A stretch of 48,940 nucleotides of DNA from a virus. Shown here one piece after another: positions 1 through 48,940 of the stretch (position 1 is the stretch's first letter; each line of letters starts with the position of its first letter). Location: IMG/VR virus record IMGVR_UViG_3300025632_000022, positions 1 through 48,940 of that record, one strand, 5' to 3'. The notes beneath the pieces were generated by a model. The model made no database searches, had not been told where the DNA came from, and saw only the letters and a program-made list of their open reading frames with translations. A program made the translations under genes and the position numbers.

Positions 1-143
1 TAGCCGAGTTTCAAGGCGACCTTGCCAAGTTGATCGACAAGGGCCGCGATTTTAATATTCCGCTTGATGTAGTAAACCCGCTTATTGCCACGTCTAAAAA
101 GCTGGCTGAGAACGCTATCACAAAACAGGAGTGTGAGGAATGA
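1..143 (+). CDS. C-terminal fragment of an unrecognised protein, cut by window edge
   Basis: An open frame (codons starting at position 3) runs into the window and ends at TGA 141-143, giving 46 C-terminal residues. The stop overlaps the next gene's ATG at 140 in an ATGA arrangement, and GAG GAA before it serves as that gene's ribosome-binding site, so the two look translationally coupled. The visible tail is charged and ends in K-Q-E-C-E-E. No family is recognisable. Base composition is GC-richer than the replication genes downstream. Confidence 0.6.
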   Translation, partial: AEFQGDLAKLIDKGRDFNIPLDVVNPLIATSKKLAENAITKQECEE

Positions 144-481
144 GCAATAAACAGGACTTAGAAACGCTACTGGCAAAGGTTGAAGCGGGTGAGTTTGAAA
201 TGTCTATGCCCCACTGCGGCCTTGATGTTCTTGACCTCATTGGTGCATTTCAAGGCTCACTAGACGCCGCCATTGCGCTTAAAGATGCGGTTCTTGTGGG
301 AATGAGCCAATATTCAATCGTTACTGACCCAACGTGCATAAAGGTTTCGGTGTGCTGGTGGCCTGACGGGATTAGTCGGGAAAGGCAGTATTATGCTGAA
401 GCGTGGTGCGAAGAAAACCCCGCACGTGCCCTTTTAATCTGCATCATCAAAAATTTAATAGAGGAGTGTGAAGAATGCTGA
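140..481 (+). CDS. phage ABA-sandwich domain protein (putative)
   Basis: 113 residues. The pattern of an N-terminal helix, a central stretch starting G-S-L-D-A-A-I-A-L, a short strand pair with a WW/DG turn, and a C-terminal ARALLICIIKNL helix resembles the phage ABA sandwich family, small proteins of unknown function common in temperate and lytic phages of alphaproteobacteria. It starts at an ATG overlapping the upstream stop and its own stop overlaps the next small ORF, so it is one member of a tightly packed accessory operon. Composition is more GC-rich than the replication arm, which suggests separate acquisition. Family assignment is by eye. Confidence 0.6.
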   Translation: MSNKQDLETLLAKVEAGEFEMSMPHCGLDVLDLIGAFQGSLDAAIALKDAVLVGMSQYSIVTDPTCIKVSVCWWPDGISRERQYYAEAWCEENPARALLICIIKNLIEECEEC

Positions 482-624
482 CATTTTTTGATATTAGATA
501 CCATCCTAAATGCCTCCAAATAGGGGCTAAGTTATCGTATCATAAGGGGTGTTTCTACTCGATGTTACACCTTGGGTTGGTTTCTGTGGACTTCGATTTG
601 ATTAAAAATGAACGGAATATCTAA
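475..624 (+). CDS. small hypothetical protein, 49 aa
   Basis: ATG at 475 overlaps the end of the preceding gene by 7 bp and follows GAGGAG/GAAG ribosome-binding bases at about 461-473. The 49-residue product begins MLTFFDIRYHPKC and ends NERNI. It has no membrane segment and no recognisable domain. The tight overlap argues for a real gene, but the length alone is weak evidence. Confidence 0.45.
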   Translation: MLTFFDIRYHPKCLQIGAKLSYHKGCFYSMLHLGLVSVDFDLIKNERNI

Positions 625-692
625 GGTGCAATGCAACCAGTTCACACAACATAGTGTGCAGAACCCTTGACCCTATACAGGAAAGAAACATA

Positions 693-764
693 ATGACACA
701 TGAACAGATAGAATACATTTTAAACGCGGTGTTTCGACGCCATATTGGGGAGTTGCAACTATGA
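693..764 (+). CDS. very small ORF, 23 aa
   Basis: A 23-residue frame (starts MTHEQIEYIL) preceded by GAAAGAAA at about 681-688. Its stop overlaps another ATG at 761. It could be a leader peptide or a decayed remnant: this kind of helical segment often belongs to larger phage proteins. Reported at low confidence because only spacing and overlap support it. Confidence 0.25.
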   Translation: MTHEQIEYILNAVFRRHIGELQL

Positions 765-792
765 CACATACAAAAGCCAATGGAGAGACGCA

Positions 793-1656
793 ATGACCGA
801 TAAACCAGAGTTGAAGCCCTGCCCGTTTTGTGGTGATGATAACAGTTTAATGGTTGAACACCACAAAGGGACGATTTTAAGACCATCTCACCGCATAGTG
901 TGCGATAATTGTGGGGCATCGTCACGCTATACAGACCGCGATTACATCGCCATATGGAACACCCGCCCCGCGCCCGATCCCACCGCTAAGGACGCATTAC
1001 AGGCCATTGCGGATTTACCACCTGTAGCAAAACGCAAATGGGACGATGAACTAAATGCAGACCTTAATCTGCGTAGCGCTGAAGTAAACGGCCAAGAAAC
1101 TGCTTATAGGGCGGTTGAAGCGTTGTTCGATAAACCGCCACGTATCGAGTGTAAACAGCCCACACCACCTGACAGGAAAGCTTTGATAGGGATTGCTCAG
1201 GCAACAATAGAAAAGACCATAGCTTTCGATCCTGCGAATACTGGCACATGGGATTGTGCGGAAGCTGTCATTAACGCACTACTGCCGCACCTAACCAATC
1301 CTGAACCACAGGGGTTTGATGAATGGTTTAATGCACATGTTAAGGAACCTTTGGGGTGTCCGTCTGTTGTATGGAAACATCATACTAATTGTTTAAATGA
1401 CGCCTACAACGCAGGTTACGCCGCCGCTAACCTCAAGGCTAAGGCGCTGGAGTGGGTCGAAGCACCAATAGGTTGGTTTAGATGCTGTAATAATTCAAAC
1501 TACACAATCGAACAGGGGTGGGCGTCCGATAGTTATACATTCAAGACCACGCTAAATAACGGCACTGTGATTTATGACGGTGATTGCTTGGGAAAAGCAA
1601 AAGCCGCAGCCCAAGCCCATTTCCAAGCCCTCTATGACAGTATGGGGGTGAAGTGA
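793..1656 (+). CDS. Lar-like zinc ribbon protein with C-terminal phage accessory domain
   Basis: 287 residues from ATG 793. This start is chosen because GGAGAG lies 6-11 bases upstream and the family begins right at K-P-C-P-F-C-G; an in-frame GTG/ATG further upstream has no ribosome-binding site. Cysteine pairs C10/C13 and C37/C40 form the zinc ribbon typical of Lar (restriction alleviation) proteins, ending in I-A-I-W-N-T-R-P. In Rac prophage, Lar modulates type I restriction; the same role here is unproven. The C-terminal 80 residues (LKAKALEWV, then a W/Y-rich part and KAKAAAQAHFQAL) look like a domain recurrent in alphaproteobacterial phages and prophages. Base composition is GC-rich compared with the rest of the window. 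Confidence 0.65.
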   Translation: MTDKPELKPCPFCGDDNSLMVEHHKGTILRPSHRIVCDNCGASSRYTDRDYIAIWNTRPAPDPTAKDALQAIADLPPVAKRKWDDELNADLNLRSAEVNGQETAYRAVEALFDKPPRIECKQPTPPDRKALIGIAQATIEKTIAFDPANTGTWDCAEAVINALLPHLTNPEPQGFDEWFNAHVKEPLGCPSVVWKHHTNCLNDAYNAGYAAANLKAKALEWVEAPIGWFRCCNNSNYTIEQGWASDSYTFKTTLNNGTVIYDGDCLGKAKAAAQAHFQALYDSMGVK

Positions 1657-1796
1657 TGGAGAATAAAACCTTAAACAATCAGTAAATTTTGGAACTAAAG
1701 GTAAAAAACTATGAACGCCGCATATTGGAAATGCAGGGGCATGTTTTTTTCTGCCAAGATAATCTAGGTACTTTACGTCGATGGAACCCGCCTTAA
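1656..1796 (+). pseudogene. small gene interrupted by an in-frame TAA
   Basis: The frame opened by ATG 1656 (overlapping the upstream TGA) reads nine codons, hits TAA at 1683-1685, and continues in the same frame for 36 more codons as a plausible helical peptide (ILELKVKNYERRILEMQGH, ending WNPP) to TAA 1794. The downstream part has no good start of its own. The simplest reading is a roughly 46-residue accessory gene with a nonsense mutation. A sequencing error or an unrelated short ORF are alternatives. Confidence 0.4.
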
Positions 1797-1843
1797 GCTT
1801 TGATTACTGTTACCGATGAACCTACTCGACCAAAGGAAACCAA

Positions 1844-1933
1844 ATGAAACACGATGTTGCTGACTGCAAGAGGGTTTTGACCTACGTCCCATCTGTGCCA
1901 GAAAAGAAAACCATGCTTATGGTTGTGGTGTAA
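1844..1933 (+). CDS. very small hypothetical protein, 29 aa
   Basis: ATG 1844 with AAAGGAAA at 1832-1839 as a good ribosome-binding site. It encodes 29 residues ending T-M-L-M-V-V-V, and its stop overlaps the next ATG (TAATG at 1931-1935). The coupling suggests it is translated, possibly to deliver ribosomes to the zinc ribbon gene. No family recognised. Confidence 0.4.
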   Translation: MKHDVADCKRVLTYVPSVPEKKTMLMVVV

Positions 1934-2058
1934 TGGAGACTGATACTTTACTAGTAGATCTCGGAGTACACTCTAACTATGAAGTACATTGTAGTAAGTG
2001 TGGTGATAAACATAACTCAAAATCACAATACGTGAGTACATGTGAAAGGTGTAAATAA
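1933..2058 (+). CDS. small zinc ribbon protein, 41 aa
   Basis: 41 residues with two CxxC pairs, C20/C23 and C37/C40 (CSKC ... CERC), the spacing of a single rubredoxin-like zinc ribbon. It is linked to both neighbours by TAATG overlaps, so it sits in the middle of a coupled run of small genes. Such mini zinc ribbons are frequent in phage early and middle regions and often bind nucleic acid or host proteins; no specific role can be assigned. Confidence 0.55.
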   Translation: METDTLLVDLGVHSNYEVHCSKCGDKHNSKSQYVSTCERCK

Positions 2059-2372
2059 TGTCTAATATATCCATGCCACGTAAATTGGCTGAGAATTTAC
2101 TAATATTATGTAATAATGTTGGTTGTGCAGAGGTAGAGCAATCACCATTGGCAGATAAATTATTAAAGGAACTGGTAGAGTACACAACAGTCACTCAGCC
2201 AGATTTAGATGAAAATCTGACTATGGTAGTACAAACCACTGATGGTAAAAGTGATGAGTTTACTTTCAATACACCAGATGAGTGTAACGCTTTCTTGACA
2301 GGACTAAATCATATGGCTAGTTTAGCTGGTATCAACCCAATGGACGAAGACTATAAATCTAAAATGAACTAA
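2058..2372 (+). CDS. hypothetical acidic protein, 104 aa
   Basis: 104 residues, preceded by AAAGGTG at 2044-2050 and overlapping the previous stop. The sequence is acidic with an N-terminal helical half and a C-terminal part containing D-E-C-N-A-F-L-T-G-L. No signal peptide or membrane span. It is the last gene before the terminator at 2457, so it ends the first transcription unit of the window. Function unknown. Confidence 0.6.
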   Translation: MSNISMPRKLAENLLILCNNVGCAEVEQSPLADKLLKELVEYTTVTQPDLDENLTMVVQTTDGKSDEFTFNTPDECNAFLTGLNHMASLAGINPMDEDYKSKMN

Positions 2373-2456
2373 AGAATTTGACCGATGTTACTCCCCCTAA
2401 GAACTGAGGTCAAATAGCAGTGCGGATTTCTCCTCCCCTTAATCCTGCACGCACCG

Positions 2457-2497
2457 AAGAACCCGTGAAGTCTGTCCTGCTTTGCGGGTTCTTTTTT
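2457..2497 (+). terminator. rho-independent terminator
   Basis: AAGAACCCG (2457-2465) pairs with CGGGTTCTT (2485-2493), followed by a run of T to 2497. It closes the small-gene cluster and separates it from nrdJ. A second, weaker hairpin (GTGCGGATT with AATCCTGCAC, one bulge, about 2420-2450) lies directly upstream. Confidence 0.8.
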
Positions 2498-2567
2498 AAT
2501 TACTAAAATCAGTTATACATATATGACTGGATCCCCAACTCTACAAAACACAAACCAAGGAAATCTC

Positions 2568-5003
2568 ATGACAGATAATTCTTCATTTTCCCAACCAATC
2601 TCAGAGCAGATATGGGACGGAAAATATAAACTCACTACCCCTAATCCTGAAATAGCAAATGATACAACAGTTGAAGATACATGGAAACGTATTGCAGCAG
2701 CATGTGCTTATGCCAACAAAACCATATATGGTAACCCTCCAAAAAGTTCATCTGTACAGGGTGTTAAATGTAAGCACAAATTAGAATCTAAGTTCTATGA
2801 TGCACTTGAAGACTTCAAATTTTTACCTGCTGGTCGTATTACTGCAGGCGCAGGATCTGGTCGTCAGGTTACACTATTCAACTGTTACGTCATGGGTACG
2901 ATTCCAGATGATTTAGCAGGCATATTTGACATGCTAAAAGAAGCAGCACTCACAATGCAACAAGGTGGGGGTATAGGTTATGACTTCAGTCCTTTACGAC
3001 CACAAGGCGCACCAGTTAAAGGTGTTGATGCTGATGCTTCAGGCCCACTTACATTTATGGATGTTTGGGATACCATGTGTAAAACTATCATGTCTGCAGG
3101 TTCACGCCGAGGAGCGATGATGGCGACAATGGATTGCACACACCCAGATGTAATGAAGTTTGTAGAAGTAAAGAAAGACCCTCTACGTTTACGGATGTTC
3201 AATGTTTCTGTCCTGGCTTCAGATGATTTCATGCGAGCTGTAGAAAATGATGAAGAGTGGGTATTAAAACACAAAATCAAACCTACAAAACGTGTCACAT
3301 ATAAAGGACACAATCAAATCAATGGGGAGTATGTTTACGAAGTAATACGTGCACGAGAGCTGTGGGAAACTATCATGCACTCAACGTACAACCAAGCTGA
3401 ACCAGGTATTATATTCATCGACACAATCAATAAGCAGAACAACCTGTGGTACATGGAAGACATTCGCTCTACCAACCCTTGCGGTGAGCAGCCATTACCT
3501 CCATATGGTGCTTGTTTACTTGGTTCAATAAACTTACCTAAGTTTGTACAAAATGCATTCCAATCAAATGTACTTATAAATGATGAAGAACTAATCAGAA
3601 CTGTGAAAGCTGCAGTACAAATGTTGGATGGTGTTATTGACATCTCAATCTTTCCACTTCCACAACAGGAAGCTGAAGCAAAAGAGAAACGTCGTATGGG
3701 TATTGGTGTGACAGGTCTCGCTGACATGTTGTTTATGATGGGCTTTAAATACGGCAGTAATGATGCAATTAGAGAAACTGAACGTGTGATGGAGATGATC
3801 ACAATTGCGGCCTACGAAGAGTCAATTAATTTGGCTAAACGATTTGGCCCCTGTCCAGCTACAAGTACTATTACTAAACGTACAAAGTTTATCCATTCTG
3901 GTTTCATGAAAAAGATGCCCGATTACATCAAACGTGACATTTACGATAACGGTATCCGTAATGCATTGCTGACTTCAATTGCTCCAACAGGTACAATCAG
4001 TTTGTATGCAGGTAATGTTTCTTCTGGTGGTGAGCCTATTTTCGCTCCTGAGTACACACGCAAGGTTCTTAATGGTGATGGAACCAAACGTGAAGAGAAG
4101 GTGATGGATTACGCAATCCAAAAGTATCATGAGTTTCGTGATACTCAAGGGCAGGATAAAGATCCAAATCTTACTGGAGAAGGTGCTGAATGTTTGGTCA
4201 CAGCTCAAACACTATCACCACATGATCACCTTGTCATGCAGGCTGCTCTACAAAAATGGGTAGACAGCTCAATATCCAAGACCATTAATTGCCCTGAAGA
4301 TATATCATTTGATGAATTTCAGGATGTATACATGGCTGCTTGGAAGATGGGGTGTAAAGGTTGCACCACTTACCGACCCAACGATATTACAGGATCAGTC
4401 CTATCTATCGAAGATAAAGTTGAAGACACTCCATTTCCAAACTTTATTGGTGCACCTGAACCAGTTGATGTAGATAATAATGTAATGGCCCGTCCTGATA
4501 CCCTATCTGGCAGTTCTTACAAGATCCGCTGGGAAGGTCAGGCTACCTATGTCACTATCAATGACACTGTAGATAGCAACAGTAAGACTATACCATTTGA
4601 AATCTTCATAAACGCAAAAAATATGGAACATTTCCAGTGGACTGTAGCACTTACACGTATGATTTCAGCAGTATTTCGTAGAGGTGGTAATATAAACTTC
4701 GTAGTGGAAGAATTGAAGTCTGTGATGGATCCAAATGGAGGTCAATTCGTAGCAGGAAAGGGATATATCCCATCGTTCATCGCTCTTCTCGGTGATGTCG
4801 TTGAGACACATCTCAAGAACATTGGGTACATTAAACTGGATCAGTCTTTGAAGGTAGAAGAAACTCAAACATTTGAAGAGCTTATAGAAGACCAAAAATC
4901 TCAACCAACCCCAAAACAATGTCCAAACTGTAATGGGTTTAATATAGTTAATGATAGTGGCTGCCCAACCTGTAAAGACTGTGGCCACTCCAAGTGCGGG
5001 TAA
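2568..5003 (+). CDS. nrdJ: class II (adenosylcobalamin-dependent) ribonucleotide reductase
   Basis: 811 residues. ATG 2568 is chosen over the in-frame ATG 2523 because AAGG at 2557-2560 precedes it. The enzyme reduces ribonucleotides to deoxyribonucleotides for phage DNA synthesis, using coenzyme B12 as radical source. Seen: the redox-active cysteine C106 in L-F-N-C-Y; the active-site loop N303-P-C305-G-E307; the PTGTISL/SSGGEP stretch typical of NrdJ; GCKGCTTYR; and a C-terminal zinc-ribbon/swinging-arm region with CPNC at 785-788 and several further cysteines to the end. No partner nrdB-like gene is nearby, as expected for class II. N4-like roseophages carry such a gene, whereas N4 itself does not. 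First gene of the replication arm. Confidence 0.93.
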   Translation: MTDNSSFSQPISEQIWDGKYKLTTPNPEIANDTTVEDTWKRIAAACAYANKTIYGNPPKSSSVQGVKCKHKLESKFYDALEDFKFLPAGRITAGAGSGRQVTLFNCYVMGTIPDDLAGIFDMLKEAALTMQQGGGIGYDFSPLRPQGAPVKGVDADASGPLTFMDVWDTMCKTIMSAGSRRGAMMATMDCTHPDVMKFVEVKKDPLRLRMFNVSVLASDDFMRAVENDEEWVLKHKIKPTKRVTYKGHNQINGEYVYEVIRARELWETIMHSTYNQAEPGIIFIDTINKQNNLWYMEDIRSTNPCGEQPLPPYGACLLGSINLPKFVQNAFQSNVLINDEELIRTVKAAVQMLDGVIDISIFPLPQQEAEAKEKRRMGIGVTGLADMLFMMGFKYGSNDAIRETERVMEMITIAAYEESINLAKRFGPCPATSTITKRTKFIHSGFMKKMPDYIKRDIYDNGIRNALLTSIAPTGTISLYAGNVSSGGEPIFAPEYTRKVLNGDGTKREEKVMDYAIQKYHEFRDTQGQDKDPNLTGEGAECLVTAQTLSPHDHLVMQAALQKWVDSSISKTINCPEDISFDEFQDVYMAAWKMGCKGCTTYRPNDITGSVLSIEDKVEDTPFPNFIGAPEPVDVDNNVMARPDTLSGSSYKIRWEGQATYVTINDTVDSNSKTIPFEIFINAKNMEHFQWTVALTRMISAVFRRGGNINFVVEELKSVMDPNGGQFVAGKGYIPSFIALLGDVVETHLKNIGYIKLDQSLKVEETQTFEELIEDQKSQPTPKQCPNCNGFNIVNDSGCPTCKDCGHSKCG

Positions 5004-5019
5004 CAACTGAACTCCAATA

Positions 5020-5089
5020 CAGGCACTGTGCCTGATACGGAATTCACCGATGAGAGCCGCACAAAACTCCCCTACTGTAATGGTAGGGG
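5020..5089 (+). repeat. two perfect inverted repeats between nrdJ and the helicase gene
   Basis: CAGGCAC-T-GTGCCTG at 5020-5034 is a perfect dyad that can also fold as a 6-bp stem with a CTG loop. CCCCTAC (5069-5075) pairs with GTAGGGG (5083-5089) around a 7-nt loop. Neither has a T-tract, so they are not classical terminators. They may be an mRNA processing or 3'-stabilising structure, or part of a promoter. The gap between genes is 113 bp. Confidence 0.5.
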
Positions 5090-5116
5090 ATCAAATTTAA
5101 TAATAAGGATTACTCC

Positions 5117-6391
5117 ATGGGACTAAACGCCGGGCAGCAAAGTGCATTCATTGAATTGATCAACTTTACCAACGCCCCAAATGAAAAATACATGGCACTA
5201 TCGGGGGGTGCTGGCACAGGCAAAACCTTTTTTATCAGTAAAGTAGCAGAGAGCATTATACGCCATGCAGCTGCTGAGAGTGGACTACACACAGTTGAAG
5301 TGACAGCCACAACAAACAAGGCTGCAGCTGTGATCGCAGAAGCAATGCCAAACCACCATTCAGAAATCAAAACAATTTACTCATTCATGAACCTTCGGGT
5401 AAGTGAAAACTTCCGCACAGGTGAAGTTAAATGTGTTCCTACTGCAAAATGGGTTGTTCATTCTGGGATCTTTCTAGTCATTGACGAGTGTTCAATGGTG
5501 AACCGAGAACTAATGAACTACCTAGACAAAGGTCTAGATTCATCTTGTAAAGTTCTATTTGTAGGTGATAAGAATCAATTGGCTCCGATCAAAGAAATGA
5601 TCTCTCCTATCTACGCAAATAACTATCGCACAGCCTATCTAACACAGCCTGTACGTAATGCTGAACAACCAGCCCTAATGGAGTTGTGTGAGCAAGCTAA
5701 GTTGACTGTGGAGACGGGTATCTTTACACCGATCATCCCAGTACCTGGTGTGATAGACTACGTTGACGGAAATACCTTACGTGGGATCCTTGAACGTGAA
5801 TACCATTCTGAGAATCCTATGCGTCGAATTCTATCATACACCAACAAACGTGTGATGGAGTATAATACATTTATACGAGAAATGCGTGGATACACTGAAC
5901 CTTTTGTTGAAGGTGAGATCCTTGTAAACAACTCCTCAGTAGAACTTCCAGATAAGCAGCGTATGTACACTGATCAGGTAGTTAAAGTTGAAAGCTTAGT
6001 ACGTTCATACTTTGATTCTGAAGTAGTAGTTGGATACGATATTGCCATGATAGAAATGGTTGTTGCAGATATAACCACAGGTTCTACTTACACCATCAAT
6101 TGTTTTGCAGATCCTGAAGAACGTGTGGACACAATTAAGTTCTATGCCAACAACAAACGTTGGGATAAGTACTTTAAAGTAAAGAATTCTTTCCCGGATC
6201 TTCGTTCTGTAGCAGCGTCTACAACTCACAAGGCTCAAGGTTCTACCTATGAATCTGTGATCGTGGATCTAACAGACATTGGCAAATCAACCAACAAAGG
6301 ACAGACAGCTCGTATGCAATACGTTGCATTGTCACGTCCAAAGAAACGTCTCTACATCCGTGGAGAACTACCAAAAAGGTATTTCGAATGA
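5117..6391 (+). CDS. SF1B DNA helicase, Dda/RecD type
   Basis: 424 residues, the usual size for phage Dda-like 5'-3' helicases. Seen: N-terminal Q-Q-S-A, Walker A GGAGTGKT (30-37), an N-K-A-A motif (67-70), Walker B V-I-D-E-C (D123/E124), motif III VGDKNQLAP (149-157), TTHKAQGST (369-377) and motif VI VALSRPKKR (403-411) that supplies the arginine finger. It would unwind DNA at the fork or during recombination. N4 and its relatives carry a helicase of this class close to their DNA polymerase. ATG 5117 follows AATAAGGATT. Its stop overlaps the next small ORF. Confidence 0.88.
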   Translation: MGLNAGQQSAFIELINFTNAPNEKYMALSGGAGTGKTFFISKVAESIIRHAAAESGLHTVEVTATTNKAAAVIAEAMPNHHSEIKTIYSFMNLRVSENFRTGEVKCVPTAKWVVHSGIFLVIDECSMVNRELMNYLDKGLDSSCKVLFVGDKNQLAPIKEMISPIYANNYRTAYLTQPVRNAEQPALMELCEQAKLTVETGIFTPIIPVPGVIDYVDGNTLRGILEREYHSENPMRRILSYTNKRVMEYNTFIREMRGYTEPFVEGEILVNNSSVELPDKQRMYTDQVVKVESLVRSYFDSEVVVGYDIAMIEMVVADITTGSTYTINCFADPEERVDTIKFYANNKRWDKYFKVKNSFPDLRSVAASTTHKAQGSTYESVIVDLTDIGKSTNKGQTARMQYVALSRPKKRLYIRGELPKRYFE

Positions 6392-6468
6392 GCAGTATGG
6401 AATTATTTTATGGCAAATTTAAGAAATCAGACAAAGACATCGTACCAGATGATACTGATGAGTTTTGA
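6388..6468 (+). CDS. very small acidic protein, 26 aa
   Basis: ATG 6388 overlaps the helicase stop (ATGA). The 26 residues end V-P-D-D-T-D-E-F, an acidic tail with terminal Phe reminiscent of SSB-type C-terminal tails. Whether it is a functional peptide or a coupling ORF cannot be decided from sequence. Confidence 0.35.
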   Translation: MSSMELFYGKFKKSDKDIVPDDTDEF

Positions 6469-6474
6469 TTAATC

Positions 6475-6594
6475 ATGGGAAGTGGACTAGAAACCATGAT
6501 CCACAACTATCTCATAGGTATGAGTGAATGTGGAGATGGGGATGCAAAGATCCTACTAAAGATGTTGAGAGAAGAACAAGCAGCAGAGGAGTAA
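6475..6594 (+). CDS. small hypothetical protein, 39 aa
   Basis: 39 residues from ATG 6475, mostly helical and acidic, ending R-E-E-Q-A-A-E-E. The GAGGAG at its 3' end is the ribosome-binding site for the polymerase gene that starts 4 bp after its stop. No strong ribosome-binding site of its own. It may be translated by coupling. Confidence 0.4.
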   Translation: MGSGLETMIHNYLIGMSECGDGDAKILLKMLREEQAAEE

Positions 6595-6597
6595 TCT

Positions 6598-8688
6598 ATG
6601 GGTTACGAGATTGTAGGTATCTACGAAACTGAGCCAGAGATAGCTATACTCTGTCCTCGAATCCAAGTCACAGAGATCCAGAAGCACTATTACGATCCCT
6701 ATTTAAAGGATCTTCGTACTAATGTGATGGTCTGCGATCTATATAAGGATCCAACCAAGAAGAAAACATCTGCAGCTGATATAAAAGAGTACCTAAATGA
6801 CCTCATTCCGTATTTGTTGGATGCAGGTATTAATATGCTTGTGGTTACTCAACCAGATTACTTTAAGATTCTAACCAAACAAACTAAAACTGATGCTCGT
6901 ATCGGTGATATCATGGACACAGTTGTTCCAGGTTTAAAGGCAACATACTGCCCTAACTATGCACGAGTATTTTATGATCCAGATAAGATGAATGCAAAGA
7001 TTAAACTTTCACTAGAAACCTTAGTAAAACATGAACAAGGTGACGACATGAAGGTGGGATCTAATATCATCAAATTCTGTGCATATCCACAAACTGATCA
7101 AGAAATTCTTGATTGGTTAGATAAACTATACGAGATGGACTGTGATCTTACATGTGACATCGAAGGGTTCTCACTCAAGCATTATGATGCAGGGATCGGA
7201 ACCATCACATTTTGTTGGGATCAGCACCACGGTGTTGCATTTCCAATAGATTATAAGTCCATCTTTTATGACGTAGATACAGGTCATTATGGCAAACAGG
7301 TAACTAATCCTGTCATACGAAAAGCTCTGAAGACATTCTTTGAGGCTTTCCAAAATAAGATGATCTACCATAACATCTGCTATGATGTTTATGTGTTGGT
7401 TTACCAGTTGTTTATGGAAGACATTCTGGATCAAGAAGGTTTACTTACAGGATTGGAAGTTATGTTACGCAATTGGGATTGCTCTCAATTGATTACATAT
7501 CTAGCCACCAATTCATGTGCAGGCAACGAGCTAGGTCTGAAGATCCAAGCTCAAGAGTTTGCGGGAAACTATGCTGTCGAAGACATTAAAGATATTCGCA
7601 AAATTCCTATGGATGAACTCTTAAAATACAACCTCATTGATGGACTATCTACTTGGTATGTTTATGAAAAAAATCTACCAATAGCGATAGCTGATGATCA
7701 GATGGAATTCTATGCTGCGATCTTCAGGCCAGCGGTGATTGACATCATACAGATGCAGCTCACAGGTATGCCCATCAACATGGATAAGGTTGTTGCTTTG
7801 GAGAAACTTCTTCAAGGTGAAGCCACAGTTCTTGAAAACCGTATGAACCATATGAATATTGTTGAAAGCTTTATGGATACGCTAAAAGATGAGTTAGTCA
7901 TTAAGAAAAATGAGAAGCTCAAAACCAAGCAAATTACTAGAGCAGATTTAGGTAAAACTAAAGATACGATGATAGACTTCAACCCTGGATCTCCGAAACA
8001 GTTACAACGTCTATTGTACTCAGAAGATTTCCTTGGTTTACCTGTCTTAGATTATACAGATACTAAGCAGCCTGCAACGGGTGCAGAAACTCTGGATAAA
8101 CTCAAAAATCATACTGAGGATCCAGAGGTACTTGTCTTCCTTGATGTATTAATCGAGCACAAAGCTTCGGCAATAATCCTATCCACATTCCTTCCGGCCT
8201 TCTTATTGGCCAAAAAAGGTAGCGATGGTTGGCATTATTTATTCGGAAACTTTAGGCTTGGAGGCACAGCATCTGGTAGATTATCTTCCAACAACCCCAA
8301 CCTGCAGAATATTCCATCTGCAGGTTCAAGCAAGGTAAAACAAAGACTTGCAAAACTCATCAAGGAATGCTTTGAAGCTCCTCCCGGATGGTTATTTGTT
8401 GGGCTGGATTTCGACTCCCTAGAAGACAAGATCTCAGCTGTAACAACAAACGATCCACAGAAAATTAAAGTGTATTCTGATGGATATGATGGTCACTGCC
8501 TACGGGCATTGGCTTATTTTGGTGACGAAATGGAAGATATTAAAATGACACCAGAAGGAGGAATATCGTATGAAGCTATAATCGGAAACGGTCACATTTA
8601 CTTCCACTCGGAAGAAATAATTGATTACCTCGGCACTGAAATGTTGGGGAAAGATTTGTATTTACTAATACAGAAAGGAACGTCATGA
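6598..8688 (+). CDS. family A DNA polymerase, N-terminal part (exonuclease + thumb/palm to motif A)
   Basis: 696 residues. 3'-5' exonuclease motifs: D187-I-E189, N-I-C-Y-D263, and Y344-N-L-I-D348. Polymerase part: G-R-L-S-S-N-N-P-N-L-Q-N-I-P, then motif A L-D604-F-D-S-L-E609. After Y-F-G-D-E-M-E-D-I (about residue 651) the polymerase homology stops and a 47-residue tail of unknown origin follows. Motifs B and C lie in a separate ORF at 9496-10254. Together the conserved parts add up to about 880 residues, close to intact N4-type polymerases, so the gene was split between motifs A and B. Both halves keep their catalytic residues, which suggests reassembly as a two-chain enzyme or repair at RNA level rather than decay. 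Confidence 0.88.
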   Translation: MGYEIVGIYETEPEIAILCPRIQVTEIQKHYYDPYLKDLRTNVMVCDLYKDPTKKKTSAADIKEYLNDLIPYLLDAGINMLVVTQPDYFKILTKQTKTDARIGDIMDTVVPGLKATYCPNYARVFYDPDKMNAKIKLSLETLVKHEQGDDMKVGSNIIKFCAYPQTDQEILDWLDKLYEMDCDLTCDIEGFSLKHYDAGIGTITFCWDQHHGVAFPIDYKSIFYDVDTGHYGKQVTNPVIRKALKTFFEAFQNKMIYHNICYDVYVLVYQLFMEDILDQEGLLTGLEVMLRNWDCSQLITYLATNSCAGNELGLKIQAQEFAGNYAVEDIKDIRKIPMDELLKYNLIDGLSTWYVYEKNLPIAIADDQMEFYAAIFRPAVIDIIQMQLTGMPINMDKVVALEKLLQGEATVLENRMNHMNIVESFMDTLKDELVIKKNEKLKTKQITRADLGKTKDTMIDFNPGSPKQLQRLLYSEDFLGLPVLDYTDTKQPATGAETLDKLKNHTEDPEVLVFLDVLIEHKASAIILSTFLPAFLLAKKGSDGWHYLFGNFRLGGTASGRLSSNNPNLQNIPSAGSSKVKQRLAKLIKECFEAPPGWLFVGLDFDSLEDKISAVTTNDPQKIKVYSDGYDGHCLRALAYFGDEMEDIKMTPEGGISYEAIIGNGHIYFHSEEIIDYLGTEMLGKDLYLLIQKGTS

Positions 8689-8891
8689 ACTTAAACGATC
8701 ATGAAATTCGAGTTGTCCAAGAAGCAGTAGAACTGCTTGTTAAAGTGGTAGCTCTAAAAAAATTTATAGGTGGCACCATTTATCATGATTTGGAAACTAT
8801 TGATAAAACCCATTTGAAGCAACAACATGCTACGATGAGCCGGTATCACGAAATCTTAGAGAGTCGTATTGCACGATTCAAAAGAGTATAA
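8685..8891 (+). CDS. small phage protein resembling the crAss001_48-related family, 68 aa
   Basis: 68 helical residues with the pattern L..FI.G..Y..L......L..Q...M..Y...L..RI..F, which I recognise as a widespread small phage family of unknown function. It often lies beside or is fused to other accessory domains. ATG overlaps the stop of the polymerase N-part (ATGA) and AGAAAGGAACG gives a strong ribosome-binding site. It is the first gene of the insert that splits the polymerase. Confidence 0.6.
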   Translation: MNLNDHEIRVVQEAVELLVKVVALKKFIGGTIYHDLETIDKTHLKQQHATMSRYHEILESRIARFKRV

Positions 8892-8892
8892 C

Positions 8893-9342
8893 ATGAAACT
8901 ATATCGCAAATTACCTGTTGTCATTACAGCATGGCAAGTACCACTGCAAGGTGAAGAGTCGAGTGAGGAGCTTAAGGAGTTGGTTCTACAAAAAGGTTGG
9001 AAAGGTGTCGATGATGGTGTCATCATACCAACCAAAGAAGGTAACATGCTTGCTTCCGCAGGTGATATAATCATCAGAGGTGTTGCAGGGGAATTTTATC
9101 CTTGCAAACCAGAGATCTTCAAAGCCACCTACGAAGAGGTGAAGGGAAGTAAAACAACTGTAACTGATGTGGGATTTAACCCATCAGGAGACACAATGAT
9201 CTCCGATCTTAAAACGGCAGCAAATGACATGGCTTCCTTAATTGGTAGCCTGCCTGCAGGTCGTCGTCGCAGTATTGCACTTACCAAGCTTGAAGATGCT
9301 TCCATGTGGGCAGTTAAAGCCCAAGTGGTAGGTGATGCATGA
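8893..9342 (+). CDS. two-domain accessory protein with C-terminal Acb2-like (DUF7681) segment
   Basis: 149 residues. ATG 8893 is used; an upstream in-frame TTG overlaps the preceding gene. The N-terminal 80 residues (P-V-V-I-T-A-W-Q-V, then AGDIIIRGVAGEFYPCKPEI) match a very common phage domain of unknown function. The C-terminal 50 residues (LKTAANDMASLIGSLPAGRR, S-I-A-L-T-K-L-E-D-A-S-M-W-A) match the helical Acb2-type family; Acb2 proteins sequester cyclic nucleotide signals and block CBASS defence. Whether this fused form still binds cyclic nucleotides is inference. Its place inside the fractured polymerase locus suggests mobile accessory cargo. Its stop overlaps the next start by 4 bp. 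Confidence 0.6.
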   Translation: MKLYRKLPVVITAWQVPLQGEESSEELKELVLQKGWKGVDDGVIIPTKEGNMLASAGDIIIRGVAGEFYPCKPEIFKATYEEVKGSKTTVTDVGFNPSGDTMISDLKTAANDMASLIGSLPAGRRRSIALTKLEDASMWAVKAQVVGDA

Positions 9343-9503
9343 ATTTAACTCCTAAAATTACCAAAAATGAAGACGGAACATTCACTGTCATAAGTAAGAA
9401 CAATAAAGCTACTATCAGCGGAGCTGATGTGGTTGTTCGTTTTAAAGGTCAGTTGAAAACTGCCAAAGAATGGTATCAGTTGTCAAAGATGACCGATGCT
9501 TAA
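9339..9503 (+). CDS. small hypothetical protein, 54 aa
   Basis: 54 residues from ATG 9339 (ATGA overlap with the previous gene), rich in short beta-type stretches: G-T-F-T-V-I-S-K-N-N-K-A-T-I, then A-D-V-V-V-R-F-K-G. Last gene of the polymerase insert, ending just before the tandem hairpins. Unrecognised. Confidence 0.5.
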   Translation: MNLTPKITKNEDGTFTVISKNNKATISGADVVVRFKGQLKTAKEWYQLSKMTDA

Positions 9504-10254
9504 AATAGACACCCCAATTGCACGGGTGTCTATTGTAGTTAACTCGGTTCATAATGTGAGCCGAGTTAACTCTATTTCCATGAAATACAAACCTTTAAGA
9601 CAGAAAAGTAAAGCACCTACATTTGCTCTGACATACCAGGGAACCTATATGACACTGATGACCAACTGTGGATTTGCTAGGAAACTGGCACTATCAGTTG
9701 AGAGCAGTTACCACAAACTTTATGTGGTATCAGACACATGGGTTGCTGATCGTTTAGATCAAGCCTGTAAGGATGGATACGTTACTCTTGCCTTTGGCTT
9801 GAGGCTCCGTACTCCCCTACTAAAGCAGGTGGTACTAGGGACATCCAAGACGCCATTTGAGGCTGCTGCCGAAGGCAGAACAGCCGGTAATGCGTTGGGA
9901 CAGTCCTGGTGTATGCTAAATAGCCGTGCTGGATCTGAATTTCTATTAAAAGTCCGTAAGGAAAAATACCGTCTGGATATTAAACCATGCTCACAAATAC
10001 ATGATGCAGGTTACTTCCTGATCCGGGATAATATGGAAACACTTATGTACACCAACACGCATCTTTCTAAAGCTGTGAGTTGGCAAGAGGATCCTGCAAT
10101 CCAAAATGAACACATCTCAATGTCAGGTAAACTGGCAATCTTTCACCCTCATTGGGGGGCTGAATTCGACATACCTAATGCCACCACGGAAGATGAAATC
10201 AACGAATGTATTAAAAAACATTTGAGCTACTTGAAAGAAGAAGGAATAGTATGA
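9496..10254 (+). CDS. family A DNA polymerase, C-terminal part (motifs B and C)
   Basis: 252 residues if started at ATG 9496. Conserved polymerase sequence begins at V24-N-S-I-S. Motif B (O-helix) is R35-x3-K39-x7-Y47-x-G; motif C is I-H-D170. An internal ATG at 9580 gives a 224-residue product starting M-K-Y-K-P-L-R. Neither start has a strong ribosome-binding site, and the first 23 codons run through the tandem hairpins. The missing exonuclease and motif A are in the ORF at 6598-8688. The two chains together would form a complete replicative polymerase. Stop overlaps the next gene (ATGA). Confidence 0.85.
   Translation: MLKIDTPIARVSIVVNSVHNVSRVNSISMKYKPLRQKSKAPTFALTYQGTYMTLMTNCGFARKLALSVESSYHKLYVVSDTWVADRLDQACKDGYVTLAFGLRLRTPLLKQVVLGTSKTPFEAAAEGRTAGNALGQSWCMLNSRAGSEFLLKVRKEKYRLDIKPCSQIHDAGYFLIRDNMETLMYTNTHLSKAVSWQEDPAIQNEHISMSGKLAIFHPHWGAEFDIPNATTEDEINECIKKHLSYLKEEGIV
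9504..9570 (+). repeat. tandem perfect hairpins at the 3' boundary of the polymerase insert
   Basis: Hairpin 1: AATAGACACCC (9504-9514) with GGGTGTCTATT (9524-9534), 11 bp, 9-nt loop. Hairpin 2: GTTAACTCGG (9538-9547) with CCGAGTTAAC (9561-9570), 10 bp, 13-nt loop. They abut the point where polymerase homology resumes, and the 3' arm of hairpin 2 itself encodes the V-N of the V-N-S-I-S residues that precede motif B. GTTAACTC occurs at both edges of hairpin 2. Only hairpin 1 resembles a terminator, but it lacks a T-run. Confidence 0.7.
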
Positions 10255-10802
10255 TGATAGATCCTGATCCTGATCGTGGTAGTGGTAGAACAACTGCTCA
10301 ATTAGTATGTGCACATGATGACTTTCTACTGGATGGGATAAATGTATTGTTCATTGTCTTGGATTATCGTGAAAGGGATTACACCAGAAATTTAATGGCT
10401 AGTATCTATAACCCTGATCCTTCAACTTTGATTAAAAAAGATAAGATAGAGTACTATAATCAGTACATAAAATTCCACCCTCTAAATAGTGATATTCATA
10501 AGGTTCGTAGTATTCATAATGTTCATGTTATCTACGACCATTACATCTTTGATCCCAAAATGACATCTATTCCTGTATTACGTGCAAGAGAGCAGTTATC
10601 TGAACTCACCAAGAATATAAACCAAAGAACGAAAGAAAAACGATATGGTCAACATAACCAACAAACACATGATCGACTTGCCTATGGCAGTTTGGTTACT
10701 TCAGGATGGGTACAACAGTGGAGCAAAGGATGCCCCCGAAGGGGAGCTGATCTCCGTGACTACATTACTAAAGCCAACTCGACAGTTGATTCTGGGTCGT
10801 AA
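10251..10802 (+). CDS. hypothetical protein with P-loop-like N-terminus, 183 aa
   Basis: The N-terminus carries R-G-S-G-R-T-T-A-Q-L, a Walker A-like loop lacking the usual lysine, followed by a hydrophobic strand I-N-V-L-F-I-V-L and later V-H-V-I-Y-D-H, compatible with a degenerate P-loop fold. The last 52 codons overlap the nuclease gene in another frame and look non-native (G-C-P-R-R-G-A), so the true end may have been lost to a frameshift. Start overlaps the polymerase stop. Function unknown. Confidence 0.5.
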   Translation: MMIDPDPDRGSGRTTAQLVCAHDDFLLDGINVLFIVLDYRERDYTRNLMASIYNPDPSTLIKKDKIEYYNQYIKFHPLNSDIHKVRSIHNVHVIYDHYIFDPKMTSIPVLRAREQLSELTKNINQRTKEKRYGQHNQQTHDRLAYGSLVTSGWVQQWSKGCPRRGADLRDYITKANSTVDSGS

Positions 10803-11631
10803 AACCGACAGATCAGATGAAGATTACGACGTGTCGGATATGATAGCATCTCGAATGGGACATGGATTACATGACTCAATTGAACGTGCATGGACTGAAG
10901 GTAATTGGCAGCAAGCCATGCGTACACTTCATTATCCTCAAGAAATCATTGATCGGATACGAATCAATCCAAAAGATGGAACACTAAAGGAAGACGAGAT
11001 CCCAATTTATTTAGAGAAACGTGGCTTTCGTAAATTTGAAGATATCGTGCTCACAGGTCAATTGGACTTCTGTGTTGGCGCCGCATATCGAGACTTCAAA
11101 TCTACATCAGTATTCTCTTATATGTCTGGTTCAAAAGACATGGATTACATGCTCCAAGGTTCTATGTATCGTTGGATCATGCAGGACATTATTAAAGAAG
11201 ACACAATGCGTATTGAGTTTATCTTTACTGATTGGCAAAAATTTATGTCCAAACAGAATCCAAATTACCCACAAACACGGGTAACCCACAAAGAGTTTAC
11301 CCTACTATCTCTAAAAGAAACAGAAGAGTGGATGTCCGATAAATTAGCAGATATCCGTGCTAATGCAGGCAAGAACCAAGAAACAATGGTTCGTTGTACT
11401 GATAAAGAATTGTGGAGATCTGATGACGTATACAAATACTATGCAGATCCAGAAAAAGCAAAGCTTGGCGGTAAATGTACCAAACGATTCACCTCACCAA
11501 CAGACGCAGAACTATGGAAAAAGTCTAAAGGTAAGGGTGTAGTAGTTAAAGTTCCCGGTGAAGTTAAGGCTTGTGAATACTGTCCTGCCTTTTCTGGTTG
11601 TGAACAGCGAAAGGAATACTTCAGTGTCTAA
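10645..11631 (+). CDS. PD-(D/E)XK nuclease, Cas4/RecB-like
   Basis: 328 residues. Core signature: G-Q-L-D141-F ... R-D150-F-K152, the D-(D)-x-K motif of this superfamily, preceded by a helix with G-H-G-L-H-D-S-I-E. The C-terminus has a cysteine cluster (C-E-Y-C-P-A-F-S-G-C), as in Cas4 and AddB-type nucleases with an iron-sulfur cluster, plus an upstream cysteine in R-C-T-D-K. The N-terminal stretch T-T-L-L-K-P-T-R-Q is typical of phage members. It would trim DNA ends in replication-linked recombination. ATG 10645 or 10669 could be the start; both lie within the 3' end of the upstream ORF. The 3' end holds the ribosome-binding site of the primase gene. Confidence 0.8.
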   Translation: MVNITNKHMIDLPMAVWLLQDGYNSGAKDAPEGELISVTTLLKPTRQLILGRKTDRSDEDYDVSDMIASRMGHGLHDSIERAWTEGNWQQAMRTLHYPQEIIDRIRINPKDGTLKEDEIPIYLEKRGFRKFEDIVLTGQLDFCVGAAYRDFKSTSVFSYMSGSKDMDYMLQGSMYRWIMQDIIKEDTMRIEFIFTDWQKFMSKQNPNYPQTRVTHKEFTLLSLKETEEWMSDKLADIRANAGKNQETMVRCTDKELWRSDDVYKYYADPEKAKLGGKCTKRFTSPTDAELWKKSKGKGVVVKVPGEVKACEYCPAFSGCEQRKEYFSV

Positions 11632-13786
11632 CCTATTTAACTTGGAAGATGTTAAATCTTCTAGCCACCACCCTGCAATGCAGGAATTGGTGGATCTCCT
11701 GTGCCATCGTACAGGAAACGTGAACCGTGAATTCTTCCAAGCAGAGGTAGCTTATTTTCTTGGTTTAATTCCAAGTACAATGCGTGCATCTATTGTAAGT
11801 CCTGAACGGGGTGAACTCCCAATTAATATTTACTCAATCGCATTAGCAACATCAGGCTTTGGTAAAGGACACTCTGTAAGTTTAATGGAAGATATTATTG
11901 GGACATTCCGTAAGGATTTTGCTTCTACTGTATTTCCAACTATTGCAGAAGAATCTTTATTTAATATGGCTGTAAATATAGCAGCTACTAAGGGTACTGA
12001 TGAAGACAAAGAACTTGACGAACTAAAAGCTGATTTTAAGCGTCAGGGGCACGCCCCATTCATTTTTGATAGTGGTACAGCTCCAGCGGTTAAACAGCTG
12101 CGTTACAAACTATTACTGGCTCGTGCAGGATCAATTAACTTCCAGATGGATGAGATTGGTTCAAACCTAGTATCAAACAGTGAAGTTCTGAACGTATTAC
12201 TGGAATTATATGACCTTGGTCGTATTAAAACCAAGCTAATTAAGAACACAGCTGATAATGAACGGGGCATTGATATCGTAGGTGATACACCTGCAAATGT
12301 ATTAATGTTTGGTACAACCTCAAAGTTGTTCGACGGATCCAAAACTGAAGAAGAATTCTACAGCTTCCTGGAAACAGGATATGCTCGACGTTGCTTTTTT
12401 GGTATGGGTAAACCTGAGACTTTTTCACACACTGTGAATCCAGAAGATGTCTATGACAGCTTAGTTTCAAAAGCCCGATCACAGGCGTTAGTTCGCTGGC
12501 GTGCTGAATTGGGAAAATTTGCAGATGACAAATACTACGGTCAAAAAATTGACATTCAGAAAGATGTAGGGGTCGAATTGATCTCATATCGTCTACACTG
12601 TGAAGTTTTGGCAAATGTAATCCCAGAGCATGAAGTTATCCGTAAGGCTGAATTAAGCCATAGGTATTTCAAAGCTCTAAAACTTGCAGGTGTGTATGCA
12701 TTTCTAGACGAAAGTCCAGTAATCACATCTACAAATCTGAGGCAAGCTATTAAAGTTGCTGAAGAAAGTGGAGACAGTTTCCAGACTTTGTTGAAACGTG
12801 AACGTAACTTCGTTCGCCTGGCAAAGTACATTGCGTCTTCTCCAGACAATCTAACCCATGCAGATCTAGTCGAAGATCTTCCATATTACCCTGCAGCCTC
12901 TGGGCCACGTAGGGAGATAATGGATCTGGCTACTGCATGGGGGATTGGTAACCATGTCATTATTAAACGTAATGTCATCAGTGGCGTAGATTTCTTTTCG
13001 GGATCTACACTACGGGAGACAGATCTTGCAAAGTTGACTTTCAGTTTATCTGATCACTTTGCTTCTGATTACTCGTCTACAGTTCAACCTTTGGATAACC
13101 TTCCAAAACTATTGTCTGCTCCGGGTATGCATTGGTGTAATCACAGCTTTGAAAATGAGCATAGATCCGAAGACAACGTGATCCAAGGCTTTAATATGTT
13201 AGTTGTGGACGTTGATGGTGGGATATCTTTAGATGCTTGTCATGAGCTTCTGAAGGACTACACCTTCATTACATCAACCACAAAGCGACATACTGAAGAA
13301 GAGAACCGTTTCCGTCTAATCATGCCGACCAACTATATCTTAGATTTAGATAAATCGGACTATCGTGAATTCATGAATAGTTTTCTTCTCTGGCTGCCTT
13401 TCGAATCAGATCAATCAGCAAACCAAAGATCTAAGAAATGGATGACAGGTGAGAATAGCCAAGTGTATGTACACAAAGCACCATCTGTTGTTGATGTCTT
13501 ACCCTTCATTCCTAAAACCAAGCAGAACAAAGAATATGTTACTGCTGTTGCGGATCTAGGACGGCTAGATAATCTTGAACGTTGGTTCCTTCAAAACATG
13601 GATGTAGGTTCACGGAACAATAATCTGTTGAATTTTGCTATGATGCTCTTTGATGCCGGTGCGACTTACAACGAACTGGAAGATAAAGTCTTTGGATTGA
13701 ATAGTAGATCACCCTCACCCTTGAAAAAGGATGAAGTGACCTCAACAGTATTAAGGTCTGTGGCGCAGAAATACGCCCAGGCTTAA
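11624..13786 (+). CDS. replication ATPase-primase fusion (P-loop + AEP-like + PriCT-like)
   Basis: 720 residues from GTG 11624, chosen because AAGGA lies 8 bases upstream at 11611-11615; upstream in-frame starts lie inside the nuclease gene. Residues about 1-370: ATPase with Walker A A-T-S-G-F-G-K-G-H-S (76-85). Residues about 525-640: AEP-primase-like motifs V-V-D529-V-D531-G-G, S-T-T-K-R-H556, and a later F-R-L-I-M-P. Residues about 640-715: PriCT-like helical end (RNNNLLNFAMMLFD, then L-K-K-D-E-V). It would prime and possibly unwind the fork. The order ATPase then primase is the reverse of most phage primase-helicases. It could alternatively correspond to N4 gp42-type replication protein by position. 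Confidence 0.7.
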   Translation: MSNLFNLEDVKSSSHHPAMQELVDLLCHRTGNVNREFFQAEVAYFLGLIPSTMRASIVSPERGELPINIYSIALATSGFGKGHSVSLMEDIIGTFRKDFASTVFPTIAEESLFNMAVNIAATKGTDEDKELDELKADFKRQGHAPFIFDSGTAPAVKQLRYKLLLARAGSINFQMDEIGSNLVSNSEVLNVLLELYDLGRIKTKLIKNTADNERGIDIVGDTPANVLMFGTTSKLFDGSKTEEEFYSFLETGYARRCFFGMGKPETFSHTVNPEDVYDSLVSKARSQALVRWRAELGKFADDKYYGQKIDIQKDVGVELISYRLHCEVLANVIPEHEVIRKAELSHRYFKALKLAGVYAFLDESPVITSTNLRQAIKVAEESGDSFQTLLKRERNFVRLAKYIASSPDNLTHADLVEDLPYYPAASGPRREIMDLATAWGIGNHVIIKRNVISGVDFFSGSTLRETDLAKLTFSLSDHFASDYSSTVQPLDNLPKLLSAPGMHWCNHSFENEHRSEDNVIQGFNMLVVDVDGGISLDACHELLKDYTFITSTTKRHTEEENRFRLIMPTNYILDLDKSDYREFMNSFLLWLPFESDQSANQRSKKWMTGENSQVYVHKAPSVVDVLPFIPKTKQNKEYVTAVADLGRLDNLERWFLQNMDVGSRNNNLLNFAMMLFDAGATYNELEDKVFGLNSRSPSPLKKDEVTSTVLRSVAQKYAQA

Positions 13787-14268
13787 CAAGTTAGATAGAA
13801 CCATGGCAAGGGTTGTCCTGTATCACACATCAGGGAACAACCTAGTAAAGCAGGGTCTTATGAAAACGTGTACCGATGTACATGGTTCTATTTAAACTTA
13901 ATGAGTGAAAAGCAACGGACATGAGGATACCCAGGTGCAATGTCAGGCATGGCAAAGCGAGGTAGACTTCAGGGCCTGAAAAACCCTCCATATCACTCAG
14001 ACTACAGCCTGGATATGCTGCAAATATGTCCTGCAAATTCCCGTAAGGGATAATAGGCAGACGGTTAACATGCATCCCAGATCGGTGGTGGTCGAAGCGA
14101 CCTTTGAAGAGTCCAAATTATTAAGCATGTGGTGACTGGAAAACCTTAACCCTCAGAGGAGTAACACACCGAGGTAAAACGTGTTCGACTTGAGCAAAAG
14201 GGCAGTGCAATATATACAAGTCTGTGTCGTAATAAAGGCTCTCAAAATTTCTAACCAAAGGAAACTGT
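13787..14268 (+). ncRNA. 482-bp structured non-coding stretch, possible RNA element
   Basis: No plausible gene on either strand, in a genome where neighbours usually overlap. ATAGAACCATG (13795-13805) pairs perfectly with CATGGTTCTAT (13881-13891) and encloses two nested hairpins (GGTTGT-CCTG with CAGG-GA-ACAACC, and TGTAC-CGAT-GTACA), a three-way junction layout. Further on are TTCAGG-G-CCTGAA near 13968-13980, a TCCC-GTAA-GGGA tetraloop hairpin flanked by CTGC/GCAG near 14030-14060, and GGTCG-AAG-CGACC (14090-14102). AAAGGAAA at the end is the ribosome-binding site for the next gene. It may be a structured RNA, an origin or a regulatory leader. Confidence 0.45.
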
Positions 14269-15006
14269 ATGTCAGATCATCCAAAATCCCTACTCATTTC
14301 CGGTGAATCCGGTATGGGTAAATCAGCCTCACTAATCAATATTCGTGGTCAAGAAGGCGTGCTTTACATTAATTGTGAAGCAGGCAAACCACTCCCATTC
14401 AAGAACAACTTTAAGAAGGTGACAATTGATGATCCTTATGAGATCTTTGAATATCTTCAAATGTTGATCGACGATAACACTGGCCGTTACCATACGGTTG
14501 TAATTGATACAATCTCATTCATGATGGAACGTTTCGAAGCAGTTCACGTTATTGGTTCAGCAAATACCATGCAACAATGGGGTGCATACGGACAATTCTT
14601 TAAGACATTAATGTATGATTATGTTGCAAAAGTTGATGCGTATGTTATATGTTTGGGCCACCTTGACGGGTTGTTAGACGAAAACACAGGTCAGATCCAA
14701 TATACTGTACCAGTCAAAGGTGCGTTGAAAAAGAATGGGCTGGAAGCCTATTTCACAACAGTCATCAATACTAAAAAAATACGTGTCAAAGATCTTGTTA
14801 CGTATGAAGACGACAACAAATTGTTAGTTATCACGGATGAAGAACGCGCACTTGGCTTCAAGCACGTATTCCAAACCAAGACAACAAAACATACTGTAGG
14901 TGACCGCATTCGCTCTCCTATGGGTTTGTTCACTACTCCTGAGACTTATGTAGATAATGATGCACAGGTAATTATGGATCGACTAACTGGTTACTACACG
15001 GCATAA
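14269..15006 (+). CDS. Sak4-like RecA-fold ATPase
   Basis: 245 residues. Walker A G12-E-S-G-M-G-K-S19 and Walker B V-V-I-D80-T, followed by a glycine/hydrophobic L-G-H-L-D stretch that resembles RecA-fold motifs. Size and motif order fit the Sak4/Rad51-like single-strand annealing ATPases of phages, which work together with the phage SSB encoded immediately downstream. A gap of 61 bp separates the two genes. An AAA-type DNA metabolism protein of another family cannot be excluded. Confidence 0.75.
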   Translation: MSDHPKSLLISGESGMGKSASLINIRGQEGVLYINCEAGKPLPFKNNFKKVTIDDPYEIFEYLQMLIDDNTGRYHTVVIDTISFMMERFEAVHVIGSANTMQQWGAYGQFFKTLMYDYVAKVDAYVICLGHLDGLLDENTGQIQYTVPVKGALKKNGLEAYFTTVINTKKIRVKDLVTYEDDNKLLVITDEERALGFKHVFQTKTTKHTVGDRIRSPMGLFTTPETYVDNDAQVIMDRLTGYYTA

Positions 15007-15067
15007 CTAAACACCCAAAAACCTAACCAAAGAATACTCCTTTTTTTAACAAACGAAAGAATACCAT

Positions 15068-15895
15068 ATGTCAAATATATTCGCGGGCAAAACCGCAGCC
15101 AAAGGCGACAACGTAGAAGAAGACTTTATTGGTGGTGGAGGTGTCCTAGACACAGACATCTATGAAGGTCAGATCAAAACTGCGTACATCCAAAAATCAG
15201 CAAGATCAGAAGCGCAAAGTGTTGTATTGTTGATTGATGTCAACGGACAGGAAGTCCGTTCTCAAACATGGGTCTCAAACCGTACTGGTGAAGTAACCTA
15301 TAAAGATAAGAAAACTGGTGAACCAAAGAACTTACCAGGCTTCTCTCAAATGAACTCACTAGCTTTGTTATTGGCTGGTAAAGAACTTGGCGATTTGGAA
15401 GCAGAAGAACTTACAGTAAAACTGTATGACTTTGAATCTAAAAAAGAGATCCCAACTGCTGTTATGTGTTTCTCTGAGCTGCATGGTGAAAAATGCCAAT
15501 TGGCAATTCAAAAGCAAGTTGTTGATAAAACTGCCAAAAATGAAACTACAGGTGAGTATGATCCCACTGGTGAAACTCGTGAAGTAAACGAAGTCATCAA
15601 ATTCTTCCCAAAAGATAATTTGGTAACAATCTCTGAAGTTTCACACTACATTACAAGCATGGGTGAAACCCTTGATAATGTGATCGCAAGTGGACATCTA
15701 CTGAAAGCTATTGCTAAAATGGATGAAGACGCAGGTGCATATGCAAACACATGGTTGGAAAAAAACAAAGGCCAAGTGTATGACAAGTCTACCGGTAAAA
15801 AATCTGGTGGTGGTAAGGCATTTGCAGGGAAATCAGCAAGCTCTGGTGGAGATGGCGCAGCGTCAGCTGCTAAGAAATCAAGCTTGTTCGACTAG
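15068..15895 (+). CDS. single-stranded DNA-binding protein (N4 gp45-like)
   Basis: 275 residues, close to N4 SSB in length and in position beside the recombination genes. It has a beta-rich core (Y-E-G-Q-I-K-T-A-Y-I, S-V-V-L-L-I-D-V-N-G), a cysteine-containing C-F-S-E-L-H-G stretch, and a low-complexity Gly/Ser/Lys tail ending A-A-K-K-S-S-L-F-D. In N4 the SSB is needed for replication, recombination and late transcription by host RNAP. The terminal K-K-S-S-L-F-D recurs on the next protein. ATG 15068 follows GAAAGAA. Confidence 0.8.
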   Translation: MSNIFAGKTAAKGDNVEEDFIGGGGVLDTDIYEGQIKTAYIQKSARSEAQSVVLLIDVNGQEVRSQTWVSNRTGEVTYKDKKTGEPKNLPGFSQMNSLALLLAGKELGDLEAEELTVKLYDFESKKEIPTAVMCFSELHGEKCQLAIQKQVVDKTAKNETTGEYDPTGETREVNEVIKFFPKDNLVTISEVSHYITSMGETLDNVIASGHLLKAIAKMDEDAGAYANTWLEKNKGQVYDKSTGKKSGGGKAFAGKSASSGGDGAASAAKKSSLFD

Positions 15896-15904
15896 GTTCC
15901 CTAG

Positions 15905-16804
15905 TTGATTGGTGAAGAACCGAGGAAGGTTACGAATAGATCATGGAGCTTAAAACTCCCAATGAGACTTTTTGTTAACAAGAAGGATCAGAAGGCGTTA
16001 AATCTCAATGTCTATCGTAACCTCCACTTCTTCCAAAACAATCTCATGAAAACACAATTTCATGAATTGATGGATCCTTTGTTAAAGGGCATTCCAAAAA
16101 TGGAACAGGTTAAGCTACATTATGTGGTTAATTCCAGAACCAAAACCAGATTAGATACAATGAATGTTGGATCCATAGTAGATAAGTTCTTCTCAGATTC
16201 ATTAGTCACCTACGGTATTATACCAGATGATGACTATAAGCATGTTGTGTACATCTCATTTGAATACGGTCGCATACAACCTGAAGAACATGTCCTCGTG
16301 ACGATAACTGAAATTGAACCAAGGAGTGATATACCTATGCGTATCTTACTAGATGACACTGACATCCAAACAGCATTAGAAAACTATGTTGAAACACTTC
16401 ACATTACTGGTGCTACAGGTGTTGAACTTATTGCTGATGCAGATGGCAACATCACAGCAGAAGTATTGATGGGTGCAGCAATTGCTAAACCTAAAGCGAA
16501 ACCAAAGAATAAGGGTGGACGCCCTAGAACAAAACCTGCCCCGAAGGAGCCAACTCCTGATGTGGCAGACACTGATAAAAGCAGCCCTGATAGCGATGGC
16601 ACAGGAAGCACTGGAACACCAGATAAAGAGCCTGAACCAAAGCAAGAAGATACCAAAAGTGTCGATACCCCCGTCGACAAAGCGGAGGGTAGCAAGGCAA
16701 AAAACCTTTTCGGGGAATCCCAAGAGGCATCCTCTAAAGTTGAGGAAAAAGCTGAAGCAGAGACCCCTAAACCTGTGAAGAAATCTTCGATTTTTGACAC
16801 ATAA
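15905..16804 (+). CDS. RusA-like Holliday junction resolvase with long charged tail
   Basis: 299 residues from TTG 15905 (280 from ATG 15962). RusA signature: R-L-D84-T-M-N87-V-G-S-I-V-D93-K-F, then G-I-I-P-D108-D-D, the acidic residues that bind metal for junction cleavage. N-terminal L-K-L-P-M-R-L-F-V and L-N-L-N-V-Y-R-N are also typical. The last 130 residues are a disordered Pro/Lys/Asp/Glu tail with a basic G-G-R-P-R patch, ending K-K-S-S-I-F-D-T, like the SSB tail. The start is uncertain: ATG 15943 reads M-E-L-K in another frame and would join the L-P-M frame by skipping one A of AAAA. Confidence 0.75.
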   Translation: MIGEEPRKVTNRSWSLKLPMRLFVNKKDQKALNLNVYRNLHFFQNNLMKTQFHELMDPLLKGIPKMEQVKLHYVVNSRTKTRLDTMNVGSIVDKFFSDSLVTYGIIPDDDYKHVVYISFEYGRIQPEEHVLVTITEIEPRSDIPMRILLDDTDIQTALENYVETLHITGATGVELIADADGNITAEVLMGAAIAKPKAKPKNKGGRPRTKPAPKEPTPDVADTDKSSPDSDGTGSTGTPDKEPEPKQEDTKSVDTPVDKAEGSKAKNLFGESQEASSKVEEKAEAETPKPVKKSSIFDT

Positions 16805-16851
16805 GGTCTAATCTCTCTTTTTTGGTTTTCCTGAGATATGGAGATAAGACT

Positions 16852-17046
16852 ATGAATATACTTACGAAATTGAAGGCGGTTGTTTACACGATCTCCTTCT
16901 TTATCCTATCAATCGGCATACTTGTTGCTTCGACAATTATTGGAATTATCCTTTCTATACTAACCGTAATAGGTGCAGTTTTCACGGGACTGTGGCTAAT
17001 GTGGTTCGTTTCTAAGGACTTCGATAAACCCGATGACGACGAGTGA
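16852..17046 (+). CDS. small membrane protein, two transmembrane segments
   Basis: 64 residues from ATG 16852, with GGAGATAAG at 16840-16848 as ribosome-binding site. A nearly continuous hydrophobic stretch (residues about 10-53) forms two helices separated by a short turn, followed by a charged tail ending K-P-D-D-D-E. It is the last gene of the rightward arm, immediately before a terminator. Size and layout would suit a holin-like or inner-membrane protein, but a separate holin candidate exists in the late lysis cluster, so no role is claimed. Confidence 0.65.
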   Translation: MNILTKLKAVVYTISFFILSIGILVASTIIGIILSILTVIGAVFTGLWLMWFVSKDFDKPDDDE

Positions 17047-17056
17047 TTGATAAACT

Positions 17057-17091
17057 AAAGGGATCCATACCTAACCCGTTTGGATCTCTTT
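17057..17091 (+). terminator. terminator hairpin after the replication arm
   Basis: AAAGGGATCC (17057-17066) pairs with GGATCTCTTT (17082-17091), ten pairs including one G-U. The T-run is short (TTT). Ending both strands in T/A makes bidirectional use possible, so it may also stop late leftward transcripts that read past 17535. Confidence 0.6.
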
Positions 17092-17497
17092 AACTAATTT
17101 ATTACCGTGGTGGTGCACCCCTTGATAGCTTGACCGGCCAATGGAATCCGAACGAAGCAGAGTTAATCGCTGTGGATAGATGCCGGTGCACCCCTTCGAT
17201 AATGAATTTGATGAATAAATGTATGCAGCCTTGTATTTATTACAATAAATGTATGCTATCTTCATCGGATACCCCGGCTTGCTAGGTCGGTATATAAAAC
17301 ATCAGTAGTTGAGACTAGCTCCGACATCGGCAACCGGATTTACCCCACGCCGACTAGATGAGACCTCTCTTCAAGTCCGGGGATCTTAGGATCTCCGGCA
17401 ACCTAATCCGAATCAACATTACAACAGCATGGAAATAACATTTCCCGGAGTCTGATGTCACGTTGAGGGTTGAAAAACTACCCCCTATTAATACATC
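17092..17497. repeat. convergent intergenic region with direct repeats and hairpins
   Basis: About 400 bp without a credible gene between the two transcription arms. GGTGCACCCCTT occurs at 17112-17123 and 17185-17196 (73 bp apart, each with the palindrome GGTGCACC). AATAAATGTATGC occurs at 17214-17226 and 17244-17256 (30 bp apart), with an ATTTATT-AC-AATAAAT inverted repeat between them. CCGGGGATC (17377-17385) pairs with GATCTCCGG (17390-17398) around TTAG. Bounded by terminators on both sides, the segment could encode a structured RNA or hold a replication or packaging site. Confidence 0.55.
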
Positions 17498-17533
17498 AGA
17501 GATCTCCCATTAGCTACGGGAGATCTCTTTTTA
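17498..17533 (+). terminator. strong terminator facing the end of the late arm
   Basis: AGAGATCTCCC (17498-17508) pairs perfectly with GGGAGATCTCT (17518-17528) and is followed by TTTTT on the plus strand. Its T-tract shows it stops rightward transcription just before it would run antisense into the virion RNAP gene. The hairpin lies 2 bp beyond that gene's stop codon and may also cap the late mRNA. Confidence 0.8.
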
Positions 17534-17534
17534 T

Positions 17535-20500
17535 TTAATCCCAATTCATCAACTGAACCCAAGGGTTCAGATCTGGTGCACCAAATAGCATGTCCCAACC
17601 TAGGGCATAATCTATTCTATCCTGCCCGATAACAGAGAATAAGTTATCGTTGACGGGTGAGCCTAAATCACCAACAGTGTTGGCAGTAATCAGTGCTCTA
17701 ACTGGGTTATCCCTCATAATACCTAATGAGATCTTCGCAATTCGGATCTTAAAGGACAAGAACCAGGTTGCACCTAAACTCTCTAAATAGTTACGAGCAC
17801 GGCCAGATGGTGCTGAGAAATTTACAAACTCTTCATTCATCTTGGTTAAAGCATCTTCAGCACCCACACCTTGAGATAGTAGGTGATCATAGTAGATTGA
17901 TTTAGCAATGAAATCACCATACTGAACTGCACGATTTGCAATCTTGTAGATGGTTGTTTCCTTAGACAACACACCATTTTTGATTACAGACTTCGCAAGG
18001 TTAGAAGGTAACTTCTCAATCAAACCATCAACCAATTGAACAATGTTCCCTGAAGTGATGTCTACATCAAGCTCTGTAATGCCCTCAGATATGTTCTTAT
18101 AGGCTCCAGCGTCAACTACAGGGGCAATGCTCATACGAGCGTTCTCTGCCTCTACAGCCTTAATCTGACGCTTCAGACGAGATATCTCACCAGATGCTGA
18201 TGCACGTTTAAGATCTACATCCAAAGCAATCAGCTTAGTGCGGTTCAAATTGTACTTTTCAATCTCAACATACTTGTTACGATACCCACGCATTGTTGTC
18301 TTCATTGGTACTCCACGAGTGTTCAACTGAAAGACATTAGCCTGTGTATTCATGTACGGTACGATCAGAGAGCGAACAATGATTGCATCTTTAACATACG
18401 ATATAGTATCTTGAGTTACTTTCTCAGTGTTGACCAAGTATCTACGACCATCTTTACCCATTGTCAGTTCTGCTACAAATTTCACAGCAGTCTGTACTGT
18501 ATCTGGTAGACGTGTCTTGCCAGTCCATACATCAGTAATTGAAGGTTCACGGAAACCAAGAGATAAGTTGATCATGTCTTTACGTACAAAGAACCCTCCT
18601 TCATCACCATAAACCGAACGAATGTATTTCTTGGTTTCAGGAGGGATAGCAGCCCAACTGTCACGATAAATTGCATCAGTTAATTCTGGATCTGAGATAT
18701 CCACATATAGGTTAGCGTGTGATGGTTCACGTTCATCATATATACGTTTCGATTCATCAATCATTTTACGGTTATACTCTTGAGCAAACTTCTCTTCAAC
18801 TTGGCGGCCAGCCCATGAACCAATCATCTTAGATAGGTTCTGTTCAGGTTGTGCGTATGTCTCAAGGATGTCAGGGTTTATAACTCGTTCATAGTGTACA
18901 ACTGCACCATCATCACCGTAGCGAGGCAGTAATACCTCTTTAGGGTCTGTAACAGTCTGTGAAGCATTTAGTGCTCGTGTGATACTATCAACTCCGGCGC
19001 CGGAAATTACTCCAGAAGTGTGATTACCTGAAGATAAGCCAGAGGAGATTGATACACCTCGGAATGTGTCCTGAACAGTTTGAATTACCCCCTGTGAGTA
19101 TGCTCCTCCTTGTTTTGTAGAAGAGACATAATAACTACGATTAACGAAGCCTGCATCATCTTCAGCCTGGAAAGCTCCAAGTTTTACAAACCCTTTACGG
19201 ATCATTGTATCTTCATCGCTATCATTTGCGATCTGAACAATTACACCTTCTTTGGGGTGATCTGGGATGTAACCTTTGTAGCCGTTCAGACGAATAGCTT
19301 CAGTAACTTCTTTCAGATCCTCTTCTAAATTAAGAGCCTGCATATAAACCATCATTCCACGAACACCGGTTTTATTATTGGCGTATATGTCGTGGATCTC
19401 ACTACGCTCCTCACCAGTAAGCTCTTCAATTGCATAAAGTGTAACTAGTCGATCAATTACAGCTGTATCAGCTTCAGTAAAGTTACCTGTCAGTTTGTTG
19501 ATGGCATATGCATTGGTGATCAACTGATGACCAGCACCTTGGTCTGTCATAAATTTAGCTAACTGTAGGGACTTATCTTTAATATCCCCAGCAATACTAG
19601 CAGAATTCCCGACATCAATTAGTGCTTCAGCAGCAGCAATTGCACGACCACGAGCAGCATCTGAGGTTATCAAACGTATAGATTCACCTGGGTTAGCTTT
19701 GTCATACACTGAAGCGAAGTCATTTTTACCGAAAGCTTTATACATCAGCTTCCACTGAGCAGCAGTAGGAGCCGTGTTGAAGTCCTCTGTAAGAATAGCT
19801 GGAAGATCTATACGGAAAGCTTGGCGAACCTGTGATACATCCTTATTTACACCATCCAACAACTTGAGACTTGCTTGATTTATCTCAGTAGAACCTACCA
19901 GTTCATTTACAAATTCTTGTATTGGAACCAAGCTATCTAAGCTTATACCAGCATGTACCATATTCTTAGTAGTCTCAGCTGCAATATCACCACGTTTAGC
20001 GTCTAAGAAGCTTGTAGCAAATGCTACAGCACCTGTCAGACGTTTAGTCAATACTGTAGAATTCTCATCACGAGTTTTACGTGCATGGAATTCATCTGTG
20101 ATCTCTGCAGCTTTCTTCAGTAGGCCAGAGGTTGCTTTATCAGCAAGATCTACAGATCCCATCAGAGGACGAAGGATTGAGAACTCTTTATTACCTTCCT
20201 CAATCAATAAGTTCTTAGACAATACGTTCAACAACCCAACAGCACTATCACTGTGGATGTCAATTGTACCTACCGCTTTACGCATCAATACTGCAGTTGT
20301 TTGTGTGACAAATTTACTTAATGTAGAGGCATCATTACCAGGAGGACGTGGAAGCTTATCCAAGGCAGCCCGGAAACCTTTAGATGACTGAGATAGAGCA
20401 AAGAATACTGCGATTGCGTCGCTCATACCCTCATCATTCTCGGTATCACCCATAAGAGACATGACAGTTGAAAACCGTTCTTGACCAATACGACCTGAAC

Positions 20501-23500
20501 CAAACATCTCAGGTTTAAGATTATCTGTTACGTATGAGAACAAGTTGTTTAAGGCTACACTTGTCTGTGGATCTAAACGGGTTTCCATTGCAATGACCAT
20601 GTGGATGGCACGGAATGTTTGTTGCTCATACTCATTAGGAGAAAACCCACCCATTGTAAGATCACGTACAGCCAAAGCAGCTGCATTTTTATAACGATCA
20701 AGTTGGTCAATACGTTCTTCACGGTTATCACCAAAATCAAGAGCAGCTAGGCGCTCTTTAATTAGATCAATCCAGAAGTTTGAGTAATCATGTGCTTCAG
20801 GGGTAAGCTCTCCGTTGTCGTTTGTGTTATCGTTGCTCCCGCCTGTGCCTGCTTCGATCTCAATCTCTACAGTATCTGTAGTAGGAGTTTCAACAACCGG
20901 AACTGTAATTTCTGCCTCTTGTGTAACCGCAATAGTAGATGGAGTTGGTTCAGCCTTTATAGCCTTATCCAGCAACTTAACGTTGGCAGCAACATTCGAA
21001 TAGATGTCTTGCTTCAGGTTACCACCCATAATGCGTGCCATTAAAGCTTTAACCTTGCGAGATAGTTTAGCTAGGACACTGGTACGAGTTGTTTTCAATA
21101 CCGCTACCAATTTCTCATTTGTCAGCGACCATAACAAGAAAGCATTCATTTGTTCTGTGGGAGTATTTAATCCTTTTATGTCATCCTTAGCTAAAACAGC
21201 AGTCTGTGCAATTTCTACACCATCGTTAGTAAAATCTAAACCAAGGAACTCATTCTTTAGGGCTTCTAAACGAGCAACATTTGGGTTGTGTTCACCTGCA
21301 TAGTGAGCATCTATATGTTCTGTAGTTGAGTCCTGGATGATTTCCTCAAGAGGGGAAGCCTCTTTAGGTAAAGCCCCTGCATCTAAATTGTCTTGGATCA
21401 ATTCATTAATGGCATCTCTGTCCATCTCAGTATTATCACCACGAGATATTGATGTACCAGAACCACCCATATGATCTACAGACAGTGGGATCTGTTTAAA
21501 TACATCCTTACGGGCTTTATTCTTACGTTGGAAACCTTGTAATTGTTGGAGTAACTCCCGTGAATTCTTAGAAGTCAATGTGTTGTCAGGGTTCTTGTTC
21601 GCTTTAATACTTGCGTCACTGTAAGCTTTAGTTAGGAGCTTTTTGTTAGTTCCAGCATCAGCATGACGAAGGAAACTCTCAAAATCCTCAACGATACTTA
21701 TTAGAATATCGGAATCCCAATTCTTCAATACAGCAGTATTAATACGATCAGAATAATTCTGAACATCTGAAATACGCATATCAATCCCATCGAACACAGA
21801 CAGTGTATTTTGTGGGGAATCGTCTGCACTATAGATCTCATTCATCATCATAGCATCACCACGACCAATAGAGATATATGGGATAATTTTAACCTTAGAC
21901 TCTGCAGGACGTTGTAGTGAAGGTGATTGACGTAGTTTACCATCTAAGGTGGCAGATAATGCAGCAGAGTTATCACCAATCTGTGAAGACTCAAATCCAC
22001 CTACAGCAAGGGTTTGTGATCCGTTACTAAATAATGGAGCATACACCCGCAATTCCTCTACCAGAGCATCATAATCAGATTGTGCTAGATCCTGGCGAGA
22101 TTTAATCTTACCCTCTGCGATCTGGTCTTTAACCATTTTATCTAAACGTTCAGTAAACAAGGTGTCTAAGAAATTAGCCTGGACAGATGTCATAAATACC
22201 AAATGATTATTGACATTTGTAATCTCAGAGCCAATAACTTTCTTAGCAGAATTACTTAGAAGAGAGCCAGTTTCCTCAATTACAAGTTCCTCAAATTGTT
22301 TGATAGCTGGTTTACTAAATGTGAACGTAGCAGGATCCAAAGGATCTGGTAGCTTTTGACCAAACAACAGTTCGATGTCTTCATTTACACCTGGATACCC
22401 TAGGAACTCAGCGAATGTAACACCATCTTGGCTTGATGCCAGTTTGCTGTATATTTCAATCATCATATCATGTGCCAAGCCTTTACCTACACCAGCAATA
22501 CCAGAGCCGTAGACAGTCTTTGTCATAGGGTTCTTTGAACTATTACGTGTAAGGTGGAACTTGTTCTTACGGAAGTCTTCTTCACTGTCAGATGCAAAGT
22601 CACCAAACTTAACAGTCAGTCGAGCCAGAGCATAAAGCTTTTCTTTGTTTTTTGTGTCTGAAGACGCAATCTTAGCAAACATAGTTTGTTCTGCATCCAG
22701 AGATGTCACGTCGTATAGATCCTTGAAACCAAGCTTACTAAACAGATGATTTAATGTGCGGTTTTTAACACCAAGGAAGAAGCCAACACGTTGGAAGTTA
22801 TCGTGATCTAAGGTTGTAAGTAGACCTTGACCAAAGTTAGCCATCAGATTAGCAGGCCCATCAGTTTTACCATCAAGCTCGAAAGACAATGATGTTTCAA
22901 ACTTGGTTATATCTGGTGCTACCTTCAGAGAGGCTACAGCAAGGATTGCAGACATTTGCTGCATATCCATACCATTGCCCATTTCTTTGGCCATAACATC
23001 TAGGTTCATGGTTTCACCATTAAGGTGTTTCACCGCTTCAGAAATACTGTCACCATATTTAACTGCAAAGTCACCTTGAATACTCGCAAGAATACTATCA
23101 TGGTTCTCATTTTCTACTTTATTTATGCCTGAAGCTTGAGCCACGGTTAACCAGAAAGCACGTTGGTGCTCAGTGGATGTCATATCCAACACATCATTTG
23201 TAGGGGTAACTAGAGCACGTAAGATCTTATTTGACTGAGGATTGATACCTTTTTGTTGATGACGACCAACCTTAGTAACACCAACACCGTAGTAGACGGA
23301 TCCACCTTCAGACATACCAGCGATTACTGCTTGAGCATTATCCCAGTTATTTCGAATGGATGTATTAAGGCCATCTACAGAAAGACGTAGGGTATCATTA
23401 CCAGCAAAGCTATCCATATCAATATAGCCAAGACGTTCTTTAATGAAGTCATACCCCAACGCTGTAGTAAACGATGACATGTTTGTAGCAAGCTTGTGTG

Positions 23501-26500
23501 GTGTATCTTGCATGTTTTTCAGCGCAGTCTGTTCTTGTTGTCCTAGAGGTACATCAGAACGTTCCTGAGTAGTATCAACATGTTCAATTTTCTTATCAAA
23601 TGATGGCATAATATCTAATTCAGGAGCGATTGCTTTTTGTATAGCCCCTCTACCAATAATTCCAATATCATCTTGGTATTTTTTCAGACCATCAATGTTA
23701 ATTGTCACTGCTGTGTTTTTACCATCACCTAAATTGATTTTAATTGTAGATAATCGAATAAGATCTGTCTCTTCAGATGCAACCAACAAGATCTCTTTAA
23801 TTAGACCCTCAACAGCACGTACATCTACCATAGAGTTGGTTTTGTCTATTTTCATGTTCCAAGCCTTTATAACCATATTAGTCATTTGGGTAACTGCACG
23901 GTTAGGTGGAACACCTGTTGCAATATCACGATAGTTTTCTGGAGTAACATCATGAATTGACAAGCCAAGATTCTCCAAAGTCTCATCCATACGTGATGGA
24001 TCCCCGGGTGTAGTGGTTGTCATCCAATCCAATACAGTTGTGGCAGCTAAACCAAGAAGAGTAGGATCGTATAGACCAGTCTCTGTATTCACAAACATTA
24101 GTGCTTTCTTGTTACGGAATTCTACTGAATCCTTATCGGAAAGAATATGCTCATAGACAGTCTCCCCTCCCACTTTACCAAACGGGACAGTTGACAGTCG
24201 AGTTTGTACACCATCAACAATTGCACTTAGATGTTCTGTTATAAAATTATGATAAACAGTTTGTTCTGGATCTACTTGATTCAAGAGACTATCTGCATCT
24301 GTCCACGGAATATTTGTATCCAGAACCTTATGAGTAGCACTAAACCGGCTATCTAGTTTCGAGTAATCCCGTTTGTTTAGCGGTGTTTGTACGGTATCGT
24401 CTTGTCGTACAGGATCTTGTCGTTGGCTGGGTGCTTCACTTCCACCGGCTTTGGTGATGACTTGCTTGACATATGCTATTCCTTTCGGGAATTGTGCTGA
24501 TGCTTTATCCTCATCCAACAACATTGCTGCACCTAATTCGGCAAACAACTCAGAGAATAAGGTATCAGATTTTCTGAAACCAAGAGCGTAAGAGAAATAC
24601 TCCTCTGTTCGTTTATTAACCTTGGTTAGATCTTTAATTTCTTTGTATAGCTCACCCTTCAAAGGGTCAAAACCAAGTTGATCCATTGAGAGAGTACGAC
24701 CCGGTGTTTCCACAGCATTACCATCAATCAAGTGCATAAGTTCATGGAATAGAATGTGCTTACCACGTCCCAACTTACCTGCTTTAATATTTGCAATAAC
24801 TTCTGGTTTAAGAGAAATAACACCCTCACCCCAATAAGCATGGCCTATGTGGTCTGGGTCTTCGGTCACTAATTCAGCAAAACCTTTAACCACGTCAGGT
24901 AGACCCATCTGTTTAAGAACTGGAGACAAAACATCAGTTATTGTTTTAGTATCTTCAACATTCAAAGGTTTATGTTGCACATCTTTATTCCAACCATTGA
25001 TTGATTTGATACGACCATCTGGTGTTAAATCATTAAACTTAGCCTTAGTTTTAGGTTGAGTAGGTAAGGTATTTACTACTTCTGGGCTTGTCTCAGAATC
25101 GACCTCTGCCTCTGATTGCTGCGCAACAGATGCCTTGCTCTCTTCTTCGACAGCCGTTGTGTCTGCTATTTTTTGGGTTTCTTCTTTTTGTGAACTGACA
25201 TCAGAGATCTCTTGTTTTTTAACGATTAGAGTTGGAACTTCAATTTTCCCATTTGGAAATAAATCAGGGAATTGATCAACCAATAGATTGTGGACTTCAG
25301 CTGCAACAGTAGCATCTTTGAACACGTCTTGAGCCAAATTAACTGATCCTTCACGACCAGGGTGAAGTGTGATCGCTTTAGATCCTTTTGGGTGGCCTGC
25401 AGGTACAAGTTTTGTACCACCAACAATGGATTCAAATTTCATAGGTAGACCAGCAACACCGTTGCCTGCTTGAGCAGAACGGTTCAGAGCATCGACTTTA
25501 TTGGTAAGGTGGGTAGTGAATAAACCAAAGGAATGGGCAACATCTGATGCACGGATAAGAATACCCTCAGAACCTTTCTCAGTTGATGGGAATGTACCAA
25601 ACTCATCACGAGCACCTTTAGTTATATCAGATACAAAGTCGTTTACAGAACGTAATTTATTGCCCTTCACATCTTTGAACCCGCCTAATAAGATTGAGCG
25701 AGATACTTTGTTACCTGGATTTAAACCAGGTGTAATTGAAACGGTGCCATCTTCAGCAACCTCAACCGTACCACCTACATGTTTGTTGACAGCCTCTGAT
25801 ATCTTACCTGCAGTCTGTAGTAATGTTCGTGACTTCTTAGGGATTTTAGAAGCACCGCCAGATGTAAAGATCTTTTTAAGTAATTCAGGATGAACTGCAG
25901 CTGGATTGATTTCAGCCAGAGCCAAGGTATCAGCAATAACCTGCTCGTTAATTTGAATCTTGGATACATCTAATTTGTTCTGATCAATTTCACCTGCACG
26001 TTTAGTGATTGCACGTAGTTGAGTAGAGGCCAGAACTTTTTGAACTTCAGTACGAACATCAGCAGGAAGACCTTTAACTGAACGCTGTAATTCATTGATT
26101 TGTGTATTAGCAAACAATAGATCAGAGTCAGCCAATTTACGGATTTTTGTAGATTTGACGCCTGCCAAGATACCCTGGATATTTGATAAGGTTGTACCGT
26201 TAGGGGTAACACTTTCAGTGAAGCCAGGAGAAACTAAAATCTTTTCTGTTTTTTCCGCAATAATAGATACAGCTTCTGGGGTAGCTTTTTTATCAGCAAT
26301 GTAAGTATTAGCTAGAACCTGTGTTTGGTTTACCGCTTGGTTTACCACACCTACAATCTTCTCATTTGGACGTTCAATAACATCCTGAACTTTATCACCC
26401 ACAGCTTCAGCTACAGGAGCCAGTGCTTGTGCTACTGGTTTGACAACAGGTGCTGTGACTTTGGTTACAGCCTTACCAGTAGCTTTTGCACCAGTACCAG

Positions 26501-27767
26501 CCGCATTAAGTATGTTTGCTGTGGTTTCAGATTGTGCAGCTTTTACTGTACCTCTTGCAGCAGTTTTCAATACAGATCCTGCAGTAGAGGGGGTAGCCAA
26601 TGCGCCTGCAGTACCAATACCACCAATCAACCCCTCAACAGCAGCAGAACCAACCCCTTCAAGTAAACTTTGGTTTTTATCAGCATTACGCTGTAGGGCT
26701 ACATTTGAGGCAAAAGTACCACCTGCACCTTGAAGAGTCTCTTCAACTCCCTCGGCAGCAATACCAGTAATCTTTTGTCCAGCGCCTTTACCTTTAAAAA
26801 ATTTCAATGGATTTGCTTCAAGTTTACCAGCAACCTTACCAAAAGCGACAGCAGCAGGCAGGGTTAATGCTAAAGCTTCATTACCTCCTAATACAGCTGT
26901 GCGTTTACGAGCAGCGTCAGGAGTTAATCCTTGATCAATTAGATCACGATAGATCTGAGATCCCTCTAATAGATCTGCATGTGGGATCTGTAGAATAGTC
27001 ATGGCAGTATCACGATGCACAGATAAAGCTTCTGTCGTACCAATTGATAGGGCAGTAGCCAGATCTGAAGATTCTTTGGCAAGAGCAGCTGACTCTTTTC
27101 CGATGATACCAGCAGAACCTGTAGCATTACGTACTGCAATCTTGGAAGCCACACCAACTAACTTACTAGAGAAACCAATTGAACCGATACCAGAAGCAAT
27201 GATATCTAGTGCAGATGTAGGATTATCAGCTACACGACCACCAGCATCTAAAGCAGATCGACCAACAGATTTCAGGTTAGCTAGGAAGCTATTAGATCCT
27301 TCAGCTAAATCTTTATCCAGTTGGATTTTATTATCTTCTTCGTCCAATGAGGACTGTAAACCCACCAGTTGTTGTTGATCTTTATTTTCTTGAGATTGTA
27401 GGGCCAAAGTAGCAGCAGTTGCCTGTTGTGTATTCTGTTGAATACCTCTGGCTGCATTATTGAAGGCAGACCCATCTAAACCAACACCATCAGCAGCACT
27501 ACCTATAGCAAGAAATGGGAGGGATACAACATCACCCACAGCACCAAGGAATGCAGCCGTTGCACCAGAGGCAACGTCACCAGTTATTTGTAGAGCATCA
27601 CGATTAGAACTGTCAGCACGAACGAGGTCTTGACGCTCTTGGGCATCAATCAATTTCAGCTTGTTATCGCTACTTAGGACAATGGTCTCACCTGACGAAT
27701 TTCCAGTAAATTTACCAAGAGCTATACGCTCTGCTTCGTCGTCCGTTAGAATTGGTTCGTCAGCCAT
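17535..27767 (-). CDS. N4-like virion RNA polymerase
   Basis: 3410 residues, similar to the roughly 3500 of N4 gp50. It is packaged in the virion, injected with the DNA, and transcribes early genes from hairpin promoters. Seen: T-K-V-G-R1502 (TxxGR), motif A L-D1632-G-K-T-D-G, motif B R1741-N-S-S-K1745 ... Y1753-G, and motif C V-F-D1993-G-I-D. Spacing R-D-R-D is 130/109/252, near N4's 135/107/285. Flanks: an N-terminal part with Ala/Gly-rich helices (about 50-420), a zincin-like H1008-E-L-M-H1012 with L-F-A-E-L downstream, and a C-terminal region with F-V-N-F-S-A-P-S-G-R and R-D-N-P-V-R-A-L typical of N4-like homologues. The ribosome-binding site GAGGA lies in the arm of a large hairpin. Last gene of the late operon. 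Confidence 0.96.
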   Translation of the reverse strand: MADEPILTDDEAERIALGKFTGNSSGETIVLSSDNKLKLIDAQERQDLVRADSSNRDALQITGDVASGATAAFLGAVGDVVSLPFLAIGSAADGVGLDGSAFNNAARGIQQNTQQATAATLALQSQENKDQQQLVGLQSSLDEEDNKIQLDKDLAEGSNSFLANLKSVGRSALDAGGRVADNPTSALDIIASGIGSIGFSSKLVGVASKIAVRNATGSAGIIGKESAALAKESSDLATALSIGTTEALSVHRDTAMTILQIPHADLLEGSQIYRDLIDQGLTPDAARKRTAVLGGNEALALTLPAAVAFGKVAGKLEANPLKFFKGKGAGQKITGIAAEGVEETLQGAGGTFASNVALQRNADKNQSLLEGVGSAAVEGLIGGIGTAGALATPSTAGSVLKTAARGTVKAAQSETTANILNAAGTGAKATGKAVTKVTAPVVKPVAQALAPVAEAVGDKVQDVIERPNEKIVGVVNQAVNQTQVLANTYIADKKATPEAVSIIAEKTEKILVSPGFTESVTPNGTTLSNIQGILAGVKSTKIRKLADSDLLFANTQINELQRSVKGLPADVRTEVQKVLASTQLRAITKRAGEIDQNKLDVSKIQINEQVIADTLALAEINPAAVHPELLKKIFTSGGASKIPKKSRTLLQTAGKISEAVNKHVGGTVEVAEDGTVSITPGLNPGNKVSRSILLGGFKDVKGNKLRSVNDFVSDITKGARDEFGTFPSTEKGSEGILIRASDVAHSFGLFTTHLTNKVDALNRSAQAGNGVAGLPMKFESIVGGTKLVPAGHPKGSKAITLHPGREGSVNLAQDVFKDATVAAEVHNLLVDQFPDLFPNGKIEVPTLIVKKQEISDVSSQKEETQKIADTTAVEEESKASVAQQSEAEVDSETSPEVVNTLPTQPKTKAKFNDLTPDGRIKSINGWNKDVQHKPLNVEDTKTITDVLSPVLKQMGLPDVVKGFAELVTEDPDHIGHAYWGEGVISLKPEVIANIKAGKLGRGKHILFHELMHLIDGNAVETPGRTLSMDQLGFDPLKGELYKEIKDLTKVNKRTEEYFSYALGFRKSDTLFSELFAELGAAMLLDEDKASAQFPKGIAYVKQVITKAGGSEAPSQRQDPVRQDDTVQTPLNKRDYSKLDSRFSATHKVLDTNIPWTDADSLLNQVDPEQTVYHNFITEHLSAIVDGVQTRLSTVPFGKVGGETVYEHILSDKDSVEFRNKKALMFVNTETGLYDPTLLGLAATTVLDWMTTTTPGDPSRMDETLENLGLSIHDVTPENYRDIATGVPPNRAVTQMTNMVIKAWNMKIDKTNSMVDVRAVEGLIKEILLVASEETDLIRLSTIKINLGDGKNTAVTINIDGLKKYQDDIGIIGRGAIQKAIAPELDIMPSFDKKIEHVDTTQERSDVPLGQQEQTALKNMQDTPHKLATNMSSFTTALGYDFIKERLGYIDMDSFAGNDTLRLSVDGLNTSIRNNWDNAQAVIAGMSEGGSVYYGVGVTKVGRHQQKGINPQSNKILRALVTPTNDVLDMTSTEHQRAFWLTVAQASGINKVENENHDSILASIQGDFAVKYGDSISEAVKHLNGETMNLDVMAKEMGNGMDMQQMSAILAVASLKVAPDITKFETSLSFELDGKTDGPANLMANFGQGLLTTLDHDNFQRVGFFLGVKNRTLNHLFSKLGFKDLYDVTSLDAEQTMFAKIASSDTKNKEKLYALARLTVKFGDFASDSEEDFRKNKFHLTRNSSKNPMTKTVYGSGIAGVGKGLAHDMMIEIYSKLASSQDGVTFAEFLGYPGVNEDIELLFGQKLPDPLDPATFTFSKPAIKQFEELVIEETGSLLSNSAKKVIGSEITNVNNHLVFMTSVQANFLDTLFTERLDKMVKDQIAEGKIKSRQDLAQSDYDALVEELRVYAPLFSNGSQTLAVGGFESSQIGDNSAALSATLDGKLRQSPSLQRPAESKVKIIPYISIGRGDAMMMNEIYSADDSPQNTLSVFDGIDMRISDVQNYSDRINTAVLKNWDSDILISIVEDFESFLRHADAGTNKKLLTKAYSDASIKANKNPDNTLTSKNSRELLQQLQGFQRKNKARKDVFKQIPLSVDHMGGSGTSISRGDNTEMDRDAINELIQDNLDAGALPKEASPLEEIIQDSTTEHIDAHYAGEHNPNVARLEALKNEFLGLDFTNDGVEIAQTAVLAKDDIKGLNTPTEQMNAFLLWSLTNEKLVAVLKTTRTSVLAKLSRKVKALMARIMGGNLKQDIYSNVAANVKLLDKAIKAEPTPSTIAVTQEAEITVPVVETPTTDTVEIEIEAGTGGSNDNTNDNGELTPEAHDYSNFWIDLIKERLAALDFGDNREERIDQLDRYKNAAALAVRDLTMGGFSPNEYEQQTFRAIHMVIAMETRLDPQTSVALNNLFSYVTDNLKPEMFGSGRIGQERFSTVMSLMGDTENDEGMSDAIAVFFALSQSSKGFRAALDKLPRPPGNDASTLSKFVTQTTAVLMRKAVGTIDIHSDSAVGLLNVLSKNLLIEEGNKEFSILRPLMGSVDLADKATSGLLKKAAEITDEFHARKTRDENSTVLTKRLTGAVAFATSFLDAKRGDIAAETTKNMVHAGISLDSLVPIQEFVNELVGSTEINQASLKLLDGVNKDVSQVRQAFRIDLPAILTEDFNTAPTAAQWKLMYKAFGKNDFASVYDKANPGESIRLITSDAARGRAIAAAEALIDVGNSASIAGDIKDKSLQLAKFMTDQGAGHQLITNAYAINKLTGNFTEADTAVIDRLVTLYAIEELTGEERSEIHDIYANNKTGVRGMMVYMQALNLEEDLKEVTEAIRLNGYKGYIPDHPKEGVIVQIANDSDEDTMIRKGFVKLGAFQAEDDAGFVNRSYYVSSTKQGGAYSQGVIQTVQDTFRGVSISSGLSSGNHTSGVISGAGVDSITRALNASQTVTDPKEVLLPRYGDDGAVVHYERVINPDILETYAQPEQNLSKMIGSWAGRQVEEKFAQEYNRKMIDESKRIYDEREPSHANLYVDISDPELTDAIYRDSWAAIPPETKKYIRSVYGDEGGFFVRKDMINLSLGFREPSITDVWTGKTRLPDTVQTAVKFVAELTMGKDGRRYLVNTEKVTQDTISYVKDAIIVRSLIVPYMNTQANVFQLNTRGVPMKTTMRGYRNKYVEIEKYNLNRTKLIALDVDLKRASASGEISRLKRQIKAVEAENARMSIAPVVDAGAYKNISEGITELDVDITSGNIVQLVDGLIEKLPSNLAKSVIKNGVLSKETTIYKIANRAVQYGDFIAKSIYYDHLLSQGVGAEDALTKMNEEFVNFSAPSGRARNYLESLGATWFLSFKIRIAKISLGIMRDNPVRALITANTVGDLGSPVNDNLFSVIGQDRIDYALGWDMLFGAPDLNPWVQLMNWD

Positions 27768-27772
27768 ATAAA

Positions 27773-27819
27773 AAAATCCTCAATATCTAGGTACTGAAGT
27801 ACCTAATACTGAGGATTTT
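27773..27819 (-). terminator. terminator/attenuator hairpin that contains the virion RNAP ribosome-binding site
   Basis: On the minus strand AAAATCCTCA pairs with TGAGGATTTT (27810-27819 with 27773-27782) around an inner TAGGTACT-TC-AGTACCTA stem, with only one mismatch and one bulge between. It is followed by seven T's, the form of an intrinsic terminator. The descending arm holds GAGGA (27777-27781), nine bases before the RNAP ATG. It could therefore limit both transcription into, and translation of, the RNAP gene. Confidence 0.8.
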
Positions 27820-27841
27820 AATAATAAGCCAGAGTTAACTT

Positions 27842-29542
27842 TTACCGACTAAGACCTAATCTTTGGAATAGAGAACGTATACTGTCACCTGCATCAGTAC
27901 CCTGTTCACCTAGTCTTCGTGTAATTCCAGTTGGCGAAGCAGTTGATGCTTCGCCAATTAAACGAGCAGCTTCCGACTCTTGAGTAGGCAACAAGTTGTC
28001 AACATCAGAAGCACGAATAGGTACAGTAGAAGTGGAATTAGGAGTTGATGCATTACTTTGCCGATTTAGATCTGCAACACGTTCAGGGGTAATTATTTCA
28101 CGTAAAGCTTTCAACTCTTTTTGGTATCTTTTCTCAAGATCTTTAGGAACTTTAGCATTAGGATCTCGTTTAATCTTCTGACGTTCCTTTGCAACTTTTG
28201 TGAATGAATCCAATTGACGATTACGTTCCTTCAATTTGGTTTTATTTAGTTGTGTTTTCTCTAATGTACGATTGTACACAGATTTCTCGAAGAACCGGTT
28301 AAAGATCTCATTTGTACTATTCTGTGCAATACCATCACCAAATGCAAGGGCACCATTTTTACCAAAGAAAAACCCATCATCTTCTAATGAGGATATACGG
28401 ATAATTTCAGAAGCTTTAGCCAACGTAGTTTTGTTGTCTTCAGCTACTTTTTTAATGGCAGCTGTAATCTCATTATCTGATAGTTTACCTGCTTGAGTGC
28501 CTTGTAGGGCAGCAGCTAGATAGCCAGTAGGATCTGACTCTGCATTTTGAGCACCAATAACAGCACGACTAAATGGGCTGGCTTCTTCAACTTTAGCCAA
28601 AGCAGCGTTTGAATTATTTATGGCAGATGTAATGTCGATATCATCAACATTGGTTAAGCCAGGGTTCAGACGTTTGTATAATTCACTATCGGGGTTAGCA
28701 AAAGCATCAGCAATCTTTTGGTTCTCAGCAGTAATTTGTGCAGCTGTAAGTCCAGAAGTATCTCGATTTGCTATAAAATCACTAACTTGGGACTGTGTAA
28801 GTATTGCATTATCTTCAACAATACTACGAATAAACGAATTAGTACCTTCATCAATATTATGTTGATTAACTGCCCTAGCACTTGCATCCCCAGCAGTACC
28901 AGATGTAGCTAGACGAGTACCAGATTGACCAAAATTAGTACGTTGTTTTTGCGTTAGATTAGACACTGTAGTATCAAAATTATCTAAAGCAGCTTGGAAT
29001 GAAGATACACGAGGAGATCCATCCAGATTTGTAACACCATTGGCTAGATTATCTTGATGAACTGCTTCTACTAATCGTTGTCGATGTTGTGCTTGTTTTA
29101 TAGCTTCTTGTCCCTGACCAAATACAATTGCCTTACGATTATCTACAGCATCAGCACGACCACTGGCAGCCAATGTAGAGGCAGCAGAAGCTCTTGCGTT
29201 ACTAGCTTGAGCACCTGTCAAATCTATTGTTGCGCGATCTTGCTCAAAACCAAGAACTGTACCACGAAGCTCTGCAATACGTTTAGTCATGCCTGCAGAC
29301 AGGTTCTTACCATCAAATGAACCAGCATCAAGGAAACCTGCTAGATCCTCTTCAGAGCCTAACTGAGCGATCTCACCTGCCAATGCGATATCATTCTTTT
29401 CCTTCTGACCTGTATCCAGATCTTTAAGGATTGAAGTAGCAGTGTTGAAGCCTCTATCTAGTGTTTTTGCTGACTCAATAGCAAGATCATTACTCGCAGA
29501 GAAGTTTGGTGCAGCAATCTGTTTTACTTGTAATTGGGCCAT
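27842..29542 (-). CDS. virion protein, N4 gp51-like by position
   Basis: 566 residues, immediately upstream of the RNAP gene. It is soluble, Ala/Asn/Gln-rich and mostly helical, with a basic coiled-coil-like part near residues 415-490 (K-T-K-L-K-E-R-N-R-Q-L, K-E-R-Q-K-I-K-R-D). No enzyme motif is seen. N4 gp51 is an internal virion protein encoded next to gp50, and this gene matches in place and general character. It could be ejected with the polymerase. Good ribosome-binding site (AAGGAA) before ATG 29542. Confidence 0.7.
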   Translation of the reverse strand: MAQLQVKQIAAPNFSASNDLAIESAKTLDRGFNTATSILKDLDTGQKEKNDIALAGEIAQLGSEEDLAGFLDAGSFDGKNLSAGMTKRIAELRGTVLGFEQDRATIDLTGAQASNARASAASTLAASGRADAVDNRKAIVFGQGQEAIKQAQHRQRLVEAVHQDNLANGVTNLDGSPRVSSFQAALDNFDTTVSNLTQKQRTNFGQSGTRLATSGTAGDASARAVNQHNIDEGTNSFIRSIVEDNAILTQSQVSDFIANRDTSGLTAAQITAENQKIADAFANPDSELYKRLNPGLTNVDDIDITSAINNSNAALAKVEEASPFSRAVIGAQNAESDPTGYLAAALQGTQAGKLSDNEITAAIKKVAEDNKTTLAKASEIIRISSLEDDGFFFGKNGALAFGDGIAQNSTNEIFNRFFEKSVYNRTLEKTQLNKTKLKERNRQLDSFTKVAKERQKIKRDPNAKVPKDLEKRYQKELKALREIITPERVADLNRQSNASTPNSTSTVPIRASDVDNLLPTQESEAARLIGEASTASPTGITRRLGEQGTDAGDSIRSLFQRLGLSR

Positions 29543-29553
29543 AGGGCTATTCC

Positions 29554-29973
29554 TTATATGCTACGCAGTTTAATATCTTCTGATGCAGATTCACGAGTAT
29601 TACCCATAGCTGTTGCACGAGATTCTAGTTTGTCTGCCAAAGACCCATTAAAAGCTTGACGTTCATTGAATAGATTGGTCTCAAAAGCACGAGACTGTAA
29701 GTTAAACTGATCTTGGGCCAACTTACTCTGCTTAAATGAGCTAATGATTGAACCAATGGATTGTACAGCACCGAAGGCTGCACCAATACCTTTGAAGTTT
29801 AGGGAGTTATCTTTATTCTTAAAAATCCCTGTTAGTCCAGCCATAGGCCCACCACCTTCTAGGAAGTTTGGATTAACATCCCCATTTGGGGTAAGAGGGC
29901 TATTAACTTTCGATTGTGAATAGTCACGTATAGCCAATTGTCTTGTATTATCTTGTTCATTTAAAATACTCAT
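29554..29973 (-). CDS. small virion protein, N4 gp52-like by position
   Basis: 139 residues. Contains a glycine/alanine amphipathic stretch (residues about 45-80: F-K-G-I-G-A-A-F-G-A-V-Q-S-I-G) followed by a helical region rich in Q, N and F. In N4, gp52 is a small structural protein found together with gp50 and gp51. The gene sits between the gp51 and gp53 counterparts with an AGGAG ribosome-binding site. Assignment is by synteny. Confidence 0.65.
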   Translation of the reverse strand: MSILNEQDNTRQLAIRDYSQSKVNSPLTPNGDVNPNFLEGGGPMAGLTGIFKNKDNSLNFKGIGAAFGAVQSIGSIISSFKQSKLAQDQFNLQSRAFETNLFNERQAFNGSLADKLESRATAMGNTRESASEDIKLRSI

Positions 29974-30039
29974 GGTTCTAAACTCCTAGTGTTGATTTCA
30001 CCTGTAGTACGAAAAAGTAAAAAAGACAATTCATATTAT

Positions 30040-32166
30040 CTATACCAAATCAGGTAGTGTTAGGTTTAATGATGCAAAATCTCGGATCATGTTATGATCT
30101 ATTTGTGCTATGTCAGTCCCAGTCAGCAATGTACGTTGTAAAAATACGCTAGGGGTTTCTGGCGTAAACGCAGAAGCTGAACCAATATTACTATTAGCTG
30201 AGTCTGTTAAATATAGCGTAGCGTAAAAACTGTTACCACCTAAACCCAGTTCTTCGGTAAGCTCTTCAATACGTGCAACCTGTTCCTCATAATTTTCTCT
30301 AGTTATATCTAGTTGGGCCATAAGTTCACTGGCCTCATCTTGTACAAAATTTGAATATGAAGAACTTAGAGAGTTTGTCATCTTTAAAAGGTTTTCAGCT
30401 CTTAACATACTCCCCCAATCAATTCCTTTAAATCCCCCAGCAGAGAAATCAGCACTCGTCACTATAGTGCCAACAATTGCAGCTACAATCATGCCCAACT
30501 CATCACCAAATATATCTACTGCTGCTTTAGTTATAATGTTAGCAACCACTAAACCGGCTACAGCATTTACTGCAGCACCTACTACCAGAGCAGCAGTACC
30601 AGAAAGACCAAGTGTCGCACCAATTGCTAAGTTTGACCCCAGAATACCTCCACCAGCTAAGGATAATCCCCCAGTGTAGAAAGCAACAATTACAGAGATT
30701 ATTGTTAAAACAATCGCAAAAGCACCCCGTTCATACCACTTTTGTTTAACTACAATATAGGAATTAATTATTAAAAGACTGTTACTACCTACTAAGTTAG
30801 CCGAGTCTTTTACAGAAAGTTTTCTTAGAACTTTATCCGTCAAAGGTAAGACTAAACCAGAAGGATCAGAATCTACTAGGGCATCTGTTAAAGCAATAAC
30901 AATGTTCTCATTGCCATAAATGTGATTGGTGTAATTAAACCCAATTACGTGGAGTATGTCCTGTTCTGTTGCTGTTTTTTGGTGAGTAATCTTAACCCTA
31001 CCAGTCTCGTTTAAATTGAGATAATCGAAGGGGTCAGTCAAAACCTCTACTGTAGTGTCTCCTACTTTTCCTGAAATAGTCACAGATTCTTTTATTATTG
31101 TAGTCCAAACATAGTCTGTGTGTACTGTAGTAAAGTTAGGTAAACTCTCGTATGAGTTGAAGTTGAGTTTAGTGAATGGGACTTCTTTAGGTGTATTCGA
31201 TATTGTCGAAGGATATGCAGCAATCCATAAGTCCCAGTAAGCTAAGGATGGGAACGTAAAGTTTGTCTTAGTATAGAGGTCAAGAAAATAGTGATATATA
31301 TATTTCTTACTTGAATGGTCTGAATCATTAACAGATATCCCATTAAGCATGTATATGTAATCCATATCTCCTATATCTGCATTAGCTTCAATTTGGTCAA
31401 GTAGCACCTCAATATCACTACCACCTGTACTTTTTTTATAGGCAGCAGTTATGCTAGGATACTCTGTAGAGAAATCAGCATGACGTATAGATTTGTTATC
31501 GACCCTTAGATTTATAATTGGGTAGTAGTCATCTTCAAATACTGCGTTGTAGCCGGCTAAATACTCAGCATAATTTGGATCTGTAATAAGTAATTCATCA
31601 TAAGTTACGACCATTACACCACCTATATAAGTGTAGTCGCTTACATATAGAGCATCTAAATCATAACTATCAGTGTTGTAGTATGAGATAGTTGGGCCAC
31701 CATCATATGTATTTATACCTGAACTTGTTCTACCAGGTATACCGGGCCAATAGTAATTCATTGACCAGTAAGCTTTAAATGCTGCATCAGAAACACCTGA
31801 ATACAGTTCAGCAGTAAACAAAAAAGGATTAAACTTCCCTACAGTTTTATTTGTACCTTCTGGTCTGTACACAATATCAGTAGCGTGATCCACAATAAGT
31901 AAGGGATTAATATCCTCCCTAAAAAGGTATATATTATCAATATACATCTGCCCCTCTAGGTAATTGGTTTTTGCCCAAGTATAGTAATTTTTTTGAGTAG
32001 TTGAGGGATTTTTCTGCCGAAATGTTGTGACAAATGAAGCAAGATCATGCCCATTTGTCACTGCATTTTGTAACCCTACTTTATATATATCAGGTGCAGT
32101 TTCACCTGCTAAGTTATAAACAGTAGATGCAACATACGTGGTGTATTTGCTACTAAAAATTCCCAT
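30040..32166 (-). CDS. large virion protein with C-terminal membrane-like region, N4 gp53-like by position
   Basis: 708 residues. The N-terminus (M-G-I-F-S-S-K-Y-T-T-Y-V-A-S-T-V-Y) is a recurring start in phage virion proteins. Residues 1-450 are Tyr/Asp-rich and beta-prone. Residues about 475-585 form a long Gly/Ala/Val hydrophobic block with several potential membrane helices, and about 590-640 a coiled coil (Q-V-A-R-I-E-E-L-T-E-E-L). Such a mix suits an ejected or channel-forming protein that helps DNA and RNAP cross the envelope, which is inference. AAAGGTG precedes the ATG. Very AT-rich compared with its neighbours. Confidence 0.65.
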   Translation of the reverse strand: MGIFSSKYTTYVASTVYNLAGETAPDIYKVGLQNAVTNGHDLASFVTTFRQKNPSTTQKNYYTWAKTNYLEGQMYIDNIYLFREDINPLLIVDHATDIVYRPEGTNKTVGKFNPFLFTAELYSGVSDAAFKAYWSMNYYWPGIPGRTSSGINTYDGGPTISYYNTDSYDLDALYVSDYTYIGGVMVVTYDELLITDPNYAEYLAGYNAVFEDDYYPIINLRVDNKSIRHADFSTEYPSITAAYKKSTGGSDIEVLLDQIEANADIGDMDYIYMLNGISVNDSDHSSKKYIYHYFLDLYTKTNFTFPSLAYWDLWIAAYPSTISNTPKEVPFTKLNFNSYESLPNFTTVHTDYVWTTIIKESVTISGKVGDTTVEVLTDPFDYLNLNETGRVKITHQKTATEQDILHVIGFNYTNHIYGNENIVIALTDALVDSDPSGLVLPLTDKVLRKLSVKDSANLVGSNSLLIINSYIVVKQKWYERGAFAIVLTIISVIVAFYTGGLSLAGGGILGSNLAIGATLGLSGTAALVVGAAVNAVAGLVVANIITKAAVDIFGDELGMIVAAIVGTIVTSADFSAGGFKGIDWGSMLRAENLLKMTNSLSSSYSNFVQDEASELMAQLDITRENYEEQVARIEELTEELGLGGNSFYATLYLTDSANSNIGSASAFTPETPSVFLQRTLLTGTDIAQIDHNMIRDFASLNLTLPDLV

Positions 32167-32186
32167 AGAAAGTCACCTTTTTGGTA

Positions 32187-33599
32187 TTATATATTAACAG
32201 TTCCTAGGTCATTGTTAACACGGATCTTGGCCATTACTTTATCTACAGTGGTGTTATTTAGTTCGACTGGAATGGTTAAACCTTCATCTATGTTTTTCTG
32301 AATTATCCAACCATCTAGGAACATCTTAGCTGATTTATATTCAGCATCCCGTTGGTATGAAGTAATTTGTTGTCCATACAAGTCTTTCTGTTTTCCAATA
32401 GATCCTACAACAGTAGTGGTATCTGTTCGGGTATCTAATGTCTTAGCCCGCTCACTCTCATGCTGTTCAGCTAGTACGGCGCTTTGGCGTCCAACAATCC
32501 CGGCAATATCAGTAGTACCGTCAGTACGTGTATTCATGGTTTGACCACGTTGTACTTCTGTTTGTTCTTGAACCAGGGCAACTTGTGCAGGCAGTTGGGT
32601 ATCTACTTTGTACTGTTCCTGTGCTTTCTGTATTGGAAGTAATTGAGTTAAACCATACTGGGCAACTGCATCTTCTGTAACAAGAGTTGTGGCTAAATTA
32701 AATGCAGCAGTATCTCTTTCAACTGGAAGTATGCTTGCAAGCCTATAGGCATCTAAACCAACTTGGGCAGGGAGTACTGCTGTAAGTTGATAGGCGTCCA
32801 GACCAACCTTGGCAGGTAACGCTGTGGTAAGTTCATAATTATCTAATGCCACTTTTGCAGGTAGTGAAGTAGATACTTGATAGGCATCAATTGCGATCTT
32901 TGCAGGCAGTACGTCAGATACTTGAAAATTTGTGAGTGCAACATTTGATGGCAACACTGTATTTACGTTGTAATTAATTTCGGATAATTGAGCAGGTAGT
33001 ATGTTTTCGGCACGATAAGCTTCAGCAAACGTATTAGCTTCAGTTAGAGAAATCTGACCATCTATCTGTGCCAATTGTAATTTGGTAACACTGAATTGTG
33101 CAGCGGAATTCTGCATATCAAATGTTAATTTTTGTGTTTCAACTTTAGCACGTTCAAGATCTATCTTGGATGTGACAACATTAATCTCAGCAGCACGAGC
33201 TTGCATCTGCGCTGTAATTGAGTCCCAACGGGCTTTGTCTTTGTTCAAGAGGAATTGTGTAGAATTAGCAAGAACACTTGTCATCACGTCTGTATAGACC
33301 TTGGCATATTGATCACCAGAGATACGGTTGTTCTTGAATTCACGAGCAATATGTAAATCGACTGAGGCCATCAATGTATCGAATACACCGGAGCCATCTA
33401 AATCTTTTTCTGTGAGTTGAGCTAGAGTAACTGTCTCAACTTTTTCGTAGATCTCAGAGGTTAGATCTGCAGTATATGTAAACGGAGCACCAGATAGATC
33501 CACCGTAGGAGGTACTGGAGCATTTGCTGTGAGAGAGGTGTACAAAGCATTAGCTACTGTGTCTGCTTCGCTTCCATCGTGTAAGTTAATGTGCGTCAT
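32187..33599 (-). CDS. virion protein with tandem 15-residue repeats, N4 gp54-like by position
   Basis: 470 residues. Residues about 201-350 contain ten consecutive 15-residue units of the form L-P-A-(K/Q)-V-x-L-D-A-Y-x-(L/V)-x-T-x; the middle units are near identical and the last ones diverge. A second pair of related segments follows (R-G-Q-T-M-N-T-R-T-D and R-A-K-T-L-D-T-R-T-D, about 32 residues apart). The N-terminal part is helical, with V-D-L-H-I-A-R-E-F. A fibrous or rod-like internal protein is suggested. N4 gp54 is a virion protein at the same position. Confidence 0.68.
   Translation of the reverse strand: MTHINLHDGSEADTVANALYTSLTANAPVPPTVDLSGAPFTYTADLTSEIYEKVETVTLAQLTEKDLDGSGVFDTLMASVDLHIAREFKNNRISGDQYAKVYTDVMTSVLANSTQFLLNKDKARWDSITAQMQARAAEINVVTSKIDLERAKVETQKLTFDMQNSAAQFSVTKLQLAQIDGQISLTEANTFAEAYRAENILPAQLSEINYNVNTVLPSNVALTNFQVSDVLPAKIAIDAYQVSTSLPAKVALDNYELTTALPAKVGLDAYQLTAVLPAQVGLDAYRLASILPVERDTAAFNLATTLVTEDAVAQYGLTQLLPIQKAQEQYKVDTQLPAQVALVQEQTEVQRGQTMNTRTDGTTDIAGIVGRQSAVLAEQHESERAKTLDTRTDTTTVVGSIGKQKDLYGQQITSYQRDAEYKSAKMFLDGWIIQKNIDEGLTIPVELNNTTVDKVMAKIRVNNDLGTVNI
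32550..32999 (-). repeat. ten 45-bp coding repeats
   Basis: Ten in-frame 45-bp units encoding 15-residue repeats; each unit begins with a Leu-Pro pair except the eighth (L-V). Variation is mainly at third codon positions in the central units and amino-acid level at the ends, the pattern of old duplication with selection to keep length. Such repeats can vary in number between relatives. Confidence 0.7.
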
Positions 33600-33625
33600 T
33601 GGACACCTCTCTCTTTAGTTATAAT

Positions 33626-34459
33626 TTAGTCGTTGCTTATAGCACCTGATGCCGCTTGGCGAGAGGCCAATGCACCACGAGCTTCAGTAGTCAGCGGAGG
33701 CAAAATCTCAATAGAGAATTTACTAACCAAAGTGGTTTTATATTGCTTAACCCCAAACTGACCACCTTTTTTCTCTTTACGAAGAACAAACTTCATTTCT
33801 TTTAGACGATCAAGCAAGCACTGTTGAATGTGGTAACCTTCTTCGGATTCATCACCGTAAGGGATAAACTTTGATACCTTACCAATATGGCGCCCGACAA
33901 CAGTTTGAATTGAACCAGTAAGCTGAGCATCAGCAGGGTCTAGGTTAGTAATCCGTACACGAACTAAAGTAAGGGCCTTTGCACGTACAACCTGACGACA
34001 TAATACCGGATCAGAGATTTTGTTGGCATTCATCAACATAAGTTCAGCGTTGGTAGGGGGGCCTTTTGGTTTTGGTTGTTTCGGAATCTCTGGAATGTCA
34101 TCCATTTTACTTGGAGCATCATCAGCAGGGCCAGCAGTTGTGGTCGCAGTTGGTAATACTACAGCAGAAGCTTCGGTAGGAGCTAGTGTAGAAGGTGGAA
34201 CAGTAACACCCTCAAGACCATTTTCAGATTCATCTGGTTCAGTACCATCACCAACATCATCTGAATCAGTACCAGAGGTTGACATGGAGTCCATAAGTTT
34301 CAAAGCATCAATAATTTTCTTTTTCAGGCTATCCGCACCTGAATTACCTGAAAATGTAAGTTTGAGTTCTGTTGCAAGTTCACGAATAGCAACAATATCG
34401 GTCACAGCATTAACGCGATCAATTTTTTCTTGTAGTGTTAGGTTTTGAGAATTATCCAT
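33626..34459 (-). CDS. N4 gp55-like protein with SAP/HeH-like N-terminus
   Basis: 277 residues. The first 52 residues (I-R-E-L-A-T-E-L-K-L-T-F-S-G-N ... L-K-K-K-I-I-D-A-L) resemble a SAP/HeH helix-extended-loop-helix. Then comes an acidic Pro/Thr/Ser linker (about 55-140) and a basic, well-folded C-terminal half (about 145-277). It lies directly after the major capsid gene, the place of N4 gp55, a protein of unclear role. A capsid-associated or DNA-contacting role is possible. Transcription into it probably drops after the capsid terminator at 34494-34516. Confidence 0.6.
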   Translation of the reverse strand: MDNSQNLTLQEKIDRVNAVTDIVAIRELATELKLTFSGNSGADSLKKKIIDALKLMDSMSTSGTDSDDVGDGTEPDESENGLEGVTVPPSTLAPTEASAVVLPTATTTAGPADDAPSKMDDIPEIPKQPKPKGPPTNAELMLMNANKISDPVLCRQVVRAKALTLVRVRITNLDPADAQLTGSIQTVVGRHIGKVSKFIPYGDESEEGYHIQQCLLDRLKEMKFVLRKEKKGGQFGVKQYKTTLVSKFSIEILPPLTTEARGALASRQAASGAISND

Positions 34460-34493
34460 TGCAAATCTTTCTATGTTGGATTTCTGTTATAAG

Positions 34494-34516
34494 AAAGGGG
34501 GCCGGTTGGCCCCCTT
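34494..34516 (-). terminator. terminator after the major capsid gene
   Basis: GGGGGCC-aacc-GGCCCCC on the minus strand (34497-34503 with 34508-34514), extended by AA/TT, then TTTCTT. Placed 24 bp after the capsid stop codon. A leaky terminator here would raise capsid mRNA above that of downstream virion genes. Confidence 0.8.
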
Positions 34517-34539
34517 AATTTAGTTAGTTATTCCAGATC

Positions 34540-35982
34540 TTACTCAGGAGCAACTGTTTTCACTAAACCAATACGTTCAGAACGAAGGCTGATGAAGCCG
34601 TGGTAGAAGGTAATGCTTGAGAAACCGATCTTACCGTAAGGATCAGAAACAGTCGCCATTTCAGCACCAGGCTTCTTAACGATGATCTTAAACTTTTGTT
34701 TACCATTCTTCGCGCCAGAGCTTTGAAGACCAACAGTAGCAAAAGAAGCGTCGCCAACAACCAGCATCGGATAAACGTTGTAACGTCCACCTGATTCTGC
34801 GTTACCTGGGTTTGTACCCACGTCAGCGCCAGCACCTTCCCAGTGCATCATGTTAGGGACAATGATAATGCGGAAGTCACCGACAGAACCAATTTCACCA
34901 TTCAAGATTGTAGCTGCATCTGCGTACTTACGAATAGGTACAAATGCTGCGTTACCAAGACCGTCAACCATGTTTTCAACAGTGATCTGAAGCTCAGAAC
35001 CAATGTAAAGCAAACGAGAAGCGTTAACAGTCATTGTGTCTGTCATCCGTGAACCTTTGATCACTTTAGTGTTCTTAGGGGTACGGTTGTCATCCAGAGT
35101 GATGCTCAAACGTTTCAGGTCAGAGTAGTCAACAGTTGAGATGTTTGCACCCTCACCTGTAATTTCTTTGGTATTGGTTGCAATGCCGCCGAATACAATA
35201 GTACCTGCAGCGTTAAGCAAATCAATCTGCAACAGATCTTCAGTGATTTCATTCGCACCAGCCAACAGTTCACGTGACATGTGACCGTAAAGCTCACTAT
35301 CAGTATCAAAAGTCAACGAGTCTTCAGTAAATTCAGTGAAGAAACCATGTTCAGCAAGTGTGCCAGAACGTTCGATACGAGAGAAGCCAACGCGGTTAAC
35401 ACGACCACCTTCTTCGTTCATTGTCGGCATACGACCAGCGATTGTACCAACATCTTTAGAAGAGCCGTACATATTACCGCCAGCTTGAAGCTTCACAGCA
35501 CCAATATTTTCTGCAACAACCAAATCAGCTTTCGCTTCAGTAAGGTACTTAGCCTGTAGAGCATTAACAGTAACTGACATGAAACCAGCACCAGAAACAC
35601 CAGAGTCATTGGCACCAAGAGTAGCAACTAAGGTTGAACCAACATTATCATCAATGTTGACTTTAGCTGAAGCACCATCAGCGTTTGCAACTTCCATAAC
35701 CAATGCAGGAAATGTTACAAAGTATTCTGTCAACGACATAGTTGCACCAGCAGCATCCAAACCTTGGTCAGAAACGTTACGGTCATCCAAAAGAGGAACG
35801 TAGTAGTAAACCTTCAGCTCTTTACCATAATGCTTTGGCATTGAACGGACATCAGCTAGAGGTGAGAAGAACGACTGTTCAACAGCATCAATGAGCGAAC
35901 GTCGATCCCAGTAAGAAGTGTTGTACTGTGTTCCCATTGTTGACGGGGAGCCACCAGCAGGATCATTATATAACTGTGTCAT
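34540..35982 (-). CDS. major capsid protein
   Basis: 480 residues, encoded between a scaffold-like gene and a terminator, the usual place of the major capsid gene; N4 gp56 is the counterpart. It has an N-terminal arm with S-Y-W-D-R-R-S-L-I-D-A, an acidic E-loop-like part, and an ordered C-terminal half with E-I-T-G-E-G and I-I-V-P-N-M-M-H-W. Codon use is the most G/C-ended in the late arm, consistent with high expression. Strong ribosome-binding site (GAAAGGAA). HK97-type fold is expected from the family but not visible as a motif. Confidence 0.85.
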   Translation of the reverse strand: MTQLYNDPAGGSPSTMGTQYNTSYWDRRSLIDAVEQSFFSPLADVRSMPKHYGKELKVYYYVPLLDDRNVSDQGLDAAGATMSLTEYFVTFPALVMEVANADGASAKVNIDDNVGSTLVATLGANDSGVSGAGFMSVTVNALQAKYLTEAKADLVVAENIGAVKLQAGGNMYGSSKDVGTIAGRMPTMNEEGGRVNRVGFSRIERSGTLAEHGFFTEFTEDSLTFDTDSELYGHMSRELLAGANEITEDLLQIDLLNAAGTIVFGGIATNTKEITGEGANISTVDYSDLKRLSITLDDNRTPKNTKVIKGSRMTDTMTVNASRLLYIGSELQITVENMVDGLGNAAFVPIRKYADAATILNGEIGSVGDFRIIIVPNMMHWEGAGADVGTNPGNAESGGRYNVYPMLVVGDASFATVGLQSSGAKNGKQKFKIIVKKPGAEMATVSDPYGKIGFSSITFYHGFISLRSERIGLVKTVAPE

Positions 35983-36016
35983 GAGGAATTCCTTTCATTC
36001 TCTCAAGTGGATTACT

Positions 36017-37267
36017 TTAGCCTGGATCTCCGATAGCTAACATTTGCTCGTCGGTCATGCTATTATAATCCGGTGTGTCGTCCTTTCCAGGATTGGAAGG
36101 GGTGCGACTTTGGGGTTGTGAAGAGAGACTAGGATTGGGCAACGCCGTCTTCTGCTTGGCTGCCTTCCGTGGGCCAGTGTCAACAATCTTGGCTTTTACT
36201 TTAGCGGGATCGGCTGAGTTGCCTTGGTCTGGTACAGAGTTAAAGTCACCACGGTTTGTCATTAGTTGTCCAACCATTTTGTACGCTTGTATAAACGATA
36301 CGTTAGTTAGTTTGCCGACATTACGCTGGTAATTCACCTCATTGTTAACTTTCTCATAGATCCCATTATCACGTTGGTCAAGTAAACTTGTGAATAAAGT
36401 TGGATCTTCTCGTAAAGCTTCTTTAGATTCATCGTCCCAACTTGAGACAACTTCATCAATAAATCCTTGGCCACCTTCACGATCTTGAGTTGCTGTGATG
36501 GCATCTGAAAATGCTAAAGTCTTTGCATCTCCTTGATAATTAGGGTTTTTATAATTATCAGCACCTTCCATATCCAAATCAATTGGATCAATTTTATGAG
36601 AGGACAACAACTTTTTAATTGCTGCAGGATCACCTTTGTCGAGATCAATCAAGTAACTTAACTTATTTACATCATTGATACCATGTTGAGTTAACATCTG
36701 ATTTAACTGACGCATTGGCTTCATTTCTGCCAAACGACGGGAGTAGTTAACACCCATCTGCATCATACGAACAACATCCTCAGGATCTTTAACTTCCATG
36801 TCTTTGCCATCTGCTTTGAACTTTGCAGTAACTTTGTCATAGAATGATTGAACATCCCCAGAAGGAGCTGCAACCTCTTGAGGTTTTTCTTCCTTCTTTT
36901 TTGGTTCTATTTTTTTGACATCAACAGCAGGTGCCTTATCATCCGGATCATGGCCTTCCTCTGGCGTTGGATCTTCTTCTGTTTTTTGTTGTTCCGGCTC
37001 CAATGTGCCTTCTTCACCTGTTGGGGTGTCAGACCCATCGGGTTGTTCTGGATCTTGGTCGGCAGGATCTTTCGGATCAGCTTCCTGATTGTCTTCAGCA
37101 GCACTAGGATCTTCCTCCTCTGAGGTAGTAGTTTCTGGCTCCTGGGATTCATATACAGGTGCTTGATTTTCGGCAGCCTGCATTTCATCGACCTGTTCTG
37201 GTGTCAGAGCCATTAACTCATCATCAGTAAGAGAATCGAATGTTTTTACGACAGTATCATCTGGCAT
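36017..37267 (-). CDS. scaffolding-like protein, N4 gp57-like by position
   Basis: 416 residues. Residues about 30-125 are extremely acidic and disordered (Asp, Glu, Pro, Thr), with L-T-D-D-E-L-M-A-L-T-P-E-Q-V as a short helix before. The middle is helical with D-V-V-R-M-M-Q-M-G-V-N-Y-S-R-R, typical of phage scaffold or head-assembly proteins, and the tail repeats a D-E-Q-M-L-A-I-G-D type helix. It directly precedes the capsid gene. AAAGGATAA precedes the ATG. Acidic disorder plus position support a scaffold; no protease motif is seen. Confidence 0.72.
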   Translation of the reverse strand: MPDDTVVKTFDSLTDDELMALTPEQVDEMQAAENQAPVYESQEPETTTSEEEDPSAAEDNQEADPKDPADQDPEQPDGSDTPTGEEGTLEPEQQKTEEDPTPEEGHDPDDKAPAVDVKKIEPKKKEEKPQEVAAPSGDVQSFYDKVTAKFKADGKDMEVKDPEDVVRMMQMGVNYSRRLAEMKPMRQLNQMLTQHGINDVNKLSYLIDLDKGDPAAIKKLLSSHKIDPIDLDMEGADNYKNPNYQGDAKTLAFSDAITATQDREGGQGFIDEVVSSWDDESKEALREDPTLFTSLLDQRDNGIYEKVNNEVNYQRNVGKLTNVSFIQAYKMVGQLMTNRGDFNSVPDQGNSADPAKVKAKIVDTGPRKAAKQKTALPNPSLSSQPQSRTPSNPGKDDTPDYNSMTDEQMLAIGDPG

Positions 37268-37285
37268 GATTGTTATCCTTTCAGG

Positions 37286-37672
37286 TTAGGGTTTATTTAC
37301 TGCGGCTGCTTCAACTGATTCGTCGTAAGCTTCCTGTAAATTTTTAAGTTCTTCACTAGCAATAGTGCCCTTTTGAATAAACTCAGTTAGGAATGTACGT
37401 AGGTTTGCAATGCCACGTAGATCTTCTACAGCACCTTCAAAACCTTTAGGTGTTAGTTTACCTGAAGCCATCAAAGAACCTAAACGGTGTGGTTCCTGTA
37501 CCATGTAAAGATCCATGATAATTAGTTTAAACTCAGGTGATTCAGTTAACTTACGTGAAGCGTCTGAGAGTTTGATGAGGTGCTCACAAGCTGCCTTATG
37601 TTCTTCATATTCTTCGAAGGTCATTGCAGTAGGTTGAGCTTCCTGTCCTCCATCGTCATATAGTGTGGTCAT
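37286..37672 (-). CDS. small head-region protein, N4 gp58-like by position
   Basis: 128 residues if started at ATG 37672, chosen for AAAGGAT directly upstream; an in-frame ATG at 37705 overlaps that ribosome-binding site. Helical, with R-L-G-S-L-M-A-S-G-K-L-T-P-K-G-F-E-G and a Glu/Ala tail. It lies between portal and scaffold genes as gp58 does in N4. Function unknown, perhaps a head-assembly factor. Confidence 0.62.
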   Translation of the reverse strand: MTTLYDDGGQEAQPTAMTFEEYEEHKAACEHLIKLSDASRKLTESPEFKLIIMDLYMVQEPHRLGSLMASGKLTPKGFEGAVEDLRGIANLRTFLTEFIQKGTIASEELKNLQEAYDESVEAAAVNKP

Positions 37673-37719
37673 CAGAGTATATCCTTTCAAGATAGTTGAT
37701 TTCACGGTTTATGGTTTAG

Positions 37720-40029
37720 TTATTGTGGTAAAGCAAGGGGTTCCTGTGGAACATCTGGTAGAAAATCAGCTTGTGGTTGCGCTGCAGGTTGAGCATCAAT
37801 AGCCGGAATCTGTTCAGGTACTGCGTCATCACCTCGATTAGACAACTCATTGAAGCCAACTGCAGCAGAAATTAGACCACTAGGAGTCTCACCACCCAAA
37901 ATACCTTTGGTCACTTCAAGATCTTGGTTCCCACGGGCCTGTGCAGCAGAGGCTTCGATACCTCGTTTGTGGTTTTCACCAGTCAAGTTCTGTTGAGTTT
38001 CCATACCAATCTTCTCAGCTTCAGCAACAGTCTTAGCAACTTTGGCTTTTTCAAGATCCAATTCAGCTTGTGCCTGCTCAATAGCAATCTCTGCAAGACG
38101 AACTTGTTGTGGATCTGGCTCTGGGCGATATGCCCGGATCTTTTCAGCCAGGTGTGGCATACGTTTAAGATCTGCAATCTCAGACAGAATAACTGCATTC
38201 ATACCTGGATCTGCATTTGGGCCTTGTGTCTGTAGGATGAAACCAAGGTCTTGAGCTTTAGCTTCATCGGCAGCAGCGGTAGATATGGCAACTTTCATGT
38301 CGAACTTACCTTCAAGTTCATCACGACGTACAGTTACAAACTCTTCATCTGTTACTCGAACAACTTCTTCATCTGTTAAGAACTTCTGATTCATTGAGAT
38401 GATTTTTTCACCAATATGTTTCATACCTTCAGCTAAACGACGAAGAATACTAATCTCACGTTGACCAGCTGCATCTAGGGCACCATTAATACCACGAGCG
38501 ACTGAACCAAATGCATCACCGGTTATACCTCCTGCAAAAGATTTAACTCCGGAAAGCCCTTCAGCTTCAGCATTCTGAAGTTGGGACATTTGTAGAGCCG
38601 ATGTAGGGATCTCTGAGTAGGTCATCTGTTGTACAGCAACTTTAGGGTCAGAGTTTGGATTGTATTCAAAATCTTCACCAGATGTGAAGCGTCGTTTATT
38701 AACTGGATCTAAGAAACCTTTGGCATACCCTGTTTGTCCATTGGCAGAACGACCTAGTAAATCAATCATACCTCGACTAACTGCACCCAACACGCGTTGG
38801 TTGTCTTGCAGGATCGAAGCATCAGCCTCACCAAAAGCAGATTCTAGGATCGGCATGTACGGAACAACTACAAATGGGGCCTTACGATCAGGAAAAGGAT
38901 TCTCAGTCATCTGGATGATTGTATCACCAATGAATGAAACCAAAATAGGAACCATTTCACCGTCACCGTGAATATCAAATAGACCCCAGTATTCATACAC
39001 CAAGATTTTCTGTTTATCTGTATTTACTCGTGTATCTGCTTCTGGAGTATTTGAAGTGTGATCCGGGTCACCGAGTTTAGATTTAACAGCATTTGCACGC
39101 CATTGGACTTTATCCAAGTTTTTAAAAGACTTACGTTTTCTGATATCAGATTCGGTTGCCTCGTAGGTATAGATCATAAATTGCGCATCTTCCCATACTC
39201 CATCACATGATGGATCAATGAAGAAGTTACGTATATTAATTATACGGATAGACGGTTGGTTGACTGTAATCTTGTTCTCATAGCCTTGTTCAGTTCCAGT
39301 CTCTTCTGCAGTAACTGGAGTACCATTTTCAATAGTGTATTCTACGGCAGCCTGAATATCTTCAGGTAAATTATAAAACCGAGGATCCTCATTCTGAAGT
39401 AATTCCCCTGCAGCCTGTAGAGAGGCCAGTAATTCTTCATTTTCAGGATTGATTTCAGAGTAGGAGTACACAGGTGCATCCACCAATACCTTTTCAACCT
39501 TACGTTCCCAACCTACACGAAGAACGCATGTACCTTCATCAACAGTTGTGCGCACATACCGGTCAATGAAAGACACTTTACTTAACTTAGTATCAAACTG
39601 CCAGTTCAGTAGAAGTTGGTTTTGTCGTGTTGCTGCAACATCTGCTGCGGTACGTGGCTTCAACTCATACATACGATCAGTATCTAAAAATGGTTCTGAT
39701 AATGCAGGGTAACGCCATTCGTTATGTTTACGGATAAGTTTGGGCTGAACTTTCGAACGCCCAACCTTGTTTGTTTTATTCCCGGATTCTTTGCCTGTGG
39801 CATTACGAAGAGCTAACCACCCATCAACATTGGCTGCCTGATCTTTGTTTTCTGGACGAGCAAATTCAAGATCCCCTTTTAAATCTTGTATGGAAGGTTC
39901 TTTACTCCACTTAGTTAGACGATCTTCAGGAGCCACATCCAATTTCTCTGGATCCGTAGGCAACTCGCTACCACTCTCATTTTTATGGTCTATGGTATCA
40001 TTGGTTATTACATTAGAACTGTGCGCCAT
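37720..40029 (-). CDS. portal protein
   Basis: 769 residues, nearly the length of the N4 portal gp59 (763). Seen: an N-terminal disordered region; R-T-A-A-D-V-A-A-T-R-Q-N-Q-L-L-N-W-Q-F; F-I-D-P-S-C-D-G-V-W-E-D-A-Q-F; a central P-I-L-E-S-A-F-G-E-A-D; and a long C-terminal helical barrel part (E-Q-A-Q-A-E-L-D-L-E-K-A-K) ending Pro/Gln-rich. These are typical of podoviral portals, the dodecameric gate at the capsid vertex. Ribosome-binding site AGTAGGAG. Starts 18 bp after Rz1. Confidence 0.88.
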   Translation of the reverse strand: MAHSSNVITNDTIDHKNESGSELPTDPEKLDVAPEDRLTKWSKEPSIQDLKGDLEFARPENKDQAANVDGWLALRNATGKESGNKTNKVGRSKVQPKLIRKHNEWRYPALSEPFLDTDRMYELKPRTAADVAATRQNQLLLNWQFDTKLSKVSFIDRYVRTTVDEGTCVLRVGWERKVEKVLVDAPVYSYSEINPENEELLASLQAAGELLQNEDPRFYNLPEDIQAAVEYTIENGTPVTAEETGTEQGYENKITVNQPSIRIINIRNFFIDPSCDGVWEDAQFMIYTYEATESDIRKRKSFKNLDKVQWRANAVKSKLGDPDHTSNTPEADTRVNTDKQKILVYEYWGLFDIHGDGEMVPILVSFIGDTIIQMTENPFPDRKAPFVVVPYMPILESAFGEADASILQDNQRVLGAVSRGMIDLLGRSANGQTGYAKGFLDPVNKRRFTSGEDFEYNPNSDPKVAVQQMTYSEIPTSALQMSQLQNAEAEGLSGVKSFAGGITGDAFGSVARGINGALDAAGQREISILRRLAEGMKHIGEKIISMNQKFLTDEEVVRVTDEEFVTVRRDELEGKFDMKVAISTAAADEAKAQDLGFILQTQGPNADPGMNAVILSEIADLKRMPHLAEKIRAYRPEPDPQQVRLAEIAIEQAQAELDLEKAKVAKTVAEAEKIGMETQQNLTGENHKRGIEASAAQARGNQDLEVTKGILGGETPSGLISAAVGFNELSNRGDDAVPEQIPAIDAQPAAQPQADFLPDVPQEPLALPQ

Positions 40030-40047
40030 TACGGAACTCCTACTTAT

Positions 40048-40329
40048 TTATGAGCCAGATACAACATCTGTTACTTTATTGTAAGCATCAACTGCAACTT
40101 GTTTTTCACCTGCGCACTCTATTAGAGCATCTCCGAGACGTCCCATACGTATTTCATCTGAACCAACAGAAGAACCTCTGACCGCTTTTATTACAGACAG
40201 GGGGTGAGGACAGGGTTCCGAAATATTGGAAGGTAGTCGATCAGGGCGTACCCCATCGCCGCTGAAGCCGAAACACCCCGTCAGGGCCAACACCAGGGTT
40301 GTCATTAGTAGCGAGTGTTTCAAGTTCAT
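40048..40329 (-). CDS. Rz1-like outer membrane spanin lipoprotein
   Basis: 93 residues. Signal peptide with lipobox L-A-L-T-G-C19, so the mature protein would be lipid-anchored on the inner face of the outer membrane. It begins within the 3' end of the Rz-like gene in another frame (89-bp overlap), the classic overlapping spanin architecture. It is longer than lambda Rz1 and not especially proline-rich. It acts with Rz in the last step of lysis of a Gram-negative host. Confidence 0.75.
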   Translation of the reverse strand: MNLKHSLLMTTLVLALTGCFGFSGDGVRPDRLPSNISEPCPHPLSVIKAVRGSSVGSDEIRMGRLGDALIECAGEKQVAVDAYNKVTDVVSGS

Positions 40330-40561
40330 AGACTAGATCCTCTTTTTCGGTTTTTAATGTCTCAAGTTTGGCTGCCTGTTTAGCAACAACTTTACCTAAG
40401 TCAAATAGTTCCTCTTGAGTTTCAAGCCTGACTTTCTCAACTTTAGCGTAGGCGTACTTCTTACCATGACTAAAACCAAAGAAAAATGTACCTGTGAGGA
40501 GTACTAGAACAACACTCCCCATGATTAAATGGCCTTGGATTCCTGTAAATAATTTGAACAT
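40241..40561 (-). CDS. Rz-like inner membrane spanin
   Basis: 106 residues. One N-terminal transmembrane helix (about 12-31: I-M-G-S-V-V-L-V-L-L-T-G-T-F-F-F-G-F) and a periplasmic coiled coil (about 40-88: K-V-E-K-V-R-L-E-T-Q, L-E-T-L-K-T-E-K-E-D). This fits the i-spanin type. Start overlaps the amidase stop by one base. Partner of the overlapping lipoprotein gene. Confidence 0.75.
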   Translation of the reverse strand: MFKLFTGIQGHLIMGSVVLVLLTGTFFFGFSHGKKYAYAKVEKVRLETQEELFDLGKVVAKQAAKLETLKTEKEDLVYELETLATNDNPGVGPDGVFRLQRRWGTP

Positions 40562-41256
40562 TACATAAACTTCTCTACCATACGATTACGAAGAAATTCT
40601 CCTACAGCTTCGGCAGACAAGTATTTTTTAAGATCGTCAGGCAATACTCGGATATCCCATTTACCACGTTGTCGTATACCCAATGTAGGTTGAACTTCAG
40701 CATGAGTAAGACATGTCCACTTAGAGACACGGATATCGAAAAGACGGCAATACTCAGCAGAGCGTTCCAACATACCATCTATACCAGACATTGTAATTGG
40801 TGACTTACCTGCATTAACCATATTACCATTAACAGTCGCAGCTGCCATACAAGCGACTGATAGGCCAATTGCCCCGGTGTTAGCGTTGAGAGTGTGAGAT
40901 ACACCTACCCGACCAGGTATGTAAAAAGCTTGCTGCTGTGCTGGTGCAATACCATCATAATGGTTTCCCTCCTTATCAAACACATCGTTGTAATGTTTTA
41001 ATGTGAATGGGGAAACAGTATATGAGCCAGCTGTCCAATGCCAATGAATTCTTGTAATTCCCGAAGGGTCAAACAAATCTTCTTTATGTTCAGCGTTCAA
41101 ACCAGTACTAAAGTTGGCTAGTGCTTGGTGGATGGCGTTTCGAGTAGCAGGCCCATTCATACCATCAACAGTCAAAGGTTTATCTAAAATGTTAAAAGAG
41201 TTGATACGGATTTGATAATCTCGAACAGAGCGAGGAAAGGCATGAACGTTTGACAT
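40561..41256 (-). CDS. endolysin, N-acetylmuramoyl-L-alanine amidase (Amidase_2 type)
   Basis: 231 residues. An N-terminal 50-residue segment with D-G-M-N-G-P-A-T-R-N-A-I resembles a peptidoglycan-binding repeat. The catalytic domain shows H71-W-H73-W-T-A-G, S-H121-T-L-N, and T-H185-A-E ... K-W-D201, the zinc-ligand pattern of T7 lysozyme-like amidases, which cut the bond between muramic acid and the stem peptide. No signal peptide, so it needs the holin to reach the wall. N4's own endolysin is a muramidase, so the lysis enzyme type differs from N4. Confidence 0.85.
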   Translation of the reverse strand: MSNVHAFPRSVRDYQIRINSFNILDKPLTVDGMNGPATRNAIHQALANFSTGLNAEHKEDLFDPSGITRIHWHWTAGSYTVSPFTLKHYNDVFDKEGNHYDGIAPAQQQAFYIPGRVGVSHTLNANTGAIGLSVACMAAATVNGNMVNAGKSPITMSGIDGMLERSAEYCRLFDIRVSKWTCLTHAEVQPTLGIRQRGKWDIRVLPDDLKKYLSAEAVGEFLRNRMVEKFM

Positions 41257-41257
41257 A

Positions 41258-41827
41258 TTATTCTCCTAATGATTTCCATAATCCTTGAGCAAATAAGTTA
41301 CGCTCAAACTGCAATATAGGCACACCTGTCATAATATCTATATATGGTTTACCTGTAGTTTTGTTGGTGATAGGGCACCAATGTCCTGCGTATATTTCCC
41401 AATTATCCGGGGTTGGTTGGTCATCCTGGTATGTGATTAACCATGGCCCCCAATATTCTACACTCTCTGATGGTGGCCTGTTTACGCCCACCCCAGAAAA
41501 ACTCTCTTCTGTGTTTACGTTAACAGTGGTACGTCGCTTTGGTGCATCATCAAATAACACATAAGCAATAAGACCTTGTCCCTGTGTATCAAAGGTACAT
41601 CTGCGTTTACGTAGTTCACCTAAGATTACAGCACCTGAAGGTAGGATGTCTATTCTGTGTACTACTACGTTTGTAAATGGGGTGAGCATGAATATATCTC
41701 GATACATACGAGATTCTGTTAATTTAGGGGATTGTATAATTACGTTCTGAATAATAAATAGTAACGCTAAACCTAAAGTAAAAGTTCTACGAAATCGATA
41801 TCCAGGTTTATAAGTTAGATCACCCAT
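41258..41827 (-). CDS. membrane-anchored protein in the lysis cluster
   Basis: 189 residues from ATG 41827, chosen because GGTGAGG lies 9-15 bases upstream; ATG 41845 is possible. A single hydrophobic helix (residues about 15-32) with a basic R-R segment before it suggests an inner-membrane anchor with the rest outside. The remainder is beta-prone, with W-G-P-W-L-I-T-Y and C-P-I-T. It overlaps the holin gene by 8 bp and ends 1 bp before the amidase start, so a lysis-related or superinfection role is possible. No family recognised. Confidence 0.55.
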   Translation of the reverse strand: MGDLTYKPGYRFRRTFTLGLALLFIIQNVIIQSPKLTESRMYRDIFMLTPFTNVVVHRIDILPSGAVILGELRKRRCTFDTQGQGLIAYVLFDDAPKRRTTVNVNTEESFSGVGVNRPPSESVEYWGPWLITYQDDQPTPDNWEIYAGHWCPITNKTTGKPYIDIMTGVPILQFERNLFAQGLWKSLGE

Positions 41828-42245
41828 TTGCACTAACCTCACCATCTTTCAGATCTTTGTGTTGTTTAGCTAAAACCTCGGTACGGTACTTAAACTTGTC
41901 CATGATATACCGGATAAGTAATATACCCAGCAATCCCATCATGAACGCACCAGTAGTACCAGCTTCATCTGAAATCTTAATACCTATCATACTTTCCATA
42001 AGTCCTAATGCAAATGGGCCTAAGTATTTAGCACATATTCCACCCATAATTATTGAACCTACACCAGTTTTCCAATGTTCACGTTCAGAGTACCAACGAA
42101 CAGCACCCCCCGCCATACCTGCAAAAACTACAGACACTGTAGGGTCATTATACATAAGTTGTACAATTGATCCTATAATTATAACGGTAGAGGTTGTGTT
42201 GTCTATGACAACGTTTGGTTCAACAACTTGTAGTTTTGTTAGCAT
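41820..42245 (-). CDS. holin-like membrane protein
   Basis: 141 residues with three to four hydrophobic segments (about 17-32, 38-50, 60-82, 100-112), charged loops (R-W-Y-S-E-R-E-H-W-K) and a hydrophilic basic C-terminal tail. The S-V-V-F-A-G-M-A-G-G-A-V-R-W-Y-S-E pattern is common in phage holins. It is located before the amidase and spanins, and overlaps its neighbours at both ends, so it is most likely the pore that triggers lysis. Confidence 0.7.
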   Translation of the reverse strand: MLTKLQVVEPNVVIDNTTSTVIIIGSIVQLMYNDPTVSVVFAGMAGGAVRWYSEREHWKTGVGSIIMGGICAKYLGPFALGLMESMIGIKISDEAGTTGAFMMGLLGILLIRYIMDKFKYRTEVLAKQHKDLKDGEVSANG

Positions 42246-42919
42246 TACACGAAACCTCTGTCCTCGAAGCGGGTGTCCTCTTGTACTTCAGACACGCTGC
42301 TATTGTTTTTTGCTTCATCCTCGCCAATGTGTCGTAAGTAGGTTGCAAAGTAAGCATCGCCTTTGGCCGTATGTTCTGCCCCATTCATATGGGAAAAATA
42401 AAGAGATGCAACGAATAGTTGTAATGCTATCTCCAAATTAGGTGGTAAATTAATATTCTCTGTGTCTGTGATAGGTAGATGTTTTGACTGATACCGGATT
42501 CGCACCTTCGGATTCAGAAGTAACATACTATCTGTTGAAAATCGTAAGCTATTAAAATTAGGCGTCATTATGTGCCCATTGGTGTCATGTGCATGTGTAC
42601 GTCCATCCTCTGCGATCACATCCAACACCTTCACAAAATCAGTCTCAACAAATGCGACGTTATCAACCACTTCAAGATAATCACCCACACCGGCATCAGT
42701 GAGTGGGTAGAGTTGTTTACTTGTTTGAAATGTGAGATCCATCATAGCCGTAACCAGAGGGAATTTAGTAGAGAGATCTACCAACCCTTGGTTTGTAAGA
42801 CTAAGAATTGTCTTAACATAATCGGGGTTCAATGCACCTAGATTAGAATTATCTACAGCGGCTGTACTTTTCAATTGCCCCATAGCTAGGCGTGAAGAAA
42901 ATTGTGTAAATGTCATCAT
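42245..42919 (-). CDS. tail tube/connector-like protein, N4 gp67-like by position
   Basis: 224 residues, between TerL and the lysis genes. It has a helical N-terminus (Y-V-K-T-I-L-S-L-T-N-Q-G-L) and a beta-rich centre (D-Y-L-E-V-V-D-N-V-A-F, P-K-V-R-I-R-Y) resembling head-tail joining and tail-tube proteins; N4 gp67 is the tail protein below the portal. The tail ends with an acidic R-F-E-D-R-G-F-V. M1 and M2 are both possible starts. Its stop overlaps the holin start by one base. Confidence 0.6.
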   Translation of the reverse strand: MMTFTQFSSRLAMGQLKSTAAVDNSNLGALNPDYVKTILSLTNQGLVDLSTKFPLVTAMMDLTFQTSKQLYPLTDAGVGDYLEVVDNVAFVETDFVKVLDVIAEDGRTHAHDTNGHIMTPNFNSLRFSTDSMLLLNPKVRIRYQSKHLPITDTENINLPPNLEIALQLFVASLYFSHMNGAEHTAKGDAYFATYLRHIGEDEAKNNSSVSEVQEDTRFEDRGFV

Positions 42920-42947
42920 AGTAGGATCCGATCATAATTTGAGAAGC

Positions 42948-44588
42948 TTAAACCACATAAGATCCAAAAGATCCATCATCAATCTCTTCTGCGTGTAAAT
43001 CATCTTTACCCCATACATGCTCATTTCGAGGCACAGAATCGTCTCCCTCAATTGGCACATCTAACCCGTATGGTTTCCATGGATTCATGTTCTGAAGCAT
43101 AGAGATTGTATCAAGAGAGTCATCTTTCCCTTTAATACCATCTTTAGTAGCCAAAGCAATCTGCTCCATCATAATACCAAGAACTTTACTGTTTTTCATC
43201 TCTTTAGCAAAGAATATCTTCTCCGCTTTAAACAGTGGAACCACAAGATTAAGCCTGGCTAATTTGTCTACAACTGGACGAATGCCAGGCTTTCCTTTTT
43301 CCCCAGCCAAATTAAAATAAGTATCCCGGTTCTGCATCTCCATCTGAATCCACTGAATAAACCCACCTTGTTGACCTGAGATCTCTACACCAACGCTCTG
43401 AGGGGCGTATTCATCAACAAAATTAAACAAATCTTTCATAGTTAAATCCATGGTTTGTCGATCACATATACCGTCTACCCAGATCCAGTTACCCATGTAA
43501 TCGTATGCCCATACAGAAATAACTGAGTAATCAGCAGTCTGTTTAGAAGATGTTGCAAAGTCAGTTGTAATGTAAAAATTGTACAGATGTTTATTTCGTA
43601 GAATGTCAGAACGACTTTTCCAATAAATATCCCCTTCTTGGATTAGCCGGCTCTCATCTGAAGTAATACGAAGCATTAGCTCCTGTCTGAAGTTATTTAA
43701 CTTACCGGTTCTGACAGCTGCATCATACTGATCTTTGACATACGAGTATGCAAAACGATCTTCCCAGGCGCCACGAAACTCCTCTTCAGTACAGGGAAAC
43801 TTCTCACATATTGGCCAAACGTTTACCTGCCAGGCGCCGGATTCAATTGCTTCGTACACAATATCCTCTTTGTTGAAAGGAGTACCATTTAGAATCATCT
43901 TCCAACGTGTAGGATCCAAAGCAAAGGCGACACCTGAGTACACGGTGGCTTTAATCGCTTCCATGGCAGTCTTTGATTTACTATCAGCATCTGAAACCAA
44001 GTCATCCATGACAGCGAGTACGGGTCGTTTACCAAATATCTTCGTACCACGAATACCAGATTTAGCACCGAACATCTTAACTCCAAGTTGGCCGCCTGCT
44101 CTATTTTTAAATTCTAAGTAGTTTTCTGTGAACTTAGCTTCAGGAACCCAATACTGCATGAACTCTGACCGGTTATACCGGGTTTCTATGCTATTACGTG
44201 CAGATTTCACACCATTGTCCATGGAATCAGAAATATACAACATCCCGGTTACTTCACCAAAGTTGGGTAACTCCCCAAACACAGCAAGAAACATAACCAA
44301 GTATTCCATCATAAGTGTGGTTTTTGCAGTACCGCGAGCACATAGGTTTGCTGTTCTCGGTTCTTTGGTTGCAATTTTATCCAACATGGCCAAATGCATA
44401 ACAGGAGTTTTGTTGTCTTCTCCAATATCCCCATTAACCAACTTGATGAAATTCATGAACTTTAGTGAAAACTCTGACGGCACATATTTACCATCATTTA
44501 GTTTATCAAAGTCAATCTCGTTGAGAAAATCATCAACGGTCTTCTGGGTTATGTAATCTTCCATGAATTCATCAGCTGTTTGGGTCAT
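42948..44588 (-). CDS. terL: terminase large subunit
   Basis: 546 residues. ATPase: Walker A-like A84-R-G-T-A-K-T-T91 and Walker B V-L-A-V-M-D195-D196. Nuclease: T-T-D343-F-A-T, V-G-V-E402-I-S, and K-D-D490-S-L-D493, the acidic triad of the RNase H-like terminase nuclease. It packages DNA through the portal and cuts concatemers. N4 gp68 is the positional equivalent. It overlaps the TerS-like gene by 4 bp. Confidence 0.92.
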   Translation of the reverse strand: MTQTADEFMEDYITQKTVDDFLNEIDFDKLNDGKYVPSEFSLKFMNFIKLVNGDIGEDNKTPVMHLAMLDKIATKEPRTANLCARGTAKTTLMMEYLVMFLAVFGELPNFGEVTGMLYISDSMDNGVKSARNSIETRYNRSEFMQYWVPEAKFTENYLEFKNRAGGQLGVKMFGAKSGIRGTKIFGKRPVLAVMDDLVSDADSKSKTAMEAIKATVYSGVAFALDPTRWKMILNGTPFNKEDIVYEAIESGAWQVNVWPICEKFPCTEEEFRGAWEDRFAYSYVKDQYDAAVRTGKLNNFRQELMLRITSDESRLIQEGDIYWKSRSDILRNKHLYNFYITTDFATSSKQTADYSVISVWAYDYMGNWIWVDGICDRQTMDLTMKDLFNFVDEYAPQSVGVEISGQQGGFIQWIQMEMQNRDTYFNLAGEKGKPGIRPVVDKLARLNLVVPLFKAEKIFFAKEMKNSKVLGIMMEQIALATKDGIKGKDDSLDTISMLQNMNPWKPYGLDVPIEGDDSVPRNEHVWGKDDLHAEEIDDGSFGSYVV

Positions 44589-45265
44589 GCTGGGGTAACA
44601 TTTTTCATAGGCATTTGAGCAATATCATTTGTGGTTGTATCAGGGTCGTGCTCAATAGCTTGAAGTTGCTTCTTACCTAATTCTCGTAGGTTATGTTCTA
44701 GGGCAGCCATACCATCGGTAACAGCAATCTCAATTTTTAATTCTGCTTTATTCTCTTCAGGACGCTTCAGATGGGTCAACAATGAGTTAGCAGCATCACA
44801 TCGTACTTTATCACTCACAGACGGATCAACCATAAGATCGTGTTGGGTATTCAATGCCTTCTGAAAGAACTCTTGGTTCATGAGCCAAGTAGGAACATAT
44901 GCCCGTTCCATTACTTTAGTGACTAACTGTCCCTTATTGTAGGCAGACACAATAGAGGAGATGTCTTTCTCTGGTTTATTAATCTTAACCATATTGGCAT
45001 AACGGTCAGGGAATGTGGCAATATATGATTTCAGGTTAGATTTACCCATCATCTTGTGGGACACATACATAACCGCAGATACATAATCCCCTACTTTAAA
45101 TCGACCCTCTTGCAGTACCTTAGAAAATGTAATGAAGTTATCACGCATATTACGCGCTTCTTCAGGATCTGAAGATAACGCATTAAGCTGATTTACCATA
45201 TCTTGTGTCATAGTATTTCGATTAGCTACTGGTAGCGATTCTCGAACTTGCCCTAGTGTCAGCAT
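44585..45265 (-). CDS. putative terminase small subunit, N4 gp69-like by position
   Basis: 226 residues, first gene of the late arm, coupled to terL by an ATGA-type overlap. Mostly helical: N-terminal helices (V-N-Q-L-N-A-L-S-S-D-P-E-E-A), a middle V-G-D-Y-V-S-A-V-M-Y-V-S, and L-K-R-P-E-E-N-K-A-E-L-K-I-E, a feature often seen in small terminase-like proteins that ends in a beta strand. Role as DNA-recognition subunit is inferred from position. Strong ribosome-binding site (GGAAGGA). Confidence 0.62.
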   Translation of the reverse strand: MLTLGQVRESLPVANRNTMTQDMVNQLNALSSDPEEARNMRDNFITFSKVLQEGRFKVGDYVSAVMYVSHKMMGKSNLKSYIATFPDRYANMVKINKPEKDISSIVSAYNKGQLVTKVMERAYVPTWLMNQEFFQKALNTQHDLMVDPSVSDKVRCDAANSLLTHLKRPEENKAELKIEIAVTDGMAALEHNLRELGKKQLQAIEHDPDTTTNDIAQMPMKNVTPA

Positions 45266-45297
45266 TGCCTACTTCCTTCCGTGGTTGCACAAACTGC

Positions 45298-45326
45298 GTA
45301 TAAACCAAGAAACAGAAAAGATGCAA
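45298..45326 (-). promoter_or_regulatory. candidate sigma70-like late promoter
   Basis: On the minus strand TTGCAT (45326-45321), 17 bases, then TTATAC (45303-45298), 33 bp before the start of the TerS-like gene. In N4 the late genes are read by host sigma70 RNAP with phage SSB, so a weak host-type promoter at this spot makes sense. Match to consensus is only partial. Confidence 0.35.
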
Positions 45327-45403
45327 GATTTTACTTTACAGTCAGTAGTCTACCTTCTACGTTAAACGTACATGAAATAACCTAATGGTGATCTATATCT
45401 CTT

Positions 45404-45433
45404 AAAAGGCTCCCTCTTCCACGGGGGCTTTTT
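45404..45433 (+). terminator. terminator upstream of the early region
   Basis: AAAAGGCTCCC (45404-45414) pairs with GGGGGCTTTTT (45423-45433), including two G-U pairs, and the plus strand continues in T's. The minus strand also reads hairpin then TTTT, so it may act both ways. No plus-strand gene lies directly upstream. Confidence 0.65.
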
Positions 45434-45449
45434 TTGTGGTTCCCTGTCA

Positions 45450-45462
45450 AGAATACTATTCT
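45450..45462. promoter_or_regulatory. 13-bp dyad AGAATA-C-TATTCT (copy 1)
   Basis: Perfect dyad with one central base. Copies at 45480 and 45584 differ only in the central base. Spacing to copy 2 is 30 bp, close to three helical turns, as in paired operators. Each can alternatively fold as a 5-bp stem with a 3-nt loop. Confidence 0.55.
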
Positions 45463-45479
45463 GCCTACTCATGAAAAAA

Positions 45480-45492
45480 AGAATAATATTCT
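45480..45492. promoter_or_regulatory. 13-bp dyad AGAATA-A-TATTCT (copy 2)
   Basis: Same 6+6 half-sites as copies 1 and 3, central A. Lies in an A-rich stretch. Confidence 0.55.
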
Positions 45493-45583
45493 ACATTTTA
45501 ACCAAAAACACCCCAATATCGCCCATATTAGTTTTCTACTGTAGCTTTTTGTAGGGGTATTTTCCTCATATAAACTAATAAAG

Positions 45584-45596
45584 AGAATATTATTCT
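45584..45596. promoter_or_regulatory. 13-bp dyad AGAATA-T-TATTCT (copy 3)
   Basis: Same 6+6 half-sites, central T, so it is the reverse complement of copy 2. Located 104 bp downstream of copy 2. Confidence 0.55.
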
Positions 45597-46127
45597 GTTT
45601 CAAAAACTTGACAGCCCATCCTCAAATTCTGTAGATCTTCGTCAGCGGCTACAATCGCAGACACCCCATTTAGCTAGTCCGAGTTCTGTTTATAAACCAA
45701 GGGATCAGGATCCGAGGTTTAACACCACAACTTTCTCACTCACCTACATCCCGCGTTCGAAAGAGGTTTCTACAATCAAAGGGGATTGCTCACCTGCTCA
45801 TTCCACAGGAATAATACCGCTCGACAATCCAGGGAGTTAAAGTGAAGTAAGTATTATTTATACATTCTCAACACAGCAATTTTCTATTCATCCTTCATAA
45901 ACAGACTGGCTTCCCCCGAAAGCAAGCTTTCTCCTCCATGGTCTGTTTATTCACTCTTCATAGAAAATTCTACATCTCGACAATCGGTTGGAAAAAGTTA
46001 AAATTTTTATATTTAATTTGTATAATAACTAACGAGAGAGGTAGGGCGTTTGGTACACCAATCCCACATTTGGTAAGTGGCCCCCCCACCTTTGCATACA
46101 CATCTCAATCATACCCCCTATTTACAC

Positions 46128-46147
46128 AGGTGCCTTGCACCTATTGG
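46128..46147 (+). promoter_or_regulatory. N4-type early hairpin promoter 1
   Basis: AGGTGC-CTT-GCACCT (46128-46142), a 6-bp stem with 3-nt loop, then ATTGG. The template strand loop is AAG with a central purine, as N4 virion RNAP requires, and G46146 is 11 bases after the loop centre, the expected start site. It lies 34 bp before the first early gene. Two other copies share the CTT loop and TGG. Confidence 0.75.
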
Positions 46148-46179
46148 CATCAGCCATCAACCTCATCGGAGTACATCAC

Positions 46180-46470
46180 ATGAACGTAATCACATCAGCT
46201 AATCAAGCCATCTGCGGCATCTTCAACATGGTAACCACCTCAACTGCAGCAGTCTCTACATCCATTGAGGCAGGAGCTAACATGGTACATAACAGAGTCA
46301 AAGAATCAGACCTAACTGACCTTGAATTTGTACAACAACGCACAGCGGCAACCATGCAAAAGCTTCAAGATACCCTTGACGCAGACCCTAAACTGAAAGC
46401 TATGGCAGCCAAGGTAGCACTAGCTTGGGACAAACCTCTAGGCTGGAAGCCCGAAGACGACATCGCCTAA
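46180..46470 (+). CDS. early hypothetical protein, 96 aa
   Basis: 96 residues from ATG 46180, chosen because GGAG at 46168-46171 precedes it and it lies just after the predicted start of early promoter 1; a TTG further upstream overlaps the promoter hairpin. The first half is Ala/Thr/Ser-rich (T-S-T-A-A-V-S-T-S-I-E-A-G-A), the second charged and helical, ending W-K-P-E-D-D-I-A. Being the first gene read after injection, it could be a host takeover or anti-defence factor. No family recognised. Confidence 0.65.
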   Translation: MNVITSANQAICGIFNMVTTSTAAVSTSIEAGANMVHNRVKESDLTDLEFVQQRTAATMQKLQDTLDADPKLKAMAAKVALAWDKPLGWKPEDDIA

Positions 46471-46473
46471 ACT

Positions 46474-46502
46474 ACTACTGCCTACCCTAACCGGTAGGTA
46501 GT
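46474..46502 (+). repeat. hairpin between the first two early genes
   Basis: CCTACC (46481-46486) pairs with GGTAGG (46493-46498), and ACTA (46474-46477) can pair with TAGT (46499-46502) across a bulge. No T-tract follows, so it is more likely an mRNA processing or partial pause site than a terminator. Confidence 0.4.
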
Positions 46503-46560
46503 ACAGTGCCTTTGGATAGATCATAGATCATTCTACAACCCAACTCATGGAGTAACTCTG

Positions 46561-46725
46561 ATGACTGATAACAACCTACTACTAGCTGTGCTAGTTGCCA
46601 CAACCCTACTTACTGGTGTCTTGTACATAGACCACCTTGTAACCGCTAACACAGTAACCTCAACGCTCTCAGAGCAACCTGCTGGTACATGCATCAACAT
46701 CGAACTCTTCGAGGTATGTAACTGA
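46561..46725 (+). CDS. early small membrane protein, 54 aa
   Basis: 54 residues, ATG 46561 with GGAG at 46549-46552. One N-terminal hydrophobic helix (N-L-L-L-A-V-L-V-A-T-T-L-L-T-G-V-L-Y) and a short hydrophilic part with two cysteines (G-T-C, E-V-C-N). Either a secreted-type anchor or an inner membrane peptide. The stop overlaps the next ATG. Too short for homology by eye. Confidence 0.55.
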   Translation: MTDNNLLLAVLVATTLLTGVLYIDHLVTANTVTSTLSEQPAGTCINIELFEVCN

Positions 46726-46862
46726 TGATACAAAACCATCCATCTATACGCAGATTACTAAGAGCCATCCTAGATTTATGTCTAGCTATGGCCGAAAATA
46801 GAGTTATCAACTTGAAGATAAAACTTCAACTTCATGATATTAAAACACAGGAGCAAAGTTAA
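46725..46862 (+). CDS. early small basic protein, 45 aa
   Basis: 45 residues, basic and helical (R-R-L-L-R-A-I-L-D-L-C-L-A-M-A-E-N). It begins on the last base of the preceding stop (TGATG) and ends overlapping the next start (TAATG), so it is coupled on both sides. GGAG inside its 3' end serves the next gene. Unknown function. Confidence 0.5.
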   Translation: MIQNHPSIRRLLRAILDLCLAMAENRVINLKIKLQLHDIKTQEQS

Positions 46863-47158
46863 TGCCAACTCTCATGAAAGACATCAATGAAATGATCTAC
46901 TTGCGTGTTAACGATACGCAAGTAATACTAAATAATATAGACATTTATATGGTAATTGCTAACGCAGGTATAAAATCTGCGAAGGCTACCTCAGTCTATG
47001 CAACTTTCCAAATGCTACTGGATACTGGTGAGGAATTAAAGCCCCATGAGCATGTACGTGTCATACTCAACTGGAGTGTGATCGTAGGCTTCCACGACGC
47101 AACGAATGCTCCTCCTTTTGATGAGTATTTCATTAACATTCTAACCCAGAAAGGTTAA
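46862..47158 (+). CDS. early hypothetical protein, 98 aa
   Basis: 98 residues with CAGGAGCAAAG upstream. The central part (I-A-N-A-G-I-K-S-A-K-A-T-S-V-Y-A-T-F-Q-M-L) is helical and the C-terminal part contains V-R-V-I-L-N-W-S-V-I-V-G-F. No signal, membrane span or motif. Middle gene of the first early operon. Confidence 0.6.
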   Translation: MPTLMKDINEMIYLRVNDTQVILNNIDIYMVIANAGIKSAKATSVYATFQMLLDTGEELKPHEHVRVILNWSVIVGFHDATNAPPFDEYFINILTQKG

Positions 47159-47163
47159 CTCCA

Positions 47164-47364
47164 ATGGAACAACTATTTACAGGGATCTTCATCCTACTAT
47201 TCCAAGTGTTGTCATACAATATGGCAACTAAACGCAAACGCAACGTATTAGTGTGGGCATTCCTAACGCTCGCATTCGCACTAATTGCACTGCCAGTGTT
47301 GTTCTTCCTACCTAAATTAAAAGGTACACAGTATCCTGATGGTTACACAGTTAAAGGCGAATAA
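47164..47364 (+). CDS. early small membrane protein, 66 aa
   Basis: 66 residues with two hydrophobic helices (about 5-20 and 30-49) separated by a basic loop K-R-K-R-N, and a short polar tail. AAAGG at 47151-47155 is the ribosome-binding site. Encoded between two other small early genes, all likely acting at the host membrane soon after injection. Confidence 0.6.
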   Translation: MEQLFTGIFILLFQVLSYNMATKRKRNVLVWAFLTLAFALIALPVLFFLPKLKGTQYPDGYTVKGE

Positions 47365-47368
47365 AACT

Positions 47369-47527
47369 ATGGCACGATCTAACAGGCTACTAGGTTGTGA
47401 ATTGGCACAATATAACCTTATGTATGCAAAGCAATTAAGAGCCAATGAACGGCGGAAGACACGCCCTAAAGTACTATGTCTCTTTGTGGTTTGTCTAATA
47501 ATAGGCACGCTAATAATCACACTTTAG
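47369..47527 (+). CDS. early small membrane protein, 52 aa
   Basis: 52 residues from ATG 47369; an in-frame upstream ATG (47339) lies inside the previous gene. The basic N-terminal part (R-A-N-E-R-R-K-T-R-P-K) is followed by one C-terminal hydrophobic helix ending at the last residue, a tail-anchored layout. Followed directly by early promoter 2. Confidence 0.5.
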   Translation: MARSNRLLGCELAQYNLMYAKQLRANERRKTRPKVLCLFVVCLIIGTLIITL

Positions 47528-47539
47528 TAAAGTGAAGTG

Positions 47540-47559
47540 AGCTGCCTTGCAGCTTTTGG
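47540..47559 (+). promoter_or_regulatory. N4-type early hairpin promoter 2
   Basis: AGCTGC-CTT-GCAGCT (47540-47554), then TTTGG. Predicted start G47558, 11 bases after the loop centre. It lies between a small membrane protein gene and the 132-residue gene at 47614, 56 bp before that gene's ATG. Of the three, this one has the T-rich spacer closest to the classic N4 P2 promoter. Confidence 0.78.
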
Positions 47560-47613
47560 ACTGCACAATAATGTGAGGTCTATCAAAACCGTGAATCTTG
47601 AAAGGATCCACTA

Positions 47614-48012
47614 ATGTCTGTAATTTCTAAAACATCTCGCCCATCTACTCCTGCAGCTGGCGCACCTCGTACTCCAAAAGAGCATGACGGTATCTGGTTG
47701 AACTTGGGCCTAATCACTGACGTAACCGAAGAGAACCCTGACGGGAAATTTGTACGTCTTCCACGTGGCGTAGCGTTGAGCGATCTGGAAGCTCGTCCTG
47801 TATATCCAACCATGGATCCAGACTTCGCAACTGAACTTACGTTGATGAACCAAGTCATCACACAGTTGAAAGCTAAAGGCTTGAGCCTTGAAGAAGGTGA
47901 GTCTGTTTCTATTGGCCTTGAAGTACAACTGTACCGTCGCCAAGAAGAGCAGGAAGCTGTTGAGCCGTCTAAAGACGAAGCAGCGGCAGTTGCCAACGTA
48001 CTATTTGGCTAA
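47614..48012 (+). CDS. conserved phage early protein, 132 aa, function unknown
   Basis: 132 residues with a strong AAAGGA ribosome-binding site, its own hairpin promoter and its own terminator, so it is a monocistronic early unit likely expressed strongly. The pattern S-K-T-S-R-P, then D-G-I-W-L-N-L-G, F-V-R-L-P-R-G-V-A, L-Y-R-R-Q-E-E-Q is familiar from many phages' early regions without known function. Codons are more G/C-ended than its neighbours. The acidic tail (E-P-S-K-D-E-A-A-A) may be disordered. Confidence 0.7.
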   Translation: MSVISKTSRPSTPAAGAPRTPKEHDGIWLNLGLITDVTEENPDGKFVRLPRGVALSDLEARPVYPTMDPDFATELTLMNQVITQLKAKGLSLEEGESVSIGLEVQLYRRQEEQEAVEPSKDEAAAVANVLFG

Positions 48013-48027
48013 ACTTATCCTCCAACT

Positions 48028-48066
48028 AAGACCCAATGTCAGTTAACGCTGATGTTGGGTCTTTTT
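48028..48066 (+). terminator. rho-independent terminator
   Basis: AAGACCCAA (48028-48036) pairs with TTGGGTCTT (48055-48063), continuing inward through G-U pairs into TCAG/CTGA, and ends in TTTTT. It lies 15 bp after the 132-residue gene. Confidence 0.9.
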
Positions 48067-48111
48067 AGTTGTAATAGATTACTACAGATAGATTCTGTTT
48101 ACTCACAATTC

Positions 48112-48130
48112 GCTGCCTTGCAGCTGGTGG
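48112..48130 (+). promoter_or_regulatory. N4-type early hairpin promoter 3
   Basis: GCTGC-CTT-GCAGC (48112-48124) then TGGTGG, with predicted start G48129. A second short hairpin TGGC-TTC-GCCA follows at once. It heads the next early operon starting at 48240, 110 bp downstream. Confidence 0.72.
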
Positions 48131-48239
48131 CTTCGCCAATACGGGTTGTCAACTACCAACTTATACGTGAACCTAATATATTAACAATTTGGTGATATCG
48201 ACTGGATTCACCCTTAACCCTAACTAGAGGGAAAATACT

Positions 48240-48458
48240 ATGTTTTACCGGTTTAATTGCGGTACTTTCATCGAAGCAGACAACTTTGAGGAAGCAAAAG
48301 CGACGTTTATTGATCAAATAACGACAGAAGAGGAGAACCCAAAATCGTGGAATAAATGTACATGTTTGGGTTTTGATTACAGATCTGATTGTCCTGAACA
48401 TTGGGCCAATGAGGTTCCTTTCAATTCTGAAAATATACCATATTATGGAGAAAATTAA
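48240..48458 (+). CDS. early hypothetical protein, 72 aa
   Basis: 72 residues with AGAGGGAAA upstream. N-terminal F-I-E-A-D-N-F-E-E-A-K-A-T-F-I-D resembles a small alpha/beta module where a helix follows a strand; three cysteines are present (C-T-C, D-C-P). The stop overlaps the next ATG by one base. Unknown function. Confidence 0.6.
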   Translation: MFYRFNCGTFIEADNFEEAKATFIDQITTEEENPKSWNKCTCLGFDYRSDCPEHWANEVPFNSENIPYYGEN

Positions 48459-48682
48459 TGGACATTACTAATCAAATAACAACCAACCTGAAGATATGTC
48501 TTGGGTACGTTGAGAATGGTACATCAGCTTCTGTAAGTATTAGTCAAGATGATAGTACTAAAGAGTTTATTGTCACAGTAGGTAACAAACTATACTTTGG
48601 AACATCTCTTAATATAGCTCTGATGGAAGCAGCAACTGATAACCAACAAGAAGACATTAATAAGGTCAATTCTCATGGTTAG
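48458..48682 (+). CDS. early hypothetical protein, 74 aa
   Basis: 74 residues, start overlapping the previous stop (TAATG). Beta-rich centre (S-A-S-V-S-I-S-Q-D, F-I-V-T-V-G-N-K-L-Y) with a helical end. It overlaps the next gene by 8 bp. No family recognised. Confidence 0.55.
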   Translation: MDITNQITTNLKICLGYVENGTSASVSISQDDSTKEFIVTVGNKLYFGTSLNIALMEAATDNQQEDINKVNSHG

Positions 48683-48908
48683 TATTGGAACAAAAGCTCC
48701 TCGTAAAACAGAAGAAGAACGTCTGTCTAAGAAATATGCTAAACCTGGTTTAGTGTATACTGTCATGTACAGTATTGATGGGAAATCATGGAAAATTGCC
48801 CAGTCTGATATATCATGGTCAAAGGCGTATTGTCTGTTTCAACAGAGAAAAGCCAAAGCATTTAAAGTTAAAATATGGGGTGTAGTCCTCACAAATGTCA
48901 GGAAATAA
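48675..48908 (+). CDS. early hypothetical protein, 77 aa
   Basis: 77 basic residues beginning within the previous gene. A beta-hairpin-like segment Y-T-V-M-Y-S-I-D-G-K-S-W-K and a Q-Q-R-K-A-K-A-F-K-V-K-I-W end. Basic charge and small size would allow nucleic acid binding, but nothing specific is visible. Confidence 0.55.
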   Translation: MVSIGTKAPRKTEEERLSKKYAKPGLVYTVMYSIDGKSWKIAQSDISWSKAYCLFQQRKAKAFKVKIWGVVLTNVRK

Positions 48909-48910
48909 TC

Positions 48911-48940
48911 ATGGATTTATGTGAAAAACAAATCGAACTG
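48911..48940 (+). CDS. start of another early gene, cut by window edge
   Basis: ATG 48911 follows AGGAAATAATC, a suitable ribosome-binding site, 2 bp after the previous stop. Ten codons are visible (M-D-L-C-E-K-Q-I-E-L). The operon clearly continues beyond the window. Confidence 0.45.
   Translation, partial: MDLCEKQIEL

Follow-up and report, generated by a model that had tools for sequence, protein, structure and literature searches.

Three hairpins with a variant CTT loop as predicted early promoters for the virion RNA polymerase of an N4-like phage

Three short hairpins with a CTT loop, located in the early region of an N4-like phage, are very probably (roughly 0.92) its early promoters P1, P2, and P3 for the virion RNA polymerase (vRNAP). 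They represent a known kind of promoter with a new loop variant. The stretch of DNA analyzed, hereafter the window, is the complete IMG/VR record IMGVR_UViG_3300025632_000022 of 48,940 bases. This contig covers part of the genome of an N4-like phage (Schitoviridae), and the terminases closest to its own come mostly from marine roseophages and environmental contigs. The late genes are arranged leftward from 45265, and small plus-strand genes form the early region, which extends from about 46.1 kb rightward to the contig end, where it is cut off. A giant virion RNA polymerase with conserved T7-like catalytic residues is encoded. The features referred to below are as follows.

17535..27767, minus strand: virion RNA polymerase, 3410 aa (phrog_2206, 2011 bits; matching N4 vRNAP structures), the predicted hairpin reader
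46081..46087, plus strand: C7 tract about 50 bp 5' of P1, the only C/G run of at least 7 in the window
46128..46142, plus strand: predicted early promoter hairpin P1, AGGTGC-CTT-GCACCT, 6 bp, predicted +1 at 46146
46145..46147, plus strand: TGG of P1, predicted -1, +1, and +2
46180..46470, plus strand: first early gene (phrog_14155, EE36phi1 orf1 family)
47540..47554, plus strand: predicted early promoter hairpin P2, AGCTGC-CTT-GCAGCT, 6 bp, predicted +1 at 47558
47557..47559, plus strand: TGG of P2, predicted -1, +1, and +2
47614..48012, plus strand: gp2 homologue (phrog_4099, N4 gp2 family)
48028..48063, plus strand: intrinsic terminator-like stem-loop between gp2 and P3
48112..48124, plus strand: predicted early promoter hairpin P3, GCTGC-CTT-GCAGC, 5 bp, predicted +1 at 48129
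48128..48130, plus strand: TGG of P3, predicted -1, +1, and +2
48240-48458, 48458-48682, and 48675-48908, plus strand: small ORFs 3' of P3, after which the contig stops

A preliminary description of this DNA had reported three CTT-loop hairpins with stems of 5 to 6 bp, shared bases flanking the loop, and TGG at a fixed distance, and had read them as early promoters of the virion RNAP. The coordinates and a pattern scan bear out the structural part: the core TGC-CTT-GCA is common to P1, P2, and P3, all three are on the plus strand, and TGG stands in identical register, with 11 nt from the loop centre to its first G. The promoter reading is supported by the polymerase gene, the N4 geometry, and the gene context, transcription itself being extrapolated from N4. 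N4 provides the textbook DNA hairpin promoter, and the detailed rules rest on N4 as a single phage. The same hairpin scan applied to the N4 genome recovered N4 P1 to P3, with centres at 96, 565, and 4554. When the loop centre is set at -11, T falls at -1 and GG at +1/+2 for each hairpin of the window, just as for N4 P1 to P3, and the hairpins of both phages further share a stem of 5 to 7 bp and a 3-nt loop. On the template strand, N4 requires a -13G:-9C closing pair, -12A, a purine at -11, -10G, -8G, and +1C (PMC4496689), and P1 to P3 of the window possess -13G:-9C, -11A, -8G, and +1C.

Stem position -16/-6 is G-C in P1 and C-G in P2 and P3, a two-sided change that keeps the stem paired. Three transcription units are each preceded by one of these near-perfect 15-bp palindromes, as would be expected of operators through which a dimeric regulator controls the early genes, in which case they would not be hairpin promoters. 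This explanation is improbable, because TGG is present on one side only and in a fixed register equal to that of the mapped N4 promoters, because both bases of the outer stem pair are exchanged, and because the hairpins of relatives differ in sequence but share the geometry and are found at the same genes.

The genes that follow P1 and P2 belong to the same families as in relatives: P1 precedes the EE36phi1 orf1-family gene at 46180-46470, and P2 precedes the gp2-family gene at 47614-48012, at a distance of 56 nt and in the same place as P2 of N4 and of many relatives. The N4 gp2 protein serves as cofactor to the middle RNA polymerase (PMC4496689). P3 follows the terminator-like stem-loop at 48028-48063. 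In most sequenced Schitoviridae, the left genome end is followed after about 30 nt by a C7-C9 tract, 5' of P1. The tract at 46081-46087 matches it, with P1 following by about 50 bp as in relatives, so that the left end would be near 46050 and P1 about 85 nt from that end, much as in N4, which likewise has three promoters, with P1 by the left end and P2 before gp2. Possible roles of this tract are to mark the terminus or to assist packaging or opening; several roseophages carry two copies of it about 32 nt apart.

The hairpins are intergenic and 5' of start codons, a location that would also suit RNA stem-loops involved in processing or stability of the early messages, with the real promoters further upstream. 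This is still less probable than operators, given that the N4 equivalents sit upstream of the RNA start (PMC4496689) and that sigma-70-like sites in the early region are at chance level (10 versus 10.1 expected).

The consensus search proposed in the preliminary description was run on the 48.9-kb partial genome, where TGCCTTGCA-N5-TGG has exactly three matches, all in the early region, and no extra match when one mismatch is allowed. Shuffled controls with up to one mismatch gave a mean of 0.23 matches, and none of 100 shuffles reached three. General hairpins (stem of at least 5 bp, 3-nt loop, pyrimidine centre, GG in register) were not enriched in the contig, with 4 found versus 2.6 +/- 1.6 expected, so that the signal consists of the identical core, loop, and register and not of the presence of hairpins. 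Although chance readily produces 3-nt-loop hairpins with GG in register, the fortuitous repetition of a short palindrome has a negligible probability, because an exact 12-base motif is present three times on one strand within 2 kb and nowhere else in the contig, a number that the shuffles never gave.

The fit to N4 claimed in the preliminary description stands for the three rules that it named, the 3-nt loop, the purine at template -11, and the start 11 nt further on. It overlooked template -10G and -12A, which P1 to P3 lack and which in N4 are needed for both extrusion and binding (PMC4496689). The template loop is 5'-GAA-3' or 5'-GGA-3' in N4, whereas it is 5'-AAG-3' in all three hairpins of the window. 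With A at -10 and G at -12, the GNA loop and the sheared 5'G:A3' loop pair that define the N4 subtype are absent. Nearest-neighbour parameters assign the same energy to AAG and GAA loops, and folding energies thus do not bear on extrusion.

By analogy with N4, P1, P2, and P3 would each extrude a short hairpin once the phage DNA has entered the cell and is negatively supercoiled, and the co-injected virion RNA polymerase would bind the hairpin of the template strand. RNA synthesis is predicted to start at the G located 11 nt past the loop centre, at 46146, 47558, and 48129. The resulting transcripts would cover the first early gene, gp2 as the cofactor for middle transcription, and a third unit that probably extends to the middle RNA polymerase past the contig end. 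The part of the polymerase that recognizes the loop would presumably be adapted to AAG.

To place the loop among relatives, the early regions of 27 phages were surveyed, including that of the window; several of these phages are related to one another. To count as a site, a hairpin needed a C:G closing pair, G/C at the second pair, a 3- or 4-nt loop, and TGG in register, at no more than 160 nt from gp2. With this motif, which was defined after the data had been seen, a gp2-proximal site was detected in 19 of the 27 phages versus 5.4% of control stretches. In 17 of these 19 phages the non-template loop has the form T..C, corresponding to template GNA or GNNA; the two that deviate are the window, with CTT, and Dinoroseobacter phage vBDshPR2C, with GTT. 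Among the eight phages that lack a site, V13 and SP-058 fail at the second stem pair, CB2047-B, OLIVR3, and Meara have no TGG in register, and JWAlpha, Axy22, and Pokken have no candidate at this position. The early sites of vBDshPR2C, like those of DFL12phi1, resemble the hairpins of the window in their non-GNA loop (template AAC, with A at -10) and in the register of TGG, but differ in the loop sequence itself and in a 2-bp inner stem, beyond which the template strand has a tandem G-A mismatch.

Among phages with an early region, the nearest by polymerase are the IMG/VR contigs G001/L032, G008/L105, and G002/L056, which share the inner stem GC..GC, the register, and the place before gp2 with the window. 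They differ in their loop, which is TTC in all three (template GAA), as in N4 P1, and their vRNAP cores are 47%, 44%, and 42% identical to that of the window, respectively. CTT was absent in the near relatives with a sequenced early region, as well as from 11 loci in a further scan of viral contigs that made use of a gp2 alignment. The near-identical relatives L028-L031 stop before P1, which leaves CTT documented in a single genome. The vRNAP tree puts the window and a relative with a 92% identical vRNAP (IMGVR_UViG_3300025860_000072) together on a long branch, next to G001 and G008. As the nearest polymerase relatives use TTC and the branch of the window is long, CTT looks like a derived loop state of one genome, judging from sequence comparison. 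G001 is the nearest relative beyond the 92% one, and its terminase is 76% identical to that of the window, compared with only 47% for the vRNAP core.

Protein searches of the viral contigs with the gp2 homologue alone or with the first early protein returned no close relative. Scans of the viral contigs with two versions of the stem yielded 24 and 14 stretches, and all but one of the first 24 carried a single copy of TGCCTTGCA-N5-TGG. Protein comparison identified one clear Schitovirus fragment (L025) among all 38 stretches, in which the match was antisense within a coding frame; the stretches were treated as chance.

On the side of the polymerase, the enzyme of the window retains R904, the residue that makes contact with -8G in N4. 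Among the loop-contact residues (K114, R119, W129, and D901), D901 is replaced by G, R119 aligns with H, and W129 with F, in a region of weak alignment, and these positions also vary in relatives with GNA loops. Co-evolution of the polymerase with the AAG loop is plausible from these sequences. Because template AAG replaces the usual GNA or GNNA, the 5'G:A3' loop pair of N4 cannot form in the same way. We would give even odds to the idea that loop codes have diverged, with most lineages using GNA or GNNA and this one AAG in all its early promoters (AAC in vBDshPR2C), through a matching change in the loop-recognition part of the polymerase. If this is true, promoter specificity would have been re-set in one lineage, with a loop that is competent for extrusion without the sheared pair of N4. 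The three promoters break two N4 rules together while the remaining architecture is intact. They thus offer a natural test of the role of the loop in extrusion or recognition, and of the joint change of a single-subunit RNA polymerase and its promoters.

Published work has predicted hairpin promoters for LUZ7, LIT1, and PEV2 (PMC3715699), for Pectobacterium phages (PMC6027278), and for KP8, in which every loop is TCC (PMC6950046). A description of a non-GNA loop was not found in the literature as far as the papers were searchable. For the roseophages RPP1 and RLP1, a published search did not find a promoter consensus (PMC4193335), and the present survey gives candidate promoters for both. These belong to promoter-like hairpins with 4-nt loops (TAAC, TTAC, or TTCC; template GNNA), which precede gp2 and further early genes and keep the same register. 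Their predicted transcription start sites are at 382 and 1075 in RPP1 (L069) and RLP1 (L129), at 66 and 1093 in S6 (L076), and at 91 and 531 in Ea9-2 (L074), and such sites are also present in L079 and L136. In another promoter subclass, the template strand has a tandem 5'-GA/3'-AG mismatch between a 2-bp stem and further pairing, as in GTCGC-TTC-GCTCC. It was observed in V13 (L067), vBDshPR2C (L066), RD-1410W1-01 (L139), phiCB2047-B (L140), OLIVR3 (L141), and L143, and only in the template strand could the tandem GA mismatches give rise to sheared pairs. Finally, Salmonella phage FSL SP-058 (L134) has five TTC-loop sites in register, compared with three in N4, with predicted transcription start sites at 45, 674, 2904, 2956, and 5810.
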